From positions 1 to 43,116 of IMG/VR virus record IMGVR_UViG_3300025785_000939: DNA of 43,116 bases, one strand, 5' to 3'. This stretch comes from a virus. Shown in pieces: positions 1 through 43,116 of the stretch. The notes beneath the pieces were generated by a model, which saw nothing but the letters and a program-made list of their open reading frames with translations, had not been told where the DNA came from and did not search any database. How positions within the stretch are numbered: position 1 is the stretch's first letter; every line of letters begins with the position of its first letter. Made by a program: the position numbers and the translations under genes.

Positions 1-237
1 AATTTAGTAGGTTGTGAATTAAAAAACAGAGATTTGCTATCACAAATGACATTTAAAAAAGATATAATTAAAAATAAAGAATATTATGATGCTGCTCACA
101 TTTATAATGGTGATGATAGTAGAATAAAAGTTGGTGTGCAACAAAAATTATTAAATCCATATAGTTTGCATCCTACAAAAACAGGTCATGAAAAAATTGC
201 TCAAATTTTATCACCGCACATTGAAAACTTACTTTGA
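1..237 (+). CDS. C-terminal end of an SGNH/GDSL-hydrolase-like protein (5' partial)
   Basis: The frame is open from base 1, so the true start lies outside the window. About 78 residues are visible. The segment SLHPTKTGHEKIA matches the last conserved block of SGNH/GDSL hydrolases, where a His, usually in a DxxH-like setting, completes the catalytic triad. The same kind of ending (HFSANGHQVLA) occurs in the complete SGNH protein at 33898-34491, so the phage carries at least two members. Such phage proteins are usually esterases or deacetylases acting on glycans, but the substrate cannot be read here. The stop TGA abuts a late-promoter-like ATAAATAA. Confidence 0.6.
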   Translation, partial: NLVGCELKNRDLLSQMTFKKDIIKNKEYYDAAHIYNGDDSRIKVGVQQKLLNPYSLHPTKTGHEKIAQILSPHIENLL

Positions 238-245
238 ATAAATAA
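238..245 (+). promoter_or_regulatory. T4-type late promoter motif ATAAATAA
   Basis: ATAAATAA lies directly after the stop codon of the upstream gene and 14 nt before the ATG at 260. It matches the core of the T4-like late promoter (TATAAATA). There is no -35 hexamer, as expected for this class. Confidence 0.4.
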
Positions 246-259
246 TTTAGGAGTTTAAA

Positions 260-598
260 ATGTTCACAGCCACTAATGCCAGAATTGCAAGTATTGACAG
301 CGTAGTCGTTGAGACTGAACTTGCATTGTTAAACATTAATATTATTAATGCGGTTGATAACAACCAAACAACAGTCAGAATTAATGGCAATACATATACA
401 TCAATCGGTGCTAATACTGTTGTTGGCACACCCATGACCCTTGATGCCAATTATTATTCAACTTGGCAGACTATTACATCTAATAATTTTGCTAGTGGGC
501 AAATGCAAACAGTTATTGACAACTTCACAAAGCTAGGATATACTATAAGTCGAATCTCAACAGATGGACAACATATATCTTGGCAAATATCCTGGTAA
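260..598 (+). CDS. Conserved phage hypothetical protein, 112 aa
   Basis: A 112-residue protein with a good Shine-Dalgarno (AGGAG) just before the ATG. The N-terminal third is helical and hydrophobic (ETELALLNINIINAV). The middle is beta-rich, and the C-terminus is aromatic and polar (FTKLGYTISRIS...HISWQISW). No catalytic motif is seen. Its place between a fibre-associated esterase and the nuclease/tailspike genes, behind a late-promoter motif, suggests a small virion or assembly protein, but this is only context. The last 19 bases overlap the next gene. Confidence 0.7.
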   Translation: MFTATNARIASIDSVVVETELALLNINIINAVDNNQTTVRINGNTYTSIGANTVVGTPMTLDANYYSTWQTITSNNFASGQMQTVIDNFTKLGYTISRISTDGQHISWQISW

Positions 599-1281
599 CA
601 CATAATCCTTTATACGATTATAAAAAAATCACACGCAAAGAAACAGAAGCAGGTCGTAGATATCAAACGCCCGAAGGCGATATTGTAGCAAGTGTTACAA
701 CTATCCTTGATAAGACTAAAAGTGAAGAAAAGAAAAAATCACTTTATGAGTGGCGCAAACGTGTTGGTGTGGCAAAAGCGCAAGAAATTACCACAGAAGC
801 TGCTGGTCGTGGAACCTCAATGCACAAGCAGTTAGAAAACTGGCTTGAGTTTGGTGATCTTAAAACTGGTGGTAATATGGTTCATGGACAAGCCGCCAAG
901 ATGGCAACTGTTATCATTGAAGAATATATGAAAGGTCAGATGCAAGAGTATTGGGGCATGGAAACTGCACTATACTATCCTCAACTTTATGCTGGTACTA
1001 CTGACCTTGTAGGTGTTTATAATGGCAAACCATCTATTGTAGATTATAAGCAAACTAATAAACCAAAGAAAACCGAATGGATTTCGGACTATTTCATTCA
1101 AGGTGCTGCCTATGCTGCCGCACATAATCAGTTGTTTGGTACCGATATTTCACAGATTGTTATCTTAATGTGTTCCAAAGATTGTGAGCCACAGCGTTGG
1201 ATTATTAAAGGTGAAGAGTTTGACCATTGGACAAGTGTATGGTGGGATAGAGTTTGGGAGTTCTATGCGGATAAACCATAA
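580..1281 (+). CDS. PD-(D/E)XK (RecB/Cas4-like) exonuclease
   Basis: A 233-residue protein with the signature of the PD-(D/E)XK nuclease fold: AGTTDLVGVYNGKPSIVDYKQTN, where the Asp of GTTDL and the Asp and Lys of VDYK are the predicted metal-binding and catalytic residues, at about residues 147-165. An upstream helix with GRGTSMHKQLENWL resembles the motif-I helix of RecB-like phage exonucleases. It probably degrades or processes DNA ends during replication or recombination. The start is uncertain. The reading frame begins at a TTG (580) that overlaps the previous gene, and conserved sequence begins soon after (HNPLYDYKKITR). No strong ribosome binding site is visible, so translational coupling to the upstream gene is likely. 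Confidence 0.8.
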   Translation: MANILVTHNPLYDYKKITRKETEAGRRYQTPEGDIVASVTTILDKTKSEEKKKSLYEWRKRVGVAKAQEITTEAAGRGTSMHKQLENWLEFGDLKTGGNMVHGQAAKMATVIIEEYMKGQMQEYWGMETALYYPQLYAGTTDLVGVYNGKPSIVDYKQTNKPKKTEWISDYFIQGAAYAAAHNQLFGTDISQIVILMCSKDCEPQRWIIKGEEFDHWTSVWWDRVWEFYADKP

Positions 1282-1284
1282 ATA
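1278..1284 (+). promoter_or_regulatory. Late-promoter-like ATAAATA fused to a stop codon
   Basis: ATAAATA contains the TAA stop (1279-1281) of the nuclease gene and sits about 20 nt upstream of the tailspike ATG (1306), which has an AGGA ribosome binding site. The spacing fits a T4-like late promoter for the tailspike. Confidence 0.4.
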
Positions 1285-1305
1285 TCCTTAAAGCAGGATA
1301 TCCGC

Positions 1306-4300
1306 ATGGCAATCGTTCAAATTTCTCGTATTTCACACCGCAGTGGTTTATACGAAAATCTACCACAATTAAGCAAAGCAGAAATTGGTTATAGTATTGA
1401 TACTCGCCAATTGTTTATTGGTAACGGATTAGTTACCGATGGAGCGCCAAGTGCTGGTAATACAGAAATTTTAACTCAATATAGCGATATTTTAAACTTA
1501 GCTAATACCTATAGTTTTAAAAATAGTGACGCAGGTTATAATCCACAAACTGGAAATGCTCGTGCGCAGTATAATGCTATTGCATACAATGGTACCATTT
1601 ATGTAGTAGTTGGTACTAGAGGAAACATTTTAACAAGTATTGATGGAAAAACATGGACTAGTACAACAAGCGGTACAACTAGTGATTTGCTTGATGTAGT
1701 ATATGGTAATGGTACGTTTGTTGCTGTTGGTGCAAATGGTGTTGTTATTTCTAGTACAAACGGTACGGTTTGGTCATCTAGCGGCGCAGTTTCATACACC
1801 AATATTAATGCTATTGTTTATGGTAATAGTAAATTTGTTCTCGTTACTCTTCAAGGCAGTGTATATTGGAGTGCAAACGGTGTTAATTGGACAGGACCAG
1901 TTACTACTGGTGTAAGTGTTGCATTAAATACAATCGCATATGGTAACGGTAAGTTTGTTGCAGGCGGTTCAACTGGAACTGTAATTTATGCTACTGATCC
2001 AACTTCAAATAGTGGATGGACTACTGTAACCGCTGGTTTTGATGATATCGTTGGATTACGATATATAACCGATACATCAACATCTACTAGTGCGTTCATT
2101 GCAACAAAAGCAAATAACAAAGCATTTTACAGTACAGATGGTATAACTTGGCGTCGTTCATTAATAGATACTTTTGTTTCAAGCACAACAAATGGTGCTA
2201 ATACATATGCCATTACAAGTTGGGGTGATGTTTATAAGAATACAAATGGCACGTTAGTTTATTTGTCCTCTGTAGCAAGTGGTATTGAAAATTTTACCAA
2301 GATTTATTACAATGGTACTGGTACATTTCATGCTCTTACTGGAAGTGGTGGAATTTATACTAGTAGTAATGCGTTAAATTCATCTTGGACTTTACGAACT
2401 AGTGGTGTTACAACGAGCCTCAATGATGTTTATTATGATGGCAGCTATTGGATAGTTGTTGGTGACGGTGGTGTAATTTTAAGCAGCACTGATGGCACAA
2501 CTTATACATCACGCACAAGTAATACAACAAATAACTTGTATTCTATTACAAAAGGTTCAAATCCTGCAACATATATTACAGTGGGAGCAGCAGGAACAGT
2601 AGTTACTGCGCCTAATATAACTACTTGGACAGTTGCAAGCAGCGGAACATCTGCTGATTTACGTAGTGTAACAGTAGCAAACTTAGGTGGTAGTTCATAT
2701 TTGGCACTTGCAGTTGGAACAAGTGGTATTGGTATAAGCAGTCCAAACAGTTCAAACTATGTTACTTGGGCAACTGCGATTAATAATAGCGCAGTAAATC
2801 CAAGCGGCTCACCTGTGTCATTGGCTGATCTGAATAGTGTATCCTATGTAACATTCACACCACCTGGCGGTGCGCAAACAAGTTATTTTGTTGTTGGCGG
2901 TGATCACGGCGTATTTGCGGTTAGTTCTACTGGTACTACTAGTAGTTGGCTAACACTAAATCTAGGCACACTTGCAGATATACAAAGCATAGATTATGAT
3001 GGAACATATTTCTTTGCTGTTGGTGATGTTGGTTTAACTTATAGTAGTAGTTTAGATTCAAGCACATTTGTTCCATTAAGTGGTTATTATGGAGCAAATT
3101 TATTAGCGCCCGCAATTTATGATATTACTACAAACGGCACAATAAACATTATGGCTGGTCAATATGGCTATTTGTACAAAAGCACAGGTCAATTTAAATA
3201 TTGGAAACGAACATCTGTAAGTTTAAATTATACTATAACATCCATTGCTTATCTAAATGCACAATATACTGCCATTGGTACTAATGGGCAAGTATCTTAT
3301 AGCAACGATGCAACTACATGGACTGGACAAAGTTACACCTATGGTAATAGTATCACTGTTCGCAGCATACAAAAGAAATTAGATGATTTTGTAAGTGTAA
3401 AAGATTTTGGTGCTATGGGAGATGGCGTTACTGATGACACTGAGGCAATTAATCGTGCATTATATGAATTGTATTGCCGCAGTGGTAGTTTAAATGCAAG
3501 AAAAATTCTTTATTTTCCTGCTGGTAATTATATTGTTAGTGGCAGCATAAACGTTCCAAGTTTTGCAAGAATTATGGGTGAAGGTAGTTATAATACACAA
3601 ATAACGCAAACAGTAAGTCCATACATTTATCCTTATGTTACGTGGGTAATGTATACTGCTGATAACTTGCAACAAATTCAAAACTTAATTGGATTAAACG
3701 GTGCCAATTTGCCAACTGATATTACTATTAGCAATTTAACACTAAAGAGTTTAAATGATGGTATTATTATTGATACTGCAAGTCGTGTAACACTGGACAA
3801 TGTTCGTATTCAAGGACAAAGTGCAGCAGTAACTTCTTCAACTGATTCTATTAGCGGAAATACAACGGCTGCGGTAAAACTTTTAGGTCGCAGTTTAATA
3901 TACAATACTGATGTTAATTTAGTAGATTGCTTGTTTAGTGGATTTAATACTGGTGTATATTTGCCAGCATCACAAAATACAAGTAATTCATTAATCGACA
4001 GTTGTACATTTTATAATTTATATTATGGAATTTATTTTGTTGGTAATTCTTCAAAAGGCGTTACACTAAGCAATAGTGTAATGGATCAAATTTATTCTAA
4101 TGGTGTATATGTTGTAAATTCTTCAAATTTCTTAAGTTTAGCCAATTATTATAGAGACGTAGGAGATCATTTAACTGGTCCAACAAACCCATCAACTTAT
4201 GTAATTAATTGGGATAGTACAGCAATTGGTTGTGCTAGCGTCGGTGATACTTTTGATAGAACTGATATGAATATTGTCATTGAAACAGTTAATACAGTTG

Positions 4301-4656
4301 AATGGAATTATAATGTTGGTCTGCGTTTAGGAAGCATACAGCATAATAATGGTAAATCTCTAACACTTGCAGCAAGACAAACTGGTGTTGCACTTGGAAC
4401 AGGTTATGATAGTTTTGCAAGTCAAGTTGCTGGTCTGCTTGTAGATTATACTATTAGTCGAAATGGTGGTGTTCGCAGTGGAACATTTAAGTTTAGCTTG
4501 ACAAGTGGTGGCGTATATAGTATAGATGATGATAGCACTCAAAATTCGGATGTTGGAGTAACATTTGGTTTCAATGGAACCGATTTAACTTATACATCAG
4601 ATGGAAATGGAACAGGTCTCCTCAATTATGCTATCAGATACCTTGAAATGCTATAA
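1306..4656 (+). CDS. Tailspike / receptor-binding protein (Mtd-like N-terminus, BNR-type propeller, pectate-lyase beta-helix)
   Basis: A 1116-residue structural protein with three visible parts. Residues about 1-60 (RSGLYENLPQLSKAEIGYSIDTRQLFIGNG) match the N-terminal attachment domain shared with phage major tropism determinants and T4-like fibres. Residues about 85-690 hold many repeats of the form YGNGTFVAVG-GV-SS-G-TW, typical of BNR/sialidase-like beta-propellers. Residues about 695-1116 begin with FVSVKDFGAMGDGVTDDTEA, the hallmark of the pectate-lyase-3 right-handed beta-helix of tailspikes, followed by helical-rung sequence rich in Asn, Thr and Gly. It most likely binds and possibly cleaves a surface polysaccharide. 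A single start ATG follows AGGA. Confidence 0.88.
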   Translation: MAIVQISRISHRSGLYENLPQLSKAEIGYSIDTRQLFIGNGLVTDGAPSAGNTEILTQYSDILNLANTYSFKNSDAGYNPQTGNARAQYNAIAYNGTIYVVVGTRGNILTSIDGKTWTSTTSGTTSDLLDVVYGNGTFVAVGANGVVISSTNGTVWSSSGAVSYTNINAIVYGNSKFVLVTLQGSVYWSANGVNWTGPVTTGVSVALNTIAYGNGKFVAGGSTGTVIYATDPTSNSGWTTVTAGFDDIVGLRYITDTSTSTSAFIATKANNKAFYSTDGITWRRSLIDTFVSSTTNGANTYAITSWGDVYKNTNGTLVYLSSVASGIENFTKIYYNGTGTFHALTGSGGIYTSSNALNSSWTLRTSGVTTSLNDVYYDGSYWIVVGDGGVILSSTDGTTYTSRTSNTTNNLYSITKGSNPATYITVGAAGTVVTAPNITTWTVASSGTSADLRSVTVANLGGSSYLALAVGTSGIGISSPNSSNYVTWATAINNSAVNPSGSPVSLADLNSVSYVTFTPPGGAQTSYFVVGGDHGVFAVSSTGTTSSWLTLNLGTLADIQSIDYDGTYFFAVGDVGLTYSSSLDSSTFVPLSGYYGANLLAPAIYDITTNGTINIMAGQYGYLYKSTGQFKYWKRTSVSLNYTITSIAYLNAQYTAIGTNGQVSYSNDATTWTGQSYTYGNSITVRSIQKKLDDFVSVKDFGAMGDGVTDDTEAINRALYELYCRSGSLNARKILYFPAGNYIVSGSINVPSFARIMGEGSYNTQITQTVSPYIYPYVTWVMYTADNLQQIQNLIGLNGANLPTDITISNLTLKSLNDGIIIDTASRVTLDNVRIQGQSAAVTSSTDSISGNTTAAVKLLGRSLIYNTDVNLVDCLFSGFNTGVYLPASQNTSNSLIDSCTFYNLYYGIYFVGNSSKGVTLSNSVMDQIYSNGVYVVNSSNFLSLANYYRDVGDHLTGPTNPSTYVINWDSTAIGCASVGDTFDRTDMNIVIETVNTVEWNYNVGLRLGSIQHNNGKSLTLAARQTGVALGTGYDSFASQVAGLLVDYTISRNGGVRSGTFKFSLTSGGVYSIDDDSTQNSDVGVTFGFNGTDLTYTSDGNGTGLLNYAIRYLEML

Positions 4657-5086
4657 CTGGTTCAGTGGCAATTCTGCATATAGAATATTACAATGGCGAG
4701 AATATCGTCGCAATATTGCAAGCAACCATTTGCAAATTATAGCAAAAGATTGGGCTAAATGCCCAATCATTCCAAATTATCTTGAATACGATGATTGCAG
4801 AGACTGGCCTGATCCTTGGACCTTGGTCAGTGAAGGTAATTATTGCGATATAGCACGTGCGTTAGGCATGTTTTACACTTTATACTATACTTCTTATCCA
4901 TTTCGTGATACTATGAAAATAGAGATTTACAAGGATAGAAAAAATCATGAATACCTTAATTTATTGCGATGTGAAGACGGATTATATACGCTTAATTACA
5001 ATATAGGCGAGGTTGTAAATAGTCTCTCTGTCCCCGAATCGGCAGAACTCATAAACATCGTAACACATAAAAATTTAAAAATTTGA
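4628..5086 (+). CDS. Conserved phage protein (WPDPWTL motif)
   Basis: The frame is open from 4601 (161 aa) and overlaps the tailspike end. The ATG at 4628 gives 152 aa and is as likely. The sequence has many Tyr and Trp residues and carries CRDWPDPWTLVSEGNYCDIARALGM-YTLYY, a block I associate with a small conserved protein encoded beside tail-fibre genes of T4-like cyanophages and pelagiphages. No enzymatic motif is visible. The overlap with the tailspike suggests coupled translation and a role in tail assembly or as a fibre accessory, which is inference. Confidence 0.65.
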   Translation: MLSDTLKCYNWFSGNSAYRILQWREYRRNIASNHLQIIAKDWAKCPIIPNYLEYDDCRDWPDPWTLVSEGNYCDIARALGMFYTLYYTSYPFRDTMKIEIYKDRKNHEYLNLLRCEDGLYTLNYNIGEVVNSLSVPESAELINIVTHKNLKI

Positions 5087-5099
5087 AAGAGAGAATAAA

Positions 5100-7406
5100 A
5101 TGCCAATCAATGTTATTAAGCGTGATGGTCGCAAGGAACCATTGGATATTGAAAAACTTCACAAGGTAGTATTTTGGGCAACTGAAAATCTAAGCGGCGT
5201 AAGTGCAAGTGAATTAGAATTGCGTAGTCAAATCCAATTTTATAATAACATTAAAACCAGCGAACTACAAGAAACCCTAATCAAGGCTGCTGCTGATCTT
5301 ATTAGCGAAGAAGCGCCTAACTACCAATATGTCGCAGGTCGTCTTGTAAATTATCATCTTCGCAAGCAAGTATATAATGACTATCATCCACTTCCGCTAA
5401 TTGATATTATCAAGAAGAATGTAGAAAGTGGATTCTATGATTCTAATCTATTAAGCGATTATACCGAAGAAGAATGGGCAAGCATTAATAAGTTCGTTGA
5501 ACACGAGCGTGATATGACGCTTACCTATGTTGCTATGGAACAACTTCGTGGCAAGTATTTGGTACAGAATCGTGTTACTGGTGAAATTATGGAAACGCCA
5601 CAGGTTGCTTATGCTCTTATTGCCGCAACCCTATTTGCCAAGTATCCACAAGAAACTCGCCTAAAGTATGTTCGTGATTATTATGATGCTATTTCAAAGC
5701 ATGATATTTCTCTTCCAACTCCGATCATGGCAGGTCTTCGCACACCACAGCGTCAGTTCTCTTCATGCGTGTTAATTGAAACTGGCGACAGTTTAGACAG
5801 CATTAATGCCACATCCAGTGCTATTGTTAAGTATGTCTCACAAAAGGCTGGCATCGGTATTGGAGCGGGTTCTATTCGTGCTATTGGTAGTGCCATTCGC
5901 AAGGGCGATGCCTCTCACACAGGCTTAATTCCATTCTATAAGATGTTCCAAGCAGCAGTTAGATCATGCTCACAGGGCGGCGTTCGCAACGGTGCTGCTA
6001 CTCTTTATTATCCGCTATGGCATTATGAAGTAGAAGACTTATTGGTTCTCAAGAACAATAAGGGAACCGAAGATAATCGTATTCGCCAGATGGATTATGG
6101 TGTGCAGTTTAACAAACTTATGTATGAGCGTCTGCTAAGCGGCGGAGATATTACTTGCTTCTCGCCAAGTGATGTACCAGGTTTGTATGATGCGTTCTTT
6201 GCTGATCAAGATAAGTTCAAGGAACTGTATGAGAAGGCAGAGAAGAATCCAAAGATTCGCAAGAAAACCTACAAAGCAATTGATTTGTTCTCGCAATTCA
6301 TGGAAGAGCGCAAGAATACAGGTCGCATCTATCTTATGAATGTCGATCATGCCAACACGCACGGTGCATTTATTGAAAGCAAGGCTGTAATCAAGCAAAG
6401 CAATCTGTGTGCCGAGATTGCACTACCAACAAAGCCACTAAATCATATCTTTGATGAAGAAGGTGAAATCTCACTTTGCACTCTAAGCGCAATCAATTGG
6501 GGCAATGTTAAAGAACCAAAAGATTTTGAAAAGATGTGCGATTTGGCTGTTCGTGGGCTTGATGCGCTACTTGACTACCAGAACTATCCAGTCATTGCAG
6601 CACAGTTAAGTACAATGAATCGTCGTCCATTGGGTGTTGGTATCATTAACTTTGCTTACTTCCTTGCAAAGAATGACATGAGTTATAGTGACCCACGTGC
6701 GCTTGCATTAGTTGATGAGTATGCAGAAGCATGGTCTTATTATCTTATCAAGGCAAGTAACCAACTTGCTATTGAACGTGGCGCTGCGCCAAAGAGCGAT
6801 GAAACAAAGTATGGTTCGGGCATTCTGCCTATTGACACATATAAGCGTGAAGTTGATGAACTTGTGCCACATGTGGAGCGTATGGATTGGGCATCACTTC
6901 GTGCAAGTCTTCGTGAACATGGTATCCGCAATTCAACTCTTATGGCACTTATGCCAGCAGAAACATCTGCACAGGTTGCAAATGCTACAAATGGCATTGA
7001 GCCACCACGCAGCTTAATTTCTATCAAGCAAAGCAAGCATGGTGTGTTGAAGCAAGTTGTTCCAGAGTTCCGTAAGTTAAAGAACAAGTATGAACTTCTA
7101 TGGGATCAAAAATCACCAGAAGGTTATTTGAAATTAGTTGCGGTTCTACAAAAGTATATTGATCAGAGTATTTCAACTAATACTTCATATAATCCAACAT
7201 TCTATGCGGATGAAAAGATTCCAATGAGTGTTATGATTGGTCATTTGTTGTTATGTTACAAATATGGTATCAAAACCTTGTATTATTTTAATAATTTTGA
7301 TGGCCAAGGTGAAATTGATGTCAATAAGTTTGTTGAACAAAAACCATCGGAAGTGATTTTTGCTACGCTTGAAGATCAAGACGCATGCGAGTCCTGCACA
7401 ATATAA
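5100..7406 (+). CDS. nrdA: Class Ia ribonucleoside-diphosphate reductase, alpha subunit
   Basis: 768 residues, close to the 761 of E. coli NrdA. An N-terminal ATP-cone (residues about 1-90, VIKRDGRKEPLDIEKLHKVV) precedes the ten-stranded barrel. The active-site Cys is in FSSCVLIETGDSLDSI (about residue 223), the NxCxE radical-shuttle motif appears as NLCAEI, and the C-terminus ends DQDACESCTI with the shuttle cysteine pair that a thioredoxin or glutaredoxin re-reduces. It makes deoxynucleotides from ribonucleotides with NrdB. A GAGAG ribosome binding site precedes ATG. nrdB follows after an inserted HNH gene, and a glutaredoxin follows nrdB, forming a complete dNTP module. Confidence 0.97.
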   Translation: MPINVIKRDGRKEPLDIEKLHKVVFWATENLSGVSASELELRSQIQFYNNIKTSELQETLIKAAADLISEEAPNYQYVAGRLVNYHLRKQVYNDYHPLPLIDIIKKNVESGFYDSNLLSDYTEEEWASINKFVEHERDMTLTYVAMEQLRGKYLVQNRVTGEIMETPQVAYALIAATLFAKYPQETRLKYVRDYYDAISKHDISLPTPIMAGLRTPQRQFSSCVLIETGDSLDSINATSSAIVKYVSQKAGIGIGAGSIRAIGSAIRKGDASHTGLIPFYKMFQAAVRSCSQGGVRNGAATLYYPLWHYEVEDLLVLKNNKGTEDNRIRQMDYGVQFNKLMYERLLSGGDITCFSPSDVPGLYDAFFADQDKFKELYEKAEKNPKIRKKTYKAIDLFSQFMEERKNTGRIYLMNVDHANTHGAFIESKAVIKQSNLCAEIALPTKPLNHIFDEEGEISLCTLSAINWGNVKEPKDFEKMCDLAVRGLDALLDYQNYPVIAAQLSTMNRRPLGVGIINFAYFLAKNDMSYSDPRALALVDEYAEAWSYYLIKASNQLAIERGAAPKSDETKYGSGILPIDTYKREVDELVPHVERMDWASLRASLREHGIRNSTLMALMPAETSAQVANATNGIEPPRSLISIKQSKHGVLKQVVPEFRKLKNKYELLWDQKSPEGYLKLVAVLQKYIDQSISTNTSYNPTFYADEKIPMSVMIGHLLLCYKYGIKTLYYFNNFDGQGEIDVNKFVEQKPSEVIFATLEDQDACESCTI

Positions 7407-7432
7407 ATACGTATGATGGATAAATATAAATA
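7402..7432 (+). promoter_or_regulatory. Tandem T4-type late promoters (TATAAATA x2)
   Basis: Two perfect TATAAATA boxes (7402-7409 and 7425-7432) lie in tandem copies of a unit reading ATATAAATACGTATGA(C/T)GGA. The first overlaps the nrdA stop codon. They precede the HNH gene and nrdB. The duplication looks like a by-product of the HNH gene's insertion. Confidence 0.55.
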
Positions 7433-7450
7433 CGTATGACGGAGATTCGT

Positions 7451-8146
7451 ATGAACTATTATTCCATTTATAACAATTTGATAGAGAGAGCGAAAAATCG
7501 CTCTCTTACAACATACACTGAAAATCACCATATCATTCCTAGATGTATGGGCGGGACTGATATAAAGGATAATCTTGTGGCGCTAACCGCAGAGGAACAT
7601 TATATAGCACATTTATTGTTATTAAAAATGTATCCAGATAATATAAAATTACTATATGCCGCAAATATGATGGCAAATAGGAATAATAAAAATTATGGAT
7701 GGGTAAGACGCAAACACGCCGAAAGAGTCAAAATAGATAATCTTGGATACAAGCATACCGATGCTGCTAAACAAAAAATGAGTAAGGCACGTAAAGGTAT
7801 AATAAAAAGCAAGGAATGGAAAAATAATTTAGGTTTTGCAAAAATGTTGGAAATAGAATATAATGGAAAAATGTATAAGGGATATAAAGAACTTAAAGAA
7901 GAAACTGGAATTACTAGACATCTTTACTTAAAATTTTATAAAAATGGCATTGACCCAATTCCATACATAGGCAACAACAGTTATGCAATGATTGAAAAAG
8001 TTAAAAACAATCATTCTAAACATTCTCTTGGTAAAAAATGGTATAATAATGGCACAGAAGAAAAATATATGGAAAGTCAACCAGAAGGATGGTATAAAGG
8101 TAGAATGAAACATAATAGAGATGAAAAAGGAAGATATGTAAAATGA
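7451..8146 (+). CDS. HNH homing endonuclease between nrdA and nrdB
   Basis: An HNH nuclease domain is plain near the N-terminus: ENHHIIPRCMGGTDIKDNLVALTAEEHYIAHLLL, with the double His, the central Asn and the terminal EEHxxAH. A lysine-rich middle (KQKMSKARKG, a NUMOD3-like DNA-binding motif) and a C-terminal SLGKKWYNNGTEEKY repeat-like segment follow. The frame is open from 7436, but the ATG at 7451 has a GGAG ribosome binding site 6 nt upstream and is the better start (about 231 aa). It is a free-standing mobile endonuclease inserted between nrdA and nrdB, a site known for such genes (mobE-type) in T4-like phages. Its stop overlaps the nrdB start (ATGA). Confidence 0.88.
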   Translation: MNYYSIYNNLIERAKNRSLTTYTENHHIIPRCMGGTDIKDNLVALTAEEHYIAHLLLLKMYPDNIKLLYAANMMANRNNKNYGWVRRKHAERVKIDNLGYKHTDAAKQKMSKARKGIIKSKEWKNNLGFAKMLEIEYNGKMYKGYKELKEETGITRHLYLKFYKNGIDPIPYIGNNSYAMIEKVKNNHSKHSLGKKWYNNGTEEKYMESQPEGWYKGRMKHNRDEKGRYVK

Positions 8147-9255
8147 GTACAGTATTTGATGCCAACGATAAAACAGATCATACTAAATCACTTGCGTTCC
8201 TTGATCCACATGGTGGTGTCAGTATTCAGCGTTATGATACCTTAAAATATAAACAATTTGATAAACTTACAGACCGCCAGTTAGGATTTTTTTGGAGACC
8301 CGAAGAAATTGATATTCTTCGTGATGCCAAGGACTTCAAAGACTTGACGGCGAATGAACAGCATATCTTTACAAGTAATTTAAAGCGCCAAATTCTGCTT
8401 GATAGTGTGCAAGGTCGTGCGCCAGCAGTAGCATTTGGTCCTATTTGTTCGCTGCCCGAATTGGAAACTTGGATTACTACTTGGACATTCAGTGAAACTA
8501 TTCACTCTCGTTCGTATACACATATCATTCGCAATGTGTATGCCAATCCATCAAAGATATTTGATGAGATGATGGATATTCAAGAAATTGTTGATTGTGC
8601 TGGTGATATTACTGCTCTATATGATAATCTAATTAACATGAACAATGATCTTGCCATTAATGGTGTTGGTCCTAGACCAGGTTATGATTCATATGAGCAC
8701 AAGAAAGCACTGTGGCTTGCACTTATGAGCGTTAATATTCTTGAAGGTGTTCGTTTTTATGTTTCATTTGCTTGTAGTTGGGCATTTGCTGAATTGAAAA
8801 AGATGGAAGGCAATGCAAAGATTATTAAGTTAATCGCTCGTGATGAAAATCTGCATCTTGCTGGCACACAAACGCTCTTGAAGATTTTGCCAAAAGATGA
8901 CCCTGATTATGCCAAGATTGAAGTAGAATGTCGTGAAGATGCTATCAAGTTGTTTGATGATGCAGTCAAACAAGAAAAAGAATGGGCAAAATATTTGTTC
9001 AAGGATGGCTCCATGATTGGACTAAACTATCAACTACTTGCTGAATATGTTGAGTTTATTGCCAACAAGCGTATGCAAGCAGTTGGTCTTGGTCAGCCAT
9101 ATCCTACAAAGAATAATCCGTTACCTTGGACACAAAAGTGGATTGCTGGCGCAGAAGTTCAGGTTGCTCCACAGGAAACTGAAATCTCATCATATGTTAT
9201 CGGCGGCACCAAACAAGATGTTGATAGTAATTCATTTAACGGATTTAGTTTATAA
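8143..9255 (+). CDS. nrdB: Class Ia ribonucleoside-diphosphate reductase, beta subunit
   Basis: 370 residues (E. coli NrdB is 376). The di-iron and radical residues are intact: Asp87 (LLDS), Glu118 and His121 (SETIHSRSY), the radical Tyr125 four residues after that His, a Glu in NILEGVRFY, and Glu/His in ARDENLHLAG. The protein houses the tyrosyl radical that starts catalysis in NrdA. The ATG overlaps the HNH stop as ATGA, so nrdB is translationally coupled to the intruding endonuclease gene. Confidence 0.97.
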   Translation: MSTVFDANDKTDHTKSLAFLDPHGGVSIQRYDTLKYKQFDKLTDRQLGFFWRPEEIDILRDAKDFKDLTANEQHIFTSNLKRQILLDSVQGRAPAVAFGPICSLPELETWITTWTFSETIHSRSYTHIIRNVYANPSKIFDEMMDIQEIVDCAGDITALYDNLINMNNDLAINGVGPRPGYDSYEHKKALWLALMSVNILEGVRFYVSFACSWAFAELKKMEGNAKIIKLIARDENLHLAGTQTLLKILPKDDPDYAKIEVECREDAIKLFDDAVKQEKEWAKYLFKDGSMIGLNYQLLAEYVEFIANKRMQAVGLGQPYPTKNNPLPWTQKWIAGAEVQVAPQETEISSYVIGGTKQDVDSNSFNGFSL

Positions 9256-9267
9256 AAGAAATAATCA

Positions 9268-9519
9268 ATGATTACATTATATACAAAAGATAACTGCCCA
9301 TATTGCGACGGAGCAAAGCACCTTCTAAACAGTTGGGGTGAAGAATATACCGAAGTTCATATCAATGACGAGGGTGTTCGTGATTGGTTAGTAGCCGAAG
9401 GTCACAAGACTGTGCCGCAGATTTATTACAATAAAAAACTTTTAGTAGAGGGCGGTTATAGCGGACTAAGTAAATTGTCTATCAACGAATTACAGGAAAG
9501 AAAGAATGCTAATCAATAA
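9268..9519 (+). CDS. Glutaredoxin
   Basis: 83 residues with a thioredoxin fold in glutaredoxin form: MITLYTKDNCPYCDGAKHLL contains the CPYC dithiol near residue 10. The cis-proline follows in KTVPQIYYN, and the GSH-binding GGY is present (VEGGYSGL). It is the electron donor for ribonucleotide reductase, consistent with its position 12 nt after nrdB. The final bases contain the ribosome binding site (AGGAA) and overlap the start of the next gene by 14 nt. Confidence 0.94.
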   Translation: MITLYTKDNCPYCDGAKHLLNSWGEEYTEVHINDEGVRDWLVAEGHKTVPQIYYNKKLLVEGGYSGLSKLSINELQERKNANQ

Positions 9520-9802
9520 GACCGACAAGAATACTGTCTATACATTTAAGACTGTCACTGGTGAAGAAATTATTAGCCGTGTTAGTGAAAGTGATGCTAC
9601 TACCTACACACTGTTAAAGCCGCTAGTTATGATTGTCACTCCGCAAGGTGGATTTGGATTAGCACCAGCAATCTATAGCGTTGGACCTACGGATACGATT
9701 GTGTTAAATAAAAGAGCAGTTGTTCTTTCTGGTAGAACCGAAAGTGATATTGCCACTCAGTATCTTGCTAAAACAACAGGACTGACACTGGCTACTGCCT
9801 AA
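9506..9802 (+). CDS. Conserved phage protein, Sm-like small beta-barrel (98 aa)
   Basis: 98 residues beginning with KTVTGEEIISRVSESDATTYTLLKPLVMIV, a pattern of alternating beta strands reminiscent of Sm-like proteins that recur in T4-like marine phages. The C-terminus (SDIATQYLAKTTGLTLATA) looks helical. Its function is not known. It overlaps glutaredoxin upstream and precedes the spike-tip gene, with AAGGAG placed for that next gene. Assignment to an Sm fold is a guess from pattern only. Confidence 0.7.
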   Translation: MLINKTDKNTVYTFKTVTGEEIISRVSESDATTYTLLKPLVMIVTPQGGFGLAPAIYSVGPTDTIVLNKRAVVLSGRTESDIATQYLAKTTGLTLATA

Positions 9803-9812
9803 AGGAGAGTCA

Positions 9813-10094
9813 ATGCCTATTCCAACAAAGATAGGAAGTCCAAATACTGTAGGTGGTGTTGCTTTTATGGGCGACTATAGTGTATTAATCAATGGCAGAC
9901 CTGCTAGTCGAATTGGTGATTACGTAACAAGCCATCCTGGTTTTGGTCCGCATCCTCACCCACCTAATCCAATTATAATGGGAACTCCAAGCATAATTGT
10001 AGGTGGTCGGCCATTAGGTTACTTAAGTGTGCTTGATAGTTGTGGTCACACAATGATACCATTTGAATCTGATGTTTTAATAGGTCCATTGTAA
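9813..10094 (+). CDS. PAAR-domain spike-tip protein
   Basis: 93 residues with the PAAR-repeat layout: KIGSPNTVGGVAFMGDYSVLINGRPASRIGDYVTSHPGFGPHPHPPNPIIMGTPSIIVGGRPLGYLSVLDSCGH. PASRIGD, the clustered His residues and the late Cys-Gly-His provide the metal-binding point of a conical tip that caps the membrane-puncturing spike of contractile tails. It is preceded by AGGAG and followed, with an overlapping TAATG, by baseplate proteins including a gp5-like lysozyme. In T4 the equivalent tip is gp5.4. Confidence 0.9.
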   Translation: MPIPTKIGSPNTVGGVAFMGDYSVLINGRPASRIGDYVTSHPGFGPHPHPPNPIIMGTPSIIVGGRPLGYLSVLDSCGHTMIPFESDVLIGPL

Positions 10095-11305
10095 TGTCAT
10101 TGGGAAGTTACACAAACGGAACAGGAAATATTACTGTCTATACTGCAAACGGAAATGTGTATGGAAGTGGCACAACTTTTCTTACACAGTTAAAACCAGG
10201 TGCAGTAATAGGTAACACAAATAGCAATTTTGCTGGTTATATTTCTACAGTAGTAAGCAATACATTTGCAACATTTACTACAAACAGTGCAATTAATATT
10301 AGCAATGCTGTATTTAAATATCGTCCAATAAGCGCCAATGCTTTCACTTATACGTATTATACGACTGGAAATATTACGGCAAACACTGCAAGTAAAATAG
10401 TAAGTGGAAGCGGCACACATTTTCCGAACGAAATTAAATATGGTGATAGTTTATGGATAGCAAATAGCGGTGCTGGTCCCAATACATTTGTTGGTGTAGT
10501 TGATTTAATCATAAGCAATACACAAGTTTATCTTGCTGCAAATAGTTTAGCAAATGTTTCTAACTTGCAATTTTATAATACTCCTTTAACATATTCTACA
10601 AGTACATTTGGTAGCGGTCAAGCATTTACCGAACCTAATCTATTTCAAGGTTTAACTACAATTAATACACAAATGTTTAATTGGACACGCAGCGGTTTAA
10701 TACCTAATGTGTCAGTAGTTAATAATTATCATCCACCAATCCGTGATAGTGTAACTGGTGTATTGGTTAATTTACCAGCAAGCATCTATAAAAAAACTGG
10801 CAACGTTGCAAGCAATAGCTATGCATTAGGCAGCACACTTAGCACAAGTGGCGTTGGTTATGTTGTATCTGACTTTGACGTTAATCAAAATGTATTTGGA
10901 ACAGATGCTTCTTATGTATTAGATGCTTTACATAATGGAAGCGAACTTAAAAACGCTGCGCTTAATGGTACGGCAGATGTTACTAATTTGGTACCACTTA
11001 CTGCAGCAGATCATGCTGCGAGTAGATTGGGTGGCACAGTACATCGTGTAACTGATAATCCAGTACTTGCTAAAGAATATTTTAGTAAAGATACTCCACT
11101 AACACAGCTACAACAAAGCAGTGAAATTAATTTAAGCAGTAATCAAGATAAAAATCTTCGCAAAGAACCTACGGGTTTGCGTAAATTGGTTACAACAGGC
11201 GCACCTATTGCAATACCAGGTTTATTAAATGCAGTCGCAGATACATATATAGCTGGTAATATTGCTTGGTCACCGCCTGCATACAGCAGAACAAATGTGA
11301 GTTAA
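10094..11305 (+). CDS. Phage structural protein, baseplate/fibre-like (403 aa)
   Basis: The first 170 residues contain two similar beta-rich repeats (GNITVYTANGNVYGSGTTFLTQLKPGAVI and GNITANTASKIVSGSGTHFPNEIKYGDSLWI), a pattern found in phage fibre-like or baseplate adaptor proteins. The C-terminal half is mixed and includes RVTDNPVLAKEYFSKDTPLTQL. The start ATG overlaps the PAAR stop. Position between the spike tip and the lysozyme hub suggests a baseplate or spike component. No specific T4 homologue can be named from sequence alone. Confidence 0.72.
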   Translation: MSLGSYTNGTGNITVYTANGNVYGSGTTFLTQLKPGAVIGNTNSNFAGYISTVVSNTFATFTTNSAINISNAVFKYRPISANAFTYTYYTTGNITANTASKIVSGSGTHFPNEIKYGDSLWIANSGAGPNTFVGVVDLIISNTQVYLAANSLANVSNLQFYNTPLTYSTSTFGSGQAFTEPNLFQGLTTINTQMFNWTRSGLIPNVSVVNNYHPPIRDSVTGVLVNLPASIYKKTGNVASNSYALGSTLSTSGVGYVVSDFDVNQNVFGTDASYVLDALHNGSELKNAALNGTADVTNLVPLTAADHAASRLGGTVHRVTDNPVLAKEYFSKDTPLTQLQQSSEINLSSNQDKNLRKEPTGLRKLVTTGAPIAIPGLLNAVADTYIAGNIAWSPPAYSRTNVS

Positions 11306-11307
11306 AA

Positions 11308-14300
11308 ATGGCAACACTTAAAGACCCTACACTTACCGCTAGTTTTATTGCCTCGCATGAAGGTTTTCGTTCTACACCCTATTATGATGTCAATGGTTAT
11401 GCTATTGGATACGGCAATCACTATAACTTAGATGGCAGTCCTGTTACGCCTGGGCAATCAATAAGTCAAAGTGATGCACAAGCATTAATGCAGAATCAGA
11501 TTCAAAGCACTTATGCACCTGCTATTGCTAATCGTATTGGTCCTGCATGGGATAGCATGACCCCAGAACAACAAGCAGCGTATGTTGATGCTGCTTATAA
11601 TTATGGTCCTAATAGTCCATGTTTAAGTGATGCTGTTGCTGCTGCGCAAACTGGTGATGGCAATCAAATGGCTGGTCAGCTTGGTGCGTTAAGCAGTAAT
11701 CCAGGTCGCCGTGCAGATGAAGCAGCACTTATTAATGGAACATATAACGGTCAAGTTTCTAAAGGTGGTGCCGCTGCTAATTTACCACAAAATGCACGAG
11801 GCGCTGCGCCTGGTACTGGCGCAGGTTGTGCTGGTGCTGGCATGGGCATCCTTGGTGCAATTGCTGGCGCTGGTTTATTCGGTGGTTTAGGGTTAGGTTT
11901 AAACAGCATCCTTGGTGGCTTGACAAGTGCATTAGGAGCAACAGGTATCACTGGTGCGATTGGTGGAGCATTTGGCTCACTTGGTAATGTCTTGGGTGGT
12001 GGTCTTAGTGGCTTATTAGGTCAGGCTGCAGGTCCGCTTAATCAACTTACTGGTGGTGCAATGCAAGCACTTAGCAGCATGGGTAGCGGTATTTTACCAA
12101 GTTTAACTGGTGTATTGCCAAGTGGTATTACTAACATTCTTGGTGGTGCAGTAAATGGCGCAGTTGGTGGTTTATTGGGACCACTTAACGGAATATTACA
12201 AAATCCACTTGCTCTTCCAAATGCAATGCAACAAATTGCCGCTGGCGGTGGGTTGAATGGCGTTATTAATCGTGTCGCAAACAATATGATAGGCGGTGCT
12301 TCTTTTGGTGCCGCTAATCAGTTTATGCAAAACATTGGTATTAGTAGTGCGTATGGTGGTATTAGTAACAGCATGATTGGTGCAGCATCAGAAGCTGCCG
12401 GTTTGTGTTTTGGTGCAAATGGACCTGGTGCTCTTGGTGCAAACTTTGCAAATAATAACGGAGTAGTTAGTTTTGGTATGAGTGCGTTAAGCAGCAATAT
12501 ACCAGCAGCCGCTTCTAACATGCAAAATCTTGGAAATTTCTCAACTGGTAGCCTACTACGATTGCAACAACCATCAAATGTTGCTAGCCAAATTATTAAT
12601 GCAGGCTTGGGCAAAGTTACAGGTATTACTAATAGTGTAATAAGTGCAGGCTTGCCAGTTGCTGGTATCGATAATCCTGCACACGATGCGGCTGTTCAGA
12701 AAATATTAAACAATGTTACTGATCAGGCAGCAATTGGTGCAGTAAGCGCAAAATTTAATATTGGTGTGCCGATAGACAATCTAGGTCAGCTAACTGATAT
12801 TAATCATATGTGTCCTGATCTTGCCGCTACTGGACCAAGTAAAAATTTTGCAGATTTGGGTCAGCATATGTTAAGTTTGGGCATAACTCGTTCAAAAACA
12901 TTTAATGATGTTGGCACTGCACTATCTAAAACTGATGCTGGCATTGACTTAAATCATTTAAGTCAAATGAGCACTCCAATGTATAGTGGCGCAACAGATA
13001 AACTATATCAAACATATGGTTATGGTGGTGGAAGCATCGGTGAATTAACTATGGCTGATTTTGTTGGAACGCCCGCTGGTTATGTGCATAATGACACACT
13101 TCCTTATATTATTGATGCTAACAATAAAGTTATGGCAACTGCGGACGGTCAATTATTAAACAGTTTAATTGTGCAGTTACAAATTTTACTTTCTGGTGGC
13201 TATCATGTACCTGGCAGCGCAGCAAGTGGCGATCAACCTGCTTCTGCAGATAGTATTAACATAAACGGCACTGTTTATACAACACTTGATTCTGCTGTAT
13301 ATGCCTTGGTTGCTGCTATTGAGGCACAACTAACAGTTATTAAGAATAATCCTGATCCTACAATTCAAGCAGCACTACAAGCAAGTGAAGCAGGACATGC
13401 AGCAAGTTGCGCACAAATTTTAAAAGAAAATCATCATATTAGTACGTGGGGAATCAATCTGTTTGAGCCAGTAAGCAATAGTCCAGTAAATGCATATGTA
13501 TTTGCTGATAGCTTGCCTTATCATGGTTTGCAGACTGGCTATGGTCAAATTGGTGATTACTTGGAGCGTGTAGCAAGCGATAATATCTATGGCGATGCTA
13601 TTAAGGGCGCAATGCGCATGGGTCGCAATGCTGCTGCACTTGAACCACTTGGCGTTAATGTAGAACGATTTAGATTGCCGCATAGCAAATACTATCGTGA
13701 TCCTGCTAGTTTCTACTTAGACGCTTATACTGGCAATGTACCATATGTGCCAGAAAACTTAACAGATCAAATTATTCCGCAAACACCTGCTGATACGTAT
13801 GTTGAATTGCGCAATCAACTGCTTATTAGCAATGGATATAACCCAGCAGAAATGTTGCCTGCACAAGCTGACGAAACATATTATGATTTACAGTGGGCAA
13901 ATACATCGCCAGAAGTTCGTGAAAATATAGGTCTAAGCATTTTACAACAAGCAATTAATAGAAATACTATCGTGGTTGGTAACAAAGCATATATTATTGG
14001 TTTAAATGGTGTGCAAAATCAATTTGCTACCCTTGACCAAAATGGATTGGCACTTACCAATAATGATATTTTTGTTGCTACACTTTTCTCTATTATCAAT
14101 AAAATGTTGTATGGCAATATCGGAACTACAAAGTTCAACACGCCATTCTTTACTGATCAAATGGTATATGGCGTTTTAGAAATGTTGGCACAAATTACTC
14201 CAAGTAATGTGGAAGGTTTAGCTTCTACGTTATTGGGAAGTGCAGTTTTGCCACAGTTTATGGACAAATTACGCACTGCGTTTAACTCTATTCTGAATGT

Positions 14301-14373
14301 TACCAATACTCAAATGGATCGTAACATTAATAATGCATGGGGTTCTGCTGGTCCTGATGGACAAACAAAATAA
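11308..14373 (+). CDS. gp5-like baseplate hub protein with N-terminal GH24 lysozyme domain
   Basis: About 1021 residues from the ATG at 11308, which falls 2 nt after the previous stop. The open frame extends slightly upstream without a good start. Residues about 1-150 form a GH24 lysozyme domain: ASHEGFRSTPYYDVNGYAIGYGN has the catalytic Glu and, nine residues on, the Asp, then MTPEQQAAYVDAAYNYGPN. The third conserved residue (Thr in T4 lysozyme) is Ala. A Gly/Ala-rich, hydrophobic low-complexity stretch follows (about 165-420), then a long mixed C-terminal region. It would puncture and locally digest peptidoglycan during injection. The PAAR neighbour supports a hub/spike role. The large C-terminal part is unassigned. 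Confidence 0.8.
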   Translation: MATLKDPTLTASFIASHEGFRSTPYYDVNGYAIGYGNHYNLDGSPVTPGQSISQSDAQALMQNQIQSTYAPAIANRIGPAWDSMTPEQQAAYVDAAYNYGPNSPCLSDAVAAAQTGDGNQMAGQLGALSSNPGRRADEAALINGTYNGQVSKGGAAANLPQNARGAAPGTGAGCAGAGMGILGAIAGAGLFGGLGLGLNSILGGLTSALGATGITGAIGGAFGSLGNVLGGGLSGLLGQAAGPLNQLTGGAMQALSSMGSGILPSLTGVLPSGITNILGGAVNGAVGGLLGPLNGILQNPLALPNAMQQIAAGGGLNGVINRVANNMIGGASFGAANQFMQNIGISSAYGGISNSMIGAASEAAGLCFGANGPGALGANFANNNGVVSFGMSALSSNIPAAASNMQNLGNFSTGSLLRLQQPSNVASQIINAGLGKVTGITNSVISAGLPVAGIDNPAHDAAVQKILNNVTDQAAIGAVSAKFNIGVPIDNLGQLTDINHMCPDLAATGPSKNFADLGQHMLSLGITRSKTFNDVGTALSKTDAGIDLNHLSQMSTPMYSGATDKLYQTYGYGGGSIGELTMADFVGTPAGYVHNDTLPYIIDANNKVMATADGQLLNSLIVQLQILLSGGYHVPGSAASGDQPASADSININGTVYTTLDSAVYALVAAIEAQLTVIKNNPDPTIQAALQASEAGHAASCAQILKENHHISTWGINLFEPVSNSPVNAYVFADSLPYHGLQTGYGQIGDYLERVASDNIYGDAIKGAMRMGRNAAALEPLGVNVERFRLPHSKYYRDPASFYLDAYTGNVPYVPENLTDQIIPQTPADTYVELRNQLLISNGYNPAEMLPAQADETYYDLQWANTSPEVRENIGLSILQQAINRNTIVVGNKAYIIGLNGVQNQFATLDQNGLALTNNDIFVATLFSIINKMLYGNIGTTKFNTPFFTDQMVYGVLEMLAQITPSNVEGLASTLLGSAVLPQFMDKLRTAFNSILNVTNTQMDRNINNAWGSAGPDGQTK

Positions 14374-14391
14374 CTCTTGACATAACCCTTA

Positions 14392-14922
14392 TCAATGTTG
14401 TCTTATTAAAGTAATAAAACTTTTTAATTCATCATCTGTAAAGTTATTTTTTGCAAGATTCATGCCATACGCAACAAATTGAACATTGCCTTTTATATAA
14501 CCTTTACTTGAATCTATTCTATCCAATGAAGCAGTTGTTAAGAATGTTTTATTTTTGTAATGTTTCATTTCAATTGGAACATTTGATATAGCACAGAATC
14601 CAGTCCATATAGACTTCAAATGGTCTTCATCAATATCCATTTCCTTCTTTCTTTGCCTTGCTCTGTTCAGGAACCAAGTAAAATCACCTTTCTTATTATT
14701 GGCATTTCCTATACCATATTTGTTATCTTTCCATTTATCACTCAATTTCTTACTAATTTCTTGTCGTGTTTCTTGTGATAGATTTTTATTTCTAAAAGAG
14801 GTAGAACAAGATAACCCACAGAAAAAATAATCTCTTCCTTTTTTAACATGCCTGTCATGTTCTCGTTTGTCTAACGAAAAATCTTTTTCACAATTCTTAC
14901 AATTTAATAAAATCTTTGCCAT
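14392..14922 (-). CDS. HNH-like homing endonuclease with Cys-rich N-terminal finger
   Basis: Reverse strand. The frame is open to 14937, but the ATG at 14922 (MAKILLNCKNCEKDF) has GGAG 7 nt upstream and is preferred, giving 176 aa. An N-terminal zinc-finger-like part (CKNC ... CGLSC) precedes a NUMOD-like basic helix (RQEISKKLSDKWKDN) and the C-terminal block ASLDRIDSSKGYIKGNVQFVAYGMNLAKN, seen in many phage HNH-type endonucleases. It lies alone on the reverse strand between a structural gene and tmRNA, with TTGACATAA on both flanks and a 12-nt direct repeat upstream, so it is probably mobile. Confidence 0.75.
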   Translation of the reverse strand: MAKILLNCKNCEKDFSLDKREHDRHVKKGRDYFFCGLSCSTSFRNKNLSQETRQEISKKLSDKWKDNKYGIGNANNKKGDFTWFLNRARQRKKEMDIDEDHLKSIWTGFCAISNVPIEMKHYKNKTFLTTASLDRIDSSKGYIKGNVQFVAYGMNLAKNNFTDDELKSFITLIRQH

Positions 14923-14924
14923 AA

Positions 14925-14957
14925 CTCTGCTCCACATTTATTTATCTCTGCTCCACA
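14925..14957. repeat. 12-nt direct repeat CTCTGCTCCACA (period 21)
   Basis: Perfect copies at 14925-14936 and 14946-14957 flank an ATAAATAA motif (reading on the minus strand) just upstream of the HNH gene. On the minus strand the proximal copy supplies the GGAG ribosome binding site. Confidence 0.7.
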
Positions 14958-14973
14958 AATAACAAATAAAATC

Positions 14974-15002
14974 TTGACATAATAAAAATCCTATGCTATA
15001 AA
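14974..15002 (+). promoter_or_regulatory. sigma70-like promoter of tmRNA
   Basis: TTGACA (14974-14979), a 17-nt spacer, then TATAAA (14997-15002). The -10 region also reads TATAAATA, so early and late promoter classes may overlap. A start near 15010 fits the 5' end of the tmRNA precursor. Confidence 0.75.
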
Positions 15003-15009
15003 TAATATA

Positions 15010-15314
15010 CTATCGTTGATAGCAACTAATAGGCGGGCAAGACGAGGCTTCGACTGCCTCCTGGTCCACCACAGATACATTGGTTTCCATAGTCGGAACA
15101 AATATGGTGTAATAGGTTTTTCCGAACACCCGATGTATCTTTGATGGGCCAGCAAGGGATCGATTGACGTTGAAAGGGTTGAAGTAGATAGTAGGTTGGT
15201 TGCTTTATAGACCAAAAAAAGTAAATGCAGCGAATGATAACGCTCCATTTGAAATGCGCCTAGCGGCGTAATTCATTGGGTGGGCAACCAGCCTAGAAAC
15301 AGAAATGGTTGCAC
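15010..15314 (+). ncRNA. ssrA: Circularly permuted two-piece tmRNA
   Basis: The tRNA-like halves occur in swapped order. The acceptor piece comes first: T-arm stem GAGGC/GCCTC around loop TTCGACT (15044-15060), then CTGGTCC and ACCA (15061-15071). An intervening segment with an 11-bp hairpin (AGATACATTGG with CCGATGTATCT) follows. The coding piece then begins GGGCCAG (15146-15152), which pairs over all seven positions (one G-U) with CTGGTCC. Its tag frame, from GCA at 15227 to TAA at 15269-15271, reads AANDNAPFEMRLAA, a classic alphaproteobacterial-style tag ending LAA. The RNA rescues stalled ribosomes and marks the product for proteolysis. The exact ends are estimated from the promoter and terminator. 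Confidence 0.92.
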
Positions 15315-15320
15315 TTTTTT
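15280..15320 (+). terminator. Intrinsic terminator of tmRNA
   Basis: GTGGGCAACCA (15280-15290) can pair with TGGTTGCAC (15306-15314) with one bulged G, followed by TTTTTT (15315-15320). Confidence 0.75.
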
Positions 15321-15330
15321 ATTGAGGGCG

Positions 15331-15801
15331 ATGAAAAAATTTATAATCTCTTTGGCGCTGCTCTTGACAGTGAGTTATCCTGTTTTAGCCAAAGACCCCA
15401 AACCCCAAAAACCTATTGTTGCGGAAAATCCTAGCGAGTGTGTTGCACAAGCCGTTTATAATGAGGCTCGTGGCGAAGACTATCAAGGACAAGTTGCTAT
15501 TGCGTGGGTAATTCGTAACAGATTGCAGAGTGGCAAGTTTCCTAACTCACCATGTAAGATTGTTTATGAAAGACATGGGCTTGATTGCCAATTTACTTTT
15601 ATATGTTTTCCATTTAAACCAATAGAAAAAGTAGATGACCGCAATGATTTTTACAGCATTGCGATGATGGTGTTGTATTCAACCTATATGGTTGATCCAA
15701 CCGATGGTGCGCTATACTTTAATAATAAACCCTTTAAGAATAAACAGTTCAAGTTTATTAAAAAGATAGGACACCATTGGTTTTATACGGATGCAAATTA
15801 A
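15331..15801 (+). CDS. SleB/CwlJ-like cell-wall hydrolase (probable endolysin), secreted
   Basis: 156 residues from the ATG at 15331, which has GAGGG upstream. The frame extends to 15280, but that part overlaps the tmRNA terminator. A signal peptide is clear (MKKFIISLALLLTVSYPVLA). The mature part has ECVAQAVYNEARGEDYQGQVAIAWVIRNRL, the N-terminal signature of the hydrolase_2 (SleB) family with the catalytic Glu in NEARGE, and ends with a GALYFNNK-type strand. It should cleave peptidoglycan in the periplasm and probably acts in lysis. Signal-peptide-driven export means no holin is strictly needed, and none is seen nearby. It converges with the lipase gene and overlaps it by 4 nt. Confidence 0.88.
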   Translation: MKKFIISLALLLTVSYPVLAKDPKPQKPIVAENPSECVAQAVYNEARGEDYQGQVAIAWVIRNRLQSGKFPNSPCKIVYERHGLDCQFTFICFPFKPIEKVDDRNDFYSIAMMVLYSTYMVDPTDGALYFNNKPFKNKQFKFIKKIGHHWFYTDAN

Positions 15802-16556
15802 TTAATACTTTGACCAGTATCACGAATATTGGTCAATTTTTCAATATAAAGACCCATGTTGTGGTCATATAAGCCATCAAACAACTGACCCTTCTTCCAA
15901 CAACGCCAATGCGCTCTCATGCTATCCTTGAAGCGTTGATAACGGCTTAGCGGACGAATGTTGCCATAGAAATTGATATAACATAGTTGTCCATGATGCT
16001 TGAATAGCAGCACTGGCGGTGGCACATGCGTAACCATATCATTGCAATTTACAAAACGATAGTGGTCAGTTTTAATATCTGCAACATAATCAGCATTTCC
16101 AAGACGAGGCTGTCCAAAGGTCATAAGTTTCGTTGGCGGATATCCAGCAAATTCTAGTTCTTGGGTGATATAAAGTGCCATTGCAGCACCAAGACTGTGA
16201 CCAGTAACATATATATCTTTGCCCTTATTCTTCGCTGCCCAATCTAAAACTTGGTCAAGAATTTTACGTGCTTCACGACGGAAACCTTCATGGACCCATC
16301 CTTTGCCGTGACGTTTTGGAATAGTATCAAGGTCGGCAAGTAAATCATTTGGCTGTGTTGGCTGTGTGCCTCGGCAAGAAACAATTACTTCATTCTTGCT
16401 GGCTGCAACATAACCTTGTGCGCCTTCGTTATCCAGAAACTTATACTTGGTAAAACCAAGATTATCAAATACTTCAAAATAATTATCTTTGTATGCATCA
16501 CTGGCAATTTGTGCCATAGTAACGGCTAATTCAGGTAGGCTTTGGTCTTTTAACAT
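15798..16556 (-). CDS. Class 3 lipase (alpha/beta hydrolase)
   Basis: Reverse strand, 252 residues, with GGGAGA before the ATG. The lipase-3 hallmarks are present: VSCRGTQPTQPNDLLADLD (oxyanion region), the nucleophile elbow VTGHSLGAAMAL with Ser121, an Asp in VNCNDMVTHVPP and the C-terminal His in YDHNMGLYIEKL. It therefore likely hydrolyses acyl esters of lipids. No signal peptide is seen, so it would act in the cytoplasm or be released on lysis. Possible roles are envelope disruption or lipid use. Intact lipases are uncommon among T4-like phage genes. It diverges from the autotransporter gene. Confidence 0.88.
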   Translation of the reverse strand: MLKDQSLPELAVTMAQIASDAYKDNYFEVFDNLGFTKYKFLDNEGAQGYVAASKNEVIVSCRGTQPTQPNDLLADLDTIPKRHGKGWVHEGFRREARKILDQVLDWAAKNKGKDIYVTGHSLGAAMALYITQELEFAGYPPTKLMTFGQPRLGNADYVADIKTDHYRFVNCNDMVTHVPPPVLLFKHHGQLCYINFYGNIRPLSRYQRFKDSMRAHWRCWKKGQLFDGLYDHNMGLYIEKLTNIRDTGQSIN

Positions 16557-16612
16557 AATTGATTCTCCCTTATAATAATATTTATTGGAACAGGAATGTC
16601 ATAAATGTTGGG

Positions 16613-16619
16613 CTAAATA
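16613..16619 (+). promoter_or_regulatory. Late-promoter-like CTAAATA upstream of the autotransporter
   Basis: CTAAATA about 86 nt before the start at 16705. There is no convincing -35. The leader that follows contains TTCAAC/TTCAAT repeats at 16627, 16645, 16653, 16663 and 16672. Confidence 0.3.
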
Positions 16620-16704
16620 TCATACATTCAATTACACATAGTTTTTCAACGATTCAATTATATTCAACAATTTCAACGAATATCAATCAAATCAAGGGAA
16701 AATT

Positions 16705-19700
16705 ATGTTTAAAAAACTTATTACAGCCATCGCTGCGATGGTAGGTTTTGTTGCAGCCTCAAATGCACACGCAGATAATATTTACAATAGTATTGCAACT
16801 GCTTATGTCACAACAACAATTAGTCAAAGTGTTGTATTTGATAGCACTATGCAACAAGGTGGCACATTTACTTTTAGTGTCCTAGCCCATAATGGCGGCG
16901 GTCGTGCAGGACAAAGTGATACTGCAAACGTAAAAATAGAATTTTATAATGGTAATAACCAACTGGTATCTACTGTTAATACTAGTTACAGTGGTAACTT
17001 GCCTAATCCTACCGCACTCGGCGGTAATCCACAAATCGATCCTGCTGTTCCTTGGACAACACTAAGTGTCAGCAGCACTAATTGCGGTGGTAGTTGTGCT
17101 ACTGTAGCATATGCCAAAGTATCTATGTATGGTATTGATGGCAGCTATTGGGCAGGCGATTATGGTCCATGGTATCGTGCGCCAACTCTAACACTCAATG
17201 GTGGAAATAACTTAGTTTATAATCCAGAGTTTGGTCCTTACAATGGCATTACAGCACAAGGTTGGTCAGCAAGTCCAGGCTTTGGTGCTTGTCAGGGTGC
17301 ATGGGGTGGAAGCAATGCTTGTATCGTTAATAGCAGCGGAACACCAGGTCAAAGCACTGTAGGTCTTGTTGCTAACCAAAACGGTGGTGGTCCAAGCGCA
17401 ACTGGTGGTACAACAAGTGGTCAAGCAGGTGGTTACAATTCTACTATGAATGTAAGCAATCCATCTGGTGCGCCTGCTGCTACTACTAGCACTAATGCAA
17501 ACGGCACAACTATTACCACATCACTGGGTCAAACTACTGATACAAGCATCACTAACAATGGCACAATCAATGTTGGTGGAACTAACGCAGGCATTAGTGC
17601 TACTAGTGCTACTACAACTACAATTACAAATGGCGGAACTATTACTACTAATAATGGCAGTGGTATCAATGCTCAACAAAGCAGCAGCACTAGTGCCAAC
17701 GTAACAATTACTAATAGTGGAACTATAACTGCCAATACCAGTGGTGCAACTAATGGTAATAACACTTATTCAGCATTTGGTATCATAGCATCTTTCAATG
17801 GAACTGGCAGCACAGGCACAGCAACAGTTAATAATACATCAACTGGCACTATTACTGTTACTAATGGCAATGGTGTTATTATAAATGGTTATGGTCATGG
17901 TATTCTAAACAATGATGGTTCTATTACTGCAACACCAACTGGAACAAACAGTATGCCAGGCGTGTTGGTTGCTAATAATGGTACTATCAACAACAATGGT
18001 TCTATTACTGGTGATGTTGGCGTAGATTTCTTAAACAGCACTGCTGGCAGCACTATTAATAATAATGCAAGCGGCACAATCACTGGCGGCAGTGGTTTAG
18101 CAATTGTTAATTTAGGCACAAATAATACTGGTGCAATCATTAATAATGCTGGCACAATCACAGGCGATGTTCAACTATCTACTAATGGCACATATAACTT
18201 ATTAGGCAATGGCAGTCAAGTGGGTGCTATTCGCTCAACTGATGCCACCAATTCTACTAATGTTAATATTGGAACTAATGCAAGCGCAGCAACTGCTACC
18301 TTACAAGGTAACATTGGTGATCCTGCAAATACCAGTGCGCCTATCGGCACTTATGGCAACTTTCCTCGTGCCTTTACATTCCAAACTATTGGCAATGTTA
18401 CAATTAATGCAAATAGTAGTTTAACAGATAATACTGGTTATACTATCAGTGCAAATACTGTAACAAACAATGGTACATTCGTAAGCGGAGCAGGAACAAC
18501 TACTATCAATGGTGCATTTGTTAATAATGGCGTGTTCAGCACAACATATAACGGTCCATCATATAGTCAAGTTGCCGTCAATGGTAGTTTAACTCTCGGT
18601 GGTGGCGCAACGTATGTTCCAATCATTGTCGGTGGTCAAACTACTAATGTTACACTAAACTCACCATACACAAGTATCATCAGCGCAAGCGGCGGTATTA
18701 GCGGTGCATTTGTAACAACTAGTGGCTCTATCGGCAATATCAATTGGGCAATTACACAAAATGGCAATCAGATTGATATGCTATGGACTCCAAGCGTGAC
18801 TGTTACGGGAACTGCACCAGGCACTCCAATTGTAACATCAACATCAACCAATGGCGCAACTACTACAACTACTAGCGTGGCTTATGGCACACCAGTAGAA
18901 ACAGCAACTATTATTGCTGGAACTTCAACAACAACACATGCTACTGCATTTGCAAGTACTAATAGCGGTAATAATGTTAGTGTTACAAGAACTGATACAA
19001 CTACAGTATCAACTCCATATACTACTACCGTTACAACCGACACTCCTGTTATTACAACTACTACAAACACAACTCCTGTAACAACAGTAATCAATACAAC
19101 TCCAACTACTGTTACATCATATAGCGATGGTTCAACTACCACTGCTAATGGTTCAACAGTAACAACTACTAATACTACAAATCAGGTATCATCAAATAAT
19201 GTAACTACTGATCAAATTACTACTGCTACTTCAAGTGGCACACAAGTAGTAGCAACACCAGTAAGTGCAACTGCAACTGCCAGTGTAAAAGGTATGAAAG
19301 ATAGCGTTGATTATCAAAACAGTAACCTGTTTATGATTGATCCATTCTTCCAAAATAACGGAAGTTGGGCAACTCCATCTTATACATTTAGTAAGACTGC
19401 TAGCGGCAATATCGGTGGCGAAGGCATTTCTTTCGGTCATCAAGATGTTGGTGAAGGCGGTATTGTTTGGGGTGTTGCTGGTTACTATGGTCAAACAAGC
19501 AGCAATGGTTACAATAACAGCAGCAGTAGTGCTATAAACGGTAGCGGCACTGCTTATGTATTGGCTGATACTGGCAACGGTAAAGTAAAGGCAACGGTTG
19601 GCTTTGCAAATACTGATCATACAAATACTATTAATCTTCCAACTATTGGTATTGGTAATCAGCAAAAACTAAATCAAAAGAATGTGTATGCAGATATTGC

Positions 19701-20055
19701 TTACTATACTCCATTTGATGTTCTTGGTTGGACACCATTCGTTGGCGTTACAGTTAATGATAGCACTATTAGCGATAGTGGAAGCAGTGGAAGCGCAGTA
19801 TTGGCTCAGCCTACAAATACTGGCTCAACTGTAAAGACTACTCCTTATGCAGGTGCTCAAATCAAGATTAATGATAACATTGCGCTACAAGGAAAAGTTA
19901 GCAACACTGACGAACATGGTGTTGTTGGCAGTGGTAAAGTTATTGTTAAAAAGAAAATCATTGATAATACCAGTCTATACCTAAGTGCAAGTTATGATCA
20001 TGGCAACAACTATGATAATGGCACAGTAATGGTTGGTTTAACTGTTGATTTCTAA
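16705..20055 (+). CDS. Autotransporter-like outer-membrane adhesin, 1116 aa
   Basis: The N-terminus is a signal peptide (MFKKLITAIAAMVGFVAASNAHA). Residues about 24-200 are a beta-rich globular domain with paired cysteines. Residues about 240-560 hold repeats such as TNNGTINVGG and NNNGSITGDV, typical of a right-handed beta-helix passenger. Residues about 690-890 are a Thr/Ser/Val-rich linker. The last 215 or so residues show alternating aromatic strands (GIVWGVAGYYGQ ... AYVLADTGNGKVKATVGFAN ... YADIAYYTPFDVLGWTPFVGVT) and end VGLTVDF. The terminal Phe and the strand pattern are those of an autotransporter barrel. It is predicted to be displayed on the host surface. AAGGG precedes the ATG. 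Such a protein is unexpected in a phage. Confidence 0.8.
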   Translation: MFKKLITAIAAMVGFVAASNAHADNIYNSIATAYVTTTISQSVVFDSTMQQGGTFTFSVLAHNGGGRAGQSDTANVKIEFYNGNNQLVSTVNTSYSGNLPNPTALGGNPQIDPAVPWTTLSVSSTNCGGSCATVAYAKVSMYGIDGSYWAGDYGPWYRAPTLTLNGGNNLVYNPEFGPYNGITAQGWSASPGFGACQGAWGGSNACIVNSSGTPGQSTVGLVANQNGGGPSATGGTTSGQAGGYNSTMNVSNPSGAPAATTSTNANGTTITTSLGQTTDTSITNNGTINVGGTNAGISATSATTTTITNGGTITTNNGSGINAQQSSSTSANVTITNSGTITANTSGATNGNNTYSAFGIIASFNGTGSTGTATVNNTSTGTITVTNGNGVIINGYGHGILNNDGSITATPTGTNSMPGVLVANNGTINNNGSITGDVGVDFLNSTAGSTINNNASGTITGGSGLAIVNLGTNNTGAIINNAGTITGDVQLSTNGTYNLLGNGSQVGAIRSTDATNSTNVNIGTNASAATATLQGNIGDPANTSAPIGTYGNFPRAFTFQTIGNVTINANSSLTDNTGYTISANTVTNNGTFVSGAGTTTINGAFVNNGVFSTTYNGPSYSQVAVNGSLTLGGGATYVPIIVGGQTTNVTLNSPYTSIISASGGISGAFVTTSGSIGNINWAITQNGNQIDMLWTPSVTVTGTAPGTPIVTSTSTNGATTTTTSVAYGTPVETATIIAGTSTTTHATAFASTNSGNNVSVTRTDTTTVSTPYTTTVTTDTPVITTTTNTTPVTTVINTTPTTVTSYSDGSTTTANGSTVTTTNTTNQVSSNNVTTDQITTATSSGTQVVATPVSATATASVKGMKDSVDYQNSNLFMIDPFFQNNGSWATPSYTFSKTASGNIGGEGISFGHQDVGEGGIVWGVAGYYGQTSSNGYNNSSSSAINGSGTAYVLADTGNGKVKATVGFANTDHTNTINLPTIGIGNQQKLNQKNVYADIAYYTPFDVLGWTPFVGVTVNDSTISDSGSSGSAVLAQPTNTGSTVKTTPYAGAQIKINDNIALQGKVSNTDEHGVVGSGKVIVKKKIIDNTSLYLSASYDHGNNYDNGTVMVGLTVDF

Positions 20056-20099
20056 TTGACATTTTGATGCCCCTATGCTAAATTACAGTATAGGGGCAT
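20056..20099 (+). promoter_or_regulatory. sigma70-like promoter with palindrome straddling the -10
   Basis: TTGACA (20056-20061), 17-nt spacer, TAAATT (20079-20084). Perfect 10-bp arms ATGCCCCTAT (20067-20076) and ATAGGGGCAT (20090-20099) flank the -10 box. The 3' arm contains the ribosome binding site AGGGG for the ATG at 20102. In read-through RNA the arms plus the following T-rich sequence could also terminate transcription. Confidence 0.65.
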
Positions 20100-20101
20100 T
20101 T

Positions 20102-21280
20102 ATGTTTTTTTTAATAAGCGATTTAGCAGATTTACGGTTTCCTTGTAACTTTAAACTAACTGAAAATCGGTGGTTAAACAGTGATGAAGGATGGATGCGT
20201 TTATCCGATAACTTTTATTTTAAAGGTTATTGTATGGAATCTTTTAATTATACTGATTTAATGGATGATCCAACCCCTCGTCATTTTGGAAACTTTGCTG
20301 CTATATTTGTTCAAGATAATAATATTGTCATTACGCATGACAGAGAACGCAGTTTTCCACTTTATCATGATATTGTTACCAATGCTGTTGGTAACATAGG
20401 TTTATCACAGAATAATAAAATTGGTTCTAACAGTTTAGTCAGTATATTATCCAATGGAGATATTATACAAAATTTTATTAAAATACCATATTCATTTGAT
20501 AATGAACTTACTATAGATAATGCGGTTGAAATTATCTACGAAAAACTTATTAAACATTTTACTTGGTTAAAAAATAACTGCCCAGTAGTTCCTAAAATAT
20601 TTTTTACGGGTGGTATTGATACTATGTTATGTCTTGCAATGCTGCGTAATTTAGATATAGCACACGATTTATTAGTTTGCGAACATTATGATTTAGATCA
20701 TTTTACTTCAAAATTTCGTTACCAGATATCACAGAATTGGGGTTATGCTCAAATTCATCACTGGAACAATGATTCATGGTTAATTTCAGGAGCAATGGGT
20801 GATGAGACTTTTTTACGCGGACCAAGCGCCATTAATATGATATTAATGAACCGTGGAAAAAATATAGCAGAATTAATTAAAAATAGTGACTACCATTATC
20901 AATATTTTAATGCAGATAAAAATTTAAAAATTTATACAGAACAACAAAATGATCCAAAATTAAAAATATATACCAAAAATATAAATCATTTGTATAAAAG
21001 AATAGTAGAAATAAATTTAAATGATTATCAACATTGGCATTTAGGTAAAACTATTACTTTTACACCATTTAAAGATATATCTATACTAACTACTATATTA
21101 AGCATGGACAATAACAGTTTAGATTTACAAATGGCAGATGCGCAATTACAAAAAAAATTAATTGCAAAAGCAGCACCAGAACTGTTAAAGTATCTTATGC
21201 CACAGAAAAATATAGATGCAGATAGCAGCATAGCTACCGTATGGGAATTATACAAGGATTTATATAATGGAACAGCCTAA
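20102..21280 (+). CDS. Asparagine-synthase-like ATP-PPase domain protein
   Basis: About 392 residues from the ATG at 20102, chosen because AGGGG lies 5 nt upstream. The frame is open from 20075. The N-terminal 110 residues resemble the class-II glutamine amidotransferase scaffold (GNFAAIFVQDNNIVITHDRERSFPLYHD) but lack its Cys2. The central VPKIFFTGGIDTMLCLAML is a variant PP-loop (SGGxDS in the family), and ISGAMGDETFLRGP corresponds to the synthetase GxGxDExFxG segment. It may adenylate and amidate a carboxyl group using ammonia rather than glutamine. The true substrate is unknown. The stop overlaps the next start by 14 nt. Confidence 0.7.
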   Translation: MFFLISDLADLRFPCNFKLTENRWLNSDEGWMRLSDNFYFKGYCMESFNYTDLMDDPTPRHFGNFAAIFVQDNNIVITHDRERSFPLYHDIVTNAVGNIGLSQNNKIGSNSLVSILSNGDIIQNFIKIPYSFDNELTIDNAVEIIYEKLIKHFTWLKNNCPVVPKIFFTGGIDTMLCLAMLRNLDIAHDLLVCEHYDLDHFTSKFRYQISQNWGYAQIHHWNNDSWLISGAMGDETFLRGPSAINMILMNRGKNIAELIKNSDYHYQYFNADKNLKIYTEQQNDPKLKIYTKNINHLYKRIVEINLNDYQHWHLGKTITFTPFKDISILTTILSMDNNSLDLQMADAQLQKKLIAKAAPELLKYLMPQKNIDADSSIATVWELYKDLYNGTA

Positions 21281-21629
21281 ACCAAACCTTGAAGCAGATT
21301 TGTTTGATAGCCAATATATTCGTGATAAAGCACGAAATAATGATATCTATTGTCAGCATCTTTATGCTACGCTCAGCAATAATGAGTTTATTAAGGCAGA
21401 AGTCCTATCAATTTTAGCAGCAGAGCATTGGTCTTGTTCTTGGCGTCATGCGGGCGGTATTGCCGCTGCATTGTATGATGGCACTTTTAGTGGCGATTAT
21501 ATGCGCTATTACGTAAGCAATATGATGGATAGTAATGATTATATTACCGAAGGAATGATTGACGAAGAAATTCGTGAAGATTTCAAAAAAATTGGTTGGT
21601 ATGTGGTTGAAAACAAGGTAAATATATAA
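21267..21629 (+). CDS. Conserved phage hypothetical protein (WSCSWRHAGG), 120 aa
   Basis: An acidic protein with the block EHWSCSWRHAGGIAAALYDGTFSGDYMRYYVSNM, which I associate with a small protein conserved in T4-like marine phages. No catalytic motif is visible. It overlaps the asparagine-synthase-like gene upstream and the membrane-protein gene downstream (TAATG), so the three are probably co-translated. Confidence 0.75.
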   Translation: MEQPKPNLEADLFDSQYIRDKARNNDIYCQHLYATLSNNEFIKAEVLSILAAEHWSCSWRHAGGIAAALYDGTFSGDYMRYYVSNMMDSNDYITEGMIDEEIREDFKKIGWYVVENKVNI

Positions 21630-23131
21630 TGTTCTTAAACATTTTAGCACTCCTAAGTGCCATCTCAATCAGTGGTGTTGCAGCATATTATAGTATTGCT
21701 GGATTAACTGCCATCTTTAGTGGAGCAGTAATTCCTATTATCATTATGGGAACTGTATTAGAATTTGGTAAGATTATTACCACAGTATGGTTGCACGGTA
21801 ATTGGAACAAGATAAATTTGTTTATCAAATATTATCTGAGCCTTGCAGTTATTGTTCTTATGTTTGTTACATCTATGGGTATCTTTGGATTTCTTAGCCG
21901 TGCGCATATTGAAACTACCAGCAGTGTAGGCGATAATACCCTACTCATTGAACAGATTGATCAAAATCTTGCAGTTGAACAACAACGAATTAAAGATAAT
22001 CAAAAGATTATTGCGCAAATGGATGATGCTGTTAATGGATTGTTGAACAGTAGCGCATCAAATGCTACTAAAGACAACAATCGCACAGCAACCTTAACCA
22101 CACAAGCAACTAAATTACGTGATGGTCAAAAGAAAGATCGTGAAGCGGCTAATAAAACTATTGATGATACCAATAAACGTATTCAAGATTTGAATAGTCA
22201 GAAGTTAAAACTTAACCAGGCACAACTTAAAGTTGAAGCCGAAGTTGGACCAATCAAATATATTGCTCAATTAATATATGGAGATAGTGTCGATAAAAAC
22301 TTGCTTGAACGAGCAGTTCGTTGGGTTATTATTTTTATTGTAGCAGTATTTGATCCACTTGCAGTATCACTTGTGTTAGGTGCTACGATGAGCATTGGTT
22401 GGCGCAAGCCAAAAGAAGAAAACACAGTAGAATATATTGAAAAGATTGTAGAAGTTCCTGTTGAAAAAATTGTAACTGTATATAATAATGATGCGATTAT
22501 TCGTGCAGAAGCCTTACAAGAAGAAGTAGAAGAACTTCGCAATCGAGAGCCAGAAATTGTAGAACGTGTCATTACTCAGGCAGTTCCTATCTATGAAGAA
22601 CGCATTGTTGAAAAGATAGTAGAAGTTCCAACTATTGTTGAACGTATTGTTGAAGTAGAAAAGATTGTGGAAGTTCCTGTTGAAACTATTCGTGAAGTTG
22701 AACGTATAGTTGATAATACTGATAACAAAACACTAATGGATTTAACTGCAGCATTGGATCAACTATTAAAAGAAGTAGAAAATAAAAATCATGAGATTCG
22801 TCGTCTTCATGCCGCAAATGAAATATTGCGTGAAGAACAAGCTGGTGTAGATGAAAAAGCATACTTACTTGATATAGACACAGATATTGTTGGTCCAATA
22901 TTTCCAAATGACCCATATGTAGGTCAGTTGTTTATTCTTGTTTCACAGCCAAATAATCTTCATAAATGGAACGGTGATATGTGGATTTTAGTTGACAAGA
23001 CACAAAATACTGGCTATACTGATAATATAAATTGGAAACATTGGCAGTTGGGCAGACTACAGAGAGCAGAGATTGAGTTTGACGATATGACTAATGCTGA
23101 ACAATCTGCACTAGAAACGTTAAATGTATGA
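21629..23131 (+). CDS. Membrane-anchored coiled-coil phage protein, 500 aa
   Basis: Three N-terminal membrane segments (residues about 4-25, 28-50, 66-92) are followed by a long polar helix (about 105-205), a fourth hydrophobic segment (ARWVIIFIVAVFDPLAVSLVLGATMSIGW, about 227-255) and an extended region of repeated VEKIVEVP units (about 270-365), then a coiled coil. The last 80 residues (FPNDPYVGQLFILVSQPNNLHKWNGDMWILVDK) form a small globular domain with a pattern often found in phage structural proteins. Its role is unknown. It could tether a phage complex to the inner membrane. Confidence 0.75.
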   Translation: MFLNILALLSAISISGVAAYYSIAGLTAIFSGAVIPIIIMGTVLEFGKIITTVWLHGNWNKINLFIKYYLSLAVIVLMFVTSMGIFGFLSRAHIETTSSVGDNTLLIEQIDQNLAVEQQRIKDNQKIIAQMDDAVNGLLNSSASNATKDNNRTATLTTQATKLRDGQKKDREAANKTIDDTNKRIQDLNSQKLKLNQAQLKVEAEVGPIKYIAQLIYGDSVDKNLLERAVRWVIIFIVAVFDPLAVSLVLGATMSIGWRKPKEENTVEYIEKIVEVPVEKIVTVYNNDAIIRAEALQEEVEELRNREPEIVERVITQAVPIYEERIVEKIVEVPTIVERIVEVEKIVEVPVETIREVERIVDNTDNKTLMDLTAALDQLLKEVENKNHEIRRLHAANEILREEQAGVDEKAYLLDIDTDIVGPIFPNDPYVGQLFILVSQPNNLHKWNGDMWILVDKTQNTGYTDNINWKHWQLGRLQRAEIEFDDMTNAEQSALETLNV

Positions 23132-23520
23132 ATAATAGCAGAATAGTAACTGAGCCTGATATAGATTTAGATAACAGGTTTAAAGTATTGCTCATTGATT
23201 GTGAATGGGGCGATATTGAACGTTTAAGTAAAAGTATCAGTTCATTAGGAATAGATATTACATTGTTTCTATATGGCAGCAATGATAGCAATGACAATTG
23301 GTGTATTAATACCAACAAACATGCCCATGCTACGTTAGTTAATTGCAGATTTAGTGGTAAAAAAGAGTTACTTAAAGGTTTTTTGCTTGCTCAACGAAAT
23401 ACGTGGGCATTAGGGCAAAATGAAATTGGCTCAGCAATACATAGAAATACATTCGACATTTATTCTTGGTTGCTTGAACAATATAATAATTATAATAAAG
23501 AGGAAAATAATGGCACATAG
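23128..23520 (+). CDS. Conserved phage hypothetical protein, 130 aa
   Basis: The start overlaps the previous stop (ATGA). FKVLLIDCEWGDIERLSKSISSLGIDITLFLYGSND resembles a Rossmann-like first strand and helix, suggesting a small alpha/beta fold, but no active site is recognisable. The 3' end overlaps the bS21 start by 11 nt and ends in TAG, one of only two TAG codons serving as stops that I noted in the window. Confidence 0.7.
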   Translation: MNNSRIVTEPDIDLDNRFKVLLIDCEWGDIERLSKSISSLGIDITLFLYGSNDSNDNWCINTNKHAHATLVNCRFSGKKELLKGFLLAQRNTWALGQNEIGSAIHRNTFDIYSWLLEQYNNYNKEENNGT

Positions 23521-23758
23521 ACCAGAGTTAGAAAATGTACGTCAGCGTGGATTTTTCGTTGAAGTTCATAACAATGATGTTAATAAAGCACTTCGTAAAA
23601 TGAAGAAAGTGCTACAGCAAGATGGAATTTTTCAAGTTCTTCGCGAGCGTGAGCGTTTTGAACAACCAAGTATGGTTCGTAAGAAAGCCAAAGCACGTGC
23701 AGTAAAGCGTTGGCAGAAGAAGTTAAAAGAACTTCGTAATAGTGGCATCGCACGATAA
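23510..23758 (+). CDS. rpsU: Ribosomal protein bS21
   Basis: 82 residues from the ATG at 23510, with AGAGGA upstream. The frame is open further upstream, but the conserved protein begins here. VEVHNNDVNKALRKMKKVLQQDGIFQVLRERERFEQPSMVRKKAKARAVKRWQKKLKE matches bS21 almost throughout, including the VRKKAKARAVKRWQKK basic helix. bS21 binds the 30S platform near the anti-Shine-Dalgarno and helps initiation. Phage-encoded copies are known in some large and marine phages and may tune host ribosomes towards phage messages. It lies 14 nt before GMP reductase. Confidence 0.95.
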   Translation: MAHRPELENVRQRGFFVEVHNNDVNKALRKMKKVLQQDGIFQVLRERERFEQPSMVRKKAKARAVKRWQKKLKELRNSGIAR

Positions 23759-23772
23759 TCAATAGGTGAATA

Positions 23773-24879
23773 ATGCGTATTATTAATGATACCAAGTTGG
23801 ATTTCTCCGACGTTCTAATCTTGCCTAAACGATCTACTCTTACAAGCCGTGAAGAAGTATCTCTAGAACGAACTTTTACATTTCGTAATAGTAAGCGTAC
23901 ATGGATAGGGAAACCTGTCATGGCGGCAAACATGGATGGTGTCGGAACATTTGAGATGGCAGAGAAACTTGCCTCTTATTATATGTTCACATGCTTACGC
24001 AAGAATTATACTACGGAAGAACTGATCCTATGGATTGGTCGTAGCGGTTATCTAATCCAAGAATATTGGGCATATGGTCTTGGTATCAAAGAAGAAGAAT
24101 ACGAAAAGTTCAAACTTATTAAAAGCAAACTGCCACCAAACAATATCAAGTTTGTTTGCATTGATGTTGCTAATGGTTATACCGAACGATTTGTAGAGTT
24201 TGTTAAACGTTTTCGTGCCGAAAATCCTGACCTAATTATCATTGCTGGTAATGTGGTAACTGGTGATATGACAGAGGAGTTGATACTGAGTGGAGCAGAT
24301 ATTATTAAAGTTGGTATTGGTCCTGGTAGTGTCTGTACTACTCGTCTCAAAACGGGTGTTGGTTATCCACAGCTTAGTGCTATTATTGAGTGTGCTGATG
24401 CTGCTCATGGGCTTGGCGGACATATCATTAGTGATGGTGGTTGCGTTTGTCCTGGCGATGTGTCTAAGGCTTTTGGGGCTGGGTCCGACTTCGTGATGCT
24501 TGGTGGTATGCTAGCAGGTCATGATCAGGGCGGCGGTGATATTGTCACGCAAACTACTCGCTCTAATCAGGTATGGATACAGGACGATGGCACCCCTGAT
24601 GATATCTTTACTACACAACAGTTTGTTAAGTTCTATGGCATGAGTTCAAAATCTGCCAATGAAAAGCATAGTGGTGGATTGAAATCATATCGTGCTGCAG
24701 AAGGCAAAGAAGTTGCTGTGCCTTATCGTGGCGATGTTAGCGATACGGTTCAAGATATTCTTGGCGGCATAAGAAGCACTCTAACTTATACGGGCAGCAA
24801 GTCGCTTAAAGAACTATCTAAACGTACAACATTTATTCATGTGAATAATCAAGTGAATAATATTTTTGGCAAAATATGA
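23773..24879 (+). CDS. guaC: GMP reductase (IMPDH/GMPR family)
   Basis: 368 residues. The IMPDH/GMPR barrel is clear: [24 protein letters not shown], the catalytic loop [18 protein letters not shown] with the nucleophilic Cys, and [35 protein letters not shown] for phosphate binding. There is no CBS pair, and the loop and length (E. coli GuaC is 347) favour GMP reductase, which turns GMP into IMP with NADPH. This would let the phage redirect guanine nucleotides to adenine nucleotides in an AT-rich genome, which is an inference. The 3' end overlaps a GIY-YIG gene. Confidence 0.88.
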
Positions 24880-25574
24880 AAAATAATATAAAATATTATC
24901 CAGAGGGTTTTTATGTTTATGCATACCTGCGTGACGATGGAACTCCTTATTATATTGGTAAGGGTAACGGGGACCGTGCTTGGACAAAACATGAAAATGT
25001 TGATAAACCTCAAAAAAATCTCATTAAAATTTTAGAATCTAACCTAACAGAATCAGAGGCATTAGATATTGAAACAAAACTAATTAAAAAACATGGTAGA
25101 AAAAATTACGATGAAAATGGAATATTATTAAACAAAAAATTAGTTGGAAGTATTCAAAAAATGTTAGATGAAAAAGAAAATTTTAAAGAAATCAGTGATG
25201 TAAAAAATTCTCAGTATCTTTCTTTGGGAAAAGCAGCACTTTATGTTAATCGAAGCAAAACTACATTAACAAGAAATATTCGAGCAAAAAAACTATCTGC
25301 TAAAATGCATGAAGATGGATCATATAGTATTTGTATTAATGATTTAAATAATTATTTAAAAAAAATCAATGATAGGGAACTTATTTCTTCAAACAAATCT
25401 GAAAACGAATCATTTGTTAATAATCATGTAATTGTTTTAAAAAATAAAATTGAAGATTTAGAAAATAAAATTATTATTTTATCTGAGCAATTAAATGACA
25501 TTAAAATTGATAGAGACAGTTGGAAAAAACAAGCAGATACATCATATAATTTATTACAAAAATATTTAAAATAA
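24876..25574 (+). CDS. GIY-YIG homing endonuclease
   Basis: 232 residues. The N-terminal domain has the GIY-YIG pair in the form [25 protein letters not shown], then a Lys-rich helix and the conserved Glu in [15 protein letters not shown]. The middle ([24 protein letters not shown]) looks like a helix-turn-helix DNA-binding segment, and the C-terminal 60 residues form a coiled coil ([17 protein letters not shown]). Its ATG overlaps the guaC stop (ATGA), as expected for a free-standing endonuclease that has lodged behind a host gene. The base composition is more AT-rich than neighbouring genes. Confidence 0.85.
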
Positions 25575-25578
25575 ACCC

Positions 25579-25607
25579 TTGACAAATGATGCGTGAATCA
25601 CTAAATA
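25579..25607 (+). promoter_or_regulatory. sigma70-like promoter of hsp20
   Basis: TTGACA (25579-25584), 17-nt spacer, TAAATA (25602-25607). The hexamers give a leader of about 55 nt before the Hsp20 ATG. Confidence 0.7.
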
Positions 25608-25612
25608 TAGTT

Positions 25613-25669
25613 AGACGATGCCATTATGGGTCGTCTATCGCATACTCGCTTTAAAAAGGAGAAACAAGC
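25613..25669 (+). promoter_or_regulatory. Structured hsp20 5' leader (possible RNA thermometer)
   Basis: AGACGA (25613-25618) pairs with TCGTCT (25631-25636), and the loop contains a further CCAT/ATGG match. Downstream, CTTTAAAAAGGAG lets CTTT pair weakly with the AAAGG of the ribosome binding site. Alphaproteobacterial small heat-shock genes are often controlled by leader thermometers (ROSE elements). Here the resemblance is only in position and weak pairing, so this is tentative. Confidence 0.3.
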
Positions 25670-26110
25670 ATGAGTAACCTTCTACAGGTCTTCGACCAAA
25701 AATTATTTGATAACCTTCATCGCACTACTATTGGTTTTGATCGTATGTTTGATGATATGCTGCGTGTAAATAGCATTCAAGTACAACAAAATTACCCCCC
25801 ATACAATATCATCCGCAACGATGAAACCAATTATGAAATTCAGATTGCCATCAGTGGCTTTTCTGAAAAAGATATTGATATCACTTTAACTGATAATCAA
25901 TTGGTTATCACTGGCGAAAACACCGACGAGGATACCAATGAGTATCTTCACCGTGGCATTGCTGCTCGCAAGTTTATTCGCACATTTTCACTCAGTGATG
26001 ATGTTGTAGTAAATGCTGCAAAGGTTAAGAATGGCTTGCTTATCGTAGAACTGCAACATATTGTTCCAGACGAAAAGAAGCCAAAGAAAATTCCAGTAAT
26101 TTCAGAATAA
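25670..26110 (+). CDS. Small heat-shock protein Hsp20 (alpha-crystallin domain)
   Basis: 146 residues with AAGGAG before ATG. The N-terminus LHRTTIGFDRMFDDML is typical of the IbpA branch. The alpha-crystallin domain spans about residues 40-130 (PPYNIIRNDETNYEIQIAISGFSEKDIDITLTDNQLVITGE ... YLHRGIAARKFIRTFSLSDDVVVNAAKVKNGLLIVELQ), and a C-terminal IPV anchor (KKIPVISE) is present. It holds unfolding proteins, probably during virion-protein overproduction. Hsp20 genes recur in T4-like marine phages. ClpS follows, so the two form a protein-quality cluster. Confidence 0.95.
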   Translation: MSNLLQVFDQKLFDNLHRTTIGFDRMFDDMLRVNSIQVQQNYPPYNIIRNDETNYEIQIAISGFSEKDIDITLTDNQLVITGENTDEDTNEYLHRGIAARKFIRTFSLSDDVVVNAAKVKNGLLIVELQHIVPDEKKPKKIPVISE

Positions 26111-26123
26111 TTTATAGCAATAA

Positions 26124-26149
26124 ACACGGCGGGAATTGTCCCGCCGTGT
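26124..26149 (+). terminator. GC-rich hairpin after hsp20
   Basis: Perfect 11-bp stem ACACGGCGGGA / TCCCGCCGTGT with an ATTG loop. There is no clear T-run, so it may be an RNA-stabilising or weak-termination element. It is strikingly GC-rich for this genome. Confidence 0.5.
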
Positions 26150-26161
26150 AAATAATAGAAG

Positions 26162-26485
26162 ATGAGCAAAATGAGCACAGACACCGCAACCAAATCTAAA
26201 GTTAAAATCGCACCACGTCTTGATTTAACTGCGCCACCGCGCTTTAAAGTTATTTTTATGAATGATAATGTAACAACTGTTCAGTTTGTCATGGCTGTAC
26301 TACAAGAAGTTTTTGATCATAATGAAGATAGTGCAATGATATTGACTGCTAGAATTCATGAAGAGGGTCAAGCAAGTGTTGCTGTTCTGCCATTTGAAAT
26401 TGCAGAAAGCAAGGCTGTAGAAGCAACGCTACTCGCTCGTACTAATAGTTTTCCACTCAATGTAAAGATTGAACCAGAAGTTTAA
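26162..26485 (+). CDS. clpS: ClpS adaptor protein
   Basis: 107 residues (E. coli ClpS is 106). PPRFKVIFMNDNVTTVQFVMAVLQEVFDHNEDSAMILTARIHEEGQASVAVLPFEIAESKAVEATLLA follows the ClpS fold: the Asn-Asp pair that binds the N-degron amino group (MND), the pocket helix and the conserved His (ARIHEEG) are present. ClpS hands N-degron substrates to ClpAP and inhibits ClpAP from degrading ssrA-tagged proteins. An in-frame ATG at 26171 is an alternative start. It converges with the metallophosphoesterase gene with a 4-nt overlap. Confidence 0.9.
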   Translation: MSKMSTDTATKSKVKIAPRLDLTAPPRFKVIFMNDNVTTVQFVMAVLQEVFDHNEDSAMILTARIHEEGQASVAVLPFEIAESKAVEATLLARTNSFPLNVKIEPEV

Positions 26486-27258
26486 ATTTCAATTAATTTT
26501 GGAAAGTAAGCGAATCCGATGTTTTCTTCTTCTCGCCCACGAGGATGACAAACATATCTGATTCCGTCTATAACTTCGTCATATTGTTTATGAACATGTC
26601 CAAAACACCATGTATCAATTTTTTTATTGGTGTTTGCATCTAATACAACTGACATAAGACTATTACCAGTACGCCCCATGTGACATAAATCCATGTTAGG
26701 ATTTATATATCTGAATTTTTTCAATGGGCTTGTATGCGTAACTACAACTATTTTTCTAATGCGTGGATCATCATTAAAAATTTCAACTTGGTTTAACAGT
26801 GTTTTGGCATCCATCTTAGCACTAATGAATATTTCACTTAACAGCTTCTCGCTATAAGTTGCATCTATTAGAGAATTCCAACAATCTACTGTTTGAACTT
26901 CTGGCTGACAAAAATCAAAAGTCCACCAACCATTGCATCCAACAAATGCTATATCATCAAGGACAATTGCACTCTTATACAGATAAGTTATATTTGGGTT
27001 ATCTTTTAACCGTTCTTGAAATTTATAACAATTTTCAGTAATGTTGGTTTGATGATTATGTTCGTGATTACCTTCAACAAATATCACATGGCGGTAATAA
27101 TTGCTCATTTCTACCAATGTATTATAGCTATAATCCCAATTATTAGAGATGTCACCAGCTACAACAGCAACCAAACTAGTTCCTAAACCTTTATACTTTA
27201 GTAACTTATCTGGAGACCACCAATTGTCATGTAAATCGCTATACAAATCAAAATGCAT
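26482..27258 (-). CDS. Calcineurin-like metallophosphoesterase
   Basis: Reverse strand, 258 residues. The metallophosphoesterase motifs run in order: DLYSDLHDN (DxH), VAGDISNNW (GD), VEGNHEHN (GNHE), VVTHTSPLKK (H) and CFGHVHKQYD (GHxH). These ligands hold a binuclear metal site for phosphoester hydrolysis. The substrate could be a protein, nucleotide or nucleic acid and cannot be decided. No signal peptide is present, so it is cytoplasmic. It stands alone on the reverse strand between ClpS and a conserved phage gene, 38 nt from a divergent start. Confidence 0.9.
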   Translation of the reverse strand: MHFDLYSDLHDNWWSPDKLLKYKGLGTSLVAVVAGDISNNWDYSYNTLVEMSNYYRHVIFVEGNHEHNHQTNITENCYKFQERLKDNPNITYLYKSAIVLDDIAFVGCNGWWTFDFCQPEVQTVDCWNSLIDATYSEKLLSEIFISAKMDAKTLLNQVEIFNDDPRIRKIVVVTHTSPLKKFRYINPNMDLCHMGRTGNSLMSVVLDANTNKKIDTWCFGHVHKQYDEVIDGIRYVCHPRGREEENIGFAYFPKLIEI

Positions 27259-27296
27259 TTTTTTAATACCTACTGTAATTATGAATATATAAATGC

Positions 27297-27656
27297 ATGA
27301 ACATAATTTTTGATAAGAAAACAGTTGAAGTATTGCGTGACCGATATACTGTATTAGAACTTGATACAGTAATGCAACCAGGCATGTCAGAACCGCTTGT
27401 TCTTTATGCAGTTCTTGAAGTTAATAATATAGCTGATATTGCAACAATACAATTCTTTAAAGAAATGCATGAAAAACTTATCATTGAATACAAAAGTGGA
27501 AATTGGCAAACGGCAATTGAACTTGCTTCAATTTTACGCGAACAATTTAATAACGAACTTACAGAATTTTATGATTTAGTTATTGACTTTTCTACAGAAT
27601 CTGCTAAAGTAAATAGAAGTTGGGATGGCGTAAAGCACACCGTTCCTAAAGAATAA
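27297..27656 (+). CDS. Conserved phage hypothetical protein, 119 aa
   Basis: A compact acidic protein. FDKKTVEVLRDRYTVLELDTVMQPGMSEPLVLYAVLEVNNIADIATIQFFKEMHEKLIIEYKSGNW appears conserved in type among T4-like marine phages, but I recognise no domain. The C-terminus is SWDGVKHTVPKE. No ribosome binding site stands out. tRNA-Thr follows 6 nt after the stop. Confidence 0.7.
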   Translation: MNIIFDKKTVEVLRDRYTVLELDTVMQPGMSEPLVLYAVLEVNNIADIATIQFFKEMHEKLIIEYKSGNWQTAIELASILREQFNNELTEFYDLVIDFSTESAKVNRSWDGVKHTVPKE

Positions 27657-27662
27657 GTTAAT

Positions 27663-27744
27663 GCCTGGTTGGCTCAGTGGCGACAGCACCGCTTTTGTAA
27701 GGCGGAATACAACAACGGGGGTTCGAGTCCCTCACCAGGCACCA
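27663..27744 (+). tRNA. tRNA-Thr (UGU)
   Basis: The acceptor stem GCCTGGT pairs with ACCAGGC, and ACCA is encoded. The anticodon stem CCGCT/GGCGG holds loop TTTGTAA, anticodon TGT. The T-arm is GGGGG-TTCGAGT-CCCTC. The variable loop is 11 nt, somewhat long for a class-I tRNA. Confidence 0.9.
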
Positions 27745-27761
27745 TTTTTTAAGGAAGAGTT

Positions 27762-28571
27762 ATGTCACGCTATTGGTCCGAAACAAAATTATTTTACTGG
27801 CTTCGTGAAAAATTTGGTATTGAAAAACCAGTTGCCCTCGAATGGGGCGCTTGGTCAGTGTGGAAGCGTGAGACCAAAGCCGCACATCCTATCGGCTATT
27901 GGGTAACTGAAACCTTTCCTCGTATCGTAGATAAGATTGATCGCAATACTGTTGGACATATTGATAATATTCGTTATTATCTGCGTAATCGGTTCTGGCG
28001 TCAAACTCATGTTCTTCCAACAGGTTTGCCTGTTGGTGAATATCATGATTTAGATGAGCGTATTCTTCATAGTATCATGCAAGGTATTGTTGATTATGTT
28101 GAAAAAGAAGTGGCGTGGAAAAGTCGTTGGTTAAACACTGAGTCAAGCAAGACGGCTGTGTGGAAAAACGGTCGTTGCCCTGAACTTGGCTTGGCATCCC
28201 TAAAGTGGGAAATGGGTTTGTTCTACGATGAATCATGGGGCATGGAACCAACCGATCCAAAATTTGGTACATTGACTGACCAAGCGCAGCGAGCCATTGA
28301 TGTAATGAAACTTTATATCTGGTGGAAGTTTGATCGTCCAAAGCGTCCTGATGTGCATGATGCAAGTGATTGGACTCAGTATTGTAAAGATATGGAAGAA
28401 AAGTATGGTGCAGATCATATCTTTGAAAGTCGTGACCAAGAAACTCCAGAAGAACGAGCACGTGGTCGTGCGGCACTAGATAAATCGTTTGAAATTGAAG
28501 CAGCATATGAAGCAGAAGATACTGCGATGTTGATGAAGGTAATTGAAATTCGCAAGGGTTTGTGGACTTAA
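27762..28571 (+). CDS. Conserved phage hypothetical protein, 269 aa
   Basis: Preceded by AAGGAAGAG. A Trp- and Arg-rich cytoplasmic protein (YWSETKLFYWLREKFG ... EWGAWSVWKRETKAAHPIGYWVTETFPRIVDKID). The middle has RYYLRNRFWRQTHVLPTGLPVGEYHDLDERILHSIMQGIVDYVEKEV, and the C-terminus is charged and helical (EETPEERARGRAALDKSFEIEAAYEAEDT). Large phages carry similar proteins of unknown function. No active-site motif is visible. The GIY-YIG gene follows after 3 nt. Confidence 0.72.
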   Translation: MSRYWSETKLFYWLREKFGIEKPVALEWGAWSVWKRETKAAHPIGYWVTETFPRIVDKIDRNTVGHIDNIRYYLRNRFWRQTHVLPTGLPVGEYHDLDERILHSIMQGIVDYVEKEVAWKSRWLNTESSKTAVWKNGRCPELGLASLKWEMGLFYDESWGMEPTDPKFGTLTDQAQRAIDVMKLYIWWKFDRPKRPDVHDASDWTQYCKDMEEKYGADHIFESRDQETPEERARGRAALDKSFEIEAAYEAEDTAMLMKVIEIRKGLWT

Positions 28572-28574
28572 ATT

Positions 28575-29093
28575 ATGCCATCTAAAAAAGAACTTCCACA
28601 AGGTTATTATGTTTATGCACATTTAAGACAAGGTGATTTATTGCCATATTATATTGGCAAGGGTAAAGGAAGTAGAGCATGGAATACACATGGTAGGAGA
28701 CTACCAATACCATCTGATAAAAATAGAATACAAATTCTTGCTGATAATTTAACCGAAGAAGAAGCATTAGAACTTGAAAAGAAACTTATTGAGTCATATG
28801 GGCGTGAAGTCAACGGAACTGGTATTCTTTTTAATGTAACCAAAGGCGGCGAGGCGGGATTTTCTGATAACGATTACTATTACAAATATATTAGAAAGAA
28901 ACATCTTATTGGCATAGAGCAAGCAAAACTTGATGGACGTTATAGGGGGAGAGAACCTACTGCTAGAAGCCAATCTCAAAAAGTTTTGGATATGAAAGAA
29001 AAAAATTTTAATGTGCAAGAAATTATGTTAGAATGTAAAATAAGTCGTGCAAGTTATTATAGAATATTAAAGGATAATGCGACCTTAGCTTAA
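28575..29093 (+). CDS. GIY-YIG homing endonuclease (second copy) overlapping tRNA-Arg
   Basis: 172 residues. The GIY-YIG pair reads YYVYAHLRQGDLLPYYIGKGKGSRAW, close to the protein at 24876. The shared downstream block ILADNLTEEEALELEKKLIESYGR carries the conserved Glu. The C-terminus (KVLDMKEKNFNVQEIMLECKISRASYYRILKD) is a helix-turn-helix. Its last 15 bases form the 5' part of tRNA-Arg, so coding sequence and tRNA overlap. Probably a mobile free-standing endonuclease placed between a phage gene and a tRNA. Confidence 0.85.
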   Translation: MPSKKELPQGYYVYAHLRQGDLLPYYIGKGKGSRAWNTHGRRLPIPSDKNRIQILADNLTEEEALELEKKLIESYGREVNGTGILFNVTKGGEAGFSDNDYYYKYIRKKHLIGIEQAKLDGRYRGREPTARSQSQKVLDMKEKNFNVQEIMLECKISRASYYRILKDNATLA

Positions 29094-29155
29094 CGGTTAA
29101 AGCGGGTGTCTCTAAAACACCGACAATATGGGTTCAAATCCCATAGGACGCACCA
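29079..29155 (+). tRNA. tRNA-Arg (UCU)
   Basis: The anticodon stem GGTGT/ACACC encloses CTCTAAA, anticodon TCT. T-arm TATGG-GTTCAAAT-CCATA, and ACCA is encoded. The acceptor GCGACCT versus AGGACGC leaves an A-A mismatch at the fourth pair. The 5' end overlaps the GIY-YIG stop. It reads AGA/AGG codons. Confidence 0.85.
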
Positions 29156-29173
29156 ACTATTGGTAAATATAAG

Positions 29174-29332
29174 ATGAAATCAACAGCACGACATGTAGGC
29201 AGCGTAAATTTAAGAGGAAAGAAATATCTAACTTTACGCTGTGGCTGCTGTGAGGCACAGAATTTTAAAGAACGTGAACTAAAACGTGAACACCTAAAAC
29301 TAATTAAACAGGAGAAAGCAAATATGTCATAG
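29174..29332 (+). CDS. Small Cys-rich protein, 52 aa (ends in TAG)
   Basis: A short ORF: ATG at 29174, lysine/arginine-rich, with LRCGCCEAQNFKERELKRE. The CGCC motif resembles a partial zinc ribbon. It ends with TAG at 29330 and is in the same frame as the next ORF, so reading through this codon would join the two into about 245 residues. The ORF was too short to be called by length. Similar small CxCC proteins exist in T4-like marine phages, so it may be a genuine gene. Confidence 0.5.
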   Translation: MKSTARHVGSVNLRGKKYLTLRCGCCEAQNFKERELKREHLKLIKQEKANMS

Positions 29333-29911
29333 GTAGAATTAGCATGTAAAGAAGCAGTGTTTCATTTTAACAAGAAGCACTTAGAAGACCCATCAATCCC
29401 AATGTGGATTATTATGGCCAAAGGCAAAACATATTATGTTGATCATGTTGAAGCCAACTTGCCTTGGACCACCAAAGAAACTCCAACCAATGTAAAAACC
29501 AAAGGCGCAATCAAATTCAAAGATTGCCTTGTCACAATTGATACAGATAATTGTGCAAAACTTACTGTTCTTACCAAAGCAGATGAAATAAGATTACGCA
29601 ACGCAGAGCGTGGTATTACTCGTATTATTACCAAATTTGGTGCTTCACTTACCGAAGTATTGCAATCTCTTGACATCAAACATACGCCTATCAAACGCAT
29701 AGGCGGTGGTTGTGGCAGTAGTTTTTATATCACGGATATCATGCGAGAAGAAGATATGACCATGCTTTCCATCGCTATGATTGGAAAAGGTGACTTTCGT
29801 ATTCTTATGCCAAATGAAACATATTATGGTTGGTATAATAATGGCAATGCAGATGATATGGATGAAGATGAAAAATTATATGATTATGATGACGATGATG
29901 AATATGCTTGA
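29324..29911 (+). CDS. Conserved phage protein with an in-frame amber codon near its start
   Basis: The clear coding frame runs from a GTG at 29357 (184 aa) to the TGA at 29909. Upstream in frame, KEAVFHFNKKH extends back as VELACKEAV to an ATG at 29324 that has GGAG 9 nt before it, but codon 3 is TAG (29330-29332). FNKKHLEDPSIPMWIIMAKGKTYYVDHVEANLPWTTKETPTNVKTKGAIKFKDC resembles proteins conserved in T4-like cyanophages and pelagiphages. The C-terminus is an acidic Asp/Tyr tail. Function unknown. Either the GTG is the start or the amber is read through or is a point mutation. The stop overlaps the next -35 box. Confidence 0.65.
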
Positions 29912-29936
29912 CACACAATATTAAATATCCTACAAT
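29908..29936 (+). promoter_or_regulatory. sigma70-like promoter of the 29.9-30.1 kb RNA
   Basis: TTGACA (29908-29913, containing the TGA stop of the previous gene), 17-nt spacer, TACAAT (29931-29936). The predicted start lies at the first bases of the RNA candidate. Confidence 0.8.
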
Positions 29937-29940
29937 AGAT

Positions 29941-30139
29941 TTTTAACGGTGGCACGGCTGTGCTAAAAGGTTGGAGCGAGTATAACTAAAAACCGAATGT
30001 GAGGGATGCATACCGAGATCAACGGGCTGGACAGGTGAGAGACCTGTGGAAGGTAATGGTGATTGCGTAAGGCAGTTGAAACCCGAAAACTATTGACCAA
30101 ACTAAAACCATCGTGGGGATAGCAACCCGCCCGTTAAAA
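29941..30139 (+). ncRNA. Unassigned structured ncRNA, about 199 nt
   Basis: No ORF fills this interval. A strong promoter ends at its 5' boundary. The ends can pair: TTTTAACGG (29941-29949) with CCGTTAAAA (30131-30139), a 9-bp closing stem. Inside are GCAC-GGCT-GTGC (29952-29963), ACAGGT-GAGAG-ACCTGT (30031-30047) and a CGGG/CCCG pair enclosing the latter (30023-30026 with 30082-30085). The segment is less AT-rich than its surroundings. It does not show the RNase P, tmRNA, SRP, 6S or group I/II intron signatures I know. A second promoter begins 5 nt after its end. The function is unknown. Confidence 0.6.
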
Positions 30140-30144
30140 AACTA

Positions 30145-30173
30145 TTGACAAACTGCAGACTATATAGTATATT
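30145..30173 (+). promoter_or_regulatory. sigma70-like promoter of the 65-aa gene
   Basis: TTGACA (30145-30150), 17-nt spacer, TATATT (30168-30173), about 24 nt before the ATG at 30198. Part of the -35 region repeats ACTATTGAC(C)AAACT found at 30089. Confidence 0.75.
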
Positions 30174-30197
30174 AGGAAAATAGAAAAAAGAGAGTAT

Positions 30198-30395
30198 ATG
30201 ACAATGTTGATTATGGGTTATAAAGGCAAGCCAGATTGGACCAAGATTCGTGCGTCGTTTAAACGTTGTACTGATTTGCAAACGCATGATATTGAAAAGA
30301 TTGTCAAAAACGTTAAGGATGGCAAAACCGAGACCATTCCAAATGATCATACCTTGTATGATGACCTTAAGGAACTTGGCATCCTTATCAAGTAA
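30198..30395 (+). CDS. Small conserved phage protein, 65 aa
   Basis: A 65-residue protein preceded by an AAAGAGAG ribosome binding site. MLIMGYKGKPDWTKIRASFKRCTDLQTHDIEKIVKNVKDGKTETIPNDHTLYDDLKELGILIK shows a helix-helix-strand pattern resembling the L7/L12 C-terminal fold found in some small phage proteins. That resemblance is weak and function is unknown. A palindrome lies immediately downstream. Confidence 0.6.
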   Translation: MTMLIMGYKGKPDWTKIRASFKRCTDLQTHDIEKIVKNVKDGKTETIPNDHTLYDDLKELGILIK

Positions 30396-30402
30396 ATGAC
30401 AT

Positions 30403-30440
30403 AATCCCACTAAATAATAATTAGTGGGATTTATTATTTT
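30403..30440 (+). terminator. Palindrome with terminator-like T-rich tail
   Basis: An 11-bp perfect inverted repeat AATCCCACTAA (30403-30413) / TTAGTGGGATT (30421-30431) around ATAATAA, followed by TATTATTTT. The sequence CTAAATAATA in its centre resembles the late motif. It separates two genes and may terminate and/or start transcription. Confidence 0.5.
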
Positions 30441-31134
30441 GATAAATGAATATTGGACCAAGATCAATCACCTTGTAGAATTTAATCGCTTTATTGAACA
30501 AGCGCAGATTAAATCTGATATTATAACTAGGGTATTTCAATTATTGAATACTAACCCTAGAGTTATATTGTTTCCTAAATTTAACCCAATCGTATTATTA
30601 TTAGAAAAACATCACACATGTTATGTGGTTGATGATCAAAGCGTAAAATATACTTGGCAAAGTGAAAGCCAATTCATTGATAAGATTACGGATGTTCCAA
30701 CTACGGTTGATGTAACAATTGCGCTTGATGAATATTTTACCTATGCTAACAGTGAAACTGAACAACGAAATATGGTTGCAGAAATAAAATCTGTTACTAA
30801 AGGTTACTTAATTACTACTATCCAAGATTATAAAAATAACGCACCTCACAAGCGTAATCAAGTTGATACTTTTATCAACGACGATACAATTGTACTTGAA
30901 CAAAATATAATGGATAAAATTAATCGTCAGAACTGGAAAAATCATATATACTTCATAGAGAATCAAAAAGATTTAACTGTTCTTGGTCCTATAGACCGTC
31001 GCACAATGTACTTTAAGCAACTGGCAAAATATACCAGTGACTTAGGCGGAACAAATTACGTTGTACAAAAGAACTTGTTATATCGTGGATTCTTTAAAAA
31101 GAATTATGAACACATTATTACAGTACAGTTCTGA
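30424..31134 (+). CDS. Conserved T4-like phage hypothetical protein, 236 aa
   Basis: The frame opens at GTG 30424. TTG at 30439 (MINEYWTKINHLVEF) is an equal or better start, with GGGA in the 3' palindrome arm as a possible ribosome binding site. The C-terminal block IDRRTMYFKQLAKYTSDLGGTNYVVQKNLLYRGFFKKNYEHIITVQF is of the kind conserved in marine T4-like phages and looks like the end of an alpha/beta fold. No motif of known function. The middle (TIALDEYFTYANSETEQRNMVAEIKSVTKGYLITTIQDYKN) weakly resembles a class I methyltransferase region. Confidence 0.65.
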   Translation: MGFIILINEYWTKINHLVEFNRFIEQAQIKSDIITRVFQLLNTNPRVILFPKFNPIVLLLEKHHTCYVVDDQSVKYTWQSESQFIDKITDVPTTVDVTIALDEYFTYANSETEQRNMVAEIKSVTKGYLITTIQDYKNNAPHKRNQVDTFINDDTIVLEQNIMDKINRQNWKNHIYFIENQKDLTVLGPIDRRTMYFKQLAKYTSDLGGTNYVVQKNLLYRGFFKKNYEHIITVQF

Positions 31135-31142
31135 GGTGAAAT

Positions 31143-32321
31143 TTGGTTGAAATTAATTTAGAATCTACGATAGCGGCAACTGTTCGCGCAAATGTAGAAC
31201 AATACTTACAACAAGTTGATCTTAACACGATCATTGCAGATGCACTTCAAAAAAGTGTATCAAGTATTGTTATGAACCTAACAAGCAAAATTTTTAATGA
31301 CATTGTTAGCAAACGTGATTTATCTAATGAAGTTAGCACACTTGTTAATAGTATTATGGCTGATCAGTTACTAACAGTTGGTACTAATCTTGTTAGTGAT
31401 ATGGTCAATAATGCTAATATTAATAATTTAATTATTGAAGGTGTTGATAAAAAAGTTCAAAATACTTTATTAAATTTTAACTTTCCTACACGCAGCATAC
31501 CTTTTAATAGTATTAATATGGAAGGCGCACTTATTGATCCTAGCTTAATTGATAGTGGTAAAATTAAAAAATTTAGTAGTAGTGGAATTAATGATGAAGC
31601 AACAGCCGTTCAACTTACTATTACCGATGAAGGTATCATTACCACCAATAATATTACTGCTGAGAATTTATTAATTGCTGATAATAGTTTTGTAAAAAAC
31701 TTAACTGTCGATGGTGATTTAGTATTATCTGGTAATATTTTGCAAAGCAACAGTTTTGATGAATATATTACAAATATTACAAATAAAATAAGCAGCGACA
31801 TATTTAATAATAGCGATATTAATATATCTAATCGTAAGTTATTAGATGGCGACAGATATATTGTTAATAGCGATAGTCTTGGTCCGCATATTATCAATAG
31901 CAATCTTCGCAAAGTTGGAAACCTTAATGAACTTGTTGTAAGCGGTCAAGCTATTATTCACGAAACACTTGTTGTTACTAATAATAAAGTTGGTATTAAT
32001 ACTGAAAGTGCAAGTGGTGCGTTAAGTGTGTGGGATGAAGATAGTGAATTTACTCTAGTAAAGCACAGCCCAAAGACTATGTATGCTGGCAGCACTCGTG
32101 TAACAGATGTAATTCTTGGAAGCAATAATCAAGAACAAATTGGTTTGCGAACAAGTGGAATTATAGAATTAAATGGTCCAGTTAGATTTAATGGGTTATT
32201 AATAAACATTGTAGATCGTATTCCAGAACAAGTTGGTGAGCCTGGCGAAATTGCTGTCATGCGTGATGGCACGGCTATATACAGATGCCAAGGTCAAACT
32301 ACATGGGGGAAGATTCTATAA
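31143..32321 (+). CDS. Virion structural/fibre-like protein, 392 aa
   Basis: Begins with TTG and GAGGTGAA upstream. The N-terminal 140 residues are helical and coiled-coil-like (LESTIAATVRANVEQYLQQVDLNTII). A repeated beta-pattern follows (ITTNNITAENLLIADNSFVKNLTVDGDLVLSGNI), typical of trimeric phage fibres. The C-terminal TLVVTNNKVGINTESASGALSVWDEDSEFTLVK and PEQVGEPGEIAVMRDGTAIYRCQGQTTWGKIL resemble fibre-tip or chaperone-proximal domains of T4-like marine phages. Likely a fibre or baseplate-wedge appendage. Confidence 0.75.
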   Translation: MVEINLESTIAATVRANVEQYLQQVDLNTIIADALQKSVSSIVMNLTSKIFNDIVSKRDLSNEVSTLVNSIMADQLLTVGTNLVSDMVNNANINNLIIEGVDKKVQNTLLNFNFPTRSIPFNSINMEGALIDPSLIDSGKIKKFSSSGINDEATAVQLTITDEGIITTNNITAENLLIADNSFVKNLTVDGDLVLSGNILQSNSFDEYITNITNKISSDIFNNSDINISNRKLLDGDRYIVNSDSLGPHIINSNLRKVGNLNELVVSGQAIIHETLVVTNNKVGINTESASGALSVWDEDSEFTLVKHSPKTMYAGSTRVTDVILGSNNQEQIGLRTSGIIELNGPVRFNGLLINIVDRIPEQVGEPGEIAVMRDGTAIYRCQGQTTWGKIL

Positions 32322-32428
32322 TGCGTATTTTTAAATGGATTTATAATATTTTTGATGATATGATATACAAATATAAGCGTCGTCGTTTGCTCAAAGAATT
32401 ACGCAAACGTGACCCATTTGTATATTGA
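32321..32428 (+). CDS. Small basic protein, 35 aa
   Basis: An ATG overlapping the previous stop (TAATG) opens a short ORF: MRIFKWIYNIFDDMIYKYKRRRLLKELRKRDPFVY. It has an amphipathic, aromatic N-terminus and a strongly basic C-terminus. The overlap and the ribosome binding site for the next gene right after its TGA favour a real gene. Function unknown. Confidence 0.5.
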   Translation: MRIFKWIYNIFDDMIYKYKRRRLLKELRKRDPFVY

Positions 32429-32434
32429 GGAAAG

Positions 32435-33898
32435 ATGTTATTAGGTATCAATGCTAACAATCATGATGCAAGTATCACTCTTGTTGATGGGTCTAATATT
32501 TTGTTTGCTGGTCACGCTGAACGGTATAGCAGAGTAAAAAACGATTCACATCTTAATGAAGCACTAATTGATGATGCGTTACAATATGGCATACCAGATA
32601 AAATATTGTGGTATGAACAGCCGTGGAAACGAGCAGTTCGTAATCTTATAAGTGGTCAGCGTCCGTTACACTATAACTTAAACAACTATCTTAAAAAATA
32701 TGGTTTGGGCAAAATACCAGTTGTAACCACACCTCACCATGGTGCGCATGCTGCTATGGGTTATTATACCAGTAGTTTTAGTGATGCAGCCGTAGTAGTT
32801 ATTGATGCTATTGGTGAATATGAATGCACTTCAATATGGCGTGGGCATGGAGATAAACTTACTAAAGTTTGGAGTAATGTTTATCCACAAAGTATTGGGC
32901 TATTCTATAGTGCTATCACAGATTATCTTGGGTTTAAGCCCAATGAAGAAGAATATATTGTCATGGGCATGGCAGCATACGGCGAACCAAAGCATCTTAA
33001 AGCAATGCTTAATGAGTTCTTTGGTGCATGGTCACCGCCTCACATAGAGTTTAAGCATAACCTACATCGTGGTATGCGTTGGTGGTCCAAGCCTAAAGAT
33101 GAAAATTGGAAACCAGAAGATATTGCAGCATCTGCACAAGCCTTATATGAACAATACTTAATGGCAATTTGTCGCTATGCTCGTGATGTGATTAGCAGTG
33201 ATAATCTTGTATTGGTAGGTGGTTGCGCACTTAATTGCGTGGCAAACAGCCGATTGAAAACATTTATTGGGTTTAGCAAAATATGGGTGCCACCAAATCC
33301 TGGCGATAGTGGTTTAAGTTTAGGTGCAATTACCTATCATACCAAGAAGCATGTGAATCTGAACCATGCGTTTCTTGGTTATAACATTGATCGTAAGGTA
33401 GATGTTCGTGCTGTTGTTGATGCGTTAGAAGCAGGTCAAGTTGTAGGTATTGCCAATGGTCGTGCAGAGTTTGGTCCGCGTGCGTTGGGCAATCGTTCGC
33501 TACTTGCAGACCCTCGTGGTGACGATGTAAAAAACCGTGTAAATGCGATTAAGAAACGTGAGCCATTTCGTCCGTTTGCTCCTATTATACTAAAAAGTTT
33601 CTTTAGCGATTACTTTTATAGTAAGATGCGAGTAAATCATGATTATATGCAATGGGCAGATGCGTGTCTATCACCTGGCACTTTTCCAGCAATCTGTCAT
33701 GTAGATGGAACCTCTCGTGTTCAAACAATTGACCAACCTACGCCAAGTATTACATACAAAATATTAGAAGCATGGTATGCAAGAACTCGTTGTCCAATGT
33801 TGCTTAACACTAGTCTTAATATTAAAGGCGAGCCATTAGTGAATACATGGGCAGATGCTCAACGATTTAGCGAATTACATAATATTACGGTGTTCTAA
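32435..33898 (+). CDS. NodU/TobZ-family carbamoyltransferase
   Basis: 487 residues with TTGAGGAAAG before the ATG. LLGINANNHDASITLVDGSNILFAGHAERYSRVKND is the family's N-terminal actin-like ATPase opening with metal-binding His. TTPHHGAHAAMGYYTSSF (paired His) and IGEYECTSIWRG, LVGGCALNCVANSRL, FGPRALGNRSLLADPR and KKREPFRPFAPIIL complete the YrdC-like/NodU signature. It transfers a carbamoyl group from carbamoyl phosphate, through carbamoyl-AMP, to a hydroxyl. The acceptor could be a sugar or a nucleoside. The next gene (SGNH hydrolase) overlaps its stop (TAATG), suggesting they act on one substrate. Confidence 0.92.
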   Translation: MLLGINANNHDASITLVDGSNILFAGHAERYSRVKNDSHLNEALIDDALQYGIPDKILWYEQPWKRAVRNLISGQRPLHYNLNNYLKKYGLGKIPVVTTPHHGAHAAMGYYTSSFSDAAVVVIDAIGEYECTSIWRGHGDKLTKVWSNVYPQSIGLFYSAITDYLGFKPNEEEYIVMGMAAYGEPKHLKAMLNEFFGAWSPPHIEFKHNLHRGMRWWSKPKDENWKPEDIAASAQALYEQYLMAICRYARDVISSDNLVLVGGCALNCVANSRLKTFIGFSKIWVPPNPGDSGLSLGAITYHTKKHVNLNHAFLGYNIDRKVDVRAVVDALEAGQVVGIANGRAEFGPRALGNRSLLADPRGDDVKNRVNAIKKREPFRPFAPIILKSFFSDYFYSKMRVNHDYMQWADACLSPGTFPAICHVDGTSRVQTIDQPTPSITYKILEAWYARTRCPMLLNTSLNIKGEPLVNTWADAQRFSELHNITVF

Positions 33899-34491
33899 TG
33901 CAGGTGAGTATTATTGGTGATAGTTTCACTCACACTTACAAAAATACATGGATAGAAAAAGTTTGTAATGAACTTAATTTAGAAGTCATTCACCATTCAG
34001 GATTTCGTGGGCAAGCGCAATATAGAATATATCTTGAATTTTTAGAAACTATAAAAAACAATCCAGATGTTATTATCTGCTGTCATACCGAGCATACTAG
34101 ATTTTACAATAAAGATGGTAGCAGAGAATGGTTACTTGATGATGAAGATTTTGGCAAGTATATTTTTAATTCTATTCTGCGAGATATGCAAGAAATATGC
34201 AAAAAACGCAATATTAAACTTATAAACATTCCATGCTTCGAACATGATTTTATAAATAAAACGCATGGTCTATGGATTTTGTCCAATGGTGGATTAGTAA
34301 ATTGCAGCAGAGCAGATTATAACCGAGAATATAACAAGAATTGGACTATGTTTGAAGACCCAAGATTAAACCATTTTAGTGCAAATGGACATCAAGTTTT
34401 AGCCCAAAGTTTAATTCCACATATTAAAACGTATATTACTACCGACCAAGAGTTTCATATTTCCCTACTTTATCCTGAAATATTTGCTTGA
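33898..34491 (+). CDS. SGNH/GDSL-like hydrolase
   Basis: 197 residues. MQVSIIGDSFTHTYKNTW holds the GDS nucleophile block at residues 7-9. NPDVIICCHTEHTRF corresponds to the later strand, and LNHFSANGHQVLAQSL near the C-terminus supplies the catalytic His. No signal peptide is seen. It is likely a cytoplasmic esterase or acetyl-hydrolase for a glycan or nucleotide sugar. It is similar in end motif to the partial protein at the window start. Start overlaps the carbamoyltransferase stop. The stop TGA is part of the next promoter's -35. Confidence 0.75.
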   Translation: MQVSIIGDSFTHTYKNTWIEKVCNELNLEVIHHSGFRGQAQYRIYLEFLETIKNNPDVIICCHTEHTRFYNKDGSREWLLDDEDFGKYIFNSILRDMQEICKKRNIKLINIPCFEHDFINKTHGLWILSNGGLVNCSRADYNREYNKNWTMFEDPRLNHFSANGHQVLAQSLIPHIKTYITTDQEFHISLLYPEIFA

Positions 34492-34515
34492 CATTGCGTT
34501 TAATTGTGTTATATT
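34488..34515 (+). promoter_or_regulatory. sigma70-like promoter of the UV endonuclease gene
   Basis: TTGACA (34488-34493), 16-nt spacer, TATATT (34510-34515). The expected start falls on the ATG at 34522, so the message may be leaderless. The GTGTTATATT core is repeated in the promoter at 36420. Confidence 0.75.
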
Positions 34516-34521
34516 CTTACT

Positions 34522-35544
34522 ATGACACAAAAACGTATCGGCTTTTGCTGCAAATGGATTGACACCGTGGATCAACTTGATGGCTTTAAGCCCAAGGATG
34601 ATGCACTCCTTTACAACAACAAGACCACTACGGTGGCTTGGTTAAACCGCCAGACCAAGGCAGTTGCTGAGCAACGTTTGTGGGATATCATGGAGCATAA
34701 TACAGATGCCACATTACGATTGGTCACCCGTGTTGGAAAACTTGCACCAGAATTACGAATGGTACGCCTTAGTAGCGACATACTTCCTGTTTACACTGAG
34801 CCAACTTGGAGCCATTTCTGGACTGATAAACACCTTCGTGAAACCATCGCAAAGCGACTGGCCAAAGTTGGAGAGGCTGCTAAACGTCTCGATGTTAGGG
34901 TCAGTTTTCATCCTGGCCAATTTTGCGTCCTTGCTAGTGACAGAGAAAGTGTTGTTCAAAATTCAATTGCTGAATTTGAATATCATGCTGACTTGGCTCG
35001 TTGGATGGGTTTTGGTTCTAGTTGGCATGATCACGGTTTTAAAATCAATGTGCATATTAGCGGCAAGGGCGGTCCGTTGGCTATACGAACCGTATTCAAC
35101 CGCCTCTCGCCCGAAGCTAGAAATCTCATCACAATAGAAAACGAGGAATATACACATGGACTTGATGCTTGTCTCACTTTGGGTGATATCTTGCCTATCG
35201 TTTTTGATACTCATCATCACTGGATTCATTCGGGAGAATACATCTCTCCAACTGACGACCGTATTAAAATGGTCAAGGATAGTTGGAGGGGTGTCCGCCC
35301 TTCTCTTCATTACTCTCTTAGTCGTGAATCTATGGGTATCGCTGATGTTTCTAGACCTGACCTATCCACACTAATGGAAAGTGGTCACAAGAAAGGCACA
35401 CTTCGTGCGCATAGTGACTTTATGTGGAATAGTGCGGTCAATCAATATGTTGGCGAATTGTGGAATGACTTTGATATCCAAGTAGAAGCTAAGGCAAAAA
35501 ACCTTGCTAGTCAAAAACTGTATGATGAATTAAAAATATATTGA
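34522..35544 (+). CDS. uvsE: UV damage endonuclease (UVDE family)
   Basis: 340 residues from the ATG at 34522. MTQKRIGFCCKWID is a family-like N-terminus, though the frame opens at 34504. The TIM-barrel metal residues fall in VSFHPGQFCVLASD, FKINVHISGKGG, LITIENEE, PIVFDTHHHWIHSGEY and LRAHSDFM, each matching UVDE/Uve1p. The enzyme nicks DNA 5' to UV photoproducts and other lesions without a glycosylase step. This fits a phage of sunlit water. The next promoter's -35 includes its TGA stop. Confidence 0.93.
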   Translation: MTQKRIGFCCKWIDTVDQLDGFKPKDDALLYNNKTTTVAWLNRQTKAVAEQRLWDIMEHNTDATLRLVTRVGKLAPELRMVRLSSDILPVYTEPTWSHFWTDKHLRETIAKRLAKVGEAAKRLDVRVSFHPGQFCVLASDRESVVQNSIAEFEYHADLARWMGFGSSWHDHGFKINVHISGKGGPLAIRTVFNRLSPEARNLITIENEEYTHGLDACLTLGDILPIVFDTHHHWIHSGEYISPTDDRIKMVKDSWRGVRPSLHYSLSRESMGIADVSRPDLSTLMESGHKKGTLRAHSDFMWNSAVNQYVGELWNDFDIQVEAKAKNLASQKLYDELKIY

Positions 35545-35583
35545 CATAATTGCTGCACTGCGGTATAAATATATGCAGTGCAG
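35541..35583 (+). promoter_or_regulatory. sigma70-like promoter with palindrome around the -10
   Basis: TTGACA (35541-35546, containing the previous TGA), 17-nt spacer, TATAAA (35564-35569). Arms CTGCACTGC (35553-35561) and GCAGTGCAG (35575-35583) flank the -10 with a 13-nt gap. TATAAATA is also present. Confidence 0.75.
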
Positions 35584-35597
35584 TAAAGGAACACACA

Positions 35598-35651
35598 ATG
35601 TGGCCATATACAGAAGATGAATTAATCATCATTAACCAAGGAACAAAATAA
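35598..35651 (+). CDS. 17-aa small ORF / possible leader peptide
   Basis: ATG with AAGGA upstream encodes MWPYTEDELIIINQGTK and ends in TAATG overlapping the next start. The overlap implies coupled translation of the 69-aa protein. It may be a genuine micropeptide or a leader. Confidence 0.5.
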   Translation: MWPYTEDELIIINQGTK

Positions 35652-35860
35652 TGTTTGACAGCGAAAAGTTTATTGATACCGTGCAAAGCACAAAGAAGAC
35701 AATGGTTAAGACCCTTGTTCAGAATGATACTATTGCAAAAAGCCTGAATGATTTTATTGATGCGCAAACTGCGTATACTAAAGAAGCCGTTAAGGCAACT
35801 GCAAGTGCTATGGGAATTATCTCTAGCGAACTTACAAAATCATTCGCTCCAAAGAAATAA
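35651..35860 (+). CDS. Small phasin-like helical protein, 69 aa
   Basis: MFDSEKFIDTVQSTKKTMVKTLVQNDTIAKSLNDFIDAQTAYTKEAVKATASAMGIISSELTKSFAPKK is almost all amphipathic helix and resembles the helical repeats of phasin family proteins, which bind storage granules or lipid surfaces in alphaproteobacteria. Function in the phage is unknown. The start is coupled to the 17-aa ORF. Confidence 0.6.
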   Translation: MFDSEKFIDTVQSTKKTMVKTLVQNDTIAKSLNDFIDAQTAYTKEAVKATASAMGIISSELTKSFAPKK

Positions 35861-35861
35861 T

Positions 35862-35890
35862 TTGACATTTTAATTTAAATGTCATATTAT
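35862..35890 (+). promoter_or_regulatory. sigma70-like promoter of the 135-aa membrane protein
   Basis: TTGACA (35862-35867) directly after the previous TAA, 17-nt spacer, TATTAT (35885-35890). TGACATTT and AAATGTCA form an 8-bp inverted repeat between -35 and -10. A GGAGAG ribosome binding site and ATG at 35924 follow. Confidence 0.7.
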
Positions 35891-35923
35891 AGATAGTAAA
35901 TATCTACAAAGGAGAGATAATCG

Positions 35924-36331
35924 ATGAATGCTATTATTGTATTGTTTGGACTTGCTGTTCTTGTTGCAGTAATTTACAAACTAATTAATCATAAAGACAA
36001 GACACCAGAGGTTGATCCTCTAGATAAGTTAGAAGCAGAAGCCAAGGCAAATTTGGCAGAAGCAGAAAAGGCAGTAGCGGCAAAAATGAACGAAGTATTG
36101 CATGTTGCTGAAACTGCCGCTGAAACACCAAAGGCAATTACTAAGCCAGAAAGCATGAGTGATGCTGAATGGGCAATGAATGATTTGAATCCAAACAAGG
36201 TTCAAGTAGCCCCAGTTGTTGTAACAGCAGATACGCCAGCAGAAACAACGGTAGCACCAGAAGTAGCACCAGTTAAGAAGCCTCGTGCTAAGAAGACTGC
36301 TGCGCCAAAGGCACCAAAGAAGGCAAAGTAA
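35924..36331 (+). CDS. Single-pass membrane protein with basic C-terminal tail, 135 aa
   Basis: Residues about 3-21 (AIIVLFGLAVLVAVIYKLI) are one transmembrane segment. It is followed by an Ala/Glu-rich helix (LEAEAKANLAEAEKAVAAKMNEVLHVAETAAE), a Pro/Val-rich stretch, and a Lys/Pro/Ala tail (KKPRAKKTAAPKAPKKAK) like a histone H1 tail that could bind DNA or acidic surfaces. No known family. A structured 3' region and terminator follow. Confidence 0.65.
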   Translation: MNAIIVLFGLAVLVAVIYKLINHKDKTPEVDPLDKLEAEAKANLAEAEKAVAAKMNEVLHVAETAAETPKAITKPESMSDAEWAMNDLNPNKVQVAPVVVTADTPAETTVAPEVAPVKKPRAKKTAAPKAPKKAK

Positions 36332-36342
36332 TTAAGAACCTG

Positions 36343-36384
36343 CGGCATCGGCAGTCGGAATTTCGCCAAAACTAAGGATGTCCG
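36343..36384 (+). ncRNA. Candidate structured RNA element before a terminator
   Basis: CGGCATC (36343-36349) can pair with GATG-T-CCG (36377-36384) with one bulge. The enclosed loop has a further GGC/GCC pair and ends CAAAACTAAG. It is short, GC-richer than its surroundings, and lacks an ORF. It could be a 3'UTR or small RNA. No family is recognised. Confidence 0.3.
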
Positions 36385-36389
36385 TTAAA

Positions 36390-36416
36390 AAGACCGCTGT
36401 GAAGCGGTCTTTTTTC
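36390..36416 (+). terminator. Intrinsic terminator
   Basis: Perfect 9-bp stem AAGACCGCT / AGCGGTCTT with a GTGA loop, followed by a T-run (TTTTTTC). The next promoter begins at 36420. Confidence 0.9.
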
Positions 36417-36419
36417 TTC

Positions 36420-36447
36420 TTGACAATCCTAAAATCTGTGTTATATT
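36420..36447 (+). promoter_or_regulatory. sigma70-like promoter after the terminator
   Basis: TTGACA (36420-36425), 16-nt spacer, TATATT (36442-36447). It drives the two small ORFs that follow. Confidence 0.8.
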
Positions 36448-36472
36448 AAGAATATAAGTAATGGAGAAAGTC

Positions 36473-36655
36473 ATGAATATGTTTGCTGGTTTGGTTCTTC
36501 TTTTTCATCCAACTGATTCATTAATTGCTGCACTGAATGTGTTGAATAGATGTGATCCTAATGTGCTTGAGAAACCAGATGCTGTTCGTGTAGCAAAGTT
36601 AAAAATTGCCCGTGAATTAATTCGTCGTGGCGTTGTGTTTTGGGAAGGGAATTAA
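36473..36655 (+). CDS. Small hypothetical protein, about 60 aa
   Basis: The ATG at 36473 has GGAG at 6 nt and is preferred to the in-frame ATG at 36461. MNMFAGLVLLFHPTDSLIAALNVLNRCDPNVLEKPDAVRVAKLKIARELIRRGVVFWEGN is helical with a hydrophobic N-terminus. No domain is recognised. Promoter placement supports expression. Confidence 0.65.
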   Translation: MNMFAGLVLLFHPTDSLIAALNVLNRCDPNVLEKPDAVRVAKLKIARELIRRGVVFWEGN

Positions 36656-36658
36656 TTT

Positions 36659-36883
36659 ATGGATAATGTCATTGACTGTGGAAATATGTTTATTAACATG
36701 CGTATGATGACGATGGTAAAACGTTATCTACGTGATAGTGGCAAGGACAGTGAAGCCACCGTTGAGTTTTATCCTGATGAAGGTAGTCCAACTGGTATTG
36801 GTTTGATACTCGTTGATAGAAACGGTCATTCTAGAAAAATTAGTAACGATATCATTAATAATTTATTGACGAAAGTATCGTAA
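36659..36883 (+). CDS. Small hypothetical protein, 74 aa
   Basis: MDNVIDCGNMFINMRMMTMVKRYLRDSGKDSEATVEFYPDEGSPTGIGLILVDRNGHSRKISNDIINNLLTKVS, a small alpha/beta protein of unknown function. It begins 3 nt after the preceding gene, and its 3' end contains the -35 of the next promoter. Confidence 0.65.
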   Translation: MDNVIDCGNMFINMRMMTMVKRYLRDSGKDSEATVEFYPDEGSPTGIGLILVDRNGHSRKISNDIINNLLTKVS

Positions 36884-36894
36884 CCATATATAAT
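36866..36894 (+). promoter_or_regulatory. sigma70-like promoter of the epimerase gene
   Basis: TTGACG (36866-36871, inside the preceding ORF), 17-nt spacer, TATAAT (36889-36894), then a leader with GGAG before the TTG start. Confidence 0.75.
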
Positions 36895-36917
36895 AATATC
36901 AATAATCGGAGAACAAA

Positions 36918-37952
36918 TTGTCAAAGAACGTATTAGTTACGGGTGGTGCAGGTTTTATCGCTACCCATGTTATAGACCATATCCTTAAAACTACTGACTG
37001 GAATATTATTAGTCTTGATCGTTTAGATTTTAGCGGCAATCTTAACCGCCTAAACGATATGATGCAAGACCATAGCCCACAAACACGAGCACGTGTAAAG
37101 GTAATCTTTCATGATCTTAAGGCGGAAATTAACCCCCTTACGAAGACTCGTATTGGTCATGTTGATATTATTCTTCACCTTGCCGCTGGCAGTCACGTGG
37201 ATCGTAGTATCGATTATCCAATGGAATTCGTCATGGATAATGTGGTTGGAACTTGCAATATCCTTGAGTTTGCTCGTAAGTGTGATAATCTAGAACGCTT
37301 TGTATATTTCTCAACTGATGAAGTATTTGGTCCTGCACCCGTTGGCGTGAACTATGGTGAATATGATCGCTATAACAGCGGCAATCCATATAGCGCAGCC
37401 AAAGCGGGTGGTGAAGAACTTGCAGTGGCATATGAAAATACCTATGGTCTGCCTGTCTATGTAACGCATACTATGAACGTATTTGGTGAGCGTCAGCATC
37501 CAGAGAAGTTCATTCCTATGTGTATCCGCAAGGCTCGTGACGGTGAAACCATTACGGTTCATAGCGACAAGACACGCACTATTCCTGGCTCACGTCACTA
37601 TATCCATGCAAAGGATGTTGCCGAAGCCCTAATGTTCATTCTTGATCTCAAGGATTTCACAATGCCGCCAGAGTTTGGTGGAGCAAAGTGTCCTAAGTTT
37701 AACATCGTTGGTAAGCAAGAGATTAACAATCTTGAATTGGCACAGATTATTGCTGATAGTCAAGACAAGCCTCTTAACTATGAAATGGTTGATTTCCATT
37801 CTAGCCGTCCTGGTCATGATCTTCGCTATTCACTAAGTGGTGATTTTATGAAGTCACTTGGTTGGGAACCTAAGATTGAACTTACCGAACGCATCAAGCA
37901 AGTTGTTGATTGGACTCTCGCTCGTCCAGATTGGTTGAACCTTGATGTCTAA
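36918..37952 (+). CDS. NAD-dependent sugar epimerase/dehydratase (extended SDR)
   Basis: 344 residues, TTG start with GGAG 7-8 nt upstream. VLVTGGAGFIATHVIDHIL is the NAD Rossmann GxxGxxG. HLAAGSHVDRSIDYPMEFVMDNVVGT, FVYFSTDEVFGPAP and the catalytic YSAAKAGGEEL (Tyr-xxx-Lys) match dTDP-glucose 4,6-dehydratase-like proteins. It should act on a nucleotide sugar in the cytoplasm. A putative glycosyltransferase overlaps its 3' end, so a glycan or DNA-base modification pathway is plausible. The exact sugar cannot be decided. Confidence 0.9.
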   Translation: MSKNVLVTGGAGFIATHVIDHILKTTDWNIISLDRLDFSGNLNRLNDMMQDHSPQTRARVKVIFHDLKAEINPLTKTRIGHVDIILHLAAGSHVDRSIDYPMEFVMDNVVGTCNILEFARKCDNLERFVYFSTDEVFGPAPVGVNYGEYDRYNSGNPYSAAKAGGEELAVAYENTYGLPVYVTHTMNVFGERQHPEKFIPMCIRKARDGETITVHSDKTRTIPGSRHYIHAKDVAEALMFILDLKDFTMPPEFGGAKCPKFNIVGKQEINNLELAQIIADSQDKPLNYEMVDFHSSRPGHDLRYSLSGDFMKSLGWEPKIELTERIKQVVDWTLARPDWLNLDV

Positions 37953-38685
37953 GAAGAAAGCAGTTTCTAAAAAGTATGGGGTGTTCATCACCAGTGCTAT
38001 CAATGCTAAGTTTTCAATCTATAAGCCAGAAGAACGACTTGCTCAGACGCTAGAAACTATTAAAAGTGTTCGTGATCGTATTCCAAATGCTGTTATTTGC
38101 TTGACAGATTGCAGCCAACCTGGTATAAGTGATGATGTAAAGGCTCAACTTGTAGAACATGTTGATCACTTTGTAGATTTCAGTACGGATGAAAACGTAG
38201 TATGGATTCATGATACCATCGAAGTGCAAGATATTGTTAAGAATCTAACTGAACTTTCAGTAGTTCATAGTTTCTTTGAAATGGCACAGGAAGAAGGTTG
38301 GTTTGAGGGCTGTGATCGTATCTTCAAGGTAAGTGGTCGTTATATGCTTACTGATACGTTTAACACCGCAGATTATGAGAACGATATCGTTGGCGACAAG
38401 TATGTTGTTTCCAAGCGTATGTTAAGTCAGTTTGTGCCAGGTATTACTGGTGTAGATCAACAGCATATGTTGCGTGTTTATAGTTTTGGTGGCAATCGTA
38501 TTCCAGAGTTTATTCTACTTCTTGAAGACATGGTTGAACATATGCAAGACCGTGTTAATGCCGGTGGATATATAGATATTGAACATCTTTGGTATAAGTT
38601 CTTGCCAAAGGCGGATGTAGTAGAGTTTGCCCGAACTGGTGTTAAAGGTTTAGTAGCACCAAATGGACAAGCAATAGAAAATTGA
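37945..38685 (+). CDS. Putative glycosyltransferase-like protein, 246 aa
   Basis: ATG at 37945 overlaps the epimerase end. After a basic N-terminus (MSKKKAVSKKYGVF) comes VFITSAINAKFSIYKPEERLAQTLETIKSVRDRIPNAVICLTDCS, a Rossmann-like first half, then DRIFKVSGRYMLTDTFN. SGRY is common in glycosyltransferase-like proteins of phages. There is no classical DxD to confirm. Pairing with a sugar epimerase supports glycan synthesis. tRNA-Gln follows 5 nt after the stop. Confidence 0.6.
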   Translation: MSKKKAVSKKYGVFITSAINAKFSIYKPEERLAQTLETIKSVRDRIPNAVICLTDCSQPGISDDVKAQLVEHVDHFVDFSTDENVVWIHDTIEVQDIVKNLTELSVVHSFFEMAQEEGWFEGCDRIFKVSGRYMLTDTFNTADYENDIVGDKYVVSKRMLSQFVPGITGVDQQHMLRVYSFGGNRIPEFILLLEDMVEHMQDRVNAGGYIDIEHLWYKFLPKADVVEFARTGVKGLVAPNGQAIEN

Positions 38686-38690
38686 GTTAT

Positions 38691-38766
38691 TGGGGAGTGG
38701 TATAATTGGCAATACGCCTGACTTTGACTCAGGAGATTCCAGGTTCGATCCCTGGCTCCCCAACCA
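38691..38766 (+). tRNA. tRNA-Gln (UUG)
   Basis: The acceptor TGGGGAG pairs with CTCCCCA, and CCA is encoded. The anticodon stem CCTGA/TCAGG holds CTTTGAC, anticodon TTG. T-arm CCAGG-TTCGATC-CCTGG. Confidence 0.93.
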
Positions 38767-38794
38767 CTACAAAAAACAGTAAAGTGCCAATATT

Positions 38795-38836
38795 TTGACA
38801 CCCTTGTAATTACTAAATAATATTAGTTACAAGGGT
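38795..38836 (+). promoter_or_regulatory. Promoter of the curli operon with palindrome across the -10
   Basis: TTGACA (38795-38800), 17-nt spacer, TAATAT (38818-38823). Perfect 10-bp arms ACCCTTGTAA (38800-38809) and TTACAAGGGT (38827-38836) flank it. The 3' arm holds AAGGG, the ribosome binding site for the csgF ATG at 38843. CTAAATAATA is also present. Confidence 0.7.
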
Positions 38837-38842
38837 ATTATT

Positions 38843-39292
38843 ATGTGTAAAATTAGCGCAATTTGTGTATTTTTAATGACAGTTCCTACACTTGCACACG
38901 CAAGTGACATGACATTTGCATTTAAAAACCCGCAATTTAGTGGTGATGGATTCTCTAGTCATGTATTGACTATTGAAAACGAGGAATATACTCGTCGTCA
39001 ATCTCTTGCTGCTCAGAAAAAAGCAGATGCAGATGCAGCCGCAGCAGCGGCTAGTAACACCAATTTAAATAAATTTCTCAACAATCTGGAAAGCCGCATC
39101 TACGCACAGTTAAGTTTGCAACTTAGCAATGCTATGTTTAGCGATGGATCAACTACTGGAACTATGCAATTTGAAGGCAGCACTATCTCTTGGATCAAGG
39201 ATAGCACTGCTCAGACTATCGCCTTAACGGTAATTGATGCTACTGGCAATCGTACAGATATCACAGTTCCAATAGGGAGTTTCAAGTTCTAA
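38843..39292 (+). CDS. csgF: CsgF-like curli assembly factor
   Basis: 149 residues. A signal peptide (MCKISAICVFLMTVPTLAHA) precedes SDMTFAFKNPQFSGDGFSSHVL, matching the conserved N-terminal CsgF segment (T-F-FxNPxFGG) that binds and constricts the CsgG pore. The rest has an Ala-rich linker, LNKFLNNLESRIYAQLSLQLSNAMF and a beta tail with ALTVIDATGNRTDITVPIGSF, as in CsgF. E. coli CsgF is 138 residues. It would be exported and anchor curli nucleation at the outer membrane. It overlaps the csgG start (TAATG). First gene of the curli cassette. Confidence 0.88.
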   Translation: MCKISAICVFLMTVPTLAHASDMTFAFKNPQFSGDGFSSHVLTIENEEYTRRQSLAAQKKADADAAAAAASNTNLNKFLNNLESRIYAQLSLQLSNAMFSDGSTTGTMQFEGSTISWIKDSTAQTIALTVIDATGNRTDITVPIGSFKF

Positions 39293-40113
39293 TGTATAAA
39301 TTTATCGTATCAATGATTATAACCACGTTACTGGCAGCATGTAGCACTGTGCAGCCATATGAAGCAAAAGTACCAACAGCAGCAAGCAATATGCCGCAGA
39401 AGGTAACAAAGAGTTATTATAATGAATTAGCAAATATGCCACCACCAGATGGGCAACCAATTACTATTGCTATGTATGGGTTTGGTGATAAAACTGGACA
39501 GCGTAAAGAAAACGATAAGTTTTCTGTGTTAAGCAGTGCTGTCACACAAGGCGGAGAAGTATTTCTTATTAAGGCGTTGCAAGATGCAGGTCATAGTAAA
39601 TGGTTCCAAGTTGTAGAACGTGTTGGCTTAGATGATCTTATTAAAGAGCGTCAATTAATTCGCAACCAACGTGAAACCTATGAAGGAAAAGATGCTAAGC
39701 CGTTATCACCAATGCTTATTGCTGGTGTTATGGTGGAGGGTGGTATCGTAGGTTACGATACTAATGTACAAAGTGGTGGCAATGGCGCTGCCATGTTAGG
39801 AATAGGCGTAAATCAACAATATAGAACCGACGAGGTTACTGTGATTGTAAGATTGATAAGTGTTCATACTGGTGAAGTATTAATCTCTGCTGGTGCCACA
39901 AAAACAATCTTAAGCACAGGCGGAAGTGGCACAGTGGTCACTTTTTTAGACCAGAGCACGATGAGTTTACAAGTCGAATCTGGTGCAAATGTCAACGAAC
40001 CCACCACATATGCCGTGCGTCTGGCAACAGAAGCAGCGGTTGTGGATATGATCAAACAGGGTGTTCAAAAGAATTTGTGGAGTTACGCGACTCTTAAAAA
40101 GAAGGCGTCGTAA
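39292..40113 (+). CDS. csgG: CsgG-like outer-membrane curli secretion channel (lipoprotein)
   Basis: 273 residues (E. coli CsgG is 277). The lipobox LLAAC puts the acylated Cys at residue 17. The body has the CsgG order: ITIAMYGFGDKTGQRK, SSAVTQGGEVFLIKALQDAG, FQVVERVGLDDLIKERQLIR (conserved), LIAGVMVEGGIVGYDTNVQSGG, and VTVIVRLISVHTGEVLISAGATKTILS for the beta-barrel strand. It forms the nonameric ungated pore through which curlin subunits leave the cell. It lies between csgF and the curlin genes. Confidence 0.93.
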   Translation: MYKFIVSMIITTLLAACSTVQPYEAKVPTAASNMPQKVTKSYYNELANMPPPDGQPITIAMYGFGDKTGQRKENDKFSVLSSAVTQGGEVFLIKALQDAGHSKWFQVVERVGLDDLIKERQLIRNQRETYEGKDAKPLSPMLIAGVMVEGGIVGYDTNVQSGGNGAAMLGIGVNQQYRTDEVTVIVRLISVHTGEVLISAGATKTILSTGGSGTVVTFLDQSTMSLQVESGANVNEPTTYAVRLATEAAVVDMIKQGVQKNLWSYATLKKKAS

Positions 40114-40135
40114 AACTCCTTAAAGGAGTAGGCAG

Positions 40136-40822
40136 TTGAAAAACTTTATGAAAGCCGCAATTAGTATTGTGGGTATTATGCTGGCAAGTCAAAGTTTTGC
40201 TGGTACGATTAACAATGTTTATATCGACCAGGTTGGTAGCGGAAGCACTATCACACTAAATCAACAAGGGTCAAATAACGAAATTGGTAACGACACTACC
40301 GCAACTACCTTACACGGAAATGGACAAACAGTAAGCATTTCACAAGTTGGTAGTAATAATACGCATGTTATCAATGTCCAAGGAACCAATACCACTTTAA
40401 ATAGTGTTGTAACTGGTGATAATAATAATACAACGGTTGCGTGTGGCGCTGCTCCAAGCAGCAGTTGTACTGATACTGCTATTACCGCTAATGTCACAGG
40501 TAATACCAACAACACAAATATTACTGCTGGTTCTAAAAGCACAATTACTGCAGTTGTTGCTGGCAGCACTAACAATACTACAATTAACAGCACCACTACA
40601 AACCTAATGGGCGCTGGCGTTGATGTCAAAGAAACTGGCGATACAAACGTGGTAAATATAAGTCAGAACGGACCAGCAGGTGCTAATGGCTTTGTGTCAA
40701 AAGTTGAAGTAACTGGTGCGAGCAACAACGTGGCGGTGACTCAAAGTGGCACAACTGATAGCACAGTCAATATTAAGAGCACTGGTTCTAATAACAGTAT
40801 TTCTGTTACCAGCGGCAACTAA
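40136..40822 (+). CDS. Curlin-repeat protein (CsgA/CsgB-like), major
   Basis: 228 residues, TTG start with AAGGAG 6-7 nt upstream and signal peptide MKNFMKAAISIVGIMLASQSFA. Curlin-like repeats of the form IxQxGxxNxxxxxQ occur throughout: VYIDQVGSGSTITLNQQGSNNEI, VSISQVGSNNTHVINVQGTNTTL, VNISQNGPAGANG and VAVTQSGTTDSTVNIKSTGSNN. A CAAPSSSC segment with two Cys sits in the middle. Such proteins are secreted and polymerise into amyloid. Its 3' end overlaps the next gene by 77 nt in another frame. Confidence 0.87.
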   Translation: MKNFMKAAISIVGIMLASQSFAGTINNVYIDQVGSGSTITLNQQGSNNEIGNDTTATTLHGNGQTVSISQVGSNNTHVINVQGTNTTLNSVVTGDNNNTTVACGAAPSSSCTDTAITANVTGNTNNTNITAGSKSTITAVVAGSTNNTTINSTTTNLMGAGVDVKETGDTNVVNISQNGPAGANGFVSKVEVTGASNNVAVTQSGTTDSTVNIKSTGSNNSISVTSGN

Positions 40823-41858
40823 TGCTGCTATCGGAACTGTTACTGAACAAACAGGTCCAACAGAAATACAACGTGAAAAACAAAGCATACCAAGTAATAT
40901 AAACAGCGGCGTCGAAATGAATGACGCCGTTGTTACTGCTAAAGCAAGAGTTGGTATTACATTTGAAGATGATACCAAGGTTGAAATAACCGAACAAAGC
41001 AAACTTGTTATTGATGATTTCGTATATGATCCTAAAAATAGTGATGCTGGCAAATTAGGACTTAAGGTTGCTATCGGAACTGCTCGTTATGCTAGCGGTC
41101 AAATTGCCAAAGATAATCCACAAAGTGTGAAGATTGAAACTCCTACTGCTACAATTGGTGTGCGTGGAACAGATTTTAGTATGACCGTTGATGAATTAGG
41201 TCGCAGTCTTATTGTGCTGTTGCCAAGTTGTCCAGTAGGTTATAAGAATATTGATAAAGACTGCATTACTGGCAAGATTGATGTGACTACCGACATGGGA
41301 ACAGTGCATCTTGACAAACCATTTCAGGCAACTTCTACAAGTGCCAAAGAACAAAATCCAACCAAGCCTGTTATTCTTAACTTAAGCACAGAACAAATCA
41401 ATAATATGCTTATCCTACAACCGCCTAAGAAAGCAGCAGAAGAACAAACTACAACAAAAACTGCACTTGATGTTAATTTTCTTGATAAAGATTTCTTAAA
41501 GTTTGATGAATTGGATATAAATTATCTAACAGCATTTGACAAATTAAGTGTTAATAATCTTGATGTTGTGTTCTTGGCTAATATGTTAGACCTTGCCAAT
41601 GCTTCGTTACTAGCAAGTATGTTAGGTGGTGAAAACCAAATGCTGCCACAATATGCCCCAAACAAACAGGCAGGATTGAAGTATGTCAAGATAGATTCTT
41701 CACTCACACTATATCGTCAAGGCGGTAACAGTTATACTCAATTGACTGTAGATAAGGATAGTCCAACTACTCTTAACCTAAATCAGGATGGGGTAAATAT
41801 GACACAGCATGTTCAACATCCTGGTGGCAGCGTAATAACCATCACTCAAGGAAATTAA
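40746..41858 (+). CDS. FecR-domain protein with curlin-like C-terminus
   Basis: 370 residues from a GTG at 40746. CTG and other alternatives exist, and no strong ribosome binding site is seen. The N-terminus (ILRALVLITVFLLPAATNA) is a signal peptide encoded within the 77-nt overlap with the curlin gene. AIGTVTEQTGPTEIQREKQSIPSNINSGVEMNDAVVTAKARVGITFEDDTKVEI and TPTATIGVRGTDFSMTV form the FecR-type domain. The last 55 residues (SLTLYRQGGNSYTQLTVDKDSPTTLNLNQDGVNMTQHVQHPGGSVITITQGN) resemble curlin repeats. It may be a periplasmic or surface partner of curli assembly. FecR-domain proteins elsewhere sense or bind cell-surface components. Confidence 0.8.
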   Translation: MAQLIAQSILRALVLITVFLLPAATNAAIGTVTEQTGPTEIQREKQSIPSNINSGVEMNDAVVTAKARVGITFEDDTKVEITEQSKLVIDDFVYDPKNSDAGKLGLKVAIGTARYASGQIAKDNPQSVKIETPTATIGVRGTDFSMTVDELGRSLIVLLPSCPVGYKNIDKDCITGKIDVTTDMGTVHLDKPFQATSTSAKEQNPTKPVILNLSTEQINNMLILQPPKKAAEEQTTTKTALDVNFLDKDFLKFDELDINYLTAFDKLSVNNLDVVFLANMLDLANASLLASMLGGENQMLPQYAPNKQAGLKYVKIDSSLTLYRQGGNSYTQLTVDKDSPTTLNLNQDGVNMTQHVQHPGGSVITITQGN

Positions 41859-41859
41859 T

Positions 41860-42447
41860 ATGAAACGTTTGTTATTCTTACTATGGATTACACCCGTTGC
41901 TGCACAAAGTTTAAGTGCTACTAGTAGCGGACCTGGCTTATCCATGCCAACGCTACCACGTGGATCATCTGTATATATTGACCAAGTTGGTAATGGTAAT
42001 AATATATTTGTAGAACAAGTTACAGGTGGCACACCACAGGCAACCATTCTTAATCAAGGTGATAACAATAATCTAACCATCGTGCAAGAGGGTAGCGGTG
42101 ATCATCAGGCATTTATAGGAACGCCACCAACTGGCATGGGATTGAATGCAACACTGAATACTAATACAAGTGCTGCTAACAATAACAATAATACACTTAC
42201 TATCTTACAAAATGGTAGTGGAAATCATACTGCTGCTATTAACTTAGATGCTTCCACATCAAATAATAATAACATTGCCACCATTACCCAAACTGGCGAT
42301 GCTAATAAGAATTTTACTCTTAATCTAAGTGGAAGCGGAATTGGTGCAACCGTATTGCAAGATAATCCATTAACGCCTGATAGTGGAAGCATGAGCATAC
42401 AATGTTTAACGCCGCCTTGTTCTGGATACAGTTACACAAAACATTAA
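41860..42447 (+). CDS. Second curlin-repeat protein (CsgB/CsgA-like)
   Basis: 195 residues with a short signal peptide (MKRLLFLLWITPVAAQS). Curlin-like repeats: VYIDQVGNGNNIFVEQVTGG, ATILNQGDNNNLTIVQEGSGDHQAF, LTILQNGSGNHTAAINL and ATITQTGDANKNFTL. It ends in a Cys-containing tail (CLTPPCSGYSYTKH). The start follows the FecR stop by 1 nt. It may be the nucleator or minor subunit of the curli pair. Confidence 0.85.
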   Translation: MKRLLFLLWITPVAAQSLSATSSGPGLSMPTLPRGSSVYIDQVGNGNNIFVEQVTGGTPQATILNQGDNNNLTIVQEGSGDHQAFIGTPPTGMGLNATLNTNTSAANNNNNTLTILQNGSGNHTAAINLDASTSNNNNIATITQTGDANKNFTLNLSGSGIGATVLQDNPLTPDSGSMSIQCLTPPCSGYSYTKH

Positions 42448-42454
42448 ATATAGT

Positions 42455-43116
42455 ATGCGTTTAAGTGAAATAGAAACCACGCCACAAAAAACTGGACCAG
42501 GCTATTATGAATTATTTCGTAATGGTAAGCCAAACGATATGCACGATAATGCAAAGTTTTTTGATTCATATGATGAAGCAAAGGATTGGTATTCAAAATT
42601 TCGCATTGATTATGCCATAAAAAATAAAGGTGCCAAGCCAGAAGAGTTTGCCGTTGTTCGTGATGCTAATACATGGGAATATTTTAAGACGCTACCTTCA
42701 CCAGCAAAAGAAAAAAACAATAGACTAATTGATCCAAAATATTATACAGAAGCACTAAAGTTTTGGATAGATTACTATGGCGATAGTCGTCGTGGCGCAG
42801 TTGAAATTCACGATTATAGCAATGAAGTTGATGCTATAATACAACAAGGTGGCGTGTTATATCGTGTTGTATTCCTAGAAAAATTTGAAGATTTAAATCG
42901 CACAGATTTAGGTGCGCACTGGACTGTTGATCGTGATGTTATAGATGACTATATTGAAGGCACTGGTAGATACTACAGTGAAGGTAAAGATATGTATGTT
43001 TTACTTACTGCTGAAACACCACCAAACAATATTGATAATTTAAGCGTGGATGTTCGTGGTAATCCCGAAGAAAAAGAAGTGAATATTATTAATCCACGTG
43101 CTTGCAAATTTACTGC
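42455..43116 (+). CDS. Phage protein of unknown function (3' partial)
   Basis: ATG at 42455, frame open through the window end, about 220 residues visible. The N-terminus is MRLSEIETTPQKTGPGYYELFRNGKPNDM. ALKFWIDYYGDSRRGAVEIHDYSNEVDAII precedes GGVLYRVVFLEKFEDLNRTDLGAHWTVDRDVIDDYIEGTGRYY and EEKEVNIINPR. The order Arg (LYR), then a GxHWT Ser/Thr-like block, then a late EKE segment is reminiscent of ADP-ribosyltransferases, which occur in T4-like phages, but the motifs are weak and the end is missing. Confidence 0.6.
   Translation, partial: MRLSEIETTPQKTGPGYYELFRNGKPNDMHDNAKFFDSYDEAKDWYSKFRIDYAIKNKGAKPEEFAVVRDANTWEYFKTLPSPAKEKNNRLIDPKYYTEALKFWIDYYGDSRRGAVEIHDYSNEVDAIIQQGGVLYRVVFLEKFEDLNRTDLGAHWTVDRDVIDDYIEGTGRYYSEGKDMYVLLTAETPPNNIDNLSVDVRGNPEEKEVNIINPRACKFT

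Follow-up and report, generated by a model that had tools for sequence, protein, structure and literature searches.

Curli modules of phages and the cassette of the window

In 2020, curli genes were reported from pelagimyophages as a partial set with CsgF and CsgG (PMC7029224). In 2022, the order CsgF-CsgG-CsgA/B-FecR-CsgA/B-adenylate cyclase was described in marine podo- and myophages, covering all 65 ocean stations analysed (PMC9599517). The OM43 phage Melnitz also carries curli genes, and cultures infected with it did not clump (PMC9004378). The initial annotation of the DNA studied here had mentioned curli genes in pelagimyophages, and this was correct (PMC7029224, PMC9599517, PMC9004378). 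It had also suggested that the five-gene order with FecR may be "less explored," which is wrong since exactly that order was published in 2022 for marine pelagiphages (PMC9599517). The proposed clustering of cells for the next round of infection corresponds to the "sibling capture" hypothesis (PMC7029224).

The DNA is a linear IMG/VR record of an aquatic bacterial virus with a length of 43,116 bases (the window). The curli genes occupy positions 38843–42447, all on the plus strand. A tRNA-Gln(TTG) at 38691–38766 (plus strand; ARAGORN and Rfam) lies directly upstream and serves as a boundary marker, not as a gene of the cassette. The first gene, csgF (38843–39292), matches PF10614 (E = 4.2e-15) and encodes an exported CsgG partner. 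Its N-terminal plug motif MTFxFKNPxFSG is conserved, and the N-terminus matches CsgF of the CsgG-CsgF complex in the PDB. The second gene, csgG (39292–40113), matches PF03783 (E = 6.6e-46) and E. coli CsgG (3x2r, E = 6e-44), the outer-membrane lipoprotein pore of type VIII secretion. It carries the lipobox LLAAC, and all 85 phage sequences share the Cys of this motif. An odd constriction of the CsgG pore was considered as a phage trait and rejected, as alphaproteobacterial CsgG proteins also mostly lack Y51, N55, and F56.

Curlin 1 (CsgA/B-like, 40136–40822) has a Sec signal and matches the curlin repeat PF07012 below the threshold (E = 0.006). AlphaFold2 modelling from 30 relatives gave a beta-solenoid with high confidence (pLDDT 90.9, pTM 0.88), and the Q and G repeat positions are invariant in an alignment of 30 sequences. 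A search of this fold against the PDB gave no significant match; the weak matches are mostly beta-helices. It is followed by a FecR-domain protein (40746–41858; PF04773, E = 1.3e-9) and by curlin 2 (41860–42447), which matches PF07012 in three stretches (E = 2.1e-9) and has three to four curlin repeats. The Pfam matches thus establish the five genes in the order and on the strand that had been claimed, with curlin 1 sub-threshold and backed by its solenoid model; the profile check proposed for the CsgF, CsgG, and curlin families likewise returned PF10614, PF03783, and, for curlin 2, PF07012. PHROGs holds families for CsgF, CsgG, and FecR, each labelled as unknown function.

In the comparison with diverged relatives, purifying selection is seen on each of the five genes wherever dS is measurable, with dN/dS values of 0.08–0.19 (csgF 0.12–0.19, curlin 2 0.09–0.11). 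Therefore, the cassette is not decaying. The cassette is real, ordinary in kind, and belongs to a class that has already been published.

The cassette is phage-borne, as had been stated. Nearly the entire window can be aligned with the independent 130.7-kb phage contig IMGVR_UViG_3300025789_001072 (G004), and an unbroken block of 88% identity spans window positions 36659–41903. This includes the supposed junction at 38.7–38.9 kb, and the host-phage chimera that the initial annotation had named as a refuting case is ruled out by this collinearity. Phage genes in the window and G004 encode a tail spike, a lysozyme-fusion protein, ribonucleotide reductase, a baseplate wedge, a replicative helicase, and a tail-fibre attachment catalyst. 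The T4-type capsid protein Gp23 occurs in ten large cassette-bearing records, including the 338-kb G007, in which a terminase was found as well. Hence, the carriers are T4-like, and many are jumbo-sized (contigs of 278–364 kb). The curli cassette in T4-like contigs of up to 364 kb is new here; we found no report of one in jumbo phages in the literature searched, which covered a minority of the subscription papers. An epimerase, a surface-sugar gene, adjoins the cassette at 36918–37952, and a glycosyltransferase lies downstream. The tmRNA of one relative matches an alphaproteobacterial Rfam family, which is a weak hint at the host.

Relatives and the CsgG tree

A scan of viral sequences gave at least 579 confirmed relatives, of which 80 were kept. 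Virtually all phage loci with sufficient flanking sequence have the order csgF, csgG, curlin, FecR. A CHASE2-adenylate/guanylate cyclase was present in 16 of the 19 records tested, and these include every large relative tested; inserted genes separate it from curlin 2 by a few kb in G004 and G007, where it lies downstream. Hence, the cassette is not "self-contained," as it had been described. The cyclase is most likely missing from the window because the 43-kb sequence ends. The absence of csgE was borne out, since a CsgE profile model matched in none of the 19 records. Alphaproteobacterial curli modules are also reported without CsgE and CsgD (PMC9599517), so this absence excludes the gammaproteobacterial form only.

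The marine pelagiphage modules (PMC7029224, PMC9599517) share with the present loci the order CsgF-CsgG-CsgA/B-FecR-CsgA/B with a CHASE2 cyclase after it, the lack of any reported CsgC, CsgD, or CsgE, and the same side of the CsgG tree. In contrast to them, the window groups with its relatives in a supported clade of its own, on T4-like contigs of up to 364 kb; no histidine kinase was seen in front, and the FecR signal peptide is overprinted on curlin 1. In the relatives, inserted genes also put the cyclase at a distance of a few kb, and many of these loci carry a putative hairpin switch for late expression. Melnitz has the same operon, with csgG 49% and FecR 38% identical; it was described without csgA/B (PMC9004378), although two curlin-repeat proteins and FecR are annotated in its record.

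A phylogeny had been proposed to see whether the phage cassettes belong together. In our CsgG tree, which comes from a short search, 43 phage-type rows, together with the chromosomal sequence of Hyphomonas sp. TMED17 (L033, 705-kb contig), are grouped apart from 27 bacterial rows (SH-aLRT 99); L033 has a long CsgG branch and an unsure placement. The L033 operon has the content CsgF-CsgG-curlin-FecR-CHASE2 cyclase and a phage-type CsgF N-terminus; therefore, FecR and the cyclase are not confined to phage loci but are found in a cellular operon at least once. It differs in its single large curlin, in a FecR tail that is not clearly curlin-like, and in that no hairpin was found. It could be the source of the phage cassette or a transfer back.

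The hairpin before csgF

In T4, a hairpin delays translation of gene e until late transcription, and the same arrangement is described for soc, 49, and I-TevI (PMC3014915). In these hairpins, the core of a late promoter lies in a helix that hides the ribosome-binding site, which is also the plan in the window; the difference is that the hairpin here precedes a curli operon. It spans 38801–38835 on the plus strand, with the left arm CCCTTGTAATTA, a loop containing TAAATA (38814–38819), the core of the T4-type late promoter, and the right arm TAGTTACAAGGG, which holds a Shine-Dalgarno-like AAGGG eight bases before the csgF ATG. The RNA is predicted to fold with −19.1 kcal/mol (z −4.0) and 12–13 pairs. 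In a predicted RNA that starts in the hairpin loop, the ribosome site is unpaired. The plan is repeated with other stem sequences in six further loci (L009, L012, L106, L115, L119, and L130); the stems in L012, L106 (AAAGCCTCCAGA(TAAATACT)TCTGGAGGCTTTCATG), L115, L119, and L130 are unrelated to that of the window.

TAAATA occurs at most 48 nt before csgF in 56 of 67 distinct phage loci, as compared with 93 of 599 other ORFs (15.5%). Among the TAAATA-bearing upstream regions, strong stems were found in 30% of those of csgF, in none of the 93 others, and in 1% of shuffles. With wider loops allowed and clustering at 90% CsgG identity, 17 of 44 clusters have strong stems (1% expected); at 80% identity it is 5 of 25 (p = 5e-7). 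Three of 92 other genes have a strong stem, namely the window tail gene at 1306 and two homologous endonuclease ORFs (GIY-YIG type by inspection). Pairing of the ribosome site is higher in the long RNA than in the RNA that begins past TAAATA, by 0.27 for csgF and by 0.09 for other genes (Mann–Whitney p = 3e-4), and switch-like RNA behaviour is predicted for 15 of 52 csgF genes but for 1 of 32 other genes. Strong csgF hairpins are found in a minority of phages, the remainder having TAAATA with a weak stem or none; in pelagiphage-type loci, too, TAAATA often comes without a strong stem. No strong hairpin is predicted in two cultured carriers, Pelagibacter phage HTVC008M and Methylophilales phage Melnitz.

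Upstream regions of genes are enriched in TAAATA, in a strand-specific manner (11 vs. 3.2 in the window; 43 vs. 12.9 in G004), and this enrichment and strand bias suggest that it acts as a late promoter. Directly before the capsid gene gp23, it was found in G013 only and is absent in most jumbo relatives; a model of the co-activator gp33 matched in 1 of 14 records. Taken as it stands in the sequence, the arrangement is probably a late-gene RNA switch at csgF, which the window shares with a minority of its diverged relatives. We found no report of an RNA switch on a curli cassette in the same searched literature.

The initial annotation had given the cassette its own palindromic promoter. The motif TTGACA-N17-TAATAT is literally present at 38795–38823, and so is the palindrome of 12–13 pairs; the sigma-70 reading did not hold up, as the region has 34 sigma-70-like sites where 20.5 are expected, and exact TTGACA occurs in the window's own close clade only, the rest of the family having no conserved copy. 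An ordinary operator palindrome or sigma-70 promoter, with early expression of the cassette, would agree with the TTGACA and its spacing of 17–18 nt being conserved within that clade; we consider it quite unlikely because diverged relatives lose TTGACA and keep TAAATA and the pairing with an altered stem sequence. A putative T4-type late promoter inside a hairpin that would hide the ribosome site is a better reading of the "own promoter."

The FecR protein

The FecR protein consists of a Sec signal peptide, the FecR domain straight after it, a disordered linker, and a C-terminal curlin-like segment of six strands. The FecR domain alone is above the Pfam cut-off, and the AlphaFold2 model shows a FecR-like domain, the disordered linker, and the six C-terminal strands. 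With Foldseek, the model matches the PupR signalling domain (6ovk, E = 2e-4), anti-sigma factors of Parabacteroides, and, more weakly, a cell-surface anchoring domain (5ix9, E = 0.01, rmsd 0.9 over 61 columns). A search with the FecR profile against PDB sequences gave no match. A single pairwise hhalign run aligns the FecR tail end to end with the tail of curlin 1 (E = 6e-4, probability 28%); the FecR domain and linker gave no signal, nor did the FecR tail against bacterial curlins. The alignment is suggestive of a curlin-like C-terminus.

A cytoplasmic anti-sigma N-terminus combined with a single transmembrane segment was not found in the protein. As the Sec signal peptide comes directly before the FecR domain, it is unlike anti-sigma FecR proteins, which have a cytoplasmic part. 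Among 289 alphaproteobacterial genomes, the cellular FecR matches that come closest lie mostly in very large proteins (up to 6,900 aa as open frames). In a Burkholderia biofilm operon, a signal-peptide FecR protein is paired with a CHASE2 sensor (PMC5192318). Because of the signal peptide, the structure matches, the curlin-like tail, and the Burkholderia parallel, we infer that FecR is exported and acts together with curli, be it as anchor, nucleator, or sensor, and that it is not an obvious iron regulator.

These observations also bear on the proposal of an import pore for solutes, among them iron and vitamins, in which FecR would be an iron-linked regulator (PMC9599517). The name FecR and a CsgG without a CsgE gate would suit it. 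We regard it as very improbable because FecR has a cleavable signal peptide in place of a cytoplasmic anti-sigma part and ends in curlin-like strands, its closest cellular matches are the mostly very large proteins mentioned above, and two maintained curlins would be unexplained.

The start of the FecR gene overlaps curlin 1 by 77 nt (40746–40822, plus strand), so that the last curlin 1 repeat and the FecR signal peptide are encoded in two frames. Both the window's clade and that of the jumbo phages typically have an overlap of 59–77 nt; the extremes, from 158 nt to none, mostly reflect which start codon the mechanical ORF caller picked. Where the loci are of pelagiphage type, the two genes stand at −57 to +44 nt, abutting or overlapping by at most 44 nt.

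Possible roles of the cassette in infection

The reading we favour, with some reserve, is that of a phage copy of an alphaproteobacterial-type curli (type VIII secretion) operon which is expressed late and builds amyloid on the infected cell. Early read-through RNA would fold and hide the csgF ribosome-binding site, and late RNA started from the TAAATA promoter in the loop would lack the left arm and be translated. CsgG and CsgF would then form an outer-membrane pore with a plug, through which the two curlins, after Sec export, would reach the surface of the dying infected cell as amyloid. The FecR protein would be exported to the periplasm or the surface, where its curlin-like tail probably contacts curlin. 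It may anchor or nucleate the fibre, or sense it and pass a signal to the CHASE2 cyclase downstream. What the sequences show directly is the genes with their homology, order, and selection, together with the statistics of the hairpin and the motif; from these, we infer late timing of the cassette, formation of curli fibres by the infected cell, and the role of FecR. That the phage would benefit because uninfected siblings stay near for the burst is conjecture. Several points speak against late amyloid, namely the hairpins being in a minority, the gp33 match in 1 of 14 records, the capsid gene of most jumbo relatives not being directly preceded by TAAATA, the missing CsgE gate, curlin 1 below the Pfam cut-off, and the lack of clumping with Melnitz.

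The latter observation comes from work in which a lysis-timing role was proposed for Melnitz (PMC9004378). The CsgG-CsgF pore would then be a pinholin- or secretin-like device, with the curlins as cargo or leftovers, and late expression would fit this; the T4 lysozyme gene e uses that hairpin switch (PMC3014915). This is rather unlikely, as selection on curlin 1, FecR, and curlin 2 is as strong as on the pore genes, and the curlins and FecR are kept in virtually every phage cassette. Furthermore, CsgG resides in the outer membrane and by itself cannot depolarise the inner membrane. Superinfection exclusion or a change of the surface, in which a curli coat or the outer-membrane pore blocks competing phages, is among the hypotheses of PMC9599517, and the surface-sugar genes next to the cassette would be in line with it; it is unlikely, since a late-only switch would leave the early vulnerable period uncovered.

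Returning to late amyloid, a more specific form of it is possible rather than probable. In a widespread lineage of large T4-like phages, a switch in the style of gene e, with the pairing kept and the sequence changed, may silence curli until the end of infection; a secreted FecR-curlin hybrid with the CHASE2 cyclase may anchor or sense the fibre, and the amyloid would be timed with lysis.

The purpose of phage curli has been a standing question since 2020. If true, a late-only switch narrows the candidate functions, as it makes superinfection exclusion and nutrient import less likely and roles in lysis or in the release or capture of progeny more likely. The FecR protein should accordingly be considered as an exported curli partner rather than a presumed iron regulator.

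Curli cassette genes under other names

In the record of the cultured pelagimyophage HTVC008M, FecR (L016 7483-8589) and a curlin-repeat protein with a PA14 domain (8561-9886) are both labelled hypothetical. The database record of Melnitz (L017), an OM43 phage, includes curlins, whereas its paper states that csgA/B are missing. Phage-type cassettes were also located on contigs assigned to bins of Pelagibacter, Rhodobacteraceae, Flavobacteriaceae, Synechococcus and further taxa (loci L021, L022, L024, L025, L028, L031, L036, and L043), which are probably phage contigs misbinned into MAGs. A CsgG relative (38%; OR851715.1 226-960) is found in a 1,499-base record titled Salmonella phage S.Kent 1-2-1, which is likely host DNA deposited under a phage name.

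An SH3 domain and a cell-wall hydrolase at the pore genes

In several jumbo phages, CsgG carries a C-terminal bacterial SH3 domain (L116 6001-7125, L157 5881-7125, and L124 5890-7023) and reaches a total length of about 375-415 aa. This domain possibly links the pore to the cell wall. In a 338-kb phage, an exported CHAP/NlpC-type cell-wall hydrolase is encoded immediately 5′ of csgF (L009 4981-5511) and would perhaps make the opening in the wall for the pore.

Hairpins over other gene starts

Immediately 5′ of a 1116-aa tail-spike-like gene, the window contains a hairpin with the late-promoter core TAAATA in its loop (1245-1311), which is a candidate for a second predicted late switch besides that of csgF. 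In two cassette relatives, the tRNA and csgF are separated by an inserted ORF that resembles a homing endonuclease and by inspection is of the GIY-YIG type (L006 1821-2480 and L007 2291-2900). Each of these ORFs has a strong hairpin of its own covering the start, as is known for T4 homing endonucleases.

Accessory RNAs and proteolysis genes

The tRNA with the anticodon CTA at window 29079-29155, labelled Pyl by ARAGORN, is a possible amber suppressor. A permuted tmRNA gene lies on the plus strand of the window (15011-15271). Its homologue in the collinear 130.7-kb phage contig G004 (L188 1595-1941, minus strand) matches the alphaproteobacterial tmRNA family. A two-piece tmRNA is also present in Melnitz. 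The window further encodes a ClpS adaptor (26162-26485) and G004 an ATP-dependent, ClpA-like protease subunit (L184 1175-3409, minus strand). The adaptor, the ClpA-like subunit of G004 and the tmRNA would together make up a phage kit of proteolysis-targeting parts.
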